A DNA stretch of 64,000 nt from Duganella sp. SG902 (lineage in GTDB: Bacteria > Pseudomonadota > Gammaproteobacteria > Burkholderiales > Burkholderiaceae_D), in assembly GCF_013376005.1 (NCBI RefSeq), contig NZ_JABMJK010000005.1, positions 372,001-436,000 on the forward strand, in the 5' to 3' direction. The notes beneath the pieces were generated by a model. That model searched no databases and was not told where the DNA came from. It saw nothing but the letters and a program-made list of their open reading frames with translations. Positions 1 to 64,000 of this stretch are shown one piece after another. How positions within the stretch are numbered: position 1 is the first letter of the stretch; every line of letters begins with the position of its first letter. The position numbers were made by a program, and so were the translations under genes.

Positions 1-168
1 CACGCCCAGTTCGCCCATCTTGCGCCACAGGTCCATCGGGAACTGGTCGCTGCGGTCGATCTCGGCCGCGCGCGGGGCGATCTCGGCGGCGGCGAACTGC
101 TGCACGGCCTCGCGCAGCGCGGCGATGTCCTCGCCATGGTCAAAGGTCAGGCCTGGGAGATGGAGCAT
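1..168 (-). CDS. ivd: Isovaleryl-CoA dehydrogenase, N-terminal fragment (runs off the window)
   Basis: The first 56 codons of an acyl-CoA dehydrogenase, reading leftward off the window edge. The start ATG is at 168-166 and the protein begins MLHLPGLTFDHGEDIAALRE. Then comes the helical N-terminal acyl-CoA dehydrogenase domain, with the family-typical run IAPRAAEIDRSDQFP. In the leucine/isovalerate pathway this FAD enzyme oxidises isovaleryl-CoA to 3-methylcrotonyl-CoA. The assignment to isovaleryl-CoA rather than another acyl-CoA rests on the opening residues and on the adjacent upstream liuR gene with its operator, which is the classic liu layout. The catalytic region lies outside the window, so substrate specificity cannot be confirmed from these residues alone. 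Confidence 0.8.
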   Translation of the reverse strand, partial: MLHLPGLTFDHGEDIAALREAVQQFAAAEIAPRAAEIDRSDQFPMDLWRKMGELGV

Positions 169-217
169 GTCTTCCTCTATTCTTTATGGATTTGAAGCGG
201 CCATGATACGCCGATGT

Positions 218-235
218 GACGTTAACGTAAACGTC
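218..235. promoter_or_regulatory. LiuR-type operator upstream of ivd
   Basis: The segment GACGTTAACGTAAACGTC is a near-palindrome of ACGT half sites. It lies 50 bp upstream of the ivd start and overlaps the last codon of liuR. Its complement shares the core GTTTACGTYAACGTCA with a second site upstream of liuR at 640-657. LiuR regulators of the MerR family are known to bind TTTACGT-type palindromes in front of liu genes. Binding here is inferred from the repeat and the context. Confidence 0.7.
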
Positions 236-623
236 AAGCGGCGTTCTGCGCGGCCAGCAGGCGTTTGCACTCGTCTTCGTGGGCCTGGATCTCGGCCAGC
301 GACATTTCGATGTCCTCGCGCTGCTGCTCCAGCGTCTCGCGGTGCTGGGCCAGCACGGTCAGGAAGCGGTGCATCTGCGCCACCGAGTCCTTGGGCGTTT
401 CGTACATGTCGACCAGGCTCTTGATCTCGGCCAGCGACAGGCCGAGGCGCTTGCCGCGCAGGGTCAGTTTCAGGCGCGTGCGGTCGCGCCCGGTGTAGAC
501 GCGGTTGCGGCCGCCGGCGCCCTCGCGTGATGGGCTCAGCAGGCCCTGGTCCTCGTAGAAGCGGATGGCGCGGGCCGTGATGTCGAATTCGCGGGCCAGT
601 TCGGTAATGGTGTAGGTGGACAT
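234..623 (-). CDS. liuR: MerR-family transcriptional regulator LiuR
   Basis: A 129-aa MerR-family protein. The N-terminal winged helix-turn-helix reads YTITELAREFDITARAIRFY and is followed by EDQGLLSPSR, typical of MerR recognition helices. Residues 75-125 form the long dimerisation coiled coil. No cysteine cluster for metal binding is present, which separates it from CueR/MerR metal sensors. It sits directly upstream of isovaleryl-CoA dehydrogenase on the same strand, and both genes carry the same ACGT-rich operator. This supports LiuR, the regulator of leucine and isovalerate catabolism. Its effector is thought to be a pathway acyl-CoA, which is family knowledge and not visible here. Confidence 0.88.
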   Translation of the reverse strand: MSTYTITELAREFDITARAIRFYEDQGLLSPSREGAGGRNRVYTGRDRTRLKLTLRGKRLGLSLAEIKSLVDMYETPKDSVAQMHRFLTVLAQHRETLEQQREDIEMSLAEIQAHEDECKRLLAAQNAA

Positions 624-639
624 GTTTTTGATGGATTTC

Positions 640-657
640 CGTTTACGTCAACGTCAA
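640..657. promoter_or_regulatory. LiuR-type operator upstream of liuR
   Basis: CGTTTACGTCAACGTCAAG begins about 17 bp before the liuR start codon. It matches the complement of the site at 218-235 over 15 of 16 core positions. The position suggests autoregulation of liuR in addition to control of ivd. Confidence 0.65.
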
Positions 658-926
658 GCCATTGTAGCGCGAAACCCACCGTCAAACGTAGAGTTGGTGG
701 CACAAGGTGACTGGCGGGCACGCGTAATGGTATCGTGCGACGTGAAACGCGACGCGGCAGCATGATGGCCATCCACACTTCGGGGCCGAATAAAATTCGC
801 CCGGGAATTCCGCCGGCGTCCGCCCCGACAGAGGATAGAATGTTAATTATAAAATCCCATGATGTCACGATTCCGGCCCGCTTCGCAGAGACTGACTTTC
901 ATGGCGCAACGTGAAATAGTTCAATT
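658..926. other. Intergenic region between liuR and the XRE gene
   Basis: About 270 bp between two divergently transcribed regulators. No coding potential with a plausible start was found. It becomes AT-rich just before the XRE gene (TTAATTATAAAAT at about 842-854), probably the promoter of that gene, but no convincing -35/-10 pair could be fixed. Confidence 0.4.
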
Positions 927-1334
927 ATGAATTCCTCTAATGAACGCGAAAGCTTTAGCCAACGCCTGCAACAGGCCCTCAAGAACGCCCACTACTCGCC
1001 CGACAGTCCGACCCGGTTGGCGCGCGAATTCAACATCCGTTTCGACGGCCGGCCGATTACCGTGCACGCGGCCCGGAAATGGCTGGTAGGCGAGGCGATT
1101 CCGACCCAGGAGAAGCTGCGCATGATCGCCCAATGGCTGGGCGTCCCGGCGGAATGGTTGCGTTTTGGCGGCCCCGAAGATGGCGCGCCGAATGGCGACA
1201 ACGCCGGTGGCGTGTCGCGCTTCGAGTCGGCCGACGTCAAGCTGATCGCCGATTTGCAGCGCCTGGACGAGCACCACCGCCAGATCGCCCGCGAATTTAT
1301 CCGCATGCTGGTGCGCGTCAACTACCAAAAGTAG
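927..1334 (+). CDS. XRE-like helix-turn-helix regulator
   Basis: A 135-aa protein with a lambda-repressor-like HTH in residues 7-75. It opens with SFSQRLQQALKNAHY and continues with SPTRLAREFNIRF, then VHAARKWLVGEAIPTQEKL, the usual positions of the HTH helices and the following helix. Residues 76-100 are a polar linker, and the C-terminal 35 residues form one helix (DLQRLDEHHRQIAREFIRML) likely to mediate dimerisation. Proteins of this architecture are common as stand-alone regulators in Oxalobacteraceae. No target can be named: the gene is flanked by liuR on the other strand and an unrelated small gene downstream. A terminator follows at 1440. Confidence 0.7.
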   Translation: MNSSNERESFSQRLQQALKNAHYSPDSPTRLAREFNIRFDGRPITVHAARKWLVGEAIPTQEKLRMIAQWLGVPAEWLRFGGPEDGAPNGDNAGGVSRFESADVKLIADLQRLDEHHRQIAREFIRMLVRVNYQK

Positions 1335-1439
1335 TTATTTTTACGTAGTACTACGCAGAAATGTGGACTGCGGCGGCGTCCGGTGGCGCCGCATATTCGT
1401 TAAACCAGGTTCAGGATTCGCCGGTTTTTGTTTGGAGCG

Positions 1440-1470
1440 GGGCGCGCCCAGGGCGGCGCCCTTTTTATTT
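1440..1470 (+). terminator. Rho-independent terminator after the XRE gene
   Basis: GGGCGC (1440-1445) pairs with GCGCCC (1456-1461) around a GC-rich loop and is followed by TTTTTATTTT. It lies about 105 bp after the XRE stop codon and before the next small gene. Confidence 0.7.
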
Positions 1471-1552
1471 TCGCCACCTTTGCGAAATGTCATGGTCCCG
1501 ACACGGATTTCAGGCACAATAGGGCAGAACCTACTTTTCGGGGAGTCACGCT

Positions 1553-1735
1553 TTGAGCCGTTTGATGAAAAGCAATTACAGCAACGCCGCCCAGCTGAAG
1601 GATTTGATGACCGCCCCGCCCATGAGCGCCGCCCAGCACGCCGAAGTGATGCGCAAGCGCATCGCCCAGCGCCGCATGGTGGAAGAAGCCCGTGAACTGA
1701 AGCGCGCCGTCAGCTCCTACGACGACAAGCGTTAA
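1553..1735 (+). CDS. Small basic protein of unknown function
   Basis: A 60-residue reading frame from a TTG at 1553, or 56 residues from the ATG at 1565. A GGGGAG Shine-Dalgarno at about 1540 fits the TTG start better. The protein is helical and charged: the middle reads AAQLKDLMTAPPMSAAQHAEVM, and the end carries KRIAQRRMVEEARELKRAVSSY. It contains no cysteines, no membrane segment and no known motif. A terminator upstream and an own ribosome-binding site suggest a separate transcript. It converges on ubiX, whose stop codon is 3 bp away. I do not recognise the family. Confidence 0.5.
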   Translation: MSRLMKSNYSNAAQLKDLMTAPPMSAAQHAEVMRKRIAQRRMVEEARELKRAVSSYDDKR

Positions 1736-1738
1736 GGG

Positions 1739-2344
1739 TTAAGCGTCAGGCGCTGCCGCCGGCGCGCCTTTCATGCCCGCCCAGCGCGGCGCCAGCGCGT
1801 GTTCGATGCCGAACAGATCGAGCACGCGGGCGACCGTGTGGTCGACCATCTCCGCGATGGTGGTGGGGTTGTGGTAGAAGCTGGGCAGCGGCGGGAAGAT
1901 AATCCCGCCCATTTCCGTGACCGCCGTCATATTGCGCAGGTGCGCCAGGTTGAACGGGGTCTCCCGCACCATCAGCACCAGCCGGCGGCGCTCCTTGAGC
2001 ACCACGTCGGCCGCGCGCGCGATCAGATTGTCGGACAGGCCGTGCGCCACCGACGCCAATGTTTTCATCGAGCAGGGAGCGATCACCATGCCGTCGCTCT
2101 GGAACGAGCCGCTGGCGATGGCGGCGCCGACGTCGCGCACCTTGTGCACCACGTGGGCCAGCGCTTCCACTTCACGCCGCTGCAAGCCGGTTTCCTGGTG
2201 CAGGGTGAGGACCGCGGCGTCGGAGAGCACCAGATGCGTCTCCATGCCGGGCAGATGTTGCAAATGTTGCAGCAGACGCACGCCATACACCGCGCCGGTG
2301 GCGCCGGTGATGGCGATGACTATCCGCCGCGGGCGATCAGACAT
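1739..2344 (-). CDS. ubiX: Flavin prenyltransferase UbiX
   Basis: A 201-aa member of the UbiX/Pad1 flavoprotein family. It attaches dimethylallyl phosphate to FMN to make prenylated FMN, the cofactor of the ubiquinone decarboxylase UbiD. The Rossmann-like N-terminus reads [19 protein letters not shown], the FMN phosphate loop. The middle segment [20 protein letters not shown] contains the flavin-contact serine/cysteine patch, and the C-terminal part [17 protein letters not shown] is the family signature that binds the prenyl phosphate. Length is normal. Its start overlaps the end of grxD by 8 bp, so the two genes are translated from one message. Confidence 0.92.
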
Positions 2345-2651
2345 TCTGCAGCAGGGCTTTCAGCTCGCCGGATTCAAACATTTCGCCCATGATGTCCGAA
2401 CCGCCGACGAACTCGCCGCGCACGTACAGTTGCGGAATGGTGGGCCAGTTCGAGTAGTCCTTGATGCCCTGGCGCACTTCCGGATCTTCCAGCACGTTGA
2501 CGGTGGCAATGTTTTCGACGCCGCACGCTTTCAGGATCTGGATGGCGCGGCCGGAAAAGCCGCATTGCGGGAACTGGGCGGTGCCCTTCATGAACAGCAC
2601 CACCGGGGTGTTGGTCACGGTTTCTTTGATCCAGGTTTGTACGTCGCTCAT
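2337..2651 (-). CDS. grxD: Monothiol glutaredoxin, Grx4 type
   Basis: A 104-aa glutaredoxin-fold protein with the monothiol active site CGFS ([11 protein letters not shown], residues about 29-39). It also has the glutathione-binding [19 protein letters not shown] segment that defines the Grx4/Grx5 class. These proteins bind a [2Fe-2S] cluster with glutathione as ligand and act in iron-sulfur trafficking, often with BolA partners; a BolA/IbaG gene lies elsewhere in this window at 24590. Length is that of single-domain Grx4. It is the first gene of a two-gene unit with ubiX. Confidence 0.93.
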
Positions 2652-2716
2652 AGCTGCCTCTAGGGTGTAAAGATGTGGAATACCGGCATTTTATAAGAAA
2701 TGCGCCCACCACGTAT

Positions 2717-2744
2717 TTGACGCCGCAAAAAATTGCGGTACTAT
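2717..2744 (+). promoter_or_regulatory. Promoter of the PadR operon
   Basis: TTGACG (2717-2722) and TACTAT (2739-2744) are separated by 16 bp, a good sigma-70 match. The predicted transcription start lies inside the palindromic operator that follows directly. Confidence 0.6.
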
Positions 2745-2745
2745 T

Positions 2746-2770
2746 CGCTATATCGACACCCGATATAGCG
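2746..2770. promoter_or_regulatory. Perfect palindromic operator of the PadR regulator
   Basis: CGCTATATCG (2746-2755) and CGATATAGCG (2761-2770) form a perfect 10-bp inverted repeat around a 5-bp spacer. A further half site CGATATA lies at about 2777-2783, touching the start codon. It lies between the -10 box and the padR start, the expected place for an autorepressor operator. PadR proteins usually bind AT-rich dyads of this form. Confidence 0.75.
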
Positions 2771-2781
2771 AAACACGATAT

Positions 2782-3102
2782 ATGCCCGATCCCGGCCGCT
2801 ACCTGCCGCTGTCCGAAGCGACGTTTTACGTGATGCTGGCCCTGAGCCAGCAAGCGCTGCACGGCTACGCCATCATGCAGCAGGCGGAAACGCTGAGCGC
2901 GGGCAGCCTGACGCTGGGGCCGGGCACGCTGTACGGCATTTTCGCGACCCTGGAAAAGCAGGCGCTGATCGTCAAGGTGGCGGAGGAAGAGCGGCGCAAG
3001 ATCTATGCGCTGACGGAATTGGGGCGCTCGGTATTGGCCGAGCAAGTGCGCCGGCTGGAAATCATGGTCAGCAGCGCGGCGCGATTGAAGGGGACGCGAT
3101 GA
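2782..3102 (+). CDS. PadR-family transcriptional regulator
   Basis: A 106-aa PadR winged-helix protein. The opening LSEATFYVMLALSQQALHGYAIMQ matches the PadR N-terminal helices, including the conserved HGY. GTLYGIFATLEKQALIV is the recognition helix and wing, and the final residues form the short dimerisation helix of PadR subfamily 2. Such proteins repress adjacent membrane or detoxification genes and are released by small ligands. It overlaps the next gene by ATGA, so it is co-translated with a DUF2812 membrane protein, a pairing often seen for PadR. A perfect palindrome in its promoter suggests autorepression. Confidence 0.88.
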   Translation: MPDPGRYLPLSEATFYVMLALSQQALHGYAIMQQAETLSAGSLTLGPGTLYGIFATLEKQALIVKVAEEERRKIYALTELGRSVLAEQVRRLEIMVSSAARLKGTR

Positions 3103-3617
3103 AGAAATTCAAGCTGTGGTTTTCCTGGCAGGATGAGCGGCACGGCGCGTGGCTGCAGCACATGGCGGCCAAGGGATGGCATTTGCGCGCGGCGAGCGTA
3201 TTCGATGTTTATACCTTTGAGCGTGGCGCCCCGGCCGAGGTCGCGTATCGCTGGGATCTATGGCCCAACAAGTTCGAGCCTGACTACCGCCGCCTGCTGG
3301 AGGACGCCGGCTGGGAATATGTCGCGGCCCATGGCGGCTGGCATTGCTGGCGCAAGCCGATCGAGGGCGGCAGGGTGCCGGAAATCTTCACCGATCCAGC
3401 CGAGAAACTGCGCAAATACCGGCGCCTGATGGTCCCGTGCGTGGCGCTGGCGGCGGTGCAAGCATTGCTGCTGTTGCAGCGGACCGACTGGGGCCGCGCG
3501 CCGTCGGCGCTGTCGGCGCTGAACTGGGTGGCGCTGGTCTTCGGCGCGGTGGCCGCCTACAGCGCCGTGCAACTGGGGCGGCGCATCGCCGCCCTCAAGT
3601 CCCACGCCGCCGCTTAA
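3099..3617 (+). CDS. DUF2812 domain membrane protein
   Basis: A 172-aa protein. Residues 1-95 match the DUF2812 pattern, with [25 protein letters not shown] and the aromatic cluster [26 protein letters not shown]. Residues 108-125 and 140-160 are hydrophobic and likely form two membrane helices near the C-terminus. The function of DUF2812 is unknown. Across bacteria it is recurrently encoded next to PadR regulators, as here, where the start codon overlaps the regulator's stop codon. I infer a membrane protein under PadR control. Its 3' end overlaps the convergent tex gene by 4 bp. Confidence 0.75.
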
Positions 3618-5962
3618 CCGCGCAGCTTGGCGAAGGCGGCCGCCATGCTGCCGCCCATCGCAGGCTCGCGGGCCTGCTGTTTTTGCTGCTGGCCCATGGC
3701 GCGGCGGTCACCGCGGTCGCCGCGCTGCTGCGGCTGCGAACCGGCTTGCGGCGCGCTGTCGGTCAGACGCATGGTCAGGGCGATGCGCTTGCGCTTCTCG
3801 TCCACCTCCAGCACCTTGACCTTGACCACCTGGCCGGCCTTGACCACGGTGTGCGGGTCCTTGACGAAGGTGTTGGACAGGGCCGAGATGTGCACCAGCC
3901 CGTCCTGATGCACGCCGATGTCGACGAACGCGCCAAACGCGGCCACGTTGGTCACCACGCCTTCCAGGATCATGTCCGGACGCAGGTCTTTGATTTCCTC
4001 CACGCCTTCCTTGAAGGTGGCGGTGGTGAATTCCGGACGCGGGTCGCGGCCCGGCTTTTCCAGTTCCTTGAGGATGTCGGTGATGGTCGGCACGCCGAAC
4101 TTGTCGTCGGCGTACTTGGCCGGTTGCAGGCGCTTGATCAGGGTGCTGTCGCCGATCACGGACTTGATGTCCTTCTGGATGTCGGCCAGGATTTTTTCCA
4201 CCACCGGGTAGGATTCCGGGTGCACCGCCGAGGCGTCCAGCGGGTTCTCGCCGTTCATCACGCGCAGGAAGCCGGCGGCTTGCTCAAAGGTCTTGTCGCC
4301 CAGGCGCGGCACCGACTTCAGCGCGGCGCGCGAGGTGAAGGCGCCCTTCAGGTCGCGGTAGGACACGATCGCCTGCGCCACCGAACTCGACAGGCCCGAC
4401 ACGCGCGCCAGCAGCGGCGCCGAGGCGGTGTTGACGTCCACGCCGACCGCGTTCACGCAATCCTCGACCACCGCATCCAGCGTGCGCGCCAGCTGGGTCT
4501 GCGAAACGTCGTGCTGGTACTGGCCGACGCCGATCGATTTCGGATCGATCTTCACCAGCTCGGCCAGCGGGTCCTGCAGGCGGCGCGCGATCGAGACCGC
4601 ACCGCGCAGCGACACGTCCATGTCCGGCAACTCTTTCGAAGCGTATTCGGAAGCCGAATACACCGACGCGCCCGCCTCGGACACGACGATCTTGTTCATT
4701 TTTTGCTCGGGGAAGCGCTTGAGCAGGTCCTGCGCCAGCTTGTCGGTCTCGCGCGAGGCGGTGCCGTTGCCGATCGAAATCAGCGACACGTTGTGCTTCA
4801 TGGCCAGCTTGCCCAGCGTGTGCAGCGAGCCCTCCCAGTCGTTCTTCGGCTGGTGCGGATAAATCACGGCGGTATCGACCACCTTGCCGGTGGCGTCGAC
4901 CACCGCCACCTTGACGCCGGTGCGCAGGCCCGGGTCCAGGCCCATGGTGGCGCGCTGGCCGGCCGGGGCCGCCAGCAGCAAGGCTTTCAAATTGGTAGCG
5001 AAGACGTTGATGGCTTCCAGCTCGGATTTCTCGCGCAGGGCGCCCATCAGTTCGGTGTCGAGGTGCATGAAGCTCTTCACGCGCCAGGTCCAGCGCGCGG
5101 TGTCGGACAGCCACTTGTCGGCCGGGCGGCCGGCGTTCTTGATGCCGAAACGGGCGGCGATGCGGCTCTCGCACGGGTTGTGCGGCGCGTCCCACTTCGG
5201 TTTTTCCGGCTCGGTGTCGAGGCGCAGCGCCACGTCCAGGATGCCCTCGCGGCGGCCTCGCATCAGCGCCAGCGCGCGGTGCGACGGCACGCTGGCCAGC
5301 GGCTCGGAATAATCGAAGTAATCGGCGAACTTTTCGCCCTCTTCTTGCTTGCCTTCAATAACTTTCGATTCCACAATGCCATGCTCTTGCACATATTCGC
5401 GCAAGGATTGCAGCAGGGTGGCGTCCTCGGCGAAGCGTTCCATCAGGATCTGGCGCGCGCCGTCCAGCGCGGCCTTGGTGTCGGCCACGCCCGGATTGTT
5501 GCCGTCGGCGGTGGTGAACGCCTCGCGCAGGTATTTGGCGGCCTCGGTTTCCGGGTTCAGTTCGGGGTTGGCCAGCAGGTCGTCGGCCAGCGGCGCCAGG
5601 CCGGCCTCGATGGCGATCTGGGCCTTGGTGCGGCGTTTTTGCTTATATGGAAGATATAAGTCTTCCAGGCGGGTCTTGTCTTCCGCGTGCATGACAGCAT
5701 CTAACAGCTCTGGTGTCATCTTGTTTTGCTCGGTGATCGATGCCACGATACTGGCGCGGCGGTCTTCCAGCTCGCGCAGGTAGCGCAGGCGCTCCTCGAG
5801 CAGACGCAGCTGGGTGTCATCCAGGCCCCCGGTCGCCTCTTTACGATAGCGGGCGATGAAGGGAACGGTGGCGCCTTCGTCCAACAGGGCGATGGCGGCG
5901 GCGACCTGGGCCGGCTTGGCGGACAGTTCCAGGGCGAGACGTTGTTCGATGGAAGGCAACAT
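3614..5962 (-). CDS. tex: Tex-family RNA-binding transcription accessory protein
   Basis: A 782-aa protein if started at the ATG at 5962, which has AGGAA about 9 bp upstream; an upstream in-frame ATG lacks support. Domains in order: the helical Tex N-terminal region ([21 protein letters not shown], then [16 protein letters not shown]), a YqgF/RNase H-like domain around residues 320-450 ([18 protein letters not shown]), helix-hairpin-helix motifs around 490-560, and a C-terminal S1 RNA-binding domain ([19 protein letters not shown]) near 640-710. The tail is rich in Gln, Arg and Gly. Tex-family proteins bind nucleic acid and affect transcription of toxin and stress genes. Length is typical. 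Confidence 0.95.
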
Positions 5963-6137
5963 GGTGATGATTCCTAGACAGACAAGGCCGGAATAATACG
6001 ACATCGGCGGCCCAAAAGGCCACGAACGTGGGTGCTCCCACTTTGCCGGGCAGTTTTTATAAAGAATTACATGAACACGAACGCTTCAATGGCGGATAAT
6101 ATTGCCTGTTGCCGTTTTTGAACCATCTTGAACAACA

Positions 6138-9100
6138 ATGCGACCTATGGATTTTACCCGCGACGACGCCCCTGCCGCCCCTGCTGCCCCAGCACCGGCC
6201 CCAACGCGCCCTGCGCCGCCCGCGAATCAATTGTCGTACGCTGTCGCCACCTGGCTGCAGCGTGTGGATGCGGCAGCACACCCGAAAGCCAAGCTCACCC
6301 CGCCGCCGGTCGATAACGACCCCAAGCAAACCCAATACAAACTGATCTACGTGATGGCGCCGACCAGCGGCGGCCGCCACGTGGCGCTGTGCCTGTACAA
6401 GGCCCGCCTGCGCCCGAACGGCGACGTGGCGGCGGCCAGCCCGGTCAGCGAAGTGTTTTCGCTGCTGTCGACCCCGCCGAGCTTCATGACCCCGGCCGAC
6501 GAGGACCTGATCCGCTTCTTCGTGGCCATGCGCAGCGGCCAGAATTCCCAGACCGGCTCGGCCACCGAGCCGCGCGGCAAGATCGGCGCGGCGCTGCTGA
6601 ACATGCTGGCCGAGCAGGACAAGCTGCTGTGGGCCAACTCGTGGGCCGACGTCGGCAACGGCCTGGTGTATCCGCTCAAGGGCGGCGTGCTGCGCGAGGC
6701 CAACCTGGCCTGGCGCGAGGAGGGCAAGGGCCTGCGCCTGGGCTGGCAGGTGGCGCCGCCGCCCGGCGCCAAGCACGTCGGCGCCGACCAGGTCGACTAT
6801 ATGCTGCCGACCGATCCGCCGTGGTACATCGATAACCTGTCGTGCGGCGTGTTGCAGCTGAACCAGGGCGGCACCCAGATTCCGCTGGCCGACCTGCAGG
6901 CGCTGGTGGCGCAGGCGCCGTTGCTGACCAACAACGACAAGATGCGCGTGTCGCAGCTGCTGCTGGCGCATGGCCTGCAGGGCCTGATGCCGCTGCCGCA
7001 ACCGCTGCCGCAACGCATCCGCGACGACGTCAAGCCGCGCCCGGTGCTGACGCTGGACGCCGCCATGCTGGCCGACGGCTCGCTGCAGCGCTGGCACGAC
7101 TTCGCCGTGTTGTCCTTCGACTACGACGGCGAGCGCGTGTCCTTCGACCCGTCGCAGCGCGTGGTGCGCCAAAAAGGCGAGGTGACCGAGATCATCCAGC
7201 GCGACAGCGGCGCCGAGGACGACGCGCTGGCGGTCTTGACCGAGCGCCACTTCGTGGCCCCGACCACCCTGCCGTTGAGCAGCGTCAAGGGCGGCCTGCT
7301 GCTGCCCAGCCAGGCCGAGTGGATACGCTTCGCGCGCGACGGCATCAGTGCACTGAAGGAAGCCGGCTGGAAGATTGAAAAGACCGTCAAGTACCGCTAC
7401 GACACGCAGGAAGTCGGCGACTGGTACGCCGAGGTCACGGAAGACGAGGCCGACGGCGGCCATGCCTGGTTCAACCTGGAACTGGGCATCATGGTCGAGC
7501 AGGAGCGCGTGCCGCTGCTGCCGGTGCTGGTGCAACTGATCCGCAACGCCCCCAACGACTTCAATCCGAAAACCATCGCCAACCACGGCGAGGAAGACCA
7601 GATGCTGGCCACGCTGCCGGATGGCAGCCGGGTCGCCCTGCCCTGGGGCCGCGTGCGCCCCATCCTGAACACGCTGGGCGAGTTGTATTTCAGCGACAAG
7701 GTCAAGACCACGCTGCGCATGGCCACGCTGGACGCCGCCCGTCTCGACGAGCTGGCCCGCAACGTGGAGATGGAGTGGACCGGCGGCGCCGAGCTGCGCG
7801 AAATGGGCGCCCGCCTGAACCAGTTCGGCGCGGTCAAGCGCGTGGCCACCCCGGCCGGCCTGCAAGCCACGCTGCGCGACTACCAGACCGACGGTTTGTC
7901 GTGGATGCAATTCCTGCGCGAATACGGCTTCGCCGGCATCCTGGCCGACGACATGGGTCTGGGTAAAACCGTGCAGACGCTGGCCCACATCCTGGTGGAA
8001 AAGGAGGCGGGCCGCCTGACCGCGCCGGCGCTGGTCATCGCGCCGACCAGCCTGATGGGCAACTGGCAGGAAGAGGCGGCGCGCTTCGCGCCCGGCCTGA
8101 AGGTGCTGCTGCTCCAAGGCAAGGACCGCATGGCGCAATTCGATCAGATCGCCGAAGCCGACCTGGTGCTGACCACCTACGCCCTGTTGCCGCGCGACGA
8201 GGAAAAACTGCGCGAGCACGACTTCCACCTGGTCATCCTGGACGAGTCGCACTACATCAAGAATACCCGCTCCAAGGCGGCCCAGAGCGCCGGCCTGCTG
8301 CGCGCGCGTCACCGCCTGTGCCTGTCCGGCACGCCGCTGGAGAACCACCTGGGCGAGCTGTGGTCGCAATTCCACTTCCTGCTGCCGGGCCTGCTGGGCG
8401 ACGAGAAGGGCTTCAACACCGTGTTCCGTCACCCGATCGAGCGCCAGGACGACCCGCTGCGGCGCGCGCTGCTGAACCGCCGCATCAAGCCTTTCCTGTT
8501 GCGCCGGACCAAGGACAGCGTGGCCAAGGAGTTGCCGCCAAAAACCGAAATGGTGCGCAAGGTCGAGCTGACCGGCGCCCAGCGCGACCTGTACGAAACC
8601 GTGCGCCTGGCCATGGACCAGAAAGTGCGCGAGGAAATCGACCGCAAGGGCGTGGCGCGCAGCCAGATCGTGATCCTGGAGGCGCTGCTCAAGCTGCGCC
8701 AGGTGTGCTGCGATCCGCGGCTGGTCAAGTCCACCACCAAGAAACAGCAGCAGGCCGGCTCGGCCAAACTGGCCGACCTGATGCAGATGGTCGAGGACTT
8801 GCTGGAAGAGAAGCGCAAGATTCTGGTGTTCTCGCAGTTCACCAGCATGCTGGAGCTGATCGAGGAGGAACTGGAAGCGCGCGACATCCCGTACGCGCTG
8901 CTGACCGGCGACACCAAGGACCGCAGCGCCCAGGTGGCCGCCTTCCAGCAAGGCGCGGTGCCAATCTTCCTGATTTCGCTGAAAGCCGGCGGCGTCGGCC
9001 TCAACCTGACGGCGGCCGACACCGTGATCCACTACGACCCGTGGTGGAACCCGGCGGCGGAAAACCAGGCCACCGACCGCGCTTGGCGTATCGGCCAGGA

Positions 9101-9275
9101 CAAGCCGGTGTTTGTCTACAAGCTGATCGCCAAGGGCACGCTGGAAGAGAAAATCCAGGTCTTGCAGCAGAAGAAATCCGACCTGGCGCAATCCATCCTG
9201 GCCGAGGGCGAATCGCAGAAGATGGCGCTGACGCAGGAAGATCTGCAGCAAATCTTCGCCCCGCTGGTGGAGTAA
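6138..9275 (+). CDS. SNF2-family DNA-dependent ATPase/helicase (1045 aa)
   Basis: A large SNF2/HepA-type protein. Residues 1-560 form an N-terminal region with no nuclease or zinc-finger signature that I recognise. The ATPase core follows, with Walker A DDMGLGKT near residue 604, the DEXH box DESH near 700, and the helicase C-terminal lobe ending in ATDRAWRIGQ near 977. WWNPAAENQ just before it is a SNF2 signature. These enzymes translocate on double-stranded DNA and remodel protein-DNA or RNA polymerase complexes. The start is the ATG at 6138, with 6150 as an alternative. The stop codon is only 3 bp before a histidine kinase start, so the two are probably co-expressed. A second, larger SNF2 protein is encoded at 38826-42983. 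Confidence 0.9.
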   Translation: MRPMDFTRDDAPAAPAAPAPAPTRPAPPANQLSYAVATWLQRVDAAAHPKAKLTPPPVDNDPKQTQYKLIYVMAPTSGGRHVALCLYKARLRPNGDVAAASPVSEVFSLLSTPPSFMTPADEDLIRFFVAMRSGQNSQTGSATEPRGKIGAALLNMLAEQDKLLWANSWADVGNGLVYPLKGGVLREANLAWREEGKGLRLGWQVAPPPGAKHVGADQVDYMLPTDPPWYIDNLSCGVLQLNQGGTQIPLADLQALVAQAPLLTNNDKMRVSQLLLAHGLQGLMPLPQPLPQRIRDDVKPRPVLTLDAAMLADGSLQRWHDFAVLSFDYDGERVSFDPSQRVVRQKGEVTEIIQRDSGAEDDALAVLTERHFVAPTTLPLSSVKGGLLLPSQAEWIRFARDGISALKEAGWKIEKTVKYRYDTQEVGDWYAEVTEDEADGGHAWFNLELGIMVEQERVPLLPVLVQLIRNAPNDFNPKTIANHGEEDQMLATLPDGSRVALPWGRVRPILNTLGELYFSDKVKTTLRMATLDAARLDELARNVEMEWTGGAELREMGARLNQFGAVKRVATPAGLQATLRDYQTDGLSWMQFLREYGFAGILADDMGLGKTVQTLAHILVEKEAGRLTAPALVIAPTSLMGNWQEEAARFAPGLKVLLLQGKDRMAQFDQIAEADLVLTTYALLPRDEEKLREHDFHLVILDESHYIKNTRSKAAQSAGLLRARHRLCLSGTPLENHLGELWSQFHFLLPGLLGDEKGFNTVFRHPIERQDDPLRRALLNRRIKPFLLRRTKDSVAKELPPKTEMVRKVELTGAQRDLYETVRLAMDQKVREEIDRKGVARSQIVILEALLKLRQVCCDPRLVKSTTKKQQQAGSAKLADLMQMVEDLLEEKRKILVFSQFTSMLELIEEELEARDIPYALLTGDTKDRSAQVAAFQQGAVPIFLISLKAGGVGLNLTAADTVIHYDPWWNPAAENQATDRAWRIGQDKPVFVYKLIAKGTLEEKIQVLQQKKSDLAQSILAEGESQKMALTQEDLQQIFAPLVE

Positions 9276-9278
9276 GCG

Positions 9279-10415
9279 ATGGCGCGGACGATAGCGGAGC
9301 TGCAGGCGGCGCTGGCGCGGTCGCAGGCAAACGAGGCCCGCTACCGGCTGCTGCTCGACCACAGCGGCGAGATCAGCTGGATGGCCGATTGCGCCAGCCT
9401 CACGCTCACCTGGCTCAGCCCGGCGGCCGAACGCCAGTTCGGCTATACGCTGGATAGCGCCCAAGCGCTGGCGGCCGGCCTGCTCAAGGACTTGCAGCCG
9501 CGCCTGGCGCGCTACGCCGAGGGCGACCTCAGCCGGCGTCGCCTGCTGCGTGAAACCGAGCTGCCCCACAGCGACGGCCACCCGGTGCCGGTGGAAATCG
9601 AATCGACCCTGATCCTCGACGCCGGCGGCGTCCCTGTCAGCGTGGTCGGCGTGGTGCGCGACCTCACCGCCCGGCGCGCGCTGGCGCAGCAGCAGAAGAA
9701 ATTCGCCTCCATGTTGTCGCACGAATTCCGCACCCCGTTGTCCACCATCGACGGCGCCGTGCAGCGGCTGGAAATGACCGGCGCCCACCATGACGAAGGC
9801 ACACGCAAGCGCTACCGCAAGATCCAGACCGCGGTCGACCGCATGCTGGCCATGCTGGATGAATACCTGTCGCCCGAGCGCATGGCCAGCATCGGCCGCG
9901 AGCGCCAGCCCAACGAAATCAACCCGGCCACGCTGTTGCAGGCCGCCGCCGAGCAGGCCCGGCTGCGCCGGCCGCAGGTCACGGTGGAGACTTCCGGCCT
10001 GCCGCAATGGATGCGTTGCGACCCCGCCGGCATGCGCTTGTGCCTGGAAATCTTGCTCGACAATGCAATAAAGTATACAAACGATGATATTCCGATAGAA
10101 TTAGTGGGAAGAATTGCAACGGAAGGTGGCGTCGAATTCCTGGTGCGCGACCACGGCGCCGGCATCCTGGAAGCGGAATTGCCCTTGGTTTTCGGCAAAG
10201 CTTATCGGGGCAGCAATGCGTCCAGCGTCGCGGGATCGGGCTTGGGTCTGTACATGGCGCGCGCGATTGCGGATGTGCACGGCGGAACGGTGAGTGCACG
10301 GAATGTTTCTCAAAGCGGCGCGGAATTTCGGATTTGGTTGCCGGTGGCAACCAATGCGGGGAAAAGTCTTGCGCCTGCCGATGCCAGCAGTGATAATTCC
10401 TTGGACGCAAGCTGA
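9279..10415 (+). CDS. Soluble PAS-domain sensor histidine kinase
   Basis: A 378-aa kinase with no membrane segment. Residues 8-125 are a PAS domain (LLLDHSGEISWMADCASLTLTW through VVGVVRDLT). The H-box MLSHEFRTPLSTIDG places the phosphorylated His at about residue 148. The ATP-binding domain has the N-box EILLDNAIKYTNDD near 260, a DHGAGI G1 box and GSGLGLYMARAIA G2. It follows the SNF2 gene by 3 bp and precedes an OmpR-type response regulator, making a three-gene unit. Base composition drops sharply to AT-rich from about 10060, within the N-box region, and stays lower to the end of the gene. The signal sensed is unknown; a cytoplasmic cue is implied. Confidence 0.88.
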   Translation: MARTIAELQAALARSQANEARYRLLLDHSGEISWMADCASLTLTWLSPAAERQFGYTLDSAQALAAGLLKDLQPRLARYAEGDLSRRRLLRETELPHSDGHPVPVEIESTLILDAGGVPVSVVGVVRDLTARRALAQQQKKFASMLSHEFRTPLSTIDGAVQRLEMTGAHHDEGTRKRYRKIQTAVDRMLAMLDEYLSPERMASIGRERQPNEINPATLLQAAAEQARLRRPQVTVETSGLPQWMRCDPAGMRLCLEILLDNAIKYTNDDIPIELVGRIATEGGVEFLVRDHGAGILEAELPLVFGKAYRGSNASSVAGSGLGLYMARAIADVHGGTVSARNVSQSGAEFRIWLPVATNAGKSLAPADASSDNSLDAS

Positions 10416-10466
10416 TTGTCCCAGGTCTGGGCACAATTGCTCAACAATCGAACGAATGGCGCATCA

Positions 10467-11147
10467 ATGACGCAAATACTCATCGTGGAAGACAATCTGG
10501 ACTACGCCGAAGAAATGGCGGAGTTCCTGACTGAACTTGAACACGAAGTGCACATCACCAATAACGCCAGCGACATGTGGTCCGCCCTCAGCCAAGGCAA
10601 CGTCGGCGTGGTCGTGCTGGACCTCGGCCTACCGGACGAGGACGGCTTCAACGTCATCCCGCGCATGCGCCAGCTGTATCCACAGATCGGCCTGCTGGTG
10701 CTGACCGGCCGGGTGGCGTTCGACAACCGCATTCTTGGCCTGCGCCTGGGCGCGGACCACTATTTGACCAAGCCTATCAAATTTCCCGAACTGGCGGCGC
10801 ACATTGAAGCGCTGGATCGGCGCGTCGGTCCGCAGGAAACGGTGCCGGTGCCCAGCAAGTGGACGCTCAAGGTCAGCGCGCGCCAGCTGGAGTTGCAGGG
10901 CATGGCCATCACCCTGACTGAAAAAGAGTGCAACTTCCTGCATCTGCTGACAATTAACACCCGTCCCGTGCCGCGCCAGGTGATCGTGGCCGGCATCGGT
11001 GGCGATGATCCGGATGCCGGCCGCCGCGTCGACATGCTGGTCTATCGCCTGCGCAAGAAGGCGCGCACCGGCCTCGGCCAGGATCTGCCGCTGCGCAGCG
11101 CCTATGGCGAGGGCTACAGCCTGTCCGCCAGCTTCAATCTCTCATAA
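10467..11147 (+). CDS. OmpR-type two-component response regulator
   Basis: A 226-aa response regulator started at the ATG at 10467. An upstream TTG would add 17 unsupported residues. The receiver domain (1-115) begins ILIVEDNLDYAEEMAEF, has the phosphoacceptor Asp in VVVLDLGLPDEDG and the conserved Lys in LTKPIKFPEL. The C-terminal winged-helix domain (from about residue 130) reads LTEKECNFLHLL, then GRRVDMLVYRLRKKA and YGEGYSL, the OmpR/PhoB DNA-binding signature. It is the likely partner of the upstream PAS kinase. Targets are unknown; the neighbouring SNF2 gene is a candidate. Confidence 0.9.
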   Translation: MTQILIVEDNLDYAEEMAEFLTELEHEVHITNNASDMWSALSQGNVGVVVLDLGLPDEDGFNVIPRMRQLYPQIGLLVLTGRVAFDNRILGLRLGADHYLTKPIKFPELAAHIEALDRRVGPQETVPVPSKWTLKVSARQLELQGMAITLTEKECNFLHLLTINTRPVPRQVIVAGIGGDDPDAGRRVDMLVYRLRKKARTGLGQDLPLRSAYGEGYSLSASFNLS

Positions 11148-11149
11148 AC

Positions 11150-11203
11150 AGGGACAGAGTCGGCGCGATTTTCCGATTTGCGAAAATAATCGGGGACAGA
11201 GTC
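11150..11203 (+). repeat. Direct tag repeats GGGACAGAGTC upstream of the RAYT gene
   Basis: Two copies of GGGACAGAGTC (11151-11161 and 11193-11203) lie between the response regulator and the RAYT gene. An inverted copy, ACTCTGTCCC, lies on the other side of the RAYT gene at 12051-12060. The arrangement looks like end signals of the transposase unit or of a REP-related mobile segment. Confidence 0.55.
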
Positions 11204-11253
11204 ATGCGGCAAGGGTAGAATCGGGTTTCCGATCTGCCCTTTTTTGTTATCCC

Positions 11254-11958
11254 ATGGCTCGCCTGCCCCGTTTAATCGTTCCCCACCAGCCGCATCACGT
11301 CATCCAGACCGGCGCCAACAACCAGAACGTCTTCCTCGATGCCGAGGACTACCAAACCTTCCTGGGCTGGCTGCGCTCGGCCGCCAAGAATTACAAAGTG
11401 GCGATCCATTGCTACGTGTTGATGCCGAACCACCTGCATTTATTGGTCACGCCGTCCGACGAAACCGGTCTCGGACAGATGATGCAGTGGATAGGCCGCT
11501 ACTACGTACCGTATTTCAACCAAAAATACGCGCGCAGTGGCACTTTGTGGAATGGACGCTACAAAACCTCGCTGATCGATGCCGACGCGTACTTCATGTT
11601 GTGCAGCCGATACATCGAATTCAATCCCGTGCGCAACGGCATGGTGGCGCGGGCGGAGGATTATCCGTGGTCCAGCTACTGCCACCATGCCGGCATCCGC
11701 CCGGATGGGCTGGTGACCGACCATGCCAAGGTCTGGGAGCTGGGTAACACGCCATTCCAGCGCGAAGCGGCCTACAGCGCGCTGTCCCAGCCGCCGCTGA
11801 CCGACGAGGAAATTGCATTCATCGGCAAATCGCTGCTCAAGGGTTGGCCGTTGGGTTCGCAGCAGTTCCAGACCGCGCTGCAGGCCAAGGTGAAGCGCCA
11901 GGTGCTGCCGGCTAAACGCGGCCGGCCATTCAAAATCAAGCCTGCCACTGAAACTTGA
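11254..11958 (+). CDS. REP-associated tyrosine transposase (RAYT, Y1-type)
   Basis: A 234-aa single-copy-type transposase of the IS200/IS605-like Y1 superfamily, RAYT branch. It starts at the ATG at 11254 with MARLPRLIVPHQPHHVIQTG, the standard RAYT opening. The divalent-metal HUH motif is HLH in MPNHLHLLV, and the tyrosine helix is GQMMQWIGRYYVPYFNQKY, followed by the family signature SGTLWNGRYKTSLID. The C-terminus (residues 205-234) is basic (KAKVKRQVLPAKRGRPFK). RAYTs nick REP sequences and are thought to be domesticated enzymes that disseminate them. A REP pair follows directly at 11971, and three more copies of the same family occur elsewhere in this window. The gene looks intact. Confidence 0.92.
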   Translation: MARLPRLIVPHQPHHVIQTGANNQNVFLDAEDYQTFLGWLRSAAKNYKVAIHCYVLMPNHLHLLVTPSDETGLGQMMQWIGRYYVPYFNQKYARSGTLWNGRYKTSLIDADAYFMLCSRYIEFNPVRNGMVARAEDYPWSSYCHHAGIRPDGLVTDHAKVWELGNTPFQREAAYSALSQPPLTDEEIAFIGKSLLKGWPLGSQQFQTALQAKVKRQVLPAKRGRPFKIKPATET

Positions 11959-11970
11959 TACGCCCTGGCC

Positions 11971-12046
11971 GTCATTCCGGCGCAGGCCGGAATCCATGCT
12001 GAATATGAGCTGATGTTCTATGGATTCCGGCCTTCGCCGGAATGAC
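11971..12046. repeat. REP pair (BIME-like), copy A, adjacent to the RAYT gene
   Basis: Two inverted 27-bp arms (11971-11997 and 12020-12046) differ at one position. Each arm contains its own hairpin: CCGGC-GCAG-GCCGG on the left and CCGGC-CTTC-GCCGG on the right, bounded by GTCATT and ATCCAT. This head-to-tail REP pair matches copies at 16922, 26081 and 59251. Confidence 0.88.
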
Positions 12047-12050
12047 GTTC

Positions 12051-12061
12051 ACTCTGTCCCC
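12051..12061 (-). repeat. Inverted tag ACTCTGTCCCC downstream of the RAYT gene
   Basis: This is the reverse complement of the GGGACAGAGT tags at 11150-11203. Together they bracket the RAYT gene and REP copy A. A related string, GACTCCGACCC, follows about 40 bp further on. Confidence 0.5.
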
Positions 12062-12120
12062 AATTAAAAAAATAAGCTTCTGAGGAAAATTTAATTCGAC
12101 TCCGACCCTAATTGTTGTTG

Positions 12121-12149
12121 TTGAGGTTTACGCTGCGTTGCACTAATCT
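12121..12149 (+). promoter_or_regulatory. Candidate sigma-70 promoter of gltB
   Basis: TTGAGG (12121-12126) and TAATCT (12144-12149) are separated by 17 bp, about 33 bp upstream of the gltB ATG. A GGAG ribosome-binding site lies at about 12171-12174. The promoter sits just downstream of the RAYT/REP segment. Confidence 0.5.
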
Positions 12150-12182
12150 TAGCCTTCGAGCCAATTAGTCCGGAGTTTAGCC

Positions 12183-15100
12183 ATGAAAGCCCAAGGTCTT
12201 TACGATCCTTCCAATGAACACGATGCCTGCGGCGTCGGTTTCGTCGCCCATATCAAGGGCAACAAGAGCCATTCGATTGTGGAACAGGGTCTGCTGATCT
12301 TGAAGAACCTCGATCACCGGGGCGCTGTCGGCGCCGACCCGCTGATGGGCGATGGCGCCGGTATCCTGATCCAGATCCCGGACCAGTACTACCGCGACGA
12401 AATGGCCAAGCAAGGCGTGGAACTGCCGCCGCCAGGCGAATACGGCGTCGGCATGGTGTTCCTGCCGAAGGAAAACGCCTCCCGCATCGCCTGCGAACAG
12501 GAAATCGAGCGCGCCGCCCGCGCCGAAGGCCAGATCGTGCTGGGCTGGCGTAACGTGCCGGTCGACCTCGACATGCCGATGTCGCCCACTGTGCGCGCCA
12601 AAGAGCCGGTGATCCGCCAGATCTTCATCGGCCGCGGCGCCGACATCATGGTCACCGACGCGCTGGAGCGCAAGCTGTACGTGATCCGCAAATCGTCCGG
12701 CCACGCCATCCAGGCCCTGAAACTGATCCACGGCAAAGAATTCTTCGTGGCCTCGATGTCGGCCCGTACCGTCGTCTACAAAGGCCTGCTGCTGGCCGAC
12801 CAGGTCGGCGTCTACTATAAAGACCTGCAAGACGCGCGCTGCGTCTCGGCGCTGGCGCTGGTGCACCAACGCTTCTCGACCAATACCTTCCCGGAATGGC
12901 CGCTGGCCCACCCATACCGCCTGCTGGCGCACAACGGCGAGATCAACACCGTGCGCGGCAACTTCAACTGGATGCGCGCCCGCGAAGGCGTGATGAAATC
13001 GGCCGTGCTGGGCGAAGACCTGCAAAAGCTGTTCCCTCTGATCTACGAAGGCCAGTCGGACACCGCCTGCTTCGACAACGCGCTGGAACTGCTGCTGATG
13101 GCAGGCTACCCGATCGCCCAGGCGATGATGATGATGGTGCCGGAAGCCTGGGAAAACCACGGCACCATGGACGACAACCGCCGCGCCTTCTACGAATACC
13201 ACGCCGCCATGATGGAACCATGGGACGGCCCGGCCGCGCTGGCCTTCACCGATGGCCGCTACATCGGCGGCACGCTGGACCGTAACGGCCTGCGCCCTGC
13301 CCGCTACATCGTCACCGATGACGACCTGGTGGTGATGGCCTCGGAATCCGGCGTGCTGCCGATTCCTGAATCGAAGATCATCCAGAAATGGCGTCTGCAG
13401 CCAGGCAAGATGTTCCTGATAGACCTGGAAGCCGGCCGCATCATCGACGACAAGGAACTGAAGGACACCTACGCCAACGCCAAGCCGTACAAGGCATGGA
13501 TCAACGCGGTGCGCATCAAGCTGAACGAAATCAAGCTGAGCGAAAGCCAGCTGGCGCACAACCGCGCCAAGGACAAGCCGGCCGCCGGCGAAAAAGCCGT
13601 GCCGTCGCTGCTGGACCGCCAGCAAGCCTTCGGCTACACCCAGGAAGACCTGAAATTCCTGATGGCGCCGATGGCCGCCGCCGGTGAAGAAGCCACCGGC
13701 TCGATGGGCAATGACTCGCCGCTGGCCGTCATGTCCAACAAGCTGAAACCGCTGTACTCGTACTTCAAGCAGCTGTTCGCCCAGGTGACCAACCCGCCGA
13801 TCGACCCGATCCGCGAAGCGATGGTGATGTCGCTGGTGTCGTTCATCGGTCCGAAACCGAACCTGCTGGACACCAACAACGTCAACCCGCCGATGCGCCT
13901 CGAAGTGGCGCAGCCGGTGCTGGGCTTCGACGACATGGAGCGTCTGCGCAACATCAGCCAGCATACCGGCGGCAAGTTCAAGTCGTACGAGCTGGGCATC
14001 TGCTACCCGCTGGCCTGGGGCAAGGAAGGCGTGGAAGCCTGCCTGGCCTCGCTGTGCGCGGAAGCCGTGGACGCCGTCAAATCGGGCCACAACATCCTGA
14101 TCGTGTCGGACCGTTCGATCGGCCCGGACCGCGTGGCGATTCCTGCGCTGCTGGCCACCTCGACCATCCACCAGCACCTGGTCAGCAAGGGCCTGCGCGC
14201 CTCCACCGGCCTGGTGGTGGAAACCGGCTCGGCCCGCGAGACCCATCACTTCGCCCTGCTGGCCGGCTACGGCGCGGAAGCGATCCACCCGTACCTGGCG
14301 ATGGAGACCCTGGCCGAGATGGCGCAAGGCATGCCGGGCGATATGTCGGCTGAAAAAGCCATCTACAACTTCACCAAGGCCATCGGCAAGGGCCTGATGA
14401 AGGTGATGTCCAAGATGGGCATTTCGACCTATATGTCCTACTGCGGCGCGCAGATCTTTGAAGCCGTCGGCCTGAACAAGTCGCTGGTCGACAAGTACTT
14501 CCGCGGCACCGCCTCCAACGTGGAAGGCATCGGCGTGTTTGAAGTGGCGGAAGAAGCGCTGCGCCTGCACAACCTGGCCTTCGGCAACGACCCTGTGCTG
14601 GCCAACCACCTGGACGCCGGCGGCGAGTACGCCTTCCGTATCCGTGGCGAAGACCACCTGTGGACCCCGGACGCGATCGCCAAGCTGCAACACTCGACCC
14701 GTTCGAACAACTACAGCAGCTATAAAGAGTACGCCCAGATCATCAACGACCAGAGCAAGCGCCACCTGACCCTGCGCGGCCTGTTCGAATTCAAGATCGA
14801 TCCGAGCAAGGCGATTCCGCTGGATGAAGTCGAGCCGGCCAAGGAAATCGTCAAGCGCTTCGCCACCGGCGCCATGTCGATGGGCTCGATCTCGACCGAA
14901 GCCCACGCGACCCTGGCCGTGGCCATGAACCGTATCGGCGGCAAGTCCAACACCGGTGAAGGCGGCGAGGATCCATCGCGCTACACCATGGAGCTGAAAG
15001 GCATCAAGATCAAGCAGGGCGAGACCATGGCCTCGGTCATGGGCAAGGAACAGATGGTGGTCGACATTCCGCTGCAGGAAGGCGACTCGCTGCGTTCGCG

Positions 15101-16907
15101 CATCAAGCAGGTGGCGTCGGGCCGTTTCGGCGTGACCGCAGCCTACCTGAACTCGGCCGACCAGATCCAGATCAAGATGGCCCAGGGCGCGAAACCGGGC
15201 GAAGGCGGCCAGTTGCCGGGCCACAAGGTGTCGGAATACATCGCCACCCTGCGCTTCTCGGTGCCGGGCGTGGGTCTGATTTCGCCGCCGCCGCACCACG
15301 ATATTTACTCGATTGAAGATCTGGCGCAGCTGATCCACGATCTGAAGAACGCCAATCCGCGCGCTTCGATCTCGGTCAAGCTGGTGTCGGAGGTGGGTAT
15401 CGGCACCGTGGCCGCCGGCGTCACCAAGGCCAAGGCCGACCACGTGGTGGTCGCGGGCCATGACGGCGGCACCGGCGCCTCGCCGCTGTCCTCGGTCAAG
15501 CACGCCGGCACCCCGTGGGAGCTGGGCCTGGCTGAAACCCAGCAGACGCTGGTGCTGAACGGCCTGCGCAGCCGTATCCGCGTCCAGGCCGACGGCCAGA
15601 TGCGTACCGGCCGCGACGTGGTGATCGCCGCCATGCTGGGCGCCGACGAGATCGGCTTCGCCACCGCGCCGCTGGTGGTGGAGGGCTGCATCATGATGCG
15701 TAAATGCCACCTGAACACCTGCCCGGTCGGCGTCGCGACCCAGGATCCGGTGCTGCGCGCCAAGTTCTCGGGCAAGCCTGAGTACGTGGTGAACTACTTC
15801 TTCTTCGTTGCCGAGGAAGCGCGTCAGCTGATGGCGCAACTGGGCATCCGCACCTACGACGAGCTGATCGGCCGCGTCGACCTGCTGGACAAGTCGAAAG
15901 CCATCTCGCACTGGAAAGCGCAAGGCCTGGACTTCAGCAACATCTTCTACTCGCCGGAAGTGCCGAACGGCGACGCCATCTACCACACGATGGAGCAGGA
16001 CCACGGCCTCGACAAGGCGCTGGACCACAAGCTGATCGCCCAGGCCAAGGCGGCGCTGGAAAAAGGCGAACGCGTGTCCTTCATCTCGCCGGTGAAGAAC
16101 CTGAACCGCACCGTGGGCACCATGCTGTCGGGCGAAGTGGCCAAGCGTTACGGTCACGCCGGCCTGCCGGACGACACCATCCACATCCAGCTGCAAGGCA
16201 CGGCCGGCCAATCGGCGTGCGCCTTCCTGGCGCATGGCATCACCATCGACCTGGTGGGCGAGGGCAACGACTACGTCGGCAAGGGCCTGTCGGGCGGCCG
16301 CATCATCGTGCGTCCGAACACCGAGTTCCGCGGCTGGGCGGTGAACAACATCATCATCGGCAACACCGTGCTGTACGGCGCGATTTCCGGTGAAGCCTTC
16401 TTCAACGGCGTGGCCGGCGAGCGCTTCGCCGTGCGTAACTCGGGCGCCACCGCCGTGGTCGAGGGCACCGGCGACCACGGTTGCGAATACATGACCGGCG
16501 GCACCGTGGTGGTGCTGGGCAACACCGGCCGTAACTTCGCGGCGGGCATGTCGGGCGGTATCGCTTACGTCTACGATCCGGATGGTGATTTCGAAACCCG
16601 CTGCAACACCGCCATGGTGTCGCTGGAGCCGGTGCTGACCACCAAGGAACAGGAAGCGCAGAGCGAAACCTGGCACGTCCAGCACAAGGATATCGGCCGC
16701 GAGTCGGACGAGGTGATCCTGAAGCGTTTGATCGAGCGCCACTTCAAGCACACCGGCAGCACCCGTGCCCGCCTGTTGCTCGATAACTGGGCCGAGAGCC
16801 GCGCCAAGTTCGTGAAAGTGTTCCCAAGCGAATACAAACGCGCGCTGGCCGAGATGGCCGAAGACGTGGCGAACGAAGCCGCTTCCGCTCAACCGATCGC
16901 TGCTTAA
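12183..16907 (+). CDS. gltB: Glutamate synthase (NADPH), large subunit
   Basis: A 1574-aa GltB. The N-terminal glutamine amidotransferase domain uses Cys16 (in [15 protein letters not shown]), exposed after removal of a 15-residue propeptide. The central domain follows (around residues 450-750). The FMN/synthase domain (about 830-1200) contains [16 protein letters not shown], the [13 protein letters not shown] flavin loop and the [3Fe-4S] cysteines in [15 protein letters not shown] near residue 1173. The C-terminal GXGXG beta-helix is at about 1290-1480 ([11 protein letters not shown]). It makes two glutamates from glutamine and 2-oxoglutarate with GltD. The two genes are separated by 121 bp that contain a REP pair. 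Length is typical for betaproteobacteria. Confidence 0.98.
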
Positions 16908-16921
16908 AACACGGACACGAC

Positions 16922-16997
16922 GTCATCCCGGCGCAGGCCGGGATCCATGGAACGGCTGATCTGAGTCAGCATGGATTCCGGCTTCCGCCGGAATGAC
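16922..16997. repeat. REP pair (BIME-like), copy B, between gltB and gltD
   Basis: Arms 16922-16948 and 16971-16997 are inverted and carry hairpins CCCGGC-GCAG-GCCGGG and CCGGC-TTCC-GCCGG. The outer flanks GTCAT and ATGAC match copy A. It sits inside the gltBD operon, 15 bp after the gltB stop and about 30 bp before gltD. Confidence 0.88.
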
Positions 16998-17028
16998 GGA
17001 GCCAGCACCAACTTAGAAGGAAAATATC

Positions 17029-18492
17029 GTGGGTAAAATCACCGGCTTCATGGAATTCCAGCGTCAGGAAGAAGGCTATCTGCCGCCAGCGACGCGCGTC
17101 AAAAACTATGCGGAATTCGTTATTCCACTGACCAACGAGCAAGCCAAGATCCAGGGCGCGCGCTGCATGGATTGCGGCATCCCGTTCTGCAACAACGGCT
17201 GCCCGGTCAACAACATCATCCCGGACTGGAACGACCTGGTGTATCGCGGCAACTACCGCGAGGCGCTGGACACCCTGCACTCGACCAACAACTTCCCCGA
17301 ATTCACCGGCCGCATCTGCCCTGCGCCATGCGAAGCCGCCTGCACCCTGGGCATCCACGAAGCGCCGGTCGGCATCAAGTCGATCGAACACAAGATCATC
17401 GACGAGGGCTGGGAACACGGCTGGGTGGTGCCGCAACCGGCGGCCAAACAGACCGGCAAGAAAGTCGCCGTGGTCGGTTCCGGCCCCGCCGGCCTGGCCG
17501 CGGCCCAGCAGCTGGCGCGCGCCGGCCACGCCGTGACCGTGTTTGAAAAAGCCGACCGCGTCGGCGGCCTGCTGCGCTACGGCATTCCCGACTTCAAGAT
17601 GGAAAAGTCGCACATCGACCGCCGCGTCAAGCAGATGGAAGCCGAAGGCGTGGTGTTCCGCACCTCGGTGCTGATCGGCAAGGATTTCCCGGCCAACGTC
17701 AACAACTGGGCCAAGGAAACCATCTTCCCTGAAGACCTGCAGAAGGAATTCGACGCCGTGGTGCTGGCCGGCGGCGCCGAGCAGCCGCGCGACCTGCCGG
17801 TGCCGGGCCGCGAGCTGAAGGGCGTGCACTTCGCCATGGACTTCCTACCGCAGCAGAACAAGGTCAACGCCGGCGACAAGCTGAAAGACCAGATCAAGGC
17901 CACCGGCAAGCACGTGGTGGTGATCGGCGGCGGCGACACCGGTTCCGACTGCGTCGGCACCTCCAACCGCCACGGCGCCGCCTCGGTGACCCAGTTCGAG
18001 CTGATGCCGATGCCGCCGGAGCAAGAGAACAAGCCGCTGGTGTGGCCTTACTGGCCGACCAAGCTGCGCACCTCGTCCTCGCACGAGGAAGGCTGCGAGC
18101 GCGACTGGGCAGTGGCCACCAAGCGCCTGGAAGGCAAGGGCGGCAAGGTTGAAAAGCTGATCGCCTGCCGCGTCGAATGGAAAGACGGCAAGATGGCCGA
18201 AGTGCCGAACTCGGAATTCGAAATGAAGGCCGATCTGGTGTTCCTGGCCATGGGCTTCGTCTCGCCGGTGGCCAACATCCTGGACGCGTTCGGTGTTGAC
18301 AAAGATGCACGCGGCAATGCCAAGGCAACGACCGACGGCGAAGGCTGCTACAAGACTTCCTCCCCTAAAGTATTTGCCGCCGGCGACATGCGCCGCGGCC
18401 AATCGCTGGTGGTGTGGGCGATCCGCGAAGGCCGCCAGTGCGCGCGCGCGGTCGACGAGTTCCTGATGGGCAGTTCCGAGTTGCCGCGTTAA
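17029..18492 (+). CDS. gltD: Glutamate synthase (NADPH), small subunit
   Basis: A 487-aa GltD started at the GTG at 17029 with AGAAGGA upstream. The N-terminal ferredoxin-like part has the [4Fe-4S] cysteines in [17 protein letters not shown] and CPAPCEAAC. The FAD loop [18 protein letters not shown] is at about residues 148-165, and the NADPH loop [13 protein letters not shown] is near 303. The C-terminal FAD contact is [17 protein letters not shown]. It passes electrons from NADPH to GltB. It is co-directional with gltB and followed by a strong terminator. Confidence 0.97.
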
Positions 18493-18531
18493 GCTCAACG
18501 ACACGGCACTCAGGCTTTGCCTGACTCCCTG

Positions 18532-18575
18532 CCGGGTATGGACGGGCGATCCCCGACCATATCCGGTTTTTTTTT
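18532..18575 (+). terminator. Rho-independent terminator of gltBD
   Basis: CCGGGTATGG (18532-18541) pairs with CCATATCCGG (18557-18566) including one G-U pair. An inner CGGG/CCCG stem extends the hairpin, and nine T residues follow. It ends the glutamate synthase transcript 40 bp after gltD. Confidence 0.9.
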
Positions 18576-18739
18576 GAAGGTATCGCCTGCTGCACCGCAT
18601 GAATGTAACAATTAGTGCTTGGTGTAAATTACTGACTTTGGGTTCAGTAGTGTTGTATTATCTGCCATTCATCTCGCGCAAACGAGGTGGTCTCCAGCAG
18701 AGATTGACCTTTCTGCACTACAATACGGCATTCCAAAAA

Positions 18740-19555
18740 ATGAGTTCAGTCGTGGCTAATCTAGTCGAAATCCGTGATCTACACTTCACCTATGGCAAGC
18801 GCGCGATCCTGACGGGCTTGAACATGGACTTCCCGCGCGGGAAGGTGATTGCGATCATGGGTGGCTCCGGCAGCGGCAAGACCACCGTGCTGCGCCTGAT
18901 CGGCGGCCAGCTGCGTCCGCAAAAAGGCCACGTCAAGGTCCAGGGTCAGGTGGTGCACAAGCTGAATACCGCCGGCCTGTATCTGTTGCGCCGCAAAATG
19001 GGCATGCTGTTCCAGCATGGCGCCCTGTTCACCGACCTGACGGTGTTTGAAAACGTCGCCTTCCCGCTGCGCGAGCATACCGACCTGCCGGAAGAGCTGA
19101 TCCGCAACCTGGTGCTGATGAAGCTGCAGGCGGTGGGCCTGCGCAACGCCGCCAAGCTGAAGCCCGGAGAAATCTCCGGCGGCATGGCGCGCCGCGTGGC
19201 GCTGGCGCGCTCGATCGCGCTGGACCCGGAATTGATTATGTATGACGAGCCGTTCGCCGGCCTGGACCCGATCTCGATGGGCGTCACCGCCAACCTGATC
19301 CGCAACCTGAACACGGCGCTGGGCTCGACCACGGTGCTGGTGTCGCACGACGTCAAGGAAAGCTTCGCCATCGCCGACTATGTTTATTTCCTGTCGCAGG
19401 GCAAGATCGTCGCGAGCGGCACGCCGGACGAGATGATGGTGTCCACCGACCCGTATGTGAAGCAGTTCGTCAACGCGGAGGCGGACGGCCCGGTGCCGTT
19501 CCACTATCCAGGCAAGTCCCTGGCCGACGATCTGGGCCTGGGAGTGCAAGTATGA
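18740..19555 (+). CDS. mlaF: Phospholipid-transport ABC ATPase MlaF
   Basis: A 271-aa ABC ATPase started at the ATG at 18740 (MSSVVANLVEIRDLHFTYG); upstream in-frame codons are not homologous. Walker A is GGSGSGKTT, the signature is ISGGMARRVALARS, Walker B is ELIMYDEPFAGLD and the switch His is VSHDVKE. The Mla system moves phospholipids between the outer and inner membranes to keep the outer membrane asymmetric. MlaF powers the MlaFEDB complex. Its stop overlaps mlaE by ATGA. About 250 bp separate it from the gltD terminator, so the promoter of the long mla unit should lie there. Confidence 0.95.
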   Translation: MSSVVANLVEIRDLHFTYGKRAILTGLNMDFPRGKVIAIMGGSGSGKTTVLRLIGGQLRPQKGHVKVQGQVVHKLNTAGLYLLRRKMGMLFQHGALFTDLTVFENVAFPLREHTDLPEELIRNLVLMKLQAVGLRNAAKLKPGEISGGMARRVALARSIALDPELIMYDEPFAGLDPISMGVTANLIRNLNTALGSTTVLVSHDVKESFAIADYVYFLSQGKIVASGTPDEMMVSTDPYVKQFVNAEADGPVPFHYPGKSLADDLGLGVQV

Positions 19556-20337
19556 GTGTGAAGAACTGGTTGTCCCGGCTGGGCGCGCCCCTGCGCGACT
19601 ACATTGAGAGCATCGGCTTTGGCGCGCGCACCTTCGGCGCCATGCTGGGCCTGTCGCCGGGCCTGCTCAAGCGCCCGCGCCTGGTGGTCGAGCAGCTGCA
19701 TTTCATCGGCAATTACTCGATGCTGATCATCACCCTGTCCGGCCTGTTCGTCGGCATGGTGCTGGGCCTGCAGGGCTATTACACGCTGAATAAATACGGC
19801 GCCGAGCAGTCGCTGGGCCTGCTGGTGGCGCTGGGCCTGACGCGCGAGCTGGGCCCGGTCATCACCGCCCTGCTGTTCGCCGGCCGCGCCGGCACCTCGC
19901 TCACCGCCGAAATCGGCCTGATGAAGGCCGGCGAGCAGCTGTCCGCCATGGAAATGATGGCCGTCAACCCGATCCAGCGCGTGCTGGCGCCTCGTTTCTG
20001 GGCCGGCGCGATCTCGGTGCCGCTGCTGGCCTCGGTGTTCAGCGCCGTGGGCGTGCTGGGCGGCTGGCTGGTCGGCGTGCAGCTGATCGGTGTGGACGAT
20101 GGCGCGTTCTGGTCGCAGATGCAGGCCGGCGTCGATATCTACAAGGACATCTTCAACGGCTTCGCCAAGAGCGTGGTGTTCGGCATCGCCATCACCTTCA
20201 TCGCCCTGTATCAGGGCTACGAGGCGCAGCCGACCCCGGAAGACGTGGCGCGCGCCACCACCCGTACCGTCGTGATCTCATCGCTGATGATCTGGTGGCT
20301 GGACTTCATGATGACGGCGCTGATGTTCAGCAAATAA
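19552..20337 (+). CDS. mlaE: Phospholipid-transport permease MlaE
   Basis: A 261-aa integral membrane protein of the MlaE/YrbE family with five to six hydrophobic segments. Family signatures include LGLTRELGPVITALLFAGRAG and TAEIGLMKAGEQLSAMEMM, the coupling helix that contacts MlaF. It forms the transmembrane dimer of the Mla inner-membrane complex. Its start overlaps the mlaF stop, and mlaD follows after 25 bp. Confidence 0.96.
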   Translation: MSVKNWLSRLGAPLRDYIESIGFGARTFGAMLGLSPGLLKRPRLVVEQLHFIGNYSMLIITLSGLFVGMVLGLQGYYTLNKYGAEQSLGLLVALGLTRELGPVITALLFAGRAGTSLTAEIGLMKAGEQLSAMEMMAVNPIQRVLAPRFWAGAISVPLLASVFSAVGVLGGWLVGVQLIGVDDGAFWSQMQAGVDIYKDIFNGFAKSVVFGIAITFIALYQGYEAQPTPEDVARATTRTVVISSLMIWWLDFMMTALMFSK

Positions 20338-20362
20338 GATTAAGAAACTGAGGAAAAAGAAT

Positions 20363-20833
20363 ATGCAACGCAAATCTCTGGATGTCTGGGTCGGTTTGTT
20401 CATCGTGGTCGGCGTGGCCGCGCTGATGTTCCTGGCGCTCAAGGCCGGCAACATGAGCTCGCTGTCGTTCGGCAAAACCTACGCCGTCACCGCCAAGTTC
20501 GACAACATCGGCAGCCTGCGCCCGCAAGCGGCGGTCAAGGCCTCCGGCGTGGTGGTCGGCCGTGTGGGGGAGATCAAGTTTGATGACAAGAGCTACCAGG
20601 CGCTGGTAACCTTGAACATGGAGGAAGGTTATAAATTTCCTAAGGACAGCTCGGCCAAGATCCTGACCGCCGGCCTGCTGGGCGAACAATACGTCGGCAT
20701 CGAAGCCGGCGGCGACACCAACAATCTGGCGGCCGGCGACAAGATCGCCCGCACCCAATCGGCTGCCGTGCTGGAAGACCTGATCAATCAATTCATCTAC
20801 AGCAAGGCCGCAGAAGGAAAGGACGATAAATGA
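20363..20833 (+). CDS. mlaD: Phospholipid-binding MCE protein MlaD
   Basis: A 156-aa single-MCE-domain protein. One N-terminal membrane anchor (residues 8-28, VGLFIVVGVAALMFLALKAG) precedes the MCE beta-barrel with FDNIGSLRPQAAVKASGVVVG and LLGEQYVGIEAGGD, the pore-loop region. It makes the hexameric ring on the periplasmic face of MlaE. It overlaps mlaA by ATGA. Confidence 0.96.
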   Translation: MQRKSLDVWVGLFIVVGVAALMFLALKAGNMSSLSFGKTYAVTAKFDNIGSLRPQAAVKASGVVVGRVGEIKFDDKSYQALVTLNMEEGYKFPKDSSAKILTAGLLGEQYVGIEAGGDTNNLAAGDKIARTQSAAVLEDLINQFIYSKAAEGKDDK

Positions 20834-21633
20834 TCCGCACCACGAAATTCCGCCAGGCCGCGCTGGCGCTGGGCGTCACCATCATGCTGGCCGGCTGCGC
20901 CGGCCCCAACCCGCGCGACCCGTACGAGAGCTACAACCGCGCCATGTTCAGCTTCAACGACACGGTCGACACCTACGCCCTGAAACCGGCCGCCACCGTG
21001 TACAAGAACGTGACCCCGAGCTTCGTGCAGACCGGCGTCAGCAACTTCTTCGGCAACCTGAGCGACGCCTGGAGCGCGGTCAACAACCTGCTGCAGGGCA
21101 AGGGCCAGGACGGCATGTCGGACGTCGCGCGCTTCGCGCTGAACTCGACCCTGGGCATCGTCGGCCTGTTCGACATCGCCTCGGAAGCCGGCCTGCCCAA
21201 GCACAAGGAAGACTTCGGCCAGACCCTGGGCGTGTGGGGCGTGGATTCCGGTCCCTACCTGGTGCTGCCGCTGCTGGGCCCGTCCACCGTGCGTGACACC
21301 GTGGCCCTGCCGGTCGACATCTCGGGCGACATCTGGCGCTACAAGGATCCGACCAATGTGCGCAACATCGGCACCGCGCTGCGCGTGATCGACACCCGCG
21401 CCAGCCTGCTGGACGCCTCCACCCTGCTGGAGGACGCCGCCCTGGACCGCTACGAGTTCCTGCGCGACGGCTATCTGCAGCGCCGCGAGAGCCAGATCCA
21501 CCCGGACGGCGACGGTCCGTCGAGCAAGCGTAAAAAAGATGATAGCGAAGAAACTTCCGCTCCCGTGTCATCCGAATCGGCACCAAAAGAGTTAAACTCC
21601 GGCACACCGGCTGCAAAACCTGACAGCCAGTGA
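20830..21633 (+). CDS. mlaA: Outer-membrane lipoprotein MlaA (VacJ)
   Basis: A 267-aa lipoprotein with a type II signal peptide ending in the lipobox LAGC (Cys at about residue 23). The mature part shows the VacJ pattern DPYESYNRAMFSFNDTVD, then FFGNLSDAWSAVNNLLQGK and FGQTLGVWGVDSGPYLVLP. MlaA removes misplaced phospholipids from the outer leaflet and hands them to MlaC. The C-terminal 45 residues are polar and low in complexity. In E. coli mlaA is unlinked from mlaFEDCB; here it sits inside the operon between mlaD and mlaC, an arrangement found in betaproteobacteria. Confidence 0.95.
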   Translation: MIRTTKFRQAALALGVTIMLAGCAGPNPRDPYESYNRAMFSFNDTVDTYALKPAATVYKNVTPSFVQTGVSNFFGNLSDAWSAVNNLLQGKGQDGMSDVARFALNSTLGIVGLFDIASEAGLPKHKEDFGQTLGVWGVDSGPYLVLPLLGPSTVRDTVALPVDISGDIWRYKDPTNVRNIGTALRVIDTRASLLDASTLLEDAALDRYEFLRDGYLQRRESQIHPDGDGPSSKRKKDDSEETSAPVSSESAPKELNSGTPAAKPDSQ

Positions 21634-21664
21634 CCCCGAGAACCACTCATAAGGCATGGAAAAG

Positions 21665-22309
21665 ATGAAATTCATTAAACAATTTATCGCTTTAGCAACT
21701 GTTGCACTCGCCTTCAACGCGCACGCCGCCGCCCCCGCCAACGAGGCGCCGGACGCGCTGGTGAAACGCATCAGCCAGGACGTGATCGAAACGGCCAAGG
21801 CCGACAAGGCGATCCAGGCCGGCGACACCAAGAAAGTCATGGAGCTGGTGGAAACCAAGATCCTGCCGTACGTGGACTTCCAGCGCATGACCTCGCTGGC
21901 GGCCGGCCGCTTCTGGCGCGACGCCACCCCGGAACAGCAGAAAGCCCTGACCGAACAGTTCCGCTCGCTGCTGGTGTTCACCTATTCGGGCGCGCTGTCG
22001 CAGGTCAAGGACCAGACCATCGACTTCAAGCCGCTGCGCGCCGATCCGGCCGACACCGAGGTGGAAGTGCGCTCGCAGGTCAACATGCCGCGCGGCGAAC
22101 CGATCCCGCTGAACTACCGCGTCGCCAAGGGCCCGCAAGGCTGGAAGATCTACGACATCAACGTGCTGGGCGCGTGGCTGGTCGAGACCTACAAGGGCAC
22201 TTTCGCCTCGGAAATCTCGAAAGGCGGCATGGACGGCCTGATCAAGGCGCTGACCGAGAAGAACAAGAAGCTCGCCAGCAAGCCGCTGAAAACCAACGCA
22301 CCGAAGTAA
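21665..22309 (+). CDS. mlaC: Periplasmic phospholipid carrier MlaC
   Basis: A 214-aa protein from the ATG at 21665. An ATG 9 bp upstream is possible, but the GGAA spacing favours the second. A Sec signal peptide (MKFIKQFIALATVALAF, cleavage after AHA) leads into the MlaC/Ttg2 fold, with ILPYVDFQRMTSLAAGRFWRD and the C-terminal WKIYDINVLGAWLVETYKG. It shuttles phospholipid between MlaA and MlaD. It lies between mlaA and mlaB, consistent with one transcript. Confidence 0.94.
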   Translation: MKFIKQFIALATVALAFNAHAAAPANEAPDALVKRISQDVIETAKADKAIQAGDTKKVMELVETKILPYVDFQRMTSLAAGRFWRDATPEQQKALTEQFRSLLVFTYSGALSQVKDQTIDFKPLRADPADTEVEVRSQVNMPRGEPIPLNYRVAKGPQGWKIYDINVLGAWLVETYKGTFASEISKGGMDGLIKALTEKNKKLASKPLKTNAPK

Positions 22310-22316
22310 CAACATC

Positions 22317-22736
22317 ATGAACGCCGTTACCGAACCCATCGACAACCTGCAGTCGCTCACGTCCCTGACCGTGCTCAACGCCACGGCGGCGCTGGAGCGC
22401 GGCCTGGCCGCCCTGCGCGCCGGCCAGACCGTGTTCGACCTGCGCCATGTGTTGACGGTGGATTCGGTGGCGGTGTCGGTCATGCTGGCGTGGCAGCGCG
22501 CCGCGCAGGCGGCCGGCATCAACCTGCAACTGAAAAACCTGCCGCCGGCGCTGCAAAGCCTGACCAAGCTGTATGGTGTGTGCTCGCTGCTGTTCCCGAC
22601 CGACGTCAAGCTGGAGCAGGACGGCGCCCTCGCGCGCAACCCGGCGCACGATGAATTCTCCCCGGTGAAAGCGCCGGAATCGGTCTTCAGCAAGAAGACC
22701 CAGGTGGAAGGCGACGCCTCCCACCATCACCATTGA
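22317..22736 (+). CDS. mlaB: STAS-domain protein MlaB
   Basis: A 139-aa protein. Residues 15-95 are a STAS domain (VFDLRHVLTVDSVAVSVMLAW, with the conserved Asp-Ser at the helix start). MlaB binds MlaF and is needed for assembly and activity of the transporter. The remaining 45 residues are an unstructured tail ending in four histidines, which is native sequence and not a vector tag. It starts 7 bp after mlaC and is the last mla gene before a 160-bp gap. Confidence 0.88.
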   Translation: MNAVTEPIDNLQSLTSLTVLNATAALERGLAALRAGQTVFDLRHVLTVDSVAVSVMLAWQRAAQAAGINLQLKNLPPALQSLTKLYGVCSLLFPTDVKLEQDGALARNPAHDEFSPVKAPESVFSKKTQVEGDASHHHH

Positions 22737-22773
22737 CCTCCGCCCCACCCCGCCGCCTGCAGTAAATCCCCGG

Positions 22774-22806
22774 TCCGGCTCAGCCGGATCAAAATTCCAA
22801 TATAAT
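22774..22806 (+). promoter_or_regulatory. Hairpin and possible -10 box before the ABC-2 exporter genes
   Basis: TCCGGC-TCA-GCCGGA (22774-22788) forms a short hairpin without a T tract. It is followed by TATAAT at 22801-22806, about 90 bp upstream of the next gene. A -35 box was not evident. It may mark an internal promoter of the long mla-murA-his block. Confidence 0.3.
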
Positions 22807-22896
22807 TGAACGTTGCCGCAGCCGAAGAGCCGTGGCGCCCCGCAACATCTTCCCCCGCGCCGGCCCGGCCGTCGCAACCTTATAGATAAGTCAAGA

Positions 22897-23811
22897 ATGA
22901 CAGCGATCCAAATTAGCAATGTCGAGAAGCGCTACAAGTCGCTCCAGGCGCTGGGCGGCGTCTCACTGAACATTGAAGAAGGCGAATTTTTCGGCCTGCT
23001 CGGCCCCAACGGCGCCGGCAAAACCACCCTGATTTCCATCATCGCCGGCCTGAACCGCCCGGACAACGGCTCGGTCAAGATCCACGGCCACGACGTGGTC
23101 AGCGATTTCCGCGCCGCCCGCAAGAAGCTGGGGGTGGTGCCGCAGGAGCTGGTGTTCGACCCCTTCTTCACCGTGCGCGAAACCCTGCGCCTGCAATCCG
23201 GTTACTTTGGGCTGAAAAACAACGACGCCTGGATCGACGAGGTGATGCACAACCTCGACCTGACCAACAAGGCCGACGTCAACATGCGCGCCCTGTCCGG
23301 CGGCATGAAGCGCCGCGTGCTGGTGGCGCAGGCGCTGGTGCACAAGCCGCCCGTGATCGTGCTCGACGAGCCGACCGCCGGCGTCGACGTCGAACTGCGC
23401 CAGACGCTGTGGAAGTTCATCTCGCGCCTCAACCGCGAAGGCCACACCGTGGTGCTGACCACCCACTACCTGGAGGAAGCGCAGGCCATGTGCAAGCGCG
23501 TGGCCATGCTCAAACTGGGCAAGGTGGTGGCGCTGGATTCGATGGCGTCGCTGATCCGCCGCATCTCCGGCTCGCAGCTGATCGTCAACATGACGCACGG
23601 CGATCTGCCGGACGATCTGCGTTCGCTGATCACGCACCCGGAAACCTCGGAGCACGGCAAGAAGTACAGCCTGCGCATCAATGAATACGCTGAAGTCGAA
23701 CAGATCCTGAAACGCCTGCGCGAATCGGGCGCCATCATCGACGAGATGCAACTGCAACAAGCGGATCTGGAGGATATCTTCATCCAGATCATGGAAAAGG
23801 GTACCGTATGA
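22897..23811 (+). CDS. ABC-2 type exporter, ATP-binding protein
   Basis: A 304-aa ABC ATPase from the ATG at 22897 (MTAIQISNVEKRYKSLQALG). Walker A is GPNGAGKTT, the signature LSGGMKRRVLVAQAL, Walker B VIVLDEPTAGVD and the switch His TTHYLEEA. The C-terminal 80 residues are the extension typical of the DrrA/YadG/NodI class. With the following permease it forms a two-gene exporter (YadG/YadH-like) of unknown substrate. It is inserted between mlaB and ibaG in the same direction, which suggests a cell-envelope role. It overlaps the permease gene by ATGA. Confidence 0.92.
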   Translation: MTAIQISNVEKRYKSLQALGGVSLNIEEGEFFGLLGPNGAGKTTLISIIAGLNRPDNGSVKIHGHDVVSDFRAARKKLGVVPQELVFDPFFTVRETLRLQSGYFGLKNNDAWIDEVMHNLDLTNKADVNMRALSGGMKRRVLVAQALVHKPPVIVLDEPTAGVDVELRQTLWKFISRLNREGHTVVLTTHYLEEAQAMCKRVAMLKLGKVVALDSMASLIRRISGSQLIVNMTHGDLPDDLRSLITHPETSEHGKKYSLRINEYAEVEQILKRLRESGAIIDEMQLQQADLEDIFIQIMEKGTV

Positions 23812-24575
23812 ACTTCCTCTCCGCCGGCTTCCGCACCCTGGTCTACAAGGAGACCCTGCGCTTCTGGAAAGTGGCGACGCAAACCATCGCCGCGCCGATC
23901 CTGACCGCCATGCTGTACCTGCTGATCTTCGGCCACGTGCTGGAAGGCCGCGTCAACGTCTACGATGGCGTCAACTACACCTCCTTCCTGATTCCGGGCC
24001 TGGTGATGATGAGCGTTCTGCAGAACGCCTTCGCCAACTCGTCGTCCTCGCTGATCCAGTCCAAGATCACCGGCAACCTGGTGTTCGTGCTGTTGACGCC
24101 CTTGTCGCACTGGGAGATTTTCTCGGCCTACGTGATCGCCGCCATGGTGCGCGGCGTGGTGGTGGGCATGGGCGTGTTCCTGGTGACGGCGTGGTTCGCC
24201 CACCTGTCGTTCGCGGCGCCGCTGTGGATCATCGTGTTCGCGCTGCTGGGCGCCGCCATCCTCGGCACCATGGGCCTGATCGCCGGCATCTGGGCCGAGA
24301 AGTTCGACCAACTGGCCGCCTTCCAGAACTTCCTGATCGTGCCGCTGACCTTCCTGGCCGGCGTGTTCTACTCGATCCATTCGCTGCCGCCGGTGTGGCA
24401 GGCGGTATCGCATTTGAATCCGTTCTTCTACATGATTGACGGCTTCCGTTACGGTTTCTTCGGCCAGTCCGACGTCAATCCGCTGGTGAGCGTGGCCATT
24501 GTCGCGGCCTTCCTGGTGGTGCTGGCGTTCCTGGCGATTCGTTTGCTGCGCAGCGGATATCGTCTGCGTCACTAA
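23808..24575 (+). CDS. ABC-2 type exporter, permease protein
   Basis: A 255-aa membrane protein with six predicted helices and the ABC-2 pattern. It has an N-terminal amphipathic helix (LVYKETLRFWKVATQT), then a long cytoplasmic loop, and the signature FLAGVFYSIHSLPPVWQAVS followed by LNPFFYMIDGFRYGFFG. It closely resembles YadH/NodJ-type permeases. It partners with the ATPase whose stop codon it overlaps. ibaG follows after 14 bp. Confidence 0.92.
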   Translation: MNFLSAGFRTLVYKETLRFWKVATQTIAAPILTAMLYLLIFGHVLEGRVNVYDGVNYTSFLIPGLVMMSVLQNAFANSSSSLIQSKITGNLVFVLLTPLSHWEIFSAYVIAAMVRGVVVGMGVFLVTAWFAHLSFAAPLWIIVFALLGAAILGTMGLIAGIWAEKFDQLAAFQNFLIVPLTFLAGVFYSIHSLPPVWQAVSHLNPFFYMIDGFRYGFFGQSDVNPLVSVAIVAAFLVVLAFLAIRLLRSGYRLRH

Positions 24576-24589
24576 TTCAAGGATTCATC

Positions 24590-24826
24590 ATGCCTACTAC
24601 TCCAGAACTCATCCACGGCTACATCAAGGCCGGTCTCGAATGCACCCACCTCGAAGTGGAAGGCGACGGCCAGCACTTCCAGGCCGTGATCGTGTCGCCC
24701 GCGTTCGCGGGCAAGCGCCTGATCCAGCGCCACCAGCTGGTGTACGCCGCGCTGGGCGACCGCATGCGTGAAGAAATCCACGCGCTGTCGATGAAAACCC
24801 TCACCCCTGACGAATACCAAGGATAA
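24590..24826 (+). CDS. ibaG: BolA-family protein IbaG
   Basis: A 78-aa BolA-fold protein. The class II KH-like signature is [21 protein letters not shown], with an invariant His in [11 protein letters not shown] and Cys17 in GLECTHLEV, a candidate cluster ligand. BolA proteins partner with monothiol glutaredoxins (grxD is at 2337-2651) in iron-sulfur handling. In E. coli, ibaG lies between mlaB and murA; the same link to murA, 2 bp downstream, is kept here. Confidence 0.93.
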
Positions 24827-24828
24827 GC

Positions 24829-26079
24829 ATGGACAAGCTTCTGATCCAAGGCGGCAACCGCCTGAACGGCGACATCACCATCTCCGGCGCCAAGAACGCG
24901 GCGCTGCCTATCCTGTGCGCCGGCCTGCTGACGTCCGGCGATGTCGAGCTGTCCAACGTGCCGCACCTGCACGACGTCTCGACCATCCTGAAACTGCTGG
25001 GCGAAACCGGCCTGAAAGTCACGCAGGACGGCGACAAGGTCACCCTGAACGGCAGCGCCATCACCAAGCTGGAAGCGCCGTACGACTTGGTGAAAACCAT
25101 GCGCGCGTCGATTCTGGTGCTGGGTCCATTGCTGGCGCGCTTCGGCCAGGCCAAGGTGTCGCTGCCGGGTGGCTGCGCCATCGGTTCGCGTCCGGTGGAT
25201 CAGCACATCAAGGGCCTGCAGGCGCTGGGCGCCGACATCACCGTCGAAGGCGGTTACATCTATGCCAAGTGCGCCAAGCTGAAAGGCGCGCGCATCGTCA
25301 CCGACATGATCACCGTGACCGGCACCGAGAACCTGCTGATGGCCGCGACGCTGGCCGAAGGCGAGACCGTGCTGGAAAACGCCGCCTGCGAACCGGAAGT
25401 GACCGATCTGGCCAACCTGCTGGTGGCCATGGGCGCGAAGATCGAAGGCATCGGCACCAACCGTCTGGTGATTCAGGGCGTGAGCGAACTGCATGGCGCA
25501 AAACACGCCGTGATCTCGGACCGCATCGAAGCGGCCACCTTCCTGTGCGCGGTGGCGGCCACCGGCGGCGACATCACGATCCGTAACACCCGCGTCGATA
25601 TCATGGATGCGGCGCTGGACAAGCTGCGCGAGATCGGCGTGCAGCTGACCGTTGGCGACAACTGGATCCGCGCGCAGATGGACAAGCGACCGACCGCCGT
25701 CACGTTCCGCACCACCGAATATCCTGGCTTCCCGACCGACATGCAGGCGCAATTCATGGCGGTGAACACCATCGCCGAAGGCGCCAGCCGCGTGACGGAA
25801 ACCATTTTTGAAAACCGCTTCATGCACGTCCAGGAGATGAACCGTCTGGGCGCGCAAATTGAAACCGATGGCAACACCGCCTTTATCAAAGGCGTTGAAC
25901 AGCTGGTCGGCGCGCCTGTGATGGCGACCGACCTGCGTGCATCCGCTTCGCTGGTGATCGCCGGCCTGGCTGCGCGCGGTGAAACGCTGATCGACCGCAT
26001 CTATCACCTGGACCGCGGCTATGATCAGATGGAAGTCAAACTCTCCGCCGTAGGCGCCAACATCAAGCGAATCAAGTAG
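24829..26079 (+). CDS. murA: UDP-N-acetylglucosamine 1-carboxyvinyltransferase MurA
   Basis: A 416-aa enolpyruvyl transferase for the first committed step of peptidoglycan synthesis. The N-terminus [18 protein letters not shown] carries the UDP-GlcNAc-binding Lys-Asn pair. The catalytic loop [15 protein letters not shown] has the fosfomycin-sensitive Cys at residue 116. The C-terminus contains [20 protein letters not shown] and IENRF-type segments of the double-barrel fold. Length is standard. It follows ibaG by 2 bp. A REP pair separates it from hisG. Confidence 0.98.
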
Positions 26080-26080
26080 C

Positions 26081-26167
26081 GTCGTTCCCGCGAAAGCGGG
26101 AACCCATAGAACATGTGAGCTGTGTTAACGCATGCGTTCTATGGATCCCGGCCTGCGCCGGGATGAC
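26081..26167. repeat. REP pair (BIME-like), copy C, between murA and hisG
   Basis: Arms 26081-26112 and 26136-26167 are inverted. The left hairpin is CCCGC-GAAA-GCGGG and the right is CCCGGC-CTGC-GCCGGG, both bounded by the ATCCAT/ATGGAT type flanks, and extended here by GTTCTAT/ATAGAAC. It starts 1 bp after the murA stop and ends 22 bp before hisG. Confidence 0.88.
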
Positions 26168-26189
26168 GGAGCTAACTTAGGAAATATTT

Positions 26190-26852
26190 ATGAGTGCATT
26201 CCAAGCCGACCAGCAGCTGATTCTTGCGCTGTCGAAGGGCCGCATTTTCGAGGACACCCTGCCGCTGCTGGAAGCAGCCGGCATCACCGTCACCGAGAAT
26301 CCGGAAACCTCGCGCAAGCTGATCCTGCCAACCAACGATCCCAACGTGCGCGTGCTGATCGTGCGCGCCACCGACGTGCCGACCTATGTGCAGCATGGCG
26401 CGGCGGACTTCGGCGTGGCCGGCAAGGACGTGCTGCTGGAGCACGGCGGCGAAGGCCTGTATCAGCCTATCGACCTGCATATCGCGGAGTGCCGCATGTC
26501 GGTCGCGGTGCGCAACGGCTTCGATTACGAGACCGCCGTGCGCCAGGGCGCGCGCCTGCGCGTGGCCACCAAGTTCGTCGAGACCGCGCGCGCGCACTTC
26601 GCCAAGAAGGGCGTGCACGTCGACCTGATCAAGCTGTATGGCTCGATGGAGCTGGCGCCGCTGGTCGGCCTGTCGGACGCCATCGTCGACGTGGTCAGCA
26701 CCGGCGGCACGCTGCGCGCCAATGACCTGAAAGAGGTTGAGGCCATCATGGATATTTCGTCGCGCCTGATCGTGAATCAAGCCGCGCTGAAGATGAAACG
26801 CGAGCGCCTGCAACCGATTATCGAAGCATTTGAACGCGCATCCAAAAAATGA
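26190..26852 (+). CDS. hisG: ATP phosphoribosyltransferase, short form
   Basis: A 220-aa HisG of the short type, which normally needs HisZ as a regulatory subunit; no hisZ is in this window. Motifs are [18 protein letters not shown], the PRPP region [17 protein letters not shown] and [19 protein letters not shown]. It catalyses the first step of histidine synthesis. TAGGAAA lies just before the ATG. It overlaps hisD by ATGA and heads the his genes, downstream of murA and a REP pair. Confidence 0.96.
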
Positions 26853-28156
26853 TTACCAAGCTCGATTCCAGCCAGGCCGATTTCAAACAGCGTCTGGACA
26901 CCCTGCTGGCTTTTGAAGCCAGCACCGATGACGCCATCGAATCCGCTGTCGGCAAAATCCTGGCCGACGTGAAAGCGCGCGGCGATGCCGCCGTCCTCGA
27001 ATACACCAACAAGTTTGACCGTCTTCCGAACGGCGGCGCCACCAGCATGGCGGCGCTGGACGTCTCGCAGGAAGAACTGCAAGCCGCACTGGCGGCGATT
27101 CCGGAAGCGCAGCGCAAGGCGCTGGAAGTCGCCGCCCTGCGCGTGCGCGTGTTCCACGAGCGCCAGAAGCAGGAACTGAACGGCTTCACCTACACCGAGC
27201 CTGATGGCACGGTGCTGGGTCAGCGCGTGACGCCGCTGGACCGCGTGGGCATCTACGTCCCGGGCGGCAAGGCGGCCTATCCATCGTCGGTGCTGATGAA
27301 CGCGATTCCCGCGCACGTCGCCGGCGTCGAAGAAATCATCATGGTGGTGCCAACGCCGGACGGTGTGAAGAACCAGATGGTGCTGGCCGCCGCCGCCATC
27401 GCCGGCGTCACCCGCGTGATCACCATCGGCGGCGCGCAAGCCGTGGCCGCACTGGCCTACGGTACTGAAACCATTCAAGCGGTCGACAAGATCGTCGGTC
27501 CGGGCAACGCCTACGTGGCGTCGGCCAAGCGCCGCGTGTTCGGCACCGTCGGCATCGACATGATCGCCGGCCCGTCGGAAATCCTGATCGTGGCCGATGG
27601 CACCACCGATCCTGACTGGGTCGCCATGGACCTGTTCTCGCAAGCGGAGCACGACGAGCTGGCGCAAGCCATCCTGCTGTGCCCTGACGCCGATTACATC
27701 GCCAAGGTGGAAGCCAGCATCGCCAAACTGCTGCCGACCATGTCGCGCCAGGAAGTCATCAAGACCTCGCTGGGCGACCGCGGCGCGCTGATCAAAGTAC
27801 GCGATATGGACGAAGCCTGCGCCATCGCCAACAGCATCGCCGCCGAACACCTGGAAATCTCCGCCGTCGAACCGCAGCAGTGGGCCGACAAGATCCGCCA
27901 TGCCGGCGCCATGTTCCTCGGCCGCTTCTCGTCCGAGTCGCTGGGCGACTACTGCTGCGGTCCGAACCACGTGCTGCCGACCTCGCGCACCGCGCGCTTC
28001 TCGTCGCCGCTGGGTGTGTACGATTTCCAGAAACGCTCGTCCATCATTCACGTCAGTGAAGCCGGCGCGCAAACGCTGGGCAAGGTCGCTGCGGAACTGG
28101 CTTATGGCGAAGGCCTGCAGGCGCACGCCCGCAGCGCGGAGTTGCGCCTCAAATGA
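26849..28156 (+). CDS. hisD: Histidinol dehydrogenase
   Basis: A 435-aa zinc enzyme performing the two last oxidations of histidine synthesis. Motifs are [20 protein letters not shown], the NAD region [29 protein letters not shown], and [13 protein letters not shown] containing the zinc ligand and catalytic Gln-His. The C-terminal zinc ligand His lies in [24 protein letters not shown]. It is coupled by ATGA overlaps both to hisG upstream and to a DNA methyltransferase gene downstream. Confidence 0.97.
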
Positions 28157-28944
28157 GCGAGTGGCTGAATCAGGTCTTCTGTGAGGATGCGCTGGCCGGT
28201 CTGGCGCGCATCCCGGATGGTTCCATCGACCTGATTCTGACCGATCCGCCGTACAACCTCGGCAAGGACTACGGCAATGGCTCGGACCAGCAAACGGTAG
28301 ACGACTACCTGCGCTGGACCGAGCAGTGGATCGACGCCGCCCTGCCCAAGCTGAAGCCCAACGGCAGCTTGTACATTTTCCTCACCTGGCGTTTTTCGCC
28401 GGAGATTTTCGTCATGCTGAAAAAGCGCATGACGATGATGAACGAAATTATCTGGGACCGCCGCGTGCCGTCGATGGGCGGCAGCGTGCGCAGCTTCTCG
28501 TCGGTGCACGACACCATCGGTTTCTTCGTGCGCCGCAAGGATTACTACTTCGACCTGGACGCGGTGCGCATCCCTTATGACGCCGAGACCAAGAAGGCCC
28601 GCACGCGCTCCATTTTCGTCGGCGCCAAGTGGCTGGAAGTGGGCTACAACCCGAAAGATGTGTGGAGCGTGTCGCGCCTGCACCGCGAGCATCCGGAGCG
28701 CGCCGACCATCCCACGCAAAAGCCGCTGGAGATTATCGAGCGCATGGTCAAGGCCTCGTGCCCGCCGGACGGCGTGGTGCTGGACCTGTTCATGGGCAGC
28801 GGTACGACGGCGGTGGCGGCCCAGCGCTGCGGCCGCAATTTTGTCGGCTTTGAATTGAATCCTGAATACTGCGCCATCATCAACGAGCGCCTGAAGGCGC
28901 CCGAAATACCCGTCAAGAAGTCCCGAAGTTTAGTCAACTCATAG
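28153..28944 (+). CDS. Orphan beta-class DNA methyltransferase inside the his operon
   Basis: A 263-aa site-specific DNA methyltransferase (N6-adenine or N4-cytosine). The catalytic motif DPPYN is at residues 31-35 (motif IV) and precedes the SAM-binding motif DLFMGSGTT near residue 213 (motif I); this order defines the beta class. The [14 protein letters not shown] segment (motif X region) is also present. It is shorter than CcrM, lacking that enzyme's C-terminal extension, and resembles the YhdJ/DpnA size class. No restriction endonuclease lies nearby. Its start codon overlaps the hisD stop (ATGA) and hisC follows after 13 bp. Hence it is translated as part of the histidine operon. The recognition sequence cannot be read from the protein. 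Confidence 0.9.
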
Positions 28945-28957
28945 GAGCCCAAGTAAG

Positions 28958-30052
28958 ATGTCCCCCATCGCCACGCTGGTCAACAGCACCATCCGCCCCG
29001 ACGTTCAAGCTGTAGCCAGCTACCACGTCGCTGACGCGAGTGGTTTCATTAAACTGGATGCGATGGAGAACCCTTACCACCTGCCGCATCATCTGCGCGA
29101 GGACCTGGCCCAGCGCCTGGCCGACGTGGCGCTCAACCGTTACCCGGCGCCGGCCTACAGCAGCGTCAAACAGCGCATCAGGGACAAGCTGGGCGTGCCG
29201 GCCGGGTATGACGTCATCCTCGGCAATGGCTCGGATGAGCTGATCTCCATCCTGTGCATGGCCTGCGCCATGCAGGACCGCCGCGCGACCGTGGTGGCGC
29301 CGACGCCGTCCTTCGTGATGTACCAGCGCTCGGCGCAATTCGCCGGCATGGATTACGTCGGCGTGCCGCTGAAGGCGGACCTGACGCTGGACCTGCCGGC
29401 CATGCTGGCCGCCATTGCCGAGCACAAGCCGGCCCTGGTGTTCCTGTCCTACCCGAACAACCCGACCGGCAATCTGTTTGCGGAAGACGACATCGTCGCC
29501 ATCATCAGGGCGCTCGACGGTTTCGGGCTGGCCATCGTGGACGAGGCCTACGAGCCGTTCGCCCAGCAGACCTTTATGCATCGCCTGCCGGAATTTGACA
29601 ACCTGGTGGTGATGCGCACCGTGTCCAAACTGGGCCTGGCCGGCATCCGCCTCGGCTATATGTCGGCGGCGCCGCAATTGCTGGCGGAATTCGACAAAGT
29701 GCGGCCTCCTTACAACATCAACGTATTGACCCAGGTTGCGGCCGAATTCGCGCTCGATCACCTGGAGGTGTTGAACCAGCAAGCGGCCGCGTTGCGCGCC
29801 GCACGCGCCGATCTGATGGCTGCGCTGGCCGCCATGCCGGACGTGGAGGTTTTTCCGTCGGCGGCGAATTTTATCTTGATTCGGGTGCCCGATTCCGACG
29901 CCATCAACGCAAAACTGCTGTCTCACAAGGTATTAATTAAAAATGTGAGTAAAATGCACAGTGTGCTGACCAATTGTTTACGTATTACCGTCAGCACCCC
30001 GGAAGAAAATTCCACCTTCCTCGATGCCTTCGCCGCATCGCAGGCAGCCTGA
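28958..30052 (+). CDS. hisC: Histidinol-phosphate aminotransferase
   Basis: A 364-aa PLP-dependent aminotransferase of fold type I. Recognisable parts are [14 protein letters not shown] (substrate arm), [31 protein letters not shown] and the PLP-lysine segment [15 protein letters not shown]. It converts imidazole-acetol phosphate to histidinol phosphate. It starts 13 bp after the methyltransferase gene with GGAG upstream. hisB follows after 18 bp. Confidence 0.95.
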
Positions 30053-30070
30053 CACCATCGCGAGCTTTTC

Positions 30071-30661
30071 ATGAACCGCACCGCAGAAATCATCCGCAAC
30101 ACCAACGAGACGCAAGTCCGCGTATCCATCAACCTGGACGGCACCGGCAAACAGAAACTGAACACCGGCGTGCCTTTCCTCGACCATATGCTGGACCAGA
30201 TCGCCCGCCACGGCCTGTTCGACCTGGAAGTCGAAGCCACCGGCGATATTCATATCGACAACCACCACACGGTGGAAGACGTCGGCATCACGCTGGGCAT
30301 GGCGGTGGCCAAGGCCATCGGCGACCGCAAGGGCATCGTGCGCTACGGCCACTCCTACGTGCCGCTGGACGAGGCGCTGTCGCGCGTGGTGCTGGACTTC
30401 TCGGGGCGCCCAGGCATCGAATACCACATCCCGTTCACGCGCGCCATGATCGGCACCTTCGACGTCGACCTGACGCTGGAATTCTTCCGCGGCTTCGTCA
30501 ACCACGCGCTGGTGACGCTGCACATCGACAACCTGCGCGGCACCAACGCCCACCACCAGTGCGAGACCGTGTTCAAGGCCTTCGGCCGCGCGCTGCGCAT
30601 GGCGTCCGAGCTGGACCCGCGCGCCGCCGGCACCATCCCGTCGACCAAGGGCACCCTGTAA
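30071..30661 (+). CDS. hisB: Imidazoleglycerol-phosphate dehydratase
   Basis: A 196-aa monofunctional HisB, without the phosphatase domain fused to it in enterobacteria. The two manganese-binding motifs are [14 protein letters not shown] and [30 protein letters not shown] is the substrate loop. Length is typical for non-enteric bacteria. It is 10 bp upstream of hisH. Confidence 0.97.
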
Positions 30662-30671
30662 GACATCCATC

Positions 30672-31310
30672 ATGAAAAAAATCGTAGTAGTTGATTACGG
30701 CATGGGTAATCTGCGCTCGGTTGCGCAGGCCCTGCGCGCCGTGGCGCCGGAAACCAACGTGCTGATTTCCGGCGAGGTGGCCGACATCGAAAGCGCCGAC
30801 CGCATCGTGCTGCCCGGCCAGGGCGCCATGCCGGACTGCATGCGCAGCCTGCGCGAGTCCGGTGTGCAGGAGGCTTTGCTGGCGGCTTCCAGGAAAGTCC
30901 CACTAATGGGAGTGTGCATCGGCGAGCAAATGCTGTTTGATGTCAGTGAGGAAGGCAATGCCGCCGGCCTGGGCCTGCTGCCCGGGAAGGTGGTGCGCTT
31001 CCAGCTGGACGGCCAGACGCAGGAGGACGGCTCGCGCTTCAAGGTGCCGCAAATGGGCTGGAACCAAGTGAAGCAAACGGCGTCTCATCCGATGTGGCAG
31101 GATATTCCGGACAACGCGTATTTCTACTTCGTGCACAGCTATTTCGCCCAGCCGGAGCAGAGCGCGCACACCGTCGGCCAGACCGTCTACGGTGCGCCGT
31201 TCAGTTGCGCCGTGGCCCGTGATAATATTTTTGCGACCCAGTTCCACCCGGAGAAAAGCGCCGCGGCCGGACTGCAGCTGTACAAGAACTTTGTTCACTG
31301 GAACCCTTGA
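30672..31310 (+). CDS. hisH: Imidazole glycerol phosphate synthase, glutaminase subunit
   Basis: A 212-aa class I glutamine amidotransferase. The nucleophile Cys is in [14 protein letters not shown] (near residue 82), and the His-Glu pair is in [26 protein letters not shown] is the oxyanion region. It supplies ammonia to HisF through the heterodimer tunnel. hisF is encoded two genes downstream. Confidence 0.96.
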
Positions 31311-31339
31311 TTTCTATTTTCTAACACACTGACACCATC

Positions 31340-32128
31340 ATGCTGCTCATTCCTGCCATCGACCTCAAAGACGGTCACTGCGTTCGCCTGAAACAGGGCG
31401 ATATGGAACTCGCCACCGTATTCTCCGAAGATCCGGCCGAGATGGCCCTGCATTGGCTGAAGCAAGGCGCGCGCCGCCTGCACCTGGTTGACCTGAACGG
31501 CGCCTTCGCCGGCAAGCCGAAGAACGAGGCCGCCATCAAGGCCATCCTGAAGGCGGTGCAGGACTTCGCGGAAGAGAACGACCTCGATGAGATCCCCGTG
31601 CAGCTGGGCGGCGGCATCCGCGACCTCGACACCATCGAGCGCTACCTCGACGCCGGCATCACCTACGTCATCATCGGCACCGCCGCCGTGAAAGAACCGG
31701 GCTTCCTGCACGACGCCTGCGGCGCCTTCCCCGGCCACATCATCGTCGGCCTGGACGCCAAGGACGGCAAGGTCGCCACCGATGGCTGGAGCAAGATGTC
31801 CGGCCACGAGGTGATCGACCTGGCCAAGAAATTCGAGGCCTATGGCGTGGAATCGATCATCTACACCGACATCGGCCGCGACGGCATGATGGGCGGCGTG
31901 AATATTGAAGCCACCGTCAAGCTGGCGCAGGCGGTGAAGATCCCGGTGATCGCCTCGGGCGGCCTGCACAACATCAGCGACGTGGAAGCCCTGTGCGCGG
32001 TGCAGGACGAGGGCATCGAGGGCGTGATCTGCGGCCGTTCGATTTACGAAGGCACCATCGACCTGGCGTCGGCGCAGGAACGCGCGGACATTCTGAGCGG
32101 TGACCTGATCGAGGAAGAAGACGAATAA
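31340..32128 (+). CDS. hisA: Phosphoribosylformimino-AICAR isomerase
   Basis: A 262-aa TIM-barrel isomerase. The start [20 protein letters not shown] carries the catalytic Asp. The phosphate-binding loops are [19 protein letters not shown] and [14 protein letters not shown]. The second catalytic Asp is in [12 protein letters not shown]. The C-terminus has an acidic tail (EEEDE). hisF begins 2 bp after its stop. Confidence 0.96.
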
Positions 32129-32130
32129 CC

Positions 32131-32892
32131 ATGCTGGCTAAACGCATCATCCCCTGCCTGGACGTGACCGATGGCCGCGTCGTCAAAGGCGTCAACTTCA
32201 CCGAGCTGCGCGACGCCGGCGACCCGGTGGAAATCGCGCGCCGCTACGACGAGCAGGGCGCCGACGAGCTGACCTTCCTCGACATCACCGCCACCAGCGA
32301 CAACCGCGGCCTGATCCTCGACATCATCGAGGCGGTGGCCTCGCAGGTGTTCATTCCGCTGACCGTGGGCGGCGGAGTGCGCGAGGTGGCCGATGTGCGC
32401 CGCCTGCTGAACGCGGGCGCCGACAAGGTCAGCATGAACTCGTCGGCGGTGTCGAATCCGCAGCTGGTGTACGAGGCGTCGCAAAAGCACGGCTCGCAAT
32501 GCATCGTGGTGGCGATCGACGCCAAGCAGACCTCGCCCGGCAAGTGGGAAGTGTTCACCCACGGCGGCCGCAAGGCCACCGGCATCGACGCCATCGAGTG
32601 GGCCAAAAAGATGGAACAGCTGGGCGCCGGCGAAATCCTGCTGACCAGCATGGACAAGGACGGCACCAAGTCCGGCTTCGACCTGGGCCTGACGCGCGGC
32701 GTGTCCGACGCCATCAGCATCCCGGTGATCGCCTCCGGCGGCGTGGGCGGCCTGCAGGACCTGGCCGACGGCGTCAAGCTGGGCAAGGCCGACGCGGTGC
32801 TGGCGGCCAGCATCTTCCACTACGGCCAGCACACGGTGCAGGAAGCCAAGCGCTTCATGGCACAACAGGGCATCCCCATGCGCCTGGACTAA
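32131..32892 (+). CDS. hisF: Imidazole glycerol phosphate synthase, cyclase subunit
   Basis: A 253-aa TIM barrel related to His[20 protein letters not shown] contains the general acid Asp, [20 protein letters not shown] and [14 protein letters not shown] are phosphate loops, and [15 protein letters not shown] has the second Asp. With HisH it makes imidazole glycerol phosphate and AICAR. It lies between hisA and hisI with short gaps. Confidence 0.97.
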
Positions 32893-32903
32893 GAGAATAG
32901 AAA

Positions 32904-33332
32904 ATGAGTACTCCAAGCATCCAGCCCAAGGCGGCCTGGCTGAAAAAAATCAAATGGGACGAGCACGGCCTGGTGCCGGTGATCGCCCAGGAAGCGGGCA
33001 GCAACGACGTGCTGATGTTCGCCTGGATGAACCGCGAGGCGCTGGCCAAGACGGTGGAACTGGGCGAGGCGGTCTACTGGAGCCGTTCGCGCAAGAAACT
33101 ATGGCACAAGGGCGAGGAGTCCGGCCACACGCAGAAAGTGCTGGAAATCCGCCTCGATTGCGACGAAGACGTGGTGCTGCTGAAAATCGAGCAGGCCGGC
33201 GGCATCGCCTGCCACACCGGCCGCCATTCCTGCTTCTTCCAGAAGTTCGAGGGCGACGAGCATGAAGGCGACTGGCAAAACACCGAGCCGGTGCTGAAAG
33301 ACCCGTCCGATATCTACAAGGAAGGCAAATGA
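32904..33332 (+). CDS. hisI: Phosphoribosyl-AMP cyclohydrolase
   Basis: A 142-aa zinc-dependent cyclohydrolase, separate from HisE as usual in betaproteobacteria. Motifs are [33 protein letters not shown], the metal-binding [10 protein letters not shown] and the zinc cysteines in [14 protein letters not shown]. Its stop overlaps the hisE start (ATGA). Confidence 0.96.
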
Positions 33333-33667
33333 GCACCATTCTTGACCGCCTGGCGGACGTGATCGAATCGCGCAAGCCGGCCAATGGCGGCGATCCCGCC
33401 ACCTCCTATACCTCCAAGCTGTTCGCCAAGGGCGATGACGCCATCCTGAAGAAAATCGGCGAGGAAGCCACCGAGACCGTGATGGCCGCCAAGGACGCGC
33501 GCGCCGGCGGCGACAGCGGCAAGGTGCTGTACGAAGTGGCCGACTTGTGGTTCCATACCATGGTGCTGCTGGCCCAGTTCGACCTCAAGCCGCAGCAAGT
33601 GCTCGATGAACTGGCGCGCCGCGAGGGCGTGTCGGGCATTGAGGAAAAAGCATCCCGCAAAGAATAA
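33329..33667 (+). CDS. hisE: Phosphoribosyl-ATP pyrophosphatase
   Basis: A 112-aa all-helical MazG-superfamily enzyme, hydrolysing phosphoribosyl-ATP in the second step of the pathway. The signature [21 protein letters not shown] contains the acidic metal ligands, continuing [10 protein letters not shown], and [14 protein letters not shown] supplies the second acidic pair. It overlaps hisI and is followed by hinT after 12 bp. Confidence 0.95.
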
Positions 33668-33679
33668 ATCGGAGCCTTC

Positions 33680-34048
33680 GTGGAAAATTGCATCTTTTGC
33701 AAAATCGCTGAAAAGAAAATCCCTTCGACCACCGTGTACGAGGATGACGACCTGCTGGCCTTCAAGGACATCAACCCGGCCGCCCCGGTGCACCTGCTGC
33801 TGATTCCAAAGAAACATTTCGCCACCCTGCAGGACGCCGCCGCCGAGCCTGAACTGCTGGGCAAGATGCTGGCGCTGGCCCCCCGCCTGGCAGAGGAATT
33901 CGGCTGCGCGGTCGGCTATGATGCGGACGGCGCGCCGACCCGTGGTTACAAGACCCTGATTAACAGTGGGCCGGATGGCGGCCAGGAGGTGTACCATTTA
34001 CACCTGCATGTGATCGGCGGCGCTCATCCGTGGCGCGGCCAGCGTTAA
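33680..34048 (+). CDS. hinT: Histidine triad nucleotide-binding protein (HinT)
   Basis: A 122-aa HIT-family purine nucleoside phosphoramidase, started at a GTG (33680) with GGAG upstream. The N-terminus reads [19 protein letters not shown], and the catalytic histidine triad is in [16 protein letters not shown] near the C-terminus. It is the last gene of the his transcript direction, 12 bp after hisE, a synteny found widely in betaproteobacteria. Confidence 0.95.
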
Positions 34049-34069
34049 TTGGCCGCCGGGTCACTACAT

Positions 34070-34099
34070 TTACCGTAGGCACTGCGCTTCGCTTATACT
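34070..34099 (+). promoter_or_regulatory. Candidate promoter of tatABC
   Basis: TTACCG (34070-34075) and TATACT (34094-34099) are spaced by 18 bp, about 38 bp before tatA. The -10 is strong and the -35 is weak. It would allow tatABC to be expressed independently of the his genes. Confidence 0.4.
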
Positions 34100-34136
34100 G
34101 TCGCAGCAGTTCTGCGATTCAACGAACAAGGGGAAT

Positions 34137-34343
34137 ATGATGGGTTCTTTTAGTATTTGGCACTGGCTGATCGTGCTGGTGATCGTGATGCTGGTCTTCG
34201 GCACCAAGAAGCTGGGCAACATGGGTTCGGACATCGGCAAGGCCGTCAAGGGCTTCAAGGATGGCGTGAAGGGTGCGGACGAAGACAAGCCAGCCGCGCC
34301 AGCGCCGGGCACCATCGACGTCGACACGAAAGAGAAGAAGTAA
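34137..34343 (+). CDS. tatA: Twin-arginine translocase subunit TatA
   Basis: A 68-aa protein with a single N-terminal membrane helix ([18 protein letters not shown]), the [20 protein letters not shown] amphipathic helix and a charged tail. TatA forms the variable pore for folded protein export. The start is one of two adjacent ATGs (34137 or 34140), with AAGGGG upstream. It leads the tatABC operon. Confidence 0.96.
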
Positions 34344-34355
34344 GCAACACTTCTT

Positions 34356-34865
34356 ATGATCGATCTCGGTCTTACCAAACTTGCTGTCATCGGCGTGGTT
34401 GCGCTGGTCGTCATCGGTCCTGAAAAGCTGCCCAAGGTGGCGCGCATGGCCGGGACCTTGTACGGCCGTGCCCAGCGTTACCTGAACGAAGTGAAAACCG
34501 AAGTCACGCGCGAAATCGAGCTCGAGGAGCTGCGCAACCTGAAGAAGGAAGTGCAGGAGGCGGCCCAGAACATCAAGTCGGATGTGGAAAACTCGATCGC
34601 GCAAAACATGTCCGAGGTGGAGAACGCCTTCAGCGACAGCACCTACGAGGGCACGCCGTCGTATGAGCCGGTCTCGTTCGGCCATGTCACCACAGAAGAT
34701 TTGTCGCGCAAGGCGCGCGAGTTCCGCCGCAAGAAGCTGGTGCGCAACTCGGCCATCCCCAACTGGTACAAGCAGCGCCATGGCGGCAAGCTGCACGTGA
34801 CCTCGGGCGCGGCGCGCGTGGCCCGTTTCCGTCCGCGCGGTCCCACCAACAGTTCTTTCTTTTAA
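34356..34865 (+). CDS. tatB: Twin-arginine translocase subunit TatB
   Basis: A 169-aa protein with the TatB opening MIDLGLTKLAVIGVVALVVI, then GPEKLPKVARMAGTL and a long charged helical region (residues 45-90). TatB with TatC forms the receptor for twin-arginine signal peptides. The C-terminal third is variable, as usual. Its stop codon abuts the tatC start without any gap. Confidence 0.95.
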   Translation: MIDLGLTKLAVIGVVALVVIGPEKLPKVARMAGTLYGRAQRYLNEVKTEVTREIELEELRNLKKEVQEAAQNIKSDVENSIAQNMSEVENAFSDSTYEGTPSYEPVSFGHVTTEDLSRKAREFRRKKLVRNSAIPNWYKQRHGGKLHVTSGAARVARFRPRGPTNSSFF

Positions 34866-35621
34866 ATGACGACACCTAATCCGGGCGAAGAGACCTTTAT
34901 CTCTCACCTGATCGAACTGCGCGACCGGCTGGTCAAGGCATCGATCGGCATTGCGCTGGTGTGTATCGGCCTGATGATCTGGCCGGGGCCTTCGCACATC
35001 TACGACATCATCGCCGAGCCGATGATCCGCTCGCTGCCGACCGGTTCCAAGATGATCGCCACCGGCGTGATTTCGCCGTTCCTGGTGCCGATGAAGGTCA
35101 CCCTGGTGATCTCGATCATCCTGTCCTTGCCGTGGGTGCTGTACCAGCTGTGGGCGTTCGTGGCGCCGGGCTTGTACGCGCATGAGAAGCGCCTGATCGC
35201 GCCGCTGGTGATTTCCTCGTCGGTGCTGTTCATGGCCGGCGTGGCGTTCTGCTATTTCCTGGTGTTTGGCCGGGTGTTCCAGTTCATCGCCGAGTTCTCG
35301 CCGCAGTCGATCGCGGTGACGCCGGACATCGAGAACTATCTGGACTTCGTGATGTCGATGTGCCTGGCGTTTGGCGCGACCTTCGAGGTGCCGGTGGTGG
35401 TGGTGATCCTGGTGCGCATGGGCCTGGTGAGCGTGGCCAAGCTGAAAGAGATACGTCCTTACGCCATCGTCGGCGCCTTCGTGATCGCGGCGATTGTGAC
35501 GCCGCCGGATGCGGTGTCGATGTTCTCGCTGGCGATTCCGATGTGTCTGCTGTTCGAGCTGGGTCTGCTGGTGGCGCCGCTGTTCGTGCGCATCTCCACC
35601 GCGCCGGAAGAAAAAGCCTGA
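34866..35621 (+). CDS. tatC: Twin-arginine translocase subunit TatC
   Basis: A 251-aa protein with six membrane helices. Signatures are EETFISHLIELRDRLVKA, the periplasmic segment PFLVPMKVTLVISI with the first-loop Pro, and WAFVAPGLYAHEKR. The Glu that contacts the twin-arginine motif is in NYLDFVMSMCLAFGATFEVPV. It is the last tat gene and converges on the coiled-coil gene 1 bp away. Confidence 0.96.
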   Translation: MTTPNPGEETFISHLIELRDRLVKASIGIALVCIGLMIWPGPSHIYDIIAEPMIRSLPTGSKMIATGVISPFLVPMKVTLVISIILSLPWVLYQLWAFVAPGLYAHEKRLIAPLVISSSVLFMAGVAFCYFLVFGRVFQFIAEFSPQSIAVTPDIENYLDFVMSMCLAFGATFEVPVVVVILVRMGLVSVAKLKEIRPYAIVGAFVIAAIVTPPDAVSMFSLAIPMCLLFELGLLVAPLFVRISTAPEEKA

Positions 35622-35622
35622 T

Positions 35623-36165
35623 TCAGGGCAGGCGTTCCAATACCTTCACCAGCATGCCGATCGTCACGGCATGCAACGCAAAGGATATGCCAAGCATCCA
35701 ATATATTGGAGTGAACTTGGCTTTGACTTCCACAATCCTGGCGTTAATTTCCGTCCGCAATTCGGCGAGTTTCGCATTCATTTCCGTCCGCAACTCGCCG
35801 AGCTTCGCATTCATTTCCGTCCGCAACTCGTCGAGCTTTGCATTCATTTCCGCTCGCAACCCGTCGAACTTTGCGTTCATTTCCGCTCGTAACTCGTCGA
35901 GCTTTGCGTTCATTTCTGCTCGTAACTCGTCGAACTTTGCGTTCATTTCCGTCCGCAACTCGTCGAACTTTGCGCTCATTTCCGCTCGCAGCATTTCGAT
36001 ACGAGCGATCAAGTCGCTGCGCGCCAGTATGAGCTCACTGGGCGCGACGGTGCTTTCCGAGAGCGCGGCAAGCAGCGCGCGTGCGTGCGCCTCTGCCTGA
36101 TCTGGCGGAATACCCGCCTCGGCCAATCTTTTGGTGTACTCAAGCGTGTCGAATTTAAGGGGCAT
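35623..36165 (-). CDS. DUF1640/CCDC90-like coiled-coil membrane protein
   Basis: A 180-aa protein from the ATG at 36165, with GGAGGT 9 bp upstream; the ATG at 36171 is too close to that site. Residues 4-35 (KFDTLEYTKRLAEAGIPPDQ, then AEAHARALLAAL) match the head of the DUF1640 family, which includes the mitochondrial calcium-uniporter regulator MCUR1. Residues 60-147 are eight consecutive 11-residue repeats of the form RAEMNAKLDEL. Residues 151-175 are a single C-terminal membrane helix. The expected structure is a trimeric coiled-coil stalk anchored in the membrane. The function in bacteria is unknown. It converges on tatC, with 1 bp between the stops. Confidence 0.8.
   Translation of the reverse strand: MPLKFDTLEYTKRLAEAGIPPDQAEAHARALLAALSESTVAPSELILARSDLIARIEMLRAEMSAKFDELRTEMNAKFDELRAEMNAKLDELRAEMNAKFDGLRAEMNAKLDELRTEMNAKLGELRTEMNAKLAELRTEINARIVEVKAKFTPIYWMLGISFALHAVTIGMLVKVLERLP
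35725..35988 (-). repeat. Eight tandem 33-bp units coding for hendecad repeats
   Basis: The coding strand consists of eight in-frame 33-bp units, each encoding R-[AT]-E-M-N-A-K-[FL]-x-E-L or a close variant. Units differ at a few bases. The array is in phase with the coiled-coil gene and could change in copy number without breaking the frame. Confidence 0.9.
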
Positions 36166-36267
36166 GGTCATGATACCTCCCGATTTGATCGTAGCAGAAA
36201 ACGGCCACATCGCAGCCGTTCTCCATCGTATCGAATCACATGCCCATCGGTTTGAGCGAGCGCAGGG

Positions 36268-38187
36268 CTACTGCGTCATCAGGCCCTTGATCACGCGTAC
36301 CGGCGCGCTGCCGTAGCTGAGGAATTGCTCGTGGAATTCCTTCAAGTTGAACTTGGCGCCCAACTGCTGCTTGCGCTGCTCGCGCAATTCCATGATCTCG
36401 CTGTAGCCGCTGAAATAGCTGGTCAGCTGCACCGAAGACACCTGCACCCGATGCCACTTCTCCACCGCCTCGCTGCGCGTCTGGAACGCCTGGCGCGTCA
36501 GCAGATCGATGGCCTGCTCCTCGGTCATGCCCAGCACGTGAACGCTGTAGTCGAGAATGGTGTTGGTCACGCTGCGCAGGTTCCACTTGGAATACATCAG
36601 CCACATCTCCGGCGCATTGTCGCCGTAGCCGGACTCCAGCATCATGCGCTCGCCGTACACCGCCCAGCCTTCCACCATCGCGCCATTGCCGAAGATCGAT
36701 TTCACGATCGATGGCGAACGGTTGGCATACACCAGCTGCGCGTAGTGGCCCGGAATCGCCTCGTGGATATTCAGGATCTGCAGGATCCAGTGGTTGTACT
36801 CGCGCAGGCTGCTCTCGGCCGCTTCCGGCGTGGCGCCATCGAGCGGCGTGACGTTGTAGTAGGTCCGGTCCTGCGGACGATACGGACCCGGCGCATCGAT
36901 GCTGGCGCCCGCCACGCCGGCGGCATAGGCCGGCGTCGCGCGCACCTCCAGCGGCTTGTTCGGATCCAGCGTCAGCAGGTTCTTGCTGATCACCCAATCC
37001 TGCAACACCGGAATCTGGCGCTTGATCTCGTTGACGAAATCCTCGCGCGCCACGTGGCGCTCGGACAGTTTGTCGATCACCATGCCGATCTTGGCGAAAC
37101 GGTCGCTCGGCTTGGCGGTACTGCCCATGGTCTTGTCCCACAGCTCGTCGGACAGCTTGTCCATATTGGCCAGCAATTCCTCGCGCGTGGCCAGCGCCTT
37201 CTGGTAGGTCTGCTCGGCGGTGCTGGCCGACTGGATATCGAACGCGAACTTCTGTTCGTACAACTCCTTGCCGAGACGGAAAGTGCGGCGCCCCTTGGTA
37301 TCCATCTGCTTGTCCATCTCGGTCAGGAAGGCAACATAACCATCCACAGCGGTCAGCGCCGCGTTCACGCGCTGGGTGAACAGCTGCTTCTCCACCGGCG
37401 TCAGGATCGACGCCTGGGCCGCCTTGTCCACCTCGGTCAGCAGCGCCTGCACGCCGGGCGCCTGCTTGATCGCCAGGCGCGTGTGTTCGCGCGTCGGGTT
37501 GACGATGTTGGCGCGCGCCGCGTCGTAATACGCCGGAATGCTGGCGATGCGCTTGAGCAGCGTGCGCAGGCGCTGCGGCTGCGCCGCGTACTCGGTGTTC
37601 AGGATCAGGTCGATCGGCCCGGCGACGTTGTAGCTGGCCGGATTCCACTCCCATTCGCGCAGCGTGGTCAGGCGGAAGCGGTCGCCGTCGAGCTTGTTGA
37701 TCAGCAGGCCCAGGTCGGTGCGCTGCCGGGCCGACAGCTTGCTCGCGTTGACCGCGCCGAACTTGGCCTTCCAGTCGTCGATGAAGGCCAGCTCCTTGTC
37801 CTGCTCGGCCTTGTCGAACACGGTCAGGGTGGCGGCGGTGTCGTACTTGCCGGCGTAGATCGCGCTTTCCGAATCGATGCGCCACAGCGCGTTCAGGAAC
37901 TGGTTGCTGAGGTTGTCGAACTGGCGGTCCTGCCAGCGCTCCGAGGCGACCTTGAGGGCCGGCACGGTGGCCACAGCGGCGACCTTGGCCTTGCCGGACG
38001 ACTTGGCCACGGCCTTGCCCTTGCCGGTGTGCCGGGAGGATTTGTTGCTCTTGGCCTTGCTGGTGCTGGCTTTGTTGCCGCTCTTCTTGGTCGGTGCGGC
38101 CTTGTGGTGGTGGGTAGCGGCACCGGCTGGCGCGGCGGCCAAAGCCGCCATCAGTGCAGCCAGTGCGAGTTTTGTCTTGATCATCAT
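36268..38187 (-). CDS. Secreted DUF885 metallohydrolase
   Basis: About 640 aa from the ATG at 38187 (or 38184). A Sec signal peptide (IKTKLALAALMAALAAAPAG, cleavage after GAA) is followed by a Lys/Ser/His-rich linker of some 45 residues. The DUF885 domain has the zinc signature HEAIPGHYAQL near residue 475 and a downstream Glu in MVEGWAVYGERM. DUF885 proteins are predicted zinc peptidases, structurally related to M3/M32-type helical metallopeptidases. Substrate unknown. The basic linker may interact with the cell envelope. Upstream in-frame codons precede the signal peptide and are not used. Confidence 0.88.
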   Translation of the reverse strand: MMIKTKLALAALMAALAAAPAGAATHHHKAAPTKKSGNKASTSKAKSNKSSRHTGKGKAVAKSSGKAKVAAVATVPALKVASERWQDRQFDNLSNQFLNALWRIDSESAIYAGKYDTAATLTVFDKAEQDKELAFIDDWKAKFGAVNASKLSARQRTDLGLLINKLDGDRFRLTTLREWEWNPASYNVAGPIDLILNTEYAAQPQRLRTLLKRIASIPAYYDAARANIVNPTREHTRLAIKQAPGVQALLTEVDKAAQASILTPVEKQLFTQRVNAALTAVDGYVAFLTEMDKQMDTKGRRTFRLGKELYEQKFAFDIQSASTAEQTYQKALATREELLANMDKLSDELWDKTMGSTAKPSDRFAKIGMVIDKLSERHVAREDFVNEIKRQIPVLQDWVISKNLLTLDPNKPLEVRATPAYAAGVAGASIDAPGPYRPQDRTYYNVTPLDGATPEAAESSLREYNHWILQILNIHEAIPGHYAQLVYANRSPSIVKSIFGNGAMVEGWAVYGERMMLESGYGDNAPEMWLMYSKWNLRSVTNTILDYSVHVLGMTEEQAIDLLTRQAFQTRSEAVEKWHRVQVSSVQLTSYFSGYSEIMELREQRKQQLGAKFNLKEFHEQFLSYGSAPVRVIKGLMTQ

Positions 38188-38299
38188 GTGCAGCCTTGTG
38201 TCTGAAGCGGTGGAGATTATCACTAATCTGCCCGCTTGAGAGCGCCCGATACAAGACAAAATATGAAACAAATGGAACTTTGTTTTCCTGCCAACCAAG

Positions 38300-38752
38300 T
38301 TATAGCGGGGTCGACGCCTGCCCGGCCGGCAACGGCGCGGAAATTTCGAGCAGCGTTTGCGCGGTCTTGCTGTCGTCGGTCTCGCATTCCACCAGGTCGG
38401 CCAGCGCGACGATGCCGATCAGCTGATGATCGTCGCGGCTGACCACCGGCACGCGGCGGATCTGGATATCGCGCATGTCCTGCATGACGTCGTCCGTGCT
38501 CTGGTCCTCGTAGCAGTGGCAGACATCGTCGGTCATGATCTCGGCCACCTGCGTTTCTTCCGGGCCGAGGCCGGCGGCGGTGGCGCGTATGGTGATGTCG
38601 CGGTCGGTGATCATGCCGACCAGCCGCTGCCCCTCGGTGACGGGCAGCGCGCCGACGTCGAGGTCTTCCATCAATTCGGCGGCGCGGCGTATCGATTCGT
38701 CCGGCGACACGCTGGTGACATCGCGGCTCATCACATCTGCTATGGTTTTCAT
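38300..38752 (-). CDS. Two-CBS-domain protein
   Basis: A 150-aa protein made of two CBS domains. The first (residues 5-60) starts ADVMSRDVTSVSPDESIRRA and has GMITDRDITIRA. The second (70-130) is EIMTDDVCHCYEDQSTDDVM with GIVALADLVE. CBS pairs bind adenine nucleotides and act as energy sensors. Stand-alone forms are common in this group and their partner is generally unknown. Neighbours on the same strand (DUF885 and SNF2 genes) give no functional hint. Confidence 0.9.
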   Translation of the reverse strand: MKTIADVMSRDVTSVSPDESIRRAAELMEDLDVGALPVTEGQRLVGMITDRDITIRATAAGLGPEETQVAEIMTDDVCHCYEDQSTDDVMQDMRDIQIRRVPVVSRDDHQLIGIVALADLVECETDDSKTAQTLLEISAPLPAGQASTPL

Positions 38753-38825
38753 GGTGGTCTCTCCCGTTGATGGGCGCCGGCTGGCGCCATCAGGCTAAGA
38801 CGGGAAAACCGGGTGCGAAGTTCCG

Positions 38826-41800
38826 CTACTTCTTCAAGCCTTCCTGCAGCATCGCCAGCATTTCGCTGGCGGACATGCGGCCGCTGACATCGCTGCCCTC
38901 GAGCAGGCTGTCGGCCAGGTCGCGCTTGTGCTGGTGCAGATCGACGATGCCTTCCTCGATGGTGTGGCGCGCCACCAGGCGGTAGATGGTCACCGGCCGC
39001 AACTGGCCCATGCGGTGCGCGCGGTCGGAGGCCTGGTCTTCCACCGCCGGATTCCACCACGGGTCCATGTGGATCACGTAGTCGGCGGCGGTGAGGTTGA
39101 TGCCGACGCCGCCCGCCTTCAGCGAGATCAGGAACACGTCGCCCTCGCCGGCCTGGAAGGCGTCCACACGCTTCTTGCGGTCGGCCATCGAGGTCGAACC
39201 GTCGAGATACTGATAGCTGACGCCCTGCTCGTCGAGATGCTCGCGGATCAGCGCCAGGTGATCGACGAACTGGCTGAACACCAGCACCTTGTGCTTGTTG
39301 TCCAGCAGGTTCTCCAGTAGGTGCGCGAAGGCCGACAGCTTGCTGCTGGCCAGCTTGAGCTCCGGCGCGATCAGATTCGGATTGCAGCAGGCGCGGCGCA
39401 GCTTCATGATCTCGGCCAGGATCTGGATCGATTTCTTCTCGGCCGGCCCTTCCACCTTTTCCAGGTTCTCCAGCGCGGCGCGGCGCAGCGATTCGTACAG
39501 CGCCGTTTCATCGGCCGACAGATCGACTTCCAGCGTGATCTCAGTGCGCGACGGCAGCTCGGTCAGCACTTGCGCCTTGGTGCGGCGCAGGATGAAGGGC
39601 TGGATCAAACGACGCAGACGCTTGCGCGCGCCCAGTTCGGCGCGATGATCCTGCGGCTTCTCGATCGGCGCGGCGAAGCGCAGGTTGAACTGCTCGATGC
39701 TGCCCAGCAGGCCCGGATTGATGAAGCGGAACAGATTCCACAACTCGCCGAGGTGATTTTCCAGCGGCGTGCCGGTGACGGCGATGCGGAAATCTCCCTT
39801 CAACGCCATCACCGCCGCCGAGCGTTTGGTGGCGGCGTTCTTGATGGCCTGCGCCTCGTCCAGCACAATGGTATTCCACTGCACGCCCGCAAACAGCGCG
39901 GACTCCAGCTGCAGCAGGCCGTAACTGGTCACCACCACGTCGTAGGCGTGCAGGTTGCCCAGCATCTCGGCGCGATCGCCGGGACCGAACAGCTGCATGT
40001 TCAGCGTGGGCGCGAAGCGCGCCGCCTCGCTCATCCAGTTCATGCAGACCGAGGTTGGCGCGATCACCAGGGTCGGCCCCTGCGGCGCGCGCGACAGGAT
40101 CAGCGCCAGCGCCTGCAGCGTTTTGCCGAGGCCCATGTCGTCGGCCAGGCAGGCGCCCACGCCCCAGTGCGCGAGGCGCGACAGCCAGTTGTAGCCCTCG
40201 ACCTGATAGTCGCGCAGCTCCGCCTGCAGGGTGCTTGGCAGTTCGGGCGTGAAGGCTTCCTGCTCCTGCATGCGCGCCAGGTGCGCTTTCCACAGCTTGT
40301 CGGATTTGAGGCCGCCGACGTCGTCGGCCAGTTCCTCCAGCGCGAAGGAGACCAGCGGATGCACGCGCACGCCGTCGGCGGTGATCTCGCCGTAGGCCGA
40401 TACCTCCTGCAAACGGCGATAGAGCTCCTCGGTCAGCGCCATGTAGCGGTTCTCGCCCAGCTCCACGAAACGGCCATGGCTCTTTTCCATCATCTCCAGC
40501 AGCGTGCGCAGATCGATGACCTTGCCCTCGTCGACCTGCAGCTCGCCGCTGGCGGCAAACCAGTCCTTGTTGCTCTTGATGGCGAGACGCAGCTGCTTGG
40601 TCTCCACCTTGTTCGTCACGCGGAAGCTCTCGCCCTCCGGCCAGGCGATAACGATGCTGGCCGGGTCCAGTTCCTGCAATTCCACCAGCAGCTGCAGGCA
40701 CAGCGCCGGTTGGCCCAGCAGCCATTCGCCATGATCCTGCTCCGCCTGTTCCAGCACCGGGCACCTGGCGATCAGGTCGCGCTCCGCATCGCGTTCGTCG
40801 ATCAGTTTGCGGCGCGCCTGCACCGGCTTGCCGCCGATGTCGGCGATCACGCTGTCGGCGCCGTCGCCCGGCTTGTAGTAGGCGCCGTTCACCAGCGGCC
40901 GCACCAGGATCTGCATCTTCAGGCCGTGTTGATAGGGCAGCAGGTGCAGATGCAGGCGCATGTCGGCCTCCATCTGCTCCATGTCCGGCGCGGCGCCGCC
41001 GATGTCCGACTGCACCGTCACCATCGACGAGATGGCGCTGATGGCCGACAGCACCTGCTGCTCCGCGTGCGCCGGCACGTTGAGCGCGTCGCCGACGATG
41101 GCGGCGATCTTGCGGTGTTCCTCGAGGATGTTCACCACGCGCAGGCGCGTCGGCGTCTCCTTGGTGATGACCACCGACGAGTTATCGTCCGGGATCGGCG
41201 GTTGCAGGCGCAGTTCCAGGTTGCCGGGGCTGCGCTTGACCAGCAGTTCCGGCTCGCCGGCCAGCATCTCCACGCGCATGTCCGGCAGATCGGACCAGAA
41301 CAGCAGTGGATGGCCCACCAGGGCCGGCGCCGCGCGCTGCGGATCGATCTCGTAAGTGAGGCCGGTGGACTGGTAGCCGCGATGCGCCACCGTGATGGCT
41401 TCGGCCGCGCGGATGTCCTGCGGCGTGAGGAAGTTGAACTGTTCGGCCTCGAAGCGCAGCCGTTTCAGGCCCACAGCGCGGCCCTTGCTCCACAAGCCGC
41501 GCGCGTCGCGCTTCTGCTCCACCGGCGCGATGTCGGTCAGTCCATGGCGGTTGTCGTAGGTCAGGAGCCACACCAGGCGTGTGCTGCCCGCCGCCTCCGC
41601 CGTCGCCGGCTGCTGCAGGTTGATCAGCGCGGTGAGCTGGCGCTGCCAGCCTTCCTGCCGTTCGAACCAGCTGGTCATGTCCGGGAAGCCGAGGCGCGAG
41701 CGCAGCGCCTGGGCGTGGATCTGCATCTCGTTGTCGCCCATCTGTCCCAGCAGCGCCGCCGCCTGGCCGGCGATGAACAGATAGCCGGCGCGTTCGGCGT

Positions 41801-42983
41801 TCTTCACCAGCTCCTGCAACTGCTCCTTGCGCTCCTGCAGCTGCGGCAGCGACAGCCAGTAGTACAGCAGGAACTGGAACATCTGTGTTTGCAGGCCGGG
41901 CTCCCACGGCAGCGCCGACACGGTATCGACCTGCATCACGCCGGCGCGGATCTGGCGCAGCAGGTCGATCATCTGGTGCACCGAGCTGTCGTGGTTCTTC
42001 GGCAGCTTGACCGCGATTTCCAGGTAGGCCTCGGCCGCTTTCAAATGGCGCGGATCGCCGCTGCGCAGCGCCGACAACAGATACAGGTTGCCGCCCATGC
42101 CGGTGAACAGCTGCTTGCGTTTGCCGGTATCGCGGCGCAGGGTTTTCAGGGCCACGTCAAAACCGGTGATGGCGGCGCTGCCGGCGCCGCGCAGCAGCAC
42201 CACAATGCTGGCCAGGTACTGGCTTTGCGCGCCGGCGGTGCGTTCGAGATAGCGCTTGGCGTCGTCGAGGCGGCCGCACAGCAGCGCGTCTTCCGCCATC
42301 GCCATGCGCAGTTCCGGGTTGATGTCGCCGTGACGGCGCTGCATGTGCATCTCGCAGTACTCGCGCAGCACCGGCGCGGTGTGCGGTTCCTGCTGGGCGT
42401 TGTGCATCAGCACCGCCAGCACGTCGTCCTGCAGCAGTGGGCTGACCAGCGCGATCATGCCCGGTTCGAACGGGCGGCCGAAGATGTCGACAATCGGATG
42501 CAGCTGCGCCGCCTCGTAGCTGCCCAGGCAGAACGCCAGCACCGACTGGATCTGCTGCGGCCCGTGGCCGCGCAAAAGGCCCATGCGCAGGCGCGCCATG
42601 CCGGCGCGGTAGCTGCGCGGCTCCATGCTGTTCCAGGTCTGGCGCATCGGCACCAGTTCGGCGTAGGCGGCGCACAGGTCTTCCATCGCATGGGTGCCGA
42701 TGGCGGAGCGGATCGCCGGCCAGCGCAGCTTGGGATTGCAGACAAAGCCGCGTCCCGTCACCACGCTGATGAAGGCCAGCCGTTCCAGCTTGGACATGGC
42801 GTCCTCCAGCGTCGCCACGGTGTACTGCTTGCCGTCGTCGTTGTATTCGATGCGCGCGTGATGCAGGTGGTCGAGGATGGCGGTGCGGCCCATGGGCTCA
42901 CCGACCAGCGCGAGCAGCGCCAGTATCGCTTTTTCGTTATAGGGCAGCGCTTCGAATTCGGCGAGCAGCTTGGGATCGGTCAT
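38826..42983 (-). CDS. Large SNF2-family helicase (1385 aa)
   Basis: A very large SNF2 protein. Residues 1-880 are an N-terminal region with an initial winged-helix-like segment (FEALPYNEKAILALLALVGE) and helical repeats around 150-400. The ATPase core has ADDMGLGKTLQALAL near residue 948, DEAQ near 1041, and a C-terminal lobe with WWNPAVEDQASDRAHRMGQ near 1318. It differs from the other SNF2 protein in this window (6138-9275) in its N-terminal half and in having DEAQ rather than DESH. Its start overlaps the stop of an S9 peptidase gene (ATGA), so the two are co-translated. Role unknown; dsDNA translocation is inferred from the family. Confidence 0.9.
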   Translation of the reverse strand: MTDPKLLAEFEALPYNEKAILALLALVGEPMGRTAILDHLHHARIEYNDDGKQYTVATLEDAMSKLERLAFISVVTGRGFVCNPKLRWPAIRSAIGTHAMEDLCAAYAELVPMRQTWNSMEPRSYRAGMARLRMGLLRGHGPQQIQSVLAFCLGSYEAAQLHPIVDIFGRPFEPGMIALVSPLLQDDVLAVLMHNAQQEPHTAPVLREYCEMHMQRRHGDINPELRMAMAEDALLCGRLDDAKRYLERTAGAQSQYLASIVVLLRGAGSAAITGFDVALKTLRRDTGKRKQLFTGMGGNLYLLSALRSGDPRHLKAAEAYLEIAVKLPKNHDSSVHQMIDLLRQIRAGVMQVDTVSALPWEPGLQTQMFQFLLYYWLSLPQLQERKEQLQELVKNAERAGYLFIAGQAAALLGQMGDNEMQIHAQALRSRLGFPDMTSWFERQEGWQRQLTALINLQQPATAEAAGSTRLVWLLTYDNRHGLTDIAPVEQKRDARGLWSKGRAVGLKRLRFEAEQFNFLTPQDIRAAEAITVAHRGYQSTGLTYEIDPQRAAPALVGHPLLFWSDLPDMRVEMLAGEPELLVKRSPGNLELRLQPPIPDDNSSVVITKETPTRLRVVNILEEHRKIAAIVGDALNVPAHAEQQVLSAISAISSMVTVQSDIGGAAPDMEQMEADMRLHLHLLPYQHGLKMQILVRPLVNGAYYKPGDGADSVIADIGGKPVQARRKLIDERDAERDLIARCPVLEQAEQDHGEWLLGQPALCLQLLVELQELDPASIVIAWPEGESFRVTNKVETKQLRLAIKSNKDWFAASGELQVDEGKVIDLRTLLEMMEKSHGRFVELGENRYMALTEELYRRLQEVSAYGEITADGVRVHPLVSFALEELADDVGGLKSDKLWKAHLARMQEQEAFTPELPSTLQAELRDYQVEGYNWLSRLAHWGVGACLADDMGLGKTLQALALILSRAPQGPTLVIAPTSVCMNWMSEAARFAPTLNMQLFGPGDRAEMLGNLHAYDVVVTSYGLLQLESALFAGVQWNTIVLDEAQAIKNAATKRSAAVMALKGDFRIAVTGTPLENHLGELWNLFRFINPGLLGSIEQFNLRFAAPIEKPQDHRAELGARKRLRRLIQPFILRRTKAQVLTELPSRTEITLEVDLSADETALYESLRRAALENLEKVEGPAEKKSIQILAEIMKLRRACCNPNLIAPELKLASSKLSAFAHLLENLLDNKHKVLVFSQFVDHLALIREHLDEQGVSYQYLDGSTSMADRKKRVDAFQAGEGDVFLISLKAGGVGINLTAADYVIHMDPWWNPAVEDQASDRAHRMGQLRPVTIYRLVARHTIEEGIVDLHQHKRDLADSLLEGSDVSGRMSASEMLAMLQEGLKK

Positions 42984-44893
42984 GCGTGGTTCAGGCCAAA
43001 GATGCGTTGATAGAAGTCCAGTTCCGCTTCCAGCGTGCGGATGATGTTCTCGGCTTTGCGGAAGCCGTGGCCCTCGCCTTCCAGCGGGACGTATTCGACC
43101 GGGATGCTGCGTTTTTTCAGCGCGGCCACCATCATTTCCGACTGCTGCGGCGGCACCACCTTGTCGTCCAGGCCCTGGAAAAAGATCATGGGGCGCGACA
43201 GCTTGTCGGTGTGATTGATCGGCGAGCGTTGGGCGTAGACGGCGTCGGCCTGCGCTTTGGGCGCGATCAGGTATTCATTGTAGTGCGACTCGAATTTGTG
43301 CGAGTCCTGGTCCAGGCCTTTCAGATCGGAGACGCCGTAGTAGCTGGCGCCGGCCTTGAACACGTCGTGGAAGGTCAGCGCGCACAGGGTGGTGAGGCCG
43401 CCGGCGCTGCTGCCGCGGATAATCAGGCGGTCGCCATCGGCCAGGCCGCGTTCCACCAGCGCCTTGGCGCCGTTGACGCAGTCCTCGACGTCGACGATGC
43501 CCCACTGGCCCTTGAGGAGATCGCGGTAGGCGCGGCCGAAGCCGGTGCTGCCGCCGTAGTTCACGTCCAGGACGCCGAAGCCGCGGCTGGTCCAGTATTG
43601 GGTCTTCAGGTTGAGCGTGTTGACCGTCATGCCGGTGGGGCCGCCGTGGCCGATGACGATCACCGGCGGCTTGCTGCCCGCCGCCGCCTGCACGTCCTTG
43701 TTGCACGGCGGGTAGTAGAAGGCGTGCGCGGTGCGGCCATTGCTGGCGTAGCTGATGCTGGTCGGGATCGAGAGATTGGCTTCATCCGGCAAGTCTTCGA
43801 TCGATTGCGCGAGGATTTCGACGCCTTCCTCGGTGAAATCGATGCGGGCCAGTTCCATCGGGATGGTCGGGCCGCCGGCCAGCATGGCGATGTAGCCGTT
43901 GGCGACGCGCAGCTCGCGGATTTCCTCGTAGGGGTTGGCGATGCATTCCAGCTTGCCGCTGCCCGGCAGCAGGCGCGCCAGGCGGCTCACGCCCTTGTCG
44001 ATATAGGTGCAGATGATTTCGCTGGCCGAGCGGAAGCCGTACATGCTGTTGCCGAAGGTCCAGTGCGGGGTGGCGAATTCGGCCTCCATCGGGCACAGGC
44101 CCTCGGTGCGCTGGCGGTCGCGGCAAAGGCGGTACAGATTCCACCAGCCGCTGCGATCGGAGACGAAGTGCAGCAGGTTGTCGGGCGACCATTCGGGCTG
44201 GCAGATGGATTCGTCGGCGCCGCCGGCGATGCGGACCGGCGCGGCCAGCGTGCCGTCGTCGTTGAAATCGGCCAGCCACAGCGTGGTGCCCTGCCACGGC
44301 ATGCGCGGATGGTCCCAGCTCAGCCAGGCCAGCGAACGGCCGTCCGGCGACACGCGCGGCGACGAGTAAAAGTCCGCGCCGTCCACCAGCACCGTCTCGG
44401 CGCCGCCGTCGAGCGTGATGGCGCAAATCGTGTTGATTGGCTGGGCGTGCTCGCCATCGCCATGCAGTTCGCGCACGGCGATCAGGCGGTTGCGGGCGCG
44501 GTCCACGGCGAAATCGGCGAAGCGCTGCGGGCCGGCCTGCGTCACCTGCACCGGAGCCTCGCCGGCGGCCATGCGGTAGACGCAGTTGTCCTTGAAATGC
44601 GTGAAATACACCGTTTCGCCGTCAACGGCATAGGCGCCGCCGCCATACTCGTGCACGCGCGCGCGGACATTGAAGGGCGCCGGCGTCAACTCCTGCGTGG
44701 TCACGCCGTGATAACGCAACAGCGTATTGCGTCCCGCCTCGGCCGCGCGGCCGGCCAGCCAGAAGATATCACCGCCATCCGCGCCGCCCAGCATGAGCGC
44801 GGACATCGGCACCGCCCCGGCCGCCACACGTTCCGCGCTGATGGTCGAGGTCCAGGCGCCGTAGGGGGCGATGATGGATGGTTGAGAAGTCAT
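42980..44893 (-). CDS. S9-family peptidase (prolyl oligopeptidase type)
   Basis: A 637-aa serine peptidase. The N-terminal beta-propeller (residues 40-370) has repeated motifs such as SPRVSPDGRSLAWLSWDHPR. The C-terminal alpha/beta hydrolase carries the nucleophile elbow GSSAGG near residue 491, Asp in FQGLDDKVVPPQQS and His in EGEGHGFRKAE, the complete triad. No signal peptide is present, so it is cytoplasmic. Such enzymes cleave short peptides or act as acylaminoacyl/dipeptidyl peptidases. It is the first gene of a two-gene unit with the SNF2 helicase. Confidence 0.92.
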   Translation of the reverse strand: MTSQPSIIAPYGAWTSTISAERVAAGAVPMSALMLGGADGGDIFWLAGRAAEAGRNTLLRYHGVTTQELTPAPFNVRARVHEYGGGAYAVDGETVYFTHFKDNCVYRMAAGEAPVQVTQAGPQRFADFAVDRARNRLIAVRELHGDGEHAQPINTICAITLDGGAETVLVDGADFYSSPRVSPDGRSLAWLSWDHPRMPWQGTTLWLADFNDDGTLAAPVRIAGGADESICQPEWSPDNLLHFVSDRSGWWNLYRLCRDRQRTEGLCPMEAEFATPHWTFGNSMYGFRSASEIICTYIDKGVSRLARLLPGSGKLECIANPYEEIRELRVANGYIAMLAGGPTIPMELARIDFTEEGVEILAQSIEDLPDEANLSIPTSISYASNGRTAHAFYYPPCNKDVQAAAGSKPPVIVIGHGGPTGMTVNTLNLKTQYWTSRGFGVLDVNYGGSTGFGRAYRDLLKGQWGIVDVEDCVNGAKALVERGLADGDRLIIRGSSAGGLTTLCALTFHDVFKAGASYYGVSDLKGLDQDSHKFESHYNEYLIAPKAQADAVYAQRSPINHTDKLSRPMIFFQGLDDKVVPPQQSEMMVAALKKRSIPVEYVPLEGEGHGFRKAENIIRTLEAELDFYQRIFGLNHA

Positions 44894-44965
44894 GAGGCGG
44901 CTCCAGAAAGGGTCTTTACGCGGTGCTAGGCATGATAGAGAAAGGTCAGCGAAAAAAAAAGCGCC

Positions 44966-45154
44966 AATTCAGGGTCAGCTCTGACATTCGGACAGCGGAG
45001 GCGCACTTTTGATATTTCTCAATGCCTCCGCATTTTTGTGACCAGACAAGCCAGGCTTAGCAGACCAAGCTTCCTAGCACACATTTAACAGGGCGTGCTG
45101 ATATTTCTCAAGCTTTGTGCTTGCATGTCCGAATGTCAGAGCTGACCCCGAATT
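44966..45154. repeat. 189-bp palindromic element (MITE-like) upstream of hemE
   Basis: Inverted 28-bp ends (44966-44993 and 45127-45154) match at 27 of 28 positions and include GGGTCAGCTCTGAC and its complement. The interior holds a second inverted repeat, GCGGAGGC/GCCTCCGC (44995-45033), the direct repeat TGATATTTCTCAA (two copies, at about 45011 and 45098) and a small hairpin CAAGC-TTTGT-GCTTG. No open reading frame fits inside. The GGGTCAGAG-like ends recall the GGGACAGAGTC tags around the RAYT gene. Confidence 0.75.
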
Positions 45155-45218
45155 GCTTGGCCGGGAAAAACGACGCGGGATGCGATAATAGCGCTTTGAA
45201 TGTCTTATATTGCCTTCC

Positions 45219-46292
45219 ATGCCACAATTTGCCCCGCTGAAGAATGACACTTTCCTGCGCGCGTTGTTGCGCCAGCCTACCGACTACACGCCTGTGTGGC
45301 TGATGCGCCAAGCTGGAAGGTATCTGCCTGAATACCGCGCTACCCGCGCCAAGGCGGGCTCCTTCATGGGCCTGGCCACCAACCCGGACTACGCCACCGA
45401 AGTCACCATCCAACCGCTGGACCGCTTCCCGCTGGACGCCGCCATCCTGTTTTCGGACATCCTGACCGTGCCCGATGCCATGGGCCTGGGCCTGCATTTC
45501 GTCGAAGGCGAAGGCCCGAAGTTCGAGCGCCCGCTGAAAACCGAGGCCGACGTGCTGGCCCTGCGCCCGCCGGAAGCCGGTTCGCTGGACTACGTGTTCA
45601 ATGCCGTCACCCAGATCCGCACCGAACTGAACGGCCGCGTGCCGCTGATCGGCTTCTCCGGCAGCCCGTGGACGCTGGCCTGCTACATGGTGGAGGGCGA
45701 AGGCTCGCGCGAGTTCCACACCATCAAGAAGATGCTGTACAACCGCCCCGACCTGATGCACCGCATCCTGGACGTGAACGCCAAGTCGGTGGCCGATTAT
45801 CTGAACGCGCAGATCGACGCCGGCGCGCAAGCGGTCATGATCTTCGATTCCTGGGGCGGCGCGCTGGCCGACGGCGCCTATCAGACGTTCTCGCTCCAAT
45901 ACATGCAGCAGGTGGTTTCCCTGCTCAAGCGCGAAAAGGACGGCGTGAAGATCCCAGCCATCGTCTTCACCAAGGGCGGCGGCCACTGGATCGAGCAGAT
46001 CGCCGATATCGGCGCCGATGCGCTGGGCCTGGACTGGACCGCCAACCTGGCCAAATCGCGTCAGCTGGTGGGCCATAAAGTGGCCTTGCAAGGCAATCTG
46101 GACCCGGCCATCCTGTTCGCCAGCCCGGAGCAGATCACCGCCGAAGTCCACAAGGTGCTGGACGCCTTCGGCGCGGGCAGTGGCCATGTCTTCAACCTCG
46201 GCCACGGTATCTCGCAGTTCACCCCGCCGGAGAACGTGGCGGCCATGGTGGAAGCGGTGCACAGCTACAGCAAGGCGCAGCGCGCCGCCTAG
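45219..46292 (+). CDS. hemE: Uroporphyrinogen decarboxylase
   Basis: A 357-aa HemE from the ATG at 45219 ([19 protein letters not shown]). A TTG 9 bp upstream is in frame but has no better support. The substrate loop [19 protein letters not shown] carries the invariant Arg residues, [14 protein letters not shown] the catalytic Asp, and [16 protein letters not shown] the second signature. It makes coproporphyrinogen III in haem synthesis. It is preceded by the palindromic element and followed by a strong terminator. Confidence 0.97.
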
Positions 46293-46310
46293 CCTGTCCT
46301 TCCTTGCCGG

Positions 46311-46345
46311 GGCACGTTCCGAGCCGGAACGTGCCCTTTTTCATT
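46311..46345 (+). terminator. Rho-independent terminator of hemE
   Basis: GGGCACGTTC pairs with GAACGTGCCC around a short loop and is followed by TTTTT, about 20 bp after the hemE stop. Confidence 0.9.
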
Positions 46346-46370
46346 GGTGCGAACGGACTACCCGGAGCGA

Positions 46371-46572
46371 CTTATACACAAATTTTTTTGCTGCGGAAAT
46401 AATAGGCAGCGCTTTTTGGCTAGCCCCGGAAAATATTGCAAGTAATTGATTTATAAAGATAAATTTCGTAGCTCATCAGGTAATATCTGGCAAGCGGTAA
46501 ACCCGCCCGCTAAGCTTCATCTGGTTTATTTCTTCATTTTCCACAAAGTTATCCACAAAAACTGTGGATAAA
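46371..46572 (+). repeat. DnaA-box module 1
   Basis: It begins with CTTATACACA, passes through TTTTTGGCTAGCCCC and CAAGTAATTGATTT, and ends with an inverted box pair, TTATCCACA and TGTGGATAA, spaced by AAAAC. Module 2 repeats these landmarks in the same order. Confidence 0.6.
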
Positions 46573-46807
46573 AAATAAAATGACTTAGTAAACCGTGACT
46601 TAGCCATAATATTGCTGTTTTTCTTTAAATTCATGTTGCGTTGCACGATTTTTAGGCAAAAATAGCAGGCTTGCCAAGCTCATTATCAAAGCACAAAGCT
46701 TGGTCCCCGCATAAGTATAAAATTTGGTGTCTTTGTGCTGTGCAATATGGTGGATAAGCCCCCAAAAAGTGCTTGATTTCGACAAAAAATGCATCCTAAA
46801 TACTTCA

Positions 46808-46997
46808 CTTATGCACAGCCGGAGCCGAGCGACGGCGATTTTGGCTCCCCTAGGAAGCATTTTCCAAGTAACTGATTTTAAAGAGAAAAAATTTTGATTT
46901 TTTGCCCGGTTTACGATGATATCCACATGCATGACGATGCTTTCCGGGCATTAAGTTTTCATTGTCCACAAAGTTATCCACAGAAACTGTGGATACA
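46808..46997 (+). repeat. DnaA-box module 2
   Basis: It begins with CTTATGCACA, then ATTTTGGCTCCCC and CAAGTAACTGATTT, and ends with CCACAAAGTTATCCACAG followed by AAACTGTGGATAC. The closing 37-bp segment differs from that of module 1 at only a few positions. It ends about 30 bp before the priA start. Confidence 0.6.
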
Positions 46998-47027
46998 TAC
47001 AGCATCGGGATTTTCGCAAGGTGCAGC

Positions 47028-49043
<2,016 letters not shown>

Positions 49044-49074
49044 CGTCGCACCGGCGCAGGCCGGTGCGACATTG

Positions 49075-49962
49075 CTAAGCTAGCAGGTGGCGGCGCGCGG
49101 TGGCGACGATTTGTTCGCTCAACGCGCGCGTGAATGGGGTGTCGAGGTTCCACGCGTGCCAGTTCAGCGCCACGTCCACGTAATGACCGGGCGCGAGATC
49201 GACCAGCCGCTCATCGGCAAGCGCCGCCGACACCTGCTGCTCGGGCAGCAAACCATAGGCCAGGCCGCCGAACACGCATTCGCTGGTGGCCGCCGACAGC
49301 GGCAGCGTGTGATGCGGATAGGCGCCGCGCAGCTCCAGCACCTCGTGCAGAAAGCCCGCCATCATGTCGCGATCATCGACCACGGCCGGCGCCAGCCGCG
49401 CCGCCTCGATCAGGAAACCATCGCCGAACCAGTGGTTGGCAAACGCCTTGGTCGCCACGCACACATAGCGCATGCGGCCCAGCGGCGTGATCTGCGGGCC
49501 GTTCGCCGCTCCCTCGGCCGGCCCGGCCGCGACGCAGCCGAACACGCTGCCCTCGCGCACCAGATGCAGGGCCATCTCGGTGCCGGCCAGTTGCACGTTC
49601 AACTGGCAGCGCGGCGGCGACAGCAATGGCCGCAAGCTCAGCGGAAACCAGGTCGCCAGGCTGGCCGCGTCCACCGCCAGCGAAATCTCCGGCATGCTGA
49701 CCTGGTTGCCGAGGTCGATGTCGAGCGCCGCCTCCATCAGCTTCACATTGCGGTGGTGCGACACCAGCCGCTGGCCCAATCCGGTCGGCACCGCCGGCTG
49801 GCCGCGCACGATCAACAGGCGGCCGGCCGCGTCCTCCAGCGCCTTGATGCGCTGGGACACGGCGGATTGGCTGATGCCCAGCGCCAAGGCGGCCTTCTCG
49901 AAACTGCCTTGGCTGACCACCGCATCCAGCACCGCCAGCGCCCGGTAATCCAGATTGTCCAT
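49075..49962 (-). CDS. argP: LysR-family regulator ArgP (IciA)
   Basis: A 295-aa LysR regulator with the ArgP-type start DYRALAVLDAVVSQGSFEKA, continuing AALALGISQSAVSQRIKALE, the HTH. The effector domain (residues 90-290) matches the ArgP pattern, with IDLGNQVSMPEISLAVDAAS and AWNLDTPFTRALS. ArgP senses lysine/arginine and in E. coli activates argO and other genes. Its other name, IciA, records binding to the AT-rich 13-mers of oriC. Here it is divergent from a lipoamide dehydrogenase-like gene rather than a LysE exporter, with 96 bp between starts. Confidence 0.85.
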   Translation of the reverse strand: MDNLDYRALAVLDAVVSQGSFEKAALALGISQSAVSQRIKALEDAAGRLLIVRGQPAVPTGLGQRLVSHHRNVKLMEAALDIDLGNQVSMPEISLAVDAASLATWFPLSLRPLLSPPRCQLNVQLAGTEMALHLVREGSVFGCVAAGPAEGAANGPQITPLGRMRYVCVATKAFANHWFGDGFLIEAARLAPAVVDDRDMMAGFLHEVLELRGAYPHHTLPLSAATSECVFGGLAYGLLPEQQVSAALADERLVDLAPGHYVDVALNWHAWNLDTPFTRALSEQIVATARRHLLA

Positions 49963-50058
49963 AAGTTGAGCTTATAAATTTTGAAAACGATAAGGCATAC
50001 TAATGCCGTTTTGTTGCAAAGTAAAACGTATTCGCCAGTTCAGAGTAGACTTATTCTT

Positions 50059-51501
50059 ATGAAAACTCTACGCACCGAAGTCGCCGTCATCGGCGCAGGC
50101 ACGGCCGGCATGACCGGCTATCGCGCCGCCAAGGCCGGCGGCAAGCAAACCTTGCTGATCGAGGGCAATGTCTACGGCACCACCTGCGCGCGCGTCGGTT
50201 GCATGCCCAGCAAGCTTCTCATTTCCGCCGCCGACGCGGCGCACATGCTGCAGGCGGCCGCCGGCTTCGGCGTGCACGCGGGCGCGGTGCGCATCGACGG
50301 CAAGGCCGTGATGGCGCGCGTGCGCAGCGAGCGCGACCGCTTTGTCGGCTTCGTGGTGGAGAGCGTGGATGGCTATCCGGCCGAGGACAAGCTGCACGGC
50401 CACGCGCGCTTCCTCAGCCCGACCCGGCTGCAGGTCGGCGACCACACCTTGGTGGAGGCGGAACGCTTCGTCATCGCCACCGGCTCCACGCCCATCGTGC
50501 CGGACGAGTGGCGCGCGGCCGGCACGCGCGTGATCACCAGCGACGAGGTGTTTTACTGGGACGACCTGCCGGCGTCGGTGGCGGTGGCCGGCACCGGCGT
50601 GATCGGGCTGGAGCTGGGGCAGGCGCTGCACCGCCTCGGCGTGCGCGTGACCATCTTCGGCCGCGGCGGCAGCGTGGCGCAGCTGAGCGATCCGGAAGTG
50701 CTGGACGTGGCCCGCGGCGCCATGACCGACGAGCTGGACGTGCGCTTCAAGACCCGCATCGTCAAGGTCGAGCCGCAGGGCGACGGCCTGGCCATCACCA
50801 GCGAGGACACCAATGGCGACCAGCACACCGAGCATTTCGCCTACCTGCTGTCGGCCATCGGCCGCCGGCCCAATGTGCACCAGCTGGGGCTGGAAAACAC
50901 CGGCCTGCGGCGCGACCACCACGGCATTCCGCTGTACGATAGCCAGACCATGCAGTGCGGCACGAGCGCCATCTTCATCGCCGGCGACGCCAACGACGAA
51001 CGCCCGCAGCTGCCGGAAGCCGCCGACCACGGCCGCATCGCCGGCGACAACGCCGCGCGCTACCCGGACGTCAAGCCTGGCCTGCGCCGCACGCCGCTGG
51101 CCATCACCTTCACCGAGCCGCAGATCGCCACCATGGGCAGCGGCTACAGCGAGCTGTGCGTGTCGCACGCCGGCCGCTTCGCGGTGGGCAAGGTGTCGTT
51201 CCACAACCAGGGCCGCAGCCGCGTGATGCTGCAAAACAAGGGCATGCTGCGCGTCTACGCCGAATACCAGACCGGCCGTTTCCTGGGCGCCGAAATGATC
51301 GGCCCGCGCGCGGAAAACATCGGCCACCTGCTGTCGTGGGCGGTGCAGGCCGGCCTGACGGTGGACGCCATGCTGGACATGCCGTTCTACCATCCGGTGG
51401 TGGAGGAAGGCGTGCGCACCGCGCTGCGCGACCTGGCGCACCACCTGCAACACGAGCCGGCCCATGACTGCCCTTGCGTCGATTGCACGCCGGCGCCGTA
51501 A
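50059..51501 (+). CDS. Dihydrolipoamide dehydrogenase-like flavoprotein
   Basis: A 480-aa class I pyridine nucleotide-disulfide oxidoreductase from the ATG at 50059. The FAD loop is VAVIGAGTAGMTGYRAAKAG, the redox disulfide is in TTCARVGCMPSKLL, the NAD loop is VAVAGTGVIGLELGQALHRL and the second FAD motif is IFIAGDANDERP. The C-terminal active-site base is in FYHPVVEEGVRTAL, where the usual HPT..E is HPVVEE. An extra C-terminal CPCVDC tail is unusual. No pyruvate or 2-oxoglutarate dehydrogenase genes are nearby, so it may serve another dithiol partner. It is divergent from argP, which may regulate it. Confidence 0.85.
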   Translation: MKTLRTEVAVIGAGTAGMTGYRAAKAGGKQTLLIEGNVYGTTCARVGCMPSKLLISAADAAHMLQAAAGFGVHAGAVRIDGKAVMARVRSERDRFVGFVVESVDGYPAEDKLHGHARFLSPTRLQVGDHTLVEAERFVIATGSTPIVPDEWRAAGTRVITSDEVFYWDDLPASVAVAGTGVIGLELGQALHRLGVRVTIFGRGGSVAQLSDPEVLDVARGAMTDELDVRFKTRIVKVEPQGDGLAITSEDTNGDQHTEHFAYLLSAIGRRPNVHQLGLENTGLRRDHHGIPLYDSQTMQCGTSAIFIAGDANDERPQLPEAADHGRIAGDNAARYPDVKPGLRRTPLAITFTEPQIATMGSGYSELCVSHAGRFAVGKVSFHNQGRSRVMLQNKGMLRVYAEYQTGRFLGAEMIGPRAENIGHLLSWAVQAGLTVDAMLDMPFYHPVVEEGVRTALRDLAHHLQHEPAHDCPCVDCTPAP

Positions 51502-51570
51502 ATTGTTATTGTTAAATCAAAGATACAAAATAGTCACACATTTTCATGTAAAAAGCCTTATGCTGCGGGC

Positions 51571-52704
51571 ATGAATATTCGCAAAGTGACTGCGGCGGAT
51601 TTAAAGCTGGGTATGCTGCTACCGTGGGATGTGTACGGGGAAAACGGTGCTTTGCTGGTCCGTAAGGGACACATGATCGCCAGCGCCAACCAGATCGCGT
51701 ATCTGGTCGAGCGCGGCGTGTTTGAAGACGGCGAGCCAACATCCATTCTGGCCGATCCGCCGTCCGTGGTGCGCAAGCTGAACGCCGCCTACCTGGAACT
51801 GCACACGCTGCTGGACGCGGCCTCGCGCGGCGCCGCGCCGCCCGACTTCCGCCGCCGGCTGGACGACATCGCCCTGCTGGTGCACGCCGCCATCGACCTG
51901 AACGTCGACATCGCCACCGCCAGCGTGCTGCACAACCAGCACCAGGCGCCCTACGCCGCGCGCCACAGCGTCAACACGGCGCTGATCGCCGTGCTGCTGG
52001 CGCGCGCGCGCCAACGCTCGCGCAACGACGTCATGACCGTGACGCTGGCCGCGCTGACCATGAACACCGGCATGCTGGAGCATCACCAGCGCTGGCACGA
52101 CAGCGCGGGCCCGCTGGACGCGGCCGACGACGCGCGCCGGCTGGCGCACCCGGAGCGCGGGGTGCGGCTGCTGCGCGCGGCCGGCGTCAACGACGAGGCG
52201 TGGCTGAATTGCGTGCTGCATCACCAGGAAAACGAGGATGGCAGCGGTTACCCGCACGGCAAGGTCGGCGCCCAGATTCCGCTGCTGTCCAAGCTGGTGG
52301 CGCTGGCCGACCGCTATTGCGCGCGCGTGTCCGAGCGCGCCTACCGCCCCACCATGACGGCCCATGGCGCGCTGCGCGACATGCTGCTGGAGGCGCGCAC
52401 CACGCTGGACACCAACCTGGTGTCGCTGGTGATCAAGGAACTGGGCATCTACCCGATCGGCACCTATGTGCGCATGATCAACGGCGAGGTGGGCGTGGTG
52501 GCGCGGCGCGGCCTGCAATCGACCACGCCGCATGTGGAGTCGGTGCTCGGGCCGCGCGGCGCGCCGCTGGAGGTGTTCCTGCAGCGCGATACCCGCAACG
52601 CCTCGCACGCCATCCGCGAAGTGCTCAGCAACGCCCAGGTGGCCGCGCTGGACGCCCCCCGGCTGCGCATGGCGCAGGTGTGGGGGCGGGCGGCCGTCGA
52701 GTGA
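51571..52704 (+). CDS. HD-GYP-like protein lacking the HD dyad
   Basis: A 377-aa protein. Residues 1-60 are an N-terminal HD-GYP-associated segment (VTAADLKLGMLLPWDVYG), and 120-310 the HD-GYP fold. The GYP motif is intact (ENEDGSGYPHGKVG) as are HHQ, the HPERG helix and ALADRYCA. However, the position of the canonical HDIGK reads MNTGM, so the metal-binding His-Asp pair is missing. In active enzymes this fold hydrolyses cyclic-di-GMP. Loss of the dyad suggests a catalytically inactive sensor or scaffold. It is 70 bp downstream of the flavoprotein gene. Confidence 0.85.
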   Translation: MNIRKVTAADLKLGMLLPWDVYGENGALLVRKGHMIASANQIAYLVERGVFEDGEPTSILADPPSVVRKLNAAYLELHTLLDAASRGAAPPDFRRRLDDIALLVHAAIDLNVDIATASVLHNQHQAPYAARHSVNTALIAVLLARARQRSRNDVMTVTLAALTMNTGMLEHHQRWHDSAGPLDAADDARRLAHPERGVRLLRAAGVNDEAWLNCVLHHQENEDGSGYPHGKVGAQIPLLSKLVALADRYCARVSERAYRPTMTAHGALRDMLLEARTTLDTNLVSLVIKELGIYPIGTYVRMINGEVGVVARRGLQSTTPHVESVLGPRGAPLEVFLQRDTRNASHAIREVLSNAQVAALDAPRLRMAQVWGRAAVE

Positions 52705-52707
52705 CGC

Positions 52708-53190
52708 CTAGTTGAGCAGCGCGTCCAGCCGGCCCTGCTGGGCCAGCTCGCGCAGCATGCCGATGGTGTCGATGTCCGATTCCACATAGGCCGAGCGGCG
52801 GAATTCGTCGTACATGGCGTTGGCCTCGTCGGTGGCGGCGTCGTGGCTGTCCTCGTACTGGAAGCGCACGAACAGCGTGTCCTCGGTGGGCGTCTCGATG
52901 GTCATGGTCAGGCTGGACTCGGCGATGTCCTGCTGCGCGGCCACGCGGTAGCGCACGCTGCGCATCGGTTGCAGCTCCACCGTGTCCTCCACCACCAGCT
53001 CGCCGTAGCGCAGGCGGCGGCGGAAGCCGTGCTCGGTGCGCTGGTCGATGACGCTCTCGTCCAGGTGTGGCACGAACAGCTTGGGCGATTCGGCGCGCAG
53101 CACCAGGCCGCGCCACACTTGCTCCACCGACAGCACGTCGATCAGCGGGTTGAGCGGGTCGTTAACTTCGATTAAGTGTTCAAATTTCAT
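52708..53190 (-). CDS. DUF1857 SRPBCC-fold protein
   Basis: A 160-aa protein from the ATG at 53190; an upstream ATG adds an unrelated basic stretch. MKFEHLIEVNDPLNPLIDV opens the DUF1857 family, followed by EQVWRGLVLRAESPKLFVPH. The fold is a START/SRPBCC ligand-binding cavity and the ligand is unknown. It is convergent with the HD-GYP-like gene (3 bp between stops) and divergent from rep. Confidence 0.85.
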   Translation of the reverse strand: MKFEHLIEVNDPLNPLIDVLSVEQVWRGLVLRAESPKLFVPHLDESVIDQRTEHGFRRRLRYGELVVEDTVELQPMRSVRYRVAAQQDIAESSLTMTIETPTEDTLFVRFQYEDSHDAATDEANAMYDEFRRSAYVESDIDTIGMLRELAQQGRLDALLN

Positions 53191-53308
53191 GATTGCAACC
53201 AATGTAAGGTGGGGCGGGCGCCGCGATGAGCGCATGGTAACGCAAATGCCGCCGGCGCTTCATGCGGCGCGTCAGTAGCGGCCGCGCCGGCTGATACAAT
53301 ATGGGGCT

Positions 53309-55372
53309 ATGTCCACCAAAGTTCCAGTATTCGGCCTTAATTTGCCGCAGAGCCAGGCTGTCACCTACCTCGATGGTCCATGCCTCGTGCTGGCCGGCGC
53401 CGGCTCGGGCAAGACGCGCGTGATCACGCAGAAGATCGCCCACCTGATCGAGGACCGCGGCTACGATCCGCGCACCATCGCCGCGCTGACCTTCACCAAC
53501 AAGGCGGCGCTGGAGATGCAGGAGCGCATCGCCAAGCTGCTCAAGCAGCCGAAGCAGGCCAAGCAGCTGACCGTGTCCACCTTCCACTCGCTGGGCGTGC
53601 GTATCCTGCGCCAGGAGTGCACCGAGCTGGGCCTGAAGGACCGCTTCTCCATCATGGACAGCGACGACTGCGGCTCGCTGATCCAGGACATGGCGATCAC
53701 CACCGACAAGCAGGTGGTGCGCCGCATCCAGACCGACATTTCGCTGTGGAAGAACGCCCTGGTCGACCCGGTGCAGGCGCTCAACCAGGCCAAGGACGAG
53801 GACGAGGCGCAATCGGCGCGCGTCTACGCCAGCTACGTGGCCACGCTGTCGGCCTACCAGGCGGTGGACTTCGATGATTTGATCCGCCTGCCGGTGGAAT
53901 TGTTCCGCAACCACGAGAACGTGCGCGACAAATGGCAGCGCCGCCTGCGCTACCTGCTGATGGACGAGTACCAGGACACCAACACCTGCCAGTACGAGCT
54001 GGTCAAGCTGCTGGTGACCGGCATTGGCAAGAAGCCGATGTTCACCGCCGTGGGCGACGACGACCAGGCCATCTACGCCTGGCGCGGCGCCTCGGTGGAG
54101 AACCTGAAGACCCTGCAGACCGATTTCCCCGACCTGCAGGTGATCAAGCTGGAGCAGAACTACCGCTCCACCACCCGCATCCTGCAGGCGGCCAACGCGG
54201 TGATCGGCAACAACCCCAAGCTGTTCGAGAAATCGCTGTGGTCGGAGCACGGCCTGGGCGAGCCGATCCAGGTGACTTCGATGCCGACCGACGACGCCGA
54301 GGCCGACCAGGTGGCCATGCTGATCTCGGTCGACCATTTCACGCGCAAGAACAAGTGGTCGGACTACGCCATCCTGTATCGCGGCAACCACCAGGCGCGC
54401 ATCATCGAGCAGGCGCTGCGCAAGGAGCGCATCCCCTACACGATTTCCGGCGGCCAGTCCTTCTTCGACAAGGCCGAGATCAAGGACATCATCAGCTACC
54501 TGCGGCTGCTGGCCAACACCGACGACGATCCGGCCTTCATCCGCGCCGTGACCACGCCGCGGCGCGGCGTCGGCCAGTCGACGCTGGAAACGCTGGGCAC
54601 CTTCTCGGCGCAGTGGAACTGCTCGCTGTTCGAGGCGGTGTTCAAGGGCGGCATCGAGGGCTTGCTGCAGGATCGCCAGCTCAATCCGCTGCGCGACTTC
54701 TGCAACTTCATCAACAACCTGGAGTCGCGCGCCAGCCGTCCCGGCCCGTCCGGCAGCGGCGACAACGCGGCGCAGGTGCTGGACGATCTGCTGGAAGCGA
54801 TCAACTACGAAAACTATTTATACGATATGTTCGACGAGCGCGCGGCCCAGAGCAAGTGGCAGAACGTGCTGGAATTCGTCAACTGGCTGAAGGATCGCGG
54901 CCGCGGCGGCAAGGACCGCGACGGCGAGGAAAAGAACGTGCTGGAGCTGACCCAGATGGTGGCCCTGATGTCCATGCTGGAAGGCCAGGACGAGGACCCG
55001 GACGCGGTGCGCATGTCGACCCTGCACGCGTCCAAGGGGCTGGAGTATCCGCACGTGTTCCTGGTCGGCTGCGAGGAGGGCATCCTGCCGCACAAGGGCG
55101 ACGCCGACGCGCCGGCCGAATCGATCGCGGCGCGGGTGCAGGAGGAGCGGCGCCTGATGTACGTCGGCATCACGCGCGCCCAGCGCACCCTGCACATCAC
55201 CTGGTGCAAGAAGCGCAAGCGCGCCGGCGAGCAGGTGCATTGCGATCCGTCGCGCTTCATCAAGGAGATGAAGCTGGACGAGGGCACGGCGCCGCCGATG
55301 GAGTCCGAGGTGCTCACGCCCAAGGAGCGGCTGGCACGCATGAAGGAACTTTTGGCCACCCCTAAAACCTAA
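53309..55372 (+). CDS. rep: ATP-dependent DNA helicase Rep
   Basis: A 687-aa SF1A helicase. Motifs are LNLPQSQAV (Q motif), Walker A LAGAGSGKTRVITQKIAHLI, TFTNKAALEM (Ia), VDFDDLIRLPVELF, MDEYQDTNTCQYEL (II), GDDDQAIYAWRGA (III), QNYRSTT (IV), TLHASKGLEYPHVF (V) and EERRLMYVGITRAQ (VI). Overall it aligns better with Rep than UvrD (VDEYQDTN with TCQYELVKLL). It removes proteins ahead of forks and loads the primosome in the PriC restart route. It lies 4 kb from priA. Confidence 0.93.
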   Translation: MSTKVPVFGLNLPQSQAVTYLDGPCLVLAGAGSGKTRVITQKIAHLIEDRGYDPRTIAALTFTNKAALEMQERIAKLLKQPKQAKQLTVSTFHSLGVRILRQECTELGLKDRFSIMDSDDCGSLIQDMAITTDKQVVRRIQTDISLWKNALVDPVQALNQAKDEDEAQSARVYASYVATLSAYQAVDFDDLIRLPVELFRNHENVRDKWQRRLRYLLMDEYQDTNTCQYELVKLLVTGIGKKPMFTAVGDDDQAIYAWRGASVENLKTLQTDFPDLQVIKLEQNYRSTTRILQAANAVIGNNPKLFEKSLWSEHGLGEPIQVTSMPTDDAEADQVAMLISVDHFTRKNKWSDYAILYRGNHQARIIEQALRKERIPYTISGGQSFFDKAEIKDIISYLRLLANTDDDPAFIRAVTTPRRGVGQSTLETLGTFSAQWNCSLFEAVFKGGIEGLLQDRQLNPLRDFCNFINNLESRASRPGPSGSGDNAAQVLDDLLEAINYENYLYDMFDERAAQSKWQNVLEFVNWLKDRGRGGKDRDGEEKNVLELTQMVALMSMLEGQDEDPDAVRMSTLHASKGLEYPHVFLVGCEEGILPHKGDADAPAESIAARVQEERRLMYVGITRAQRTLHITWCKKRKRAGEQVHCDPSRFIKEMKLDEGTAPPMESEVLTPKERLARMKELLATPKT

Positions 55373-55428
55373 GCTGTGCTAGCATCAAATCGGGCTGATC
55401 CGGCCTGATACCGATGGAGATGATAATG

Positions 55429-55884
55429 ATGCGTGCGCAATTTGTTGCTGCTTTGGTGTTGACCAGCGCCCTGCTGCCGGCGGCGCGGGCCGAGGATGTG
55501 GTCACCAAGCCCGAGGCCGAGGCCATGGTGGGCAAGGCGCTCAAATACCTGAAAGGCAATGGCAAGGACAAGCTGTACGCCGAGGTCAGCAAAAAAGACG
55601 GCCAGTTCACCGACCGCGACCTGTACCTGGTGGTCTACGGCCTGGACGGCCTGGTGCGCGCGCACGGCGCCAACGGCAAGATGATCGGCAAGAACCTGAT
55701 GGAGATCAAGGACATCGACGGCAAGTACTTCATCAAGGAACGCATCGAGCTGGCCAAGAAAAACAAGCCGTTCTGGCAGGACTACAAGTTCACCAACCCG
55801 GTCAGCGGCAAGATCGAGCCCAAGTCCATGTATTGCGTGCCCGAGGATGACATGGTGGTGTGCGGCGGGGTCTACCTCAAGTAA
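55429..55884 (+). CDS. Secreted single-cache-domain protein
   Basis: About 151 aa from the ATG at 55429, 8 bp after GGAGA; 55426 and 55414 are in-frame alternatives. A Sec signal peptide (RAQFVAALVLTSALLPAA, cleavage after ARA) precedes a cache-type domain with DLYLVVYGLDGLVRAHGANG, then KMIGKNLMEIKDIDGKYF, and CVPEDDMVVCGGVYLK at the end. The Cys pair near the C-terminus may form a disulfide. It binds a small ligand in the periplasm, with no membrane anchor or signalling domain attached. It lies 56 bp after rep, and slyX follows. Confidence 0.8.
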   Translation: MRAQFVAALVLTSALLPAARAEDVVTKPEAEAMVGKALKYLKGNGKDKLYAEVSKKDGQFTDRDLYLVVYGLDGLVRAHGANGKMIGKNLMEIKDIDGKYFIKERIELAKKNKPFWQDYKFTNPVSGKIEPKSMYCVPEDDMVVCGGVYLK

Positions 55885-55922
55885 GGGCGGTACAATGCCT
55901 GCTTTCTGGCAGGAGTAAGACC

Positions 55923-56135
55923 GTGAGCAATACCGAAGACCGCTTCATCGACATTGAAATCAAGCTGGCGTATGCCGAGGACATGGTGGACTCGCTGAGC
56001 CAGCGCATCCACGAGCAGCAACAGCAGATCGACAAGCTGGAGCAACTGTGCGCATCGCTGGCGCAGCACGTGCGCAACCAGGCGCAAAACAATGGCGGCG
56101 GCCAGCTGCCGCACGAGCGGCCGCCACATTACTGA
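55923..56135 (+). CDS. slyX: SlyX family protein
   Basis: A 70-aa coiled-coil protein with a GTG start at 55923 and AGGAG 8 bp upstream. The SlyX pattern is DRFIDIEIKLAYAEDMVDSL, then IHEQQQQIDKLEQLCASL, with a polar PPHY C-terminus. Its function is unknown; the gene was first seen next to slyD. Upstream in-frame codons belong to the cache gene's end and are not used. Confidence 0.85.
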   Translation: MSNTEDRFIDIEIKLAYAEDMVDSLSQRIHEQQQQIDKLEQLCASLAQHVRNQAQNNGGGQLPHERPPHY

Positions 56136-56603
56136 TCAGGCCAGCACCGCGCGCAGCGCCTCGACCACCAGCGCGTGGTCCTCGGCCTGGCGCAGGCCGG
56201 ACACGGTGACGGTGCCGATGATGCCGGTGCCCTTGAGGGTGATGGGGAAGGCGCCGCCGTTGGCCGCGTGATCCCTGGGATCGAGGTACTTGATGTCCTC
56301 GAACACCACGCCGCGATGCTTGTGGTCGATGCCGACGTAGAACGAGCAGCGGCCAAAGCGCGCCACCACATTGTTCTTGCGGCGGATCCAGTCGGCCTGG
56401 TCGGCCGAGGCGCCCTGCATGGCGTGGTGGAACAGCACCTTGCCGTTGACGGTGATGTTGATCGTGATGCGCTTGTCGCCGGCCTTGGCCAGTTCAATCA
56501 GCTTCAGGCCCAGCGTCAGCGCGGTGTCGCTGCTGAAGGCGGTGAATTGCAATTCCTGTTCCTGTTGCGTCAGCGTGTCCAGCAGTTCCGCGTAATTTTC
56601 CAT
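56136..56603 (-). CDS. UPF0303 / haem-degrading-domain protein
   Basis: A 155-aa protein of the UPF0303 branch of the GlcG/HbpS fold. Key segments are LKLIELAKAGDKRITINITV, FHHAMQGASADQADWIRRK, FGRCSFYVGID and AANGGAFPITLKGTGIIGTV. Members resemble the haem-binding protein HbpS, although haem binding is not established for this branch. It converges on slyX, with abutting stop codons. Confidence 0.88.
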   Translation of the reverse strand: MENYAELLDTLTQQEQELQFTAFSSDTALTLGLKLIELAKAGDKRITINITVNGKVLFHHAMQGASADQADWIRRKNNVVARFGRCSFYVGIDHKHRGVVFEDIKYLDPRDHAANGGAFPITLKGTGIIGTVTVSGLRQAEDHALVVEALRAVLA

Positions 56604-56658
56604 GCATCATATCCGTGTTGATTGTGTCCAGGCCGCAGTGTAGCCGAGATCGGCGCTG

Positions 56659-57598
56659 TCACCAGTCGGTAAAGTGCGCGGCCTGGTCTTCCGTGAGCAA
56701 GCCGGCCAGGCGCGCCACCTTGTCCTGCCAGACGGCGGCCTCGGCCGGATCGGCCTGCATATGCGTCCCTTGCGACAGCATTTGCCCCAGCTGGCGCATG
56801 GCGCCAAGATGGCTGGCGATGGCCGCTCGCCGCAGATACTTCGCGCCCTCGGCATCGTTTTGCGGCACGCCATTGCCGGTGAAATACAAATTGGCCAGCG
56901 CCGCCTCGGCCGATGGCTGGCGCAAGCCGTCGCCTGGCCCAGCAAGTAGAGATTGCCGAGGCCGTAGCTGGCCGCCGCGTAGCCGGCTTCGGCTCCCTTG
57001 CGATACCAATCCGTCGCCAATGCCAGATCGGCGGGCGTGGCCCTGGTTGTGGCGAGCCCGTTCGCCATACGCAACTGGGCGTAGGCGTTGCCGTGTTGGG
57101 CGGCGCGCTCGTACCATGTCCGCGCCTGCGCCGGATCTTTGGCCATGCCGGCCTGGCCGTTCAGGTAATTGCCGGCCAGCTCAGCCTCGGCATCCGCCTG
57201 GCCACGCTCGGCGGCGGCGCGCAGCAGCTTTCCGTAGTGGCTATTTCCAGGGTGTCCAGCGTCCACACATATTGCATACGGGTCCAGCTGCTGAAGCTCG
57301 CTCCGTTGAGCTGTGGCGGACGGAACTGGCAGCGCCGGACGCCGGTGAGGGCGGCCTGGTCGAGCGACTCCACGCCGCTGGACGTTAACACCACCGCGTC
57401 GATCACCTTGCCGTCGTCGCCAATCAGGAAACCCAGCACCACGGTGCCGGTTTGTTGCTTGCGCAGCGCGTCTTTCGGCCATTCTGGCTTGTCGCAGGTC
57501 TTGAAATTGGCGACGGCAGCGGTTTTGACTGGCGCCTCGGCGGCCTGGGCGGCGTTGAGCGCGGTGATCGTCAGCAGGAGCGGGGCAAAAATGCGCAT
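56659..57598 (-). pseudogene. TonB-C / Sel1-repeat protein gene with two frameshifts
   Basis: The 5' part (57598 to about 57240) encodes a signal peptide and a TonB C-terminal domain (CDKPEWPKDALRKQQTGTVV, then GVESLDQAALTGVRRCQFRP). Reading then needs a shift to a second frame near 57238-57250, which encodes Sel1-like repeats (AAERGQADAEAELAGNYL, ARTWYERAAQHGNAYAQLRM). A second shift near 56931-56940 is needed to continue with AEAALANLYFTGNGVPQNDA and the terminal repeats to a stop at 56659. Both shifts equal loss of one base; the second is explained by one G missing from GGGCCAGGCG. It is either a recent pseudogene or two sequencing errors. Intact, it would be a periplasmic protein of about 314 aa. 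Confidence 0.8.
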
Positions 57599-57747
57599 CG
57601 GTGGATAGAGCGTGGTGGGGGACGCGGATGATCTTATTGTGAAAATGGTAATTTGTCTATCTTGCGCGGCGTTGTCGATTTGCTGTACCTTGGTTCGTCG
57701 TAGGATGTAGAGGGCCGTCCTCTGACTTTCTCTTGAAGGAACCGATC

Positions 57748-58194
57748 ATGACTACCAACACCATACAACTGCACCGCGTACTGAAATCCACCGCCGACCG
57801 CGTGTACCGGGCCTTCCTGCATCCAGACGCGCTGGCCAAATGGCTGCCGCCGCACGGCTTCTTCGGCACGGTGCATGAGATGGACGCCAAGGTGGGCGGC
57901 AAGTACCGCATGTCCTTCACCAACTTCACCACCGGCGGCAGCCATTCGTTTGGCGGCGAATATCTGGAGCTGGAACCAGGCCGCAAGCTGCGCTACAGCG
58001 CGCAATTCGACGATCCCAACCTGCCGGGCCGGATGCAGACCACCGTCACCCTGCGCGAAGTGTTCTGCGGCGTCGAGATGCACGTGGTCCAGGAAGGCAT
58101 TCCGGCCGTCATCCCGGCCGAAGCCTGCTACCTCGGCTGGCAGGAATCGCTGACCCTGCTGGCCCAGCTGGTGGAGCCGGAAATCCGCGAGTAG
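57748..58194 (+). CDS. AHSA1/SRPBCC domain protein
   Basis: A 148-aa protein from the ATG at 57748, with AAGGAA upstream. The AHSA1-type START fold shows LKSTADRVYRAFLHPDALAK, WLPPHGFFGTVHEMDAKVGG, and the C-terminal helix CYLGWQESLTLLAQLVEPEI. Family members bind hydrophobic ligands; the specific ligand is unknown. It is divergent from the broken TonB/Sel1 gene. Confidence 0.88.
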   Translation: MTTNTIQLHRVLKSTADRVYRAFLHPDALAKWLPPHGFFGTVHEMDAKVGGKYRMSFTNFTTGGSHSFGGEYLELEPGRKLRYSAQFDDPNLPGRMQTTVTLREVFCGVEMHVVQEGIPAVIPAEACYLGWQESLTLLAQLVEPEIRE

Positions 58195-58262
58195 ATAAAT
58201 CTCAAGGCAGGCGACTTTATGCGCAGGGTGCGAGATAGCGAGAGGTACTGATGCGCTAAGGT

Positions 58263-58538
58263 TTATTGGAGCCAGCCCAAGATCTTCAGCATGAGTCCGA
58301 AGGTGCCAAGGGCTGTGGTCAGGCTGACGCCGAAGAGGATGCGGAAATCCGTGGTGCGGATTTTCATCAGTTGCTCGTTCACGCGCACCAGTTCCGCATC
58401 GGTGCGGGCGAAGCCAGCCCGCATGGCATCGCCAAGTTCCTCGACAACCTTGCCTTGGTAATGGACCGCTGTCTCAAGGTGCGCGACGCGCTCGGCGATG
58501 CGATGTTGTTCCTGCAGAGATTGATTGTCGCCGTTCAT
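58263..58538 (-). CDS. Small coiled-coil protein with C-terminal membrane anchor
   Basis: A 91-aa protein. Residues 5-65 are predicted helical and charged (EQHRIAERVAHLETAVHYQG, then ELVRVNEQLMKIRTTD), and residues 68-90 are hydrophobic (RILFGVSLTTALGTFGLMLK). A stalk-plus-anchor layout like the DUF1640-like protein at 35623, but without its head or hendecads. GGAG lies just before the start codon. I do not recognise the family. Confidence 0.6.
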   Translation of the reverse strand: MNGDNQSLQEQHRIAERVAHLETAVHYQGKVVEELGDAMRAGFARTDAELVRVNEQLMKIRTTDFRILFGVSLTTALGTFGLMLKILGWLQ

Positions 58539-58649
58539 GGCTGGCTCCTTTGATTTCGCTTCTCACTTTACTCCCGCGACGGCAGTGAGCATAGCTCGCA
58601 CATTTGAGTCAGGTCAGTTAAGCTTGCGGAAATTTTATGAGGAGTAGGC

Positions 58650-59216
58650 ATGGGCAAGGGCAGGTTGGAAGCGTTTAGCGATGGCGTCATCGCGATCATC
58701 ATCACGATTATGGTGCTGGAGTTGAAGGTGCCGCATGGCGCGGAGTTCGAGGCGCTGGCGCCGCTGTTCCCGGTGTTCCTCAGCTATGTGCTCAGTTTTA
58801 TCTATGTCGGGATCTACTGGAATAACCATCATCACCTGATCCATGCCGTCACCAGGACCTCCGGCGGCGTGCTGTGGGCCAATCTGCATTTGCTGTTCTG
58901 GTTGTCGCTGATCCCGTTTGTGACCAGCTGGATCGGTGAGCACCACTTCGCCGCCGTGCCGCTGGCTTGCTATGGCTTCGTGCTGTTCATGTCCAGCTTT
59001 GCCTACTTGATTCTGGTGCGCTGCCTTGAGGCCAACAACGAGGCGGTCAAGGCGGCGCTCGGCAGCGACCGCAAGGGCAAGGTTTCGATGTTGCTGTACC
59101 TCGTGGGCGTCGCGCTGTCGTTCTTCTACCCGCTGCTGGGCTTTGCCATGTACGTGCTGGTGGCGGTGATCTGGTTCCTGCCGGACCGCCGTATTGAGTC
59201 GCGCTACAAGTCCTGA
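58650..59216 (+). CDS. TMEM175-family (DUF1211) putative potassium channel
   Basis: A 188-aa integral membrane protein with about six helices. The family's pore signature FSDGV is in RLEAFSDGVIAIIITIMVLE, in the first helix. YWNNHHHLIHAV is the second conserved segment. Bacterial TMEM175 homologues form tetrameric potassium-selective channels with one six-helix repeat per subunit, as here. It is preceded by GAGGAG and stands alone. Confidence 0.9.
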   Translation: MGKGRLEAFSDGVIAIIITIMVLELKVPHGAEFEALAPLFPVFLSYVLSFIYVGIYWNNHHHLIHAVTRTSGGVLWANLHLLFWLSLIPFVTSWIGEHHFAAVPLACYGFVLFMSSFAYLILVRCLEANNEAVKAALGSDRKGKVSMLLYLVGVALSFFYPLLGFAMYVLVAVIWFLPDRRIESRYKS

Positions 59217-59250
59217 ACAGGCGCGTGACGGAATGCCGCTGAATTAAGAG

Positions 59251-59332
59251 CCGTCATTCCCGCGAAGGCGGGAATCCATGCTGAGCTTATGACCACGCGC
59301 CCTATGGATTCCCGCCTGCGCGGGAATGACGG
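59251..59332. repeat. REP pair (BIME-like), copy D
   Basis: Arms 59251-59279 and 59304-59332 are inverted, with hairpins CCCGC-GAAG-GCGGG and CCCGC-CTGC-GCGGG and the shared flanks CCGTCATT and AATGACGG. It lies 35 bp after the TMEM175-like gene. Confidence 0.88.
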
Positions 59333-59601
59333 CTCATCAGTTTGCGGTCGAAAAACACTTAACTTAGCGGCACACCCATGACGTGAGGCGTTTCCACGGT
59401 GAAATTGCGAGAGCTTTGAGTATCCAACGCTCAAAGATCGATTTCGCCAAGCAATGTTTGGAAAACCACGATGGTTTCCAATCAATTGCAGTGCAGCACA
59501 TTTTGCGGGTGACGCGCGTGTAATTCCCCTGCTAAGATCGTCGGCTTCATGCTGCGCCTGTCCGCGCGCCAGCATTTTTCCAGCACCTGAGAAAGAACCC
59601 C
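59333..59601 (+). other. Non-coding leader region of the M3 peptidase pair
   Basis: About 270 bp between REP copy D and the first M3 gene. No credible coding frame is present. The promoter of the peptidase genes is expected here; CTAAGAT at 59531-59537 is a possible weak -10. A GAAAGAA purine stretch precedes the start codon. Confidence 0.35.
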
Positions 59602-61725
59602 ATGAACCGTCCTCACATGCTTGTCATTGCCGCCGCGCTTGGCGTGGCGTTCTCGCAAACCGTACTGGCGGCGCCGGCCGCCGCGCTGGCCGGCAACCCG
59701 CTGGCCACCGCCAGCAGCCTGCCGTTCCACTATCCGGCGTTCGACAAGATCAAGGACGAGCACTTCATCCCGGCCTTCAACGAAGGCATGCGCCAGCAGT
59801 TGAATGAGATCGAGGCCATCGCCAACAACAAGGCCGCGCCGACCTTCGACAACACCATCGTGGCGATGGAAAAATCCGGCGCCCTGCTGACCCGCGTGCA
59901 GACCGTGTTTTACAACCTGCAAGGCGCCAACACCAACGACAAGCTGGACGCCATCGACAGCGAAATGTCGCCCAAGCTGGCCGCGCACAGCGACGCCATC
60001 TTCCTGAATCCAAAACTGTGGGCGCGTGTGAAGTCGCTGTACGAAAAACGCGAGTCGCTCAAGCTGGACGCGGAATCGAAGCATCTGCTGGAACGCTATC
60101 ACACCGATTTCGTGCGCGCCGGCGCCAAGCTGTCGGCCGCCGACAAGGAAAAGCTGAAGGCCATCAACGGCGACATCGCCAAGCTGCAAACCGCCTTCAC
60201 CCAGAACGTGCTGAAGGAAACCAACGCCTCGGCGCTGGTGGTGGACAGCCGCGCCGAACTGGCTGGCATGAGCGACGCCGCCATCGACGCCGCAGCAGCA
60301 GCCGCCAAGGCCAAGGGCATGGACGGCAAATTCCTGGTCGCCGTGGTCAACACCAGCGGCCAGCCGCCGTTGGCCGAGTTGACCAACCGCGCCACCCGCG
60401 AGAAGCTGATGGCGCTGTCGCTGGCACGCGGCAGCCATGGCGGTGAATTCGACAACCGCGAGCTGGTGCTGAAGATCGCCAAGGCGCGCGCCGAGAAGGC
60501 CACCCTGCTGGGCTACGCCAACTACGCCGCCTACTCGCTGGAAGACCAGACCGCGCACGACACCGCCTCGGTCAACAAGCTGCTGGGCGAACTGGCCAAG
60601 CCGGCCGTCAACAACGCGAAGAAGGAGGCGGCCGACCTGCAAGCCGTGGTCGACGCGGAAAAGGGCGGCTTCCAGATCGGCGCCGCCGATTGGGCCTACT
60701 ACACCGACAAGGTGCGCGCCCAGCGCTTCGCCTTCGACGAGAACCAGCTCAAGCCTTACTTCGAACTGGACAACGTGCTGACCAACGGCGTGTTCTACGC
60801 CGCCAACAAGCTGTACGGCCTGAGCTTCAAGGAGCGCAAGGACCTGCCGGTGTACAACCCGGACGTGCGCGTGTTCGACGTGTTCGATGCCGATGGCAAG
60901 CAGCTGGCCATCTTCCTGGCCGACATGTACGCGCGCCCCAACAAACAGGGCGGCGCCTGGATGAACGAGTACGTGTCGCAATCGTCGCTGCTGGGCAACC
61001 ACTCGGTGGTGGCCAATCACCTCAACATTCCGAAGCCGCCAGCCGGCGAGCCCACGCTGCTGACCTACGATGAAGTGAAGACCGCCTTCCACGAGTTCGG
61101 CCACGCCCTGCACGGCATGTTCTCCAACGTGAAGTATCCGCGCTTCTCCGGCACCAGCGTGCCGCGCGACTTCGTCGAGTATCCGTCGCAAGTGAACGAG
61201 ATGTGGGCGGTCTGGCCGGAAGTGCTGACCAACTATGCGAAGCATTACAAGACCGGCGCGCCGATGCCGAAGGAGCTGCTGGACAAGGTGCTCGCGGCGA
61301 AGAAATTCAACCAGGGTTTCATGACCACCGAATACCTGGCCGCCTCGCTGCTGGACCAGCGCTGGCACCAGCTGACCCCCGCACAAATCCCGACCGACGT
61401 ACTGGGCTTTGAAGCACAGTCGCTGAAGGACATGGGCGTGGACTTCGCGCCGGTGCCGCCGCGCTACCGCACCACCTACTTCTCGCACAGCTTCTCCGGC
61501 GGCTACTCGGCCGGCTACTACGCCTACCTGTGGTCGGAAAAGCTGGATGCCGATACGGTTGAGTGGTTCAAGGAAAACGGCGGCCTGCAACGCAAGAATG
61601 GCGACTGGTTCCGCGCCAAGCTGCTGTCGCGCGGCGGCACCGACGATGCGATGAATCTGTTCCGCAATTTCCGTGGCCGCGATCCTGTGATCGAGCCGCT
61701 GCTGGATCGCCGCGGCCTGAAATAA
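59602..61725 (+). CDS. M3-family metallopeptidase (peptidyl-dipeptidase type), copy 1
   Basis: A 707-aa secreted peptidase. The signal peptide is LVIAAALGVAFSQTVLAAPA. The thimet/Dcp fold follows, with the zinc motif FHEFGHALHGMF at residues 496-507 (first His near 497). A third ligand Glu lies in PSQVNEMWAVWPEVL, and the substrate-binding YRTTYFSHSFSGGYSAGYYA follows near 620. These enzymes cut short peptides, releasing C-terminal dipeptides. A second, closely similar gene follows after 26 bp. Confidence 0.93.
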   Translation: MNRPHMLVIAAALGVAFSQTVLAAPAAALAGNPLATASSLPFHYPAFDKIKDEHFIPAFNEGMRQQLNEIEAIANNKAAPTFDNTIVAMEKSGALLTRVQTVFYNLQGANTNDKLDAIDSEMSPKLAAHSDAIFLNPKLWARVKSLYEKRESLKLDAESKHLLERYHTDFVRAGAKLSAADKEKLKAINGDIAKLQTAFTQNVLKETNASALVVDSRAELAGMSDAAIDAAAAAAKAKGMDGKFLVAVVNTSGQPPLAELTNRATREKLMALSLARGSHGGEFDNRELVLKIAKARAEKATLLGYANYAAYSLEDQTAHDTASVNKLLGELAKPAVNNAKKEAADLQAVVDAEKGGFQIGAADWAYYTDKVRAQRFAFDENQLKPYFELDNVLTNGVFYAANKLYGLSFKERKDLPVYNPDVRVFDVFDADGKQLAIFLADMYARPNKQGGAWMNEYVSQSSLLGNHSVVANHLNIPKPPAGEPTLLTYDEVKTAFHEFGHALHGMFSNVKYPRFSGTSVPRDFVEYPSQVNEMWAVWPEVLTNYAKHYKTGAPMPKELLDKVLAAKKFNQGFMTTEYLAASLLDQRWHQLTPAQIPTDVLGFEAQSLKDMGVDFAPVPPRYRTTYFSHSFSGGYSAGYYAYLWSEKLDADTVEWFKENGGLQRKNGDWFRAKLLSRGGTDDAMNLFRNFRGRDPVIEPLLDRRGLK

Positions 61726-61751
61726 TATAAATAGTTTATAAGGATAATTGC

Positions 61752-63878
61752 ATGAACCACGCCAACGTCATTATCGCCGCCAGCGTAGCGGCCGTTTTCA
61801 GCATCGCCCACGCGGAGCCGGCCTCGCTGCTGCCGGTGTCCAACCCGTTCGCCAAGCCGAGCACCCTGCCGTTCGGCTATCCGGCCTTCGACAAGATCAA
61901 GAACGAGGACTACGCCCCGGCGTTCGAGGAAGGCATGCGCCAGCAAGCCGCTGAAGTCGACGCCATCGCCAACAACAAGAAGCCGGCCACCTTCGACAAC
62001 ACCATCGTCGCCATGGAAAAGTCGGGCCAGCTGCTGAACCGCGTATCGACCGTGTTCTACAGCCTGTCCGGCGCCAACACCAACGACACCTTCAAGGCGC
62101 TGGAGCGCGACCTGTCGCCGAAGCTGGCCGCGCACAACGACGCCATCCGCCTGAACGGTAAGCTGTACGCCCGCATCAAGTCGCTGTACGACAAGCGCGA
62201 CAAGCTGCATCTGGACGCCGAGTCGAAATACCTGCTGGAACGCTATCACACCGACTTCGTGCGCGCCGGCGCCCAGCTGTCGGACGCCGACAAGCAGAAG
62301 CTGAAAGCCATGAATGGCGAACTGGCCAAGCTGCAAACCACCTTCGCCCAGAACGTGCTGGAAGAAGCCAACGCCTCGGCGCTGGTGGTCGACACGCGAG
62401 AGGAGCTGGCCGGCATGTCGGACAAGGCGATCGACGCCGCCGCAGCAGCCGCCAAGGCCAAGGGCCAGGATGGCAAGTTCCTGATCCCGGTGGTGAACAC
62501 CACCGGCCAGGCCAATCTGGCCGTGCTGACCAACCGCGCCGTGCGCGAGAAGCTGATGGCGCTGTCGCTGGCGCGCGGCAGCCACGGCGGCAAGTTCGAC
62601 AACACGCAAGTGGTGCTGTCGCTGGTCAAGCTGCGCGCTGAAAAAGCCGCCTTGATGGGTTACCCTAACTTTGCCGCCTATGCGCTGGCCGACCAGACCG
62701 CGCACGACACCGACGCCGTCAACAAGATCCTGGCCGAGCTGACCCGCCCTGCCGTGGCCAACGCCAAGAAGGAAGGCGCCGAGATCCAGGCCGTGATCGA
62801 CAAGGAAAAAGGTGGCTTCCAGCTGGCCGCGCAGGACTGGGCCTTCTACAGCGACAAGGTGAAGGCTGAACGCTTCAACTTCGACGCCAACGAACTGCGT
62901 CCTTACTTTGAACTCAACAATGTGCTGACCAACGGCGTGTTCTTCGCCGCCAACAAGGTGTACGGCCTGTCGTTCAAGGAGCGCAAGGACCTGCCGGTGT
63001 ACAACCCGGACGTGCGCGTGTTCGACGTGTTCGACGCCGACGGCAAGCAGCTGGCCATCTTCATCGCCGACTTCTACGCCCGCTCCAACAAGCGCGGCGG
63101 CGCCTGGATGAACGCCTACGTGTCGCAATCGTCGCTGATGGGCACCCGTCCGGTGGTGGCCAACCACCTCAACATCCCCAAGCCGAGCGATGGTGAGCCG
63201 ACCCTGCTGACCTACGACGAACTGCGCACCATGTTCCACGAGTTCGGCCACGCGCTGCACGGCATGTTCTCCAACGTGAAGTACCCGCGCTTCTCGGGCA
63301 CCCGTGTGCCGCGCGACTACGTCGAGTTCCCATCGCAGGTGAACGAGATGTGGTCGGTCTGGCCGGAGGTGCTGGCCAACTACGCCAAGCACTACCAGAC
63401 CGGCGCGCCGATGCCGAAGGAGCTGCTGGACAAGGTGATCGCCTCGAAGAAATTCAACGAGGGCTTCCGCACCACAGAGTACCTGGCCGCCTCCATCCTG
63501 GACCAGAAATGGCACCAGCTGGGCGTGTCGCAGATCCCGGCCGACGTGCTGGGCTTCGAGGCCGCCGCGCTCAAGGAAGCCGGCATCGATTACGCGCCGG
63601 TGCCGCCGCGCTATCGCACCACCTACTTCTCGCACACCTTCGCCGGCGGCTACTCGGCCGGTTACTACGGCTATGTGTGGGCCGAGAAGCTGGACGCCGA
63701 CGCGGTCGAATGGTTTGTCGAAAACGGCGGCATGCTGCGCAAGAACGGCGATTACTTCCGCAAGATGCTGCTGTCGAAGGGCGGCACGCTGGACGCGATG
63801 CAGATGTACCGCAACTTCCGCGGTCGCGACGCCAAGATCGAACCGCTGCTGGAGCGCCGTGGCCTGACCGAAAAGTAA
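61752..63878 (+). CDS. M3-family metallopeptidase, tandem copy 2
   Basis: A 708-aa paralogue of the preceding gene. It has its own signal peptide (VIIAASVAAVFSIAHAEPAS), zinc motif FHEFGHALHGMF near residue 495, the Glu region PSQVNEMWSVWPEVL and the loop YRTTYFSHTFAGGYSAGYYG. AAGGA lies 8 bp before the start. The two proteins align along their whole length with high identity by eye; differences are concentrated in the N-terminal 120 residues. It likely arose by tandem duplication. Confidence 0.93.
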   Translation: MNHANVIIAASVAAVFSIAHAEPASLLPVSNPFAKPSTLPFGYPAFDKIKNEDYAPAFEEGMRQQAAEVDAIANNKKPATFDNTIVAMEKSGQLLNRVSTVFYSLSGANTNDTFKALERDLSPKLAAHNDAIRLNGKLYARIKSLYDKRDKLHLDAESKYLLERYHTDFVRAGAQLSDADKQKLKAMNGELAKLQTTFAQNVLEEANASALVVDTREELAGMSDKAIDAAAAAAKAKGQDGKFLIPVVNTTGQANLAVLTNRAVREKLMALSLARGSHGGKFDNTQVVLSLVKLRAEKAALMGYPNFAAYALADQTAHDTDAVNKILAELTRPAVANAKKEGAEIQAVIDKEKGGFQLAAQDWAFYSDKVKAERFNFDANELRPYFELNNVLTNGVFFAANKVYGLSFKERKDLPVYNPDVRVFDVFDADGKQLAIFIADFYARSNKRGGAWMNAYVSQSSLMGTRPVVANHLNIPKPSDGEPTLLTYDELRTMFHEFGHALHGMFSNVKYPRFSGTRVPRDYVEFPSQVNEMWSVWPEVLANYAKHYQTGAPMPKELLDKVIASKKFNEGFRTTEYLAASILDQKWHQLGVSQIPADVLGFEAAALKEAGIDYAPVPPRYRTTYFSHTFAGGYSAGYYGYVWAEKLDADAVEWFVENGGMLRKNGDYFRKMLLSKGGTLDAMQMYRNFRGRDAKIEPLLERRGLTEK

Positions 63879-63902
63879 GCCTGCGTTAGCTGCCCCACGA
63901 CG

Positions 63903-63950
63903 AGGCCATGCTTGATTTTGTTAAAATCAGGTATGGCCTTTTGATTTTTG
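63903..63950 (+). terminator. Terminator of the M3 peptidase pair
   Basis: AGGCCATGCTTGATTTT (63903-63919) pairs with AAAATCAGGTATGGCCT (63923-63939) with two G-U pairs. It is followed by TTTTGATTTTT. The 17-bp stem is long. Confidence 0.85.
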
Positions 63951-63958
63951 AGTAAGAT

Positions 63959-64000
63959 ATGAACAACCAACTGCACGGCGTGACGCTGGAGGCGATCGTG
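63959..64000 (+). CDS. VF530-family protein, first 14 codons (runs off the window)
   Basis: From the ATG at 63959 the reading frame gives MNNQLHGVTLEAIV before the window ends. This matches the start of the small VF530 (DUF2132) family, which in full is about 65-75 aa and has a helical DNA-binding-like fold of unknown role. Only 14 codons are visible, so the call rests on the LHGVTLE signature. Confidence 0.6.
   Translation, partial: MNNQLHGVTLEAIV

Follow-up and report, generated by a model that had tools for sequence, protein, structure and literature searches.

The gap between hemE and priA in Duganella sp. SG902 appears, from its DnaA boxes and IHF sites, to contain a DnaA-IHF regulatory element of the DARS/datA class in duplicate rather than an origin, and the element would most likely serve to drive ADP off DnaA, a reading to which we give a probability of roughly 0.5. 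Within each copy, a core of the DARS type seems to be joined to an IHF loop like that of datA, because the offsets of its three-box core (A, B and C) match those of DARS, while the spacing of its outer box X, IHF site and box A matches that of datA. DnaA bound to the head-to-head pair B/C and to box A would form an ADP-DnaA complex as at DARS, and bending of the DNA by IHF would allow DnaA on box X to meet this complex on the core. ADP would then be released from DnaA and ATP-DnaA would form, by which initiation might be timed. Since the locus appears to be origin-proximal, the element would be copied early in each replication round.

Anatomy of the hemE-priA gap

The stretch of DNA that was analyzed (the window, 64 kb) corresponds to C5:372001-436000 of a 6.8-Mb genome in 47 contigs, and its PriA shares 96% identity with the Duganella rivi protein. 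Exact DnaA boxes (TTATNCACA) begin at 46372(+), 46549(+), 46563(-), 46809(+) and 46974(+), and there are no others in the window (shuffle mean 0.52; none of 100 shuffles reaches five). Five further boxes with one mismatch lie within 46371-46997, at 46537(+), 46749(-), 46919(+), 46962(+) and 46988(-). The initial annotation had drawn attention to these five exact and five one-mismatch boxes, and they are indeed far above chance, both in the shuffles and under a first-order Markov model of the gap, which yields 0.03 exact boxes per gap and five in none of 2000 sequences. The gap is also AT-rich, as had been noticed, with 42% GC vs. 58-67% in 2-kb steps of the window.

The boxes belong to two modules, and the proposed duplication is borne out by repeats that stay in register at an offset of 425-426 bp: 46526-46570/46951-46995 (89% identity), 46433-46452/46859-46878 (85%) and 46414-46431/46839-46856 (78%). 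In either module, a box X(+) is followed by a minus-strand IHF consensus site and then by a trio of boxes with the layout A(+)-3 bp-B(+)-5 bp-C(-). The inverted pair that was said to close each module is found in both as B(+)/C(-), head to head. The X-B distance amounts to 177 bp (module 1) and 165 bp (module 2), and the arms X-IHF and IHF-A measure 58 and 85 bp in module 1, and 47 and 84 bp in module 2. New relative to the initial annotation are the IHF sites, the precise layout of the three boxes and a hairpin resembling a terminator at 46309-46337. The features are as follows:

45210..46292, plus strand: hemE, uroporphyrinogen decarboxylase (TIGR01464, 432 bits), the upstream neighbor in Burkholderiales
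46309..46337, plus strand: terminator-like hairpin after hemE, an inverted repeat with a 13-pair stem, a 3-base loop and a T-rich tail
46372..46380, plus strand: module 1 box X (TTATACACA), exact match, in its place in the conserved geometry
46439..46451, minus strand: module 1 IHF consensus site (AATCAATTACTTG on the minus strand), 0 mismatches to WATCAANNNNTTR, 85 bp from box A, at the same position in relatives
46537..46545, plus strand: module 1 core box A (TTTTCCACA), 1 mismatch, assigned by geometry, in the place of DARS box III
46549..46557, plus strand: module 1 core box B (TTATCCACA), exact, assigned by geometry, in the place of DARS box II
46563..46571, minus strand: module 1 core box C (TTATCCACA), exact, assigned by geometry, in the place of DARS box I
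46809..46817, plus strand: module 2 box X (TTATGCACA), exact
46865..46877, minus strand: module 2 IHF-like site (AATCAGTTACTTG on the minus strand), 1 mismatch, 84 bp from box A
46962..46970, plus strand: module 2 core box A (TTGTCCACA), 1 mismatch
46974..46982, plus strand: module 2 core box B (TTATCCACA), exact
46988..46996, minus strand: module 2 core box C (GTATCCACA), 1 mismatch
47028..49043, plus strand: priA, replication restart helicase (TIGR00595, 565 bits), next to which the element is retained in other families

The gene assignments made earlier for this neighborhood are supported by profiles: besides hemE and priA, there is an ArgP/LysG-family regulator, matching above the cut-off of one of three models, and a Rep-type helicase, whose score falls below the equivalog cut-off. 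Both IHF subunits are encoded in the genome. The hairpin after hemE may insulate the element from hemE transcription. No structured-RNA match at gathering scores was returned by Rfam for the hemE-priA gap.

Comparison with E. coli DARS and datA

The trio offsets of both modules are those of the E. coli DARS1 and DARS2 cores (III-3 bp-II-5 bp-I inverted). The corresponding E. coli trios were located at bioD-uvrB and between rppH and ygdT. The former is presumably DARS1, given the trio match and the location of DARS1 at bioD-uvrB. The latter is taken as DARS2 because it is flanked by the two primers that were used to delete DARS2 boxes I-III (PMC4585315), and because two IHF sites 3 bp apart, as PMC4245941 describes for DARS2, are found in its sequence. 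In PMC5742627, DARS1 and DARS2 are described as equally spaced, with box I opposite to boxes II and III, and the head-to-head pair I/II is presented, there and in PMC10380432, as an essential hallmark of DARS. The core in the window is identical to this arrangement in order, orientation and spacing, with the box I counterpart, C, inverted in both modules. As in DARS2, an IHF site of the same orientation lies on the same side of the core, here with 0 and 1 mismatches. The match of the trio to the DARS cores is why a DARS-type function is placed ahead of our first reading, datA.

Other features set the element apart from DARS. The IHF-core spacing, which is 74 bp in E. coli DARS2 and 83-86 bp here, differs by about one helical turn, and counts against the DARS-type reading. 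DARS2 has an inverted box at -185, whereas the box X found here is plus-oriented and at a fixed phase. Unlike the E. coli elements, which lie at mutH or bioD-uvrB, the present one is beside priA, is duplicated and origin-proximal, and its box I counterpart (box C), which the window itself possesses, is lost in some relatives.

The X-IHF-A spacing, in contrast, fits datA, which also speaks against a DARS-type function as the best explanation. E. coli datA reads X(+)-56 bp-IHF(-)-84 bp-box(+), and in both cases two same-direction boxes flank an IHF site of the same orientation; module 1 (X-58-IHF-85-A) agrees with it to within 1-2 bp, and the left arm here is 58 or 47 bp with 84-85 bp on the right to A. 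If the element were of the datA type, bending by IHF would join X-bound DnaA head-to-tail with DnaA bound to A and B, leading to hydrolysis of DnaA-ATP and shutting initiation down after origin firing. A function of this type, which we consider unlikely, would also agree with the location, as datA is origin-proximal in E. coli (PMC5742627), and the hemE-priA locus appears to be so, too. However, the next box after the right-hand one in E. coli datA, 12 bp away, is inverted, no A-B-C trio was found in the E. coli datA stretch examined, and the window has retained the head-to-head pair that is a mark of DARS. The genomic settings differ as well, E. coli datA being located by glyVXY/queG. As a candidate for datA box 7, a weak box that precedes datA box 2 by 12 bp was considered and discarded, since it does not agree with the published placement of box 7 at the yjeV promoter.

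The kind of element is already known, given that DARS-like sequences occur in many proteobacteria according to PMC5742627 and PMC10380432, and part of the present finding may therefore be in print. A duplicated, priA-linked form with box X did not appear in the literature searched, nor did any paper on an element of this kind at priA; that search does not extend to the original description of DARS (Fujimitsu 2009).

Conservation in Burkholderiales

Conservation was assessed at the best 80 PriA matches listed, 77 of which have a readable hemE-priA gap (L048, L051 and L063 are without one). The X-IHF-B pattern, with at most three mismatches in all, occurs on the priA strand in 77/77 gaps, compared to 0 on the opposite strand, 0 for the reversed pattern and 1 in 1540 Markov shuffles. 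The initial annotation had named a lack of box conservation in relatives as part of what would speak against its origin reading, and the opposite is the case: the array is conserved. These locus counts, and likewise the sequence counts below, are not independent, because several loci come from the same or nearly the same species.

Grouped by organism name, the pattern is present in 52/52 Oxalobacteraceae-like gaps (two copies in 41, three in 1 and one in 10), 17/17 Alcaligenaceae-like gaps and 8/8 gaps of Cupriavidus, Ralstonia and Pandoraea, with one copy each in the latter two groups. In our best reading, the element was duplicated within the Oxalobacteraceae. Boxes A and C (at most two mismatches) are kept together in 47/52 Oxalobacteraceae-like gaps, and with them the head-to-head pair, a point against a datA-type element. 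The same two boxes are found in only 2/8 Cupriavidus/Ralstonia/Pandoraea gaps and in 0/17 Alcaligenaceae-like gaps, with X, IHF and B kept in both groups. Box C is missing in 6 of the 8 former and all 17 of the latter, which counts against a pure DARS element. The fact that X, IHF and B outlive box C in the Alcaligenaceae-like gaps favors the datA type, which is therefore kept as a rival.

These observations allow for a bolder proposal, which we put forward tentatively and regard as improbable: the priA-linked element might be an ancestral composite switch of the bacterial class, in which a datA-like loop (X-IHF-A/B) and a DARS core (A-B-C) are united within 220 bp. In E. coli, the functions would then have been divided among datA, DARS1 and DARS2, which lie elsewhere on the chromosome, and the Alcaligenaceae would have dropped the DARS half through the loss of box C. 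If true, one and the same element could turn DnaA in either direction, according to IHF and to the boxes occupied. The element would also allow one to examine why box I has been dropped in some lineages.

The geometry also emerges when cores are picked regardless of X or IHF. In a set of 125 sequences, which includes 20 stretches of 2300 bp from same-family genomes as well as near-duplicates, 129 trio cores were found in 88 sequences. Within the stretch scanned, there are 97 exact IHF sites on the minus strand, all of them 83-86 bp from A, compared to 1 exact site on the plus strand. Similarly, 125/126 exact plus-strand boxes fall 152-185 bp before A, compared to six exact boxes on the minus strand. 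The X positions cluster at 152-154, 162-167, 172-176 and 184-185 bp before A, i.e., with a step of about 10.5 bp (resultant 0.77; 0.74 at 10 and 11), and this helical-step spacing leads to clear predictions for loop geometry. An IHF-anchored consensus displays little conservation on the X side.

Another possible use of a box cluster is plain titration, in which high-affinity boxes near the origin soak up DnaA. The presence of five exact boxes in 611 bp would be in line with it, as would the enrichment of boxes near oriC in E. coli (PMC12371093). However, a fixed box order, an IHF site and helical phasing are all conserved and none is needed for titration, which argues against a simple sink and makes this explanation very unlikely. 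The suggestion of a datA-like sink controlling priA thus holds in part: a DnaA-control locus beside priA is supported by the conserved boxes, the IHF site and the core, and the simple sink is not. As a side observation, the genome has 68 exact boxes, and 23 of them are on C5 (0.5 Mb of 6.8 Mb), which resembles the origin-proximal enrichment reported for E. coli (PMC12371093).

Occurrence in other families and at other loci

Across the class, which we take to be Gammaproteobacteria in the GTDB sense, an X-IHF-B pattern with gaps wide enough for E. coli datA matches 49/369 genomes, and its reversed control matches 0. Despite this latitude, the geometry of the 49 matching genomes is narrow (X-to-IHF gap mostly 68-70, IHF-to-B gap mostly 96-98), and boxes are present at the places of A and C. 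At 13 of the 30 pattern-match loci examined, one of which is the window's own, priA is the adjoining gene.

A family sample was chosen without regard to the element: from 60 genomes, one per family, 50 regions were obtained and 49 were readable (L279 is without a priA frame). The trio is present upstream of priA, on the priA strand, in 20/49 of these other-family regions, with 0 on the opposite strand and 0 for the reversed trio. The 21 cores in this sample all have an exact X at 167-189; an IHF match (at most one mismatch) lies 80-87 bp from A in 14/21, and 7/21 have none in place. No trio was found upstream of priA in 29/49 sampled families, which weighs against our preferred explanation, and the region upstream of E. 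coli priA has no trio and no exact box, only one site with 1 mismatch.

The control of DnaA nucleotide state by chromosomal sites has been worked out mainly in E. coli. An element of exact geometry in 77/77 Burkholderiales gaps and 20/49 other families would provide ready test sites across the class, and would tie replication restart (priA) to initiation control.

The association with priA raises the possibility that the gap is a regulatory region in which DnaA and IHF act at the promoter and tune PriA levels with the replication cycle. Several observations favor this: the proximal core (module 2) ends 31 bp before the priA start codon, the orientation of the core relative to priA is constant in 20/20 regions of the sampled families, 13 of the 30 pattern-match loci adjoin priA, and the upstream gene varies whereas priA is retained. 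On the other hand, the same geometry is also found in elements between convergent genes, whose names derive from profiles: aroE/dctM in L206 and L207, hemW and an RssB-like gene in L217, and uup and an AraC-like gene in L224. Such copies at other loci argue against a mere priA promoter. Moreover, box B is 394-485 bp before priA in the Cupriavidus gaps, the distal ones of the two or three Oxalobacteraceae copies are about 450 bp or more away, the genome of the window has a further element at C23:25325-25521, and a promoter scan of the gap is no better than chance (3 promoter-like sites vs. 1.5 expected). Regulation of priA as the function of the element is therefore doubtful, although the steady adjacency and orientation favor some link with priA. 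In L205, an element of the same geometry is located next to aroE, away from priA.

In the window's own genome, six trios are found at up to three mismatches (reversed control 0), with 1 and 2 mismatches for the two in the window. The element on C23 has the complete X-IHF-A-B-C arrangement, which makes it the third in this genome, and is located upstream of a PAS-domain gene; a weaker trio is nearby at C23:26569-26603. Upstream of xseA (exonuclease VII large subunit), C12:141750-142299 contains four exact boxes, all in the same direction, together with two trios that are weak (3 mismatches). Three exact same-direction boxes are also present at C5:263737-263943, in the gap that follows a gene which looks GlmU-like from its sequence.

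The origin question

An AT-rich gap with dense DnaA boxes, IHF sites and replication-linked neighbors could also be the chromosome origin or a relic of one, and the initial annotation had named the origin among its readings. It had proposed cumulative GC skew as a check, and the minimum on C5 falls at about 274 kb, not at the array (418 kb), although the skew is shallow and 452,427 of 497,427 bases were covered. DnaA-trio motifs beside a box are a mark of oriC, and none of TAGTAG, CTACTA, TACTAC or GTAGTA occurs in 46293-47027. Modules that resemble oriC and carry DnaA-trio-like motifs are instead found elsewhere in this genome, about 170 kb from the array, and in relatives. In one of these, G030, the sign of the skew switches from the 300-kb to the 320-kb stretch, with the priA boxes at 246.5 kb and oriC-like modules at 277.7 kb. 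The skew of G028 does not separate dnaA from hemE-priA, which are about 95 kb apart, and that of G026 is noisy, with no clear switch. As the skew is weak, the evidence against an origin is good but not final. On the skew and the missing DnaA-trio motif, the origin reading was set aside as extremely unlikely: the hemE-priA array is probably not a replication origin, and the preferred reading remains that of two DnaA-IHF elements of the DARS/datA class.

The two oriC-like modules on C5 are located at 247555-247722 and 250549-250717. In each, a minus box and a plus box are separated by 159-160 bp, and TACTACCACTAT and an AT-rich block come after them. The hemE-priA element shares with E. coli oriC and with the Oxalobacteraceae oriC-like modules the combination of DnaA boxes and an IHF site in AT-rich DNA. 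In the oriC-like modules, the boxes are divergent, with a separation of 124-160 bp, and TACTAC-type repeats and an AT-rich block come next. The hemE-priA element differs from them in that X and B point in the same direction and TACTAC-type repeats are lacking. Paired oriC-like modules can also be read in G028, G030 and G033, and box positions suggest one in G026. In the window's genome, dnaA is on a different contig from these modules, with one exact box nearby upstream. Because two such modules are present, oriC itself is likely duplicated, at the C5 modules and on another contig than dnaA in this draft. The two modules flank a PAS-GGDEF-EAL gene.
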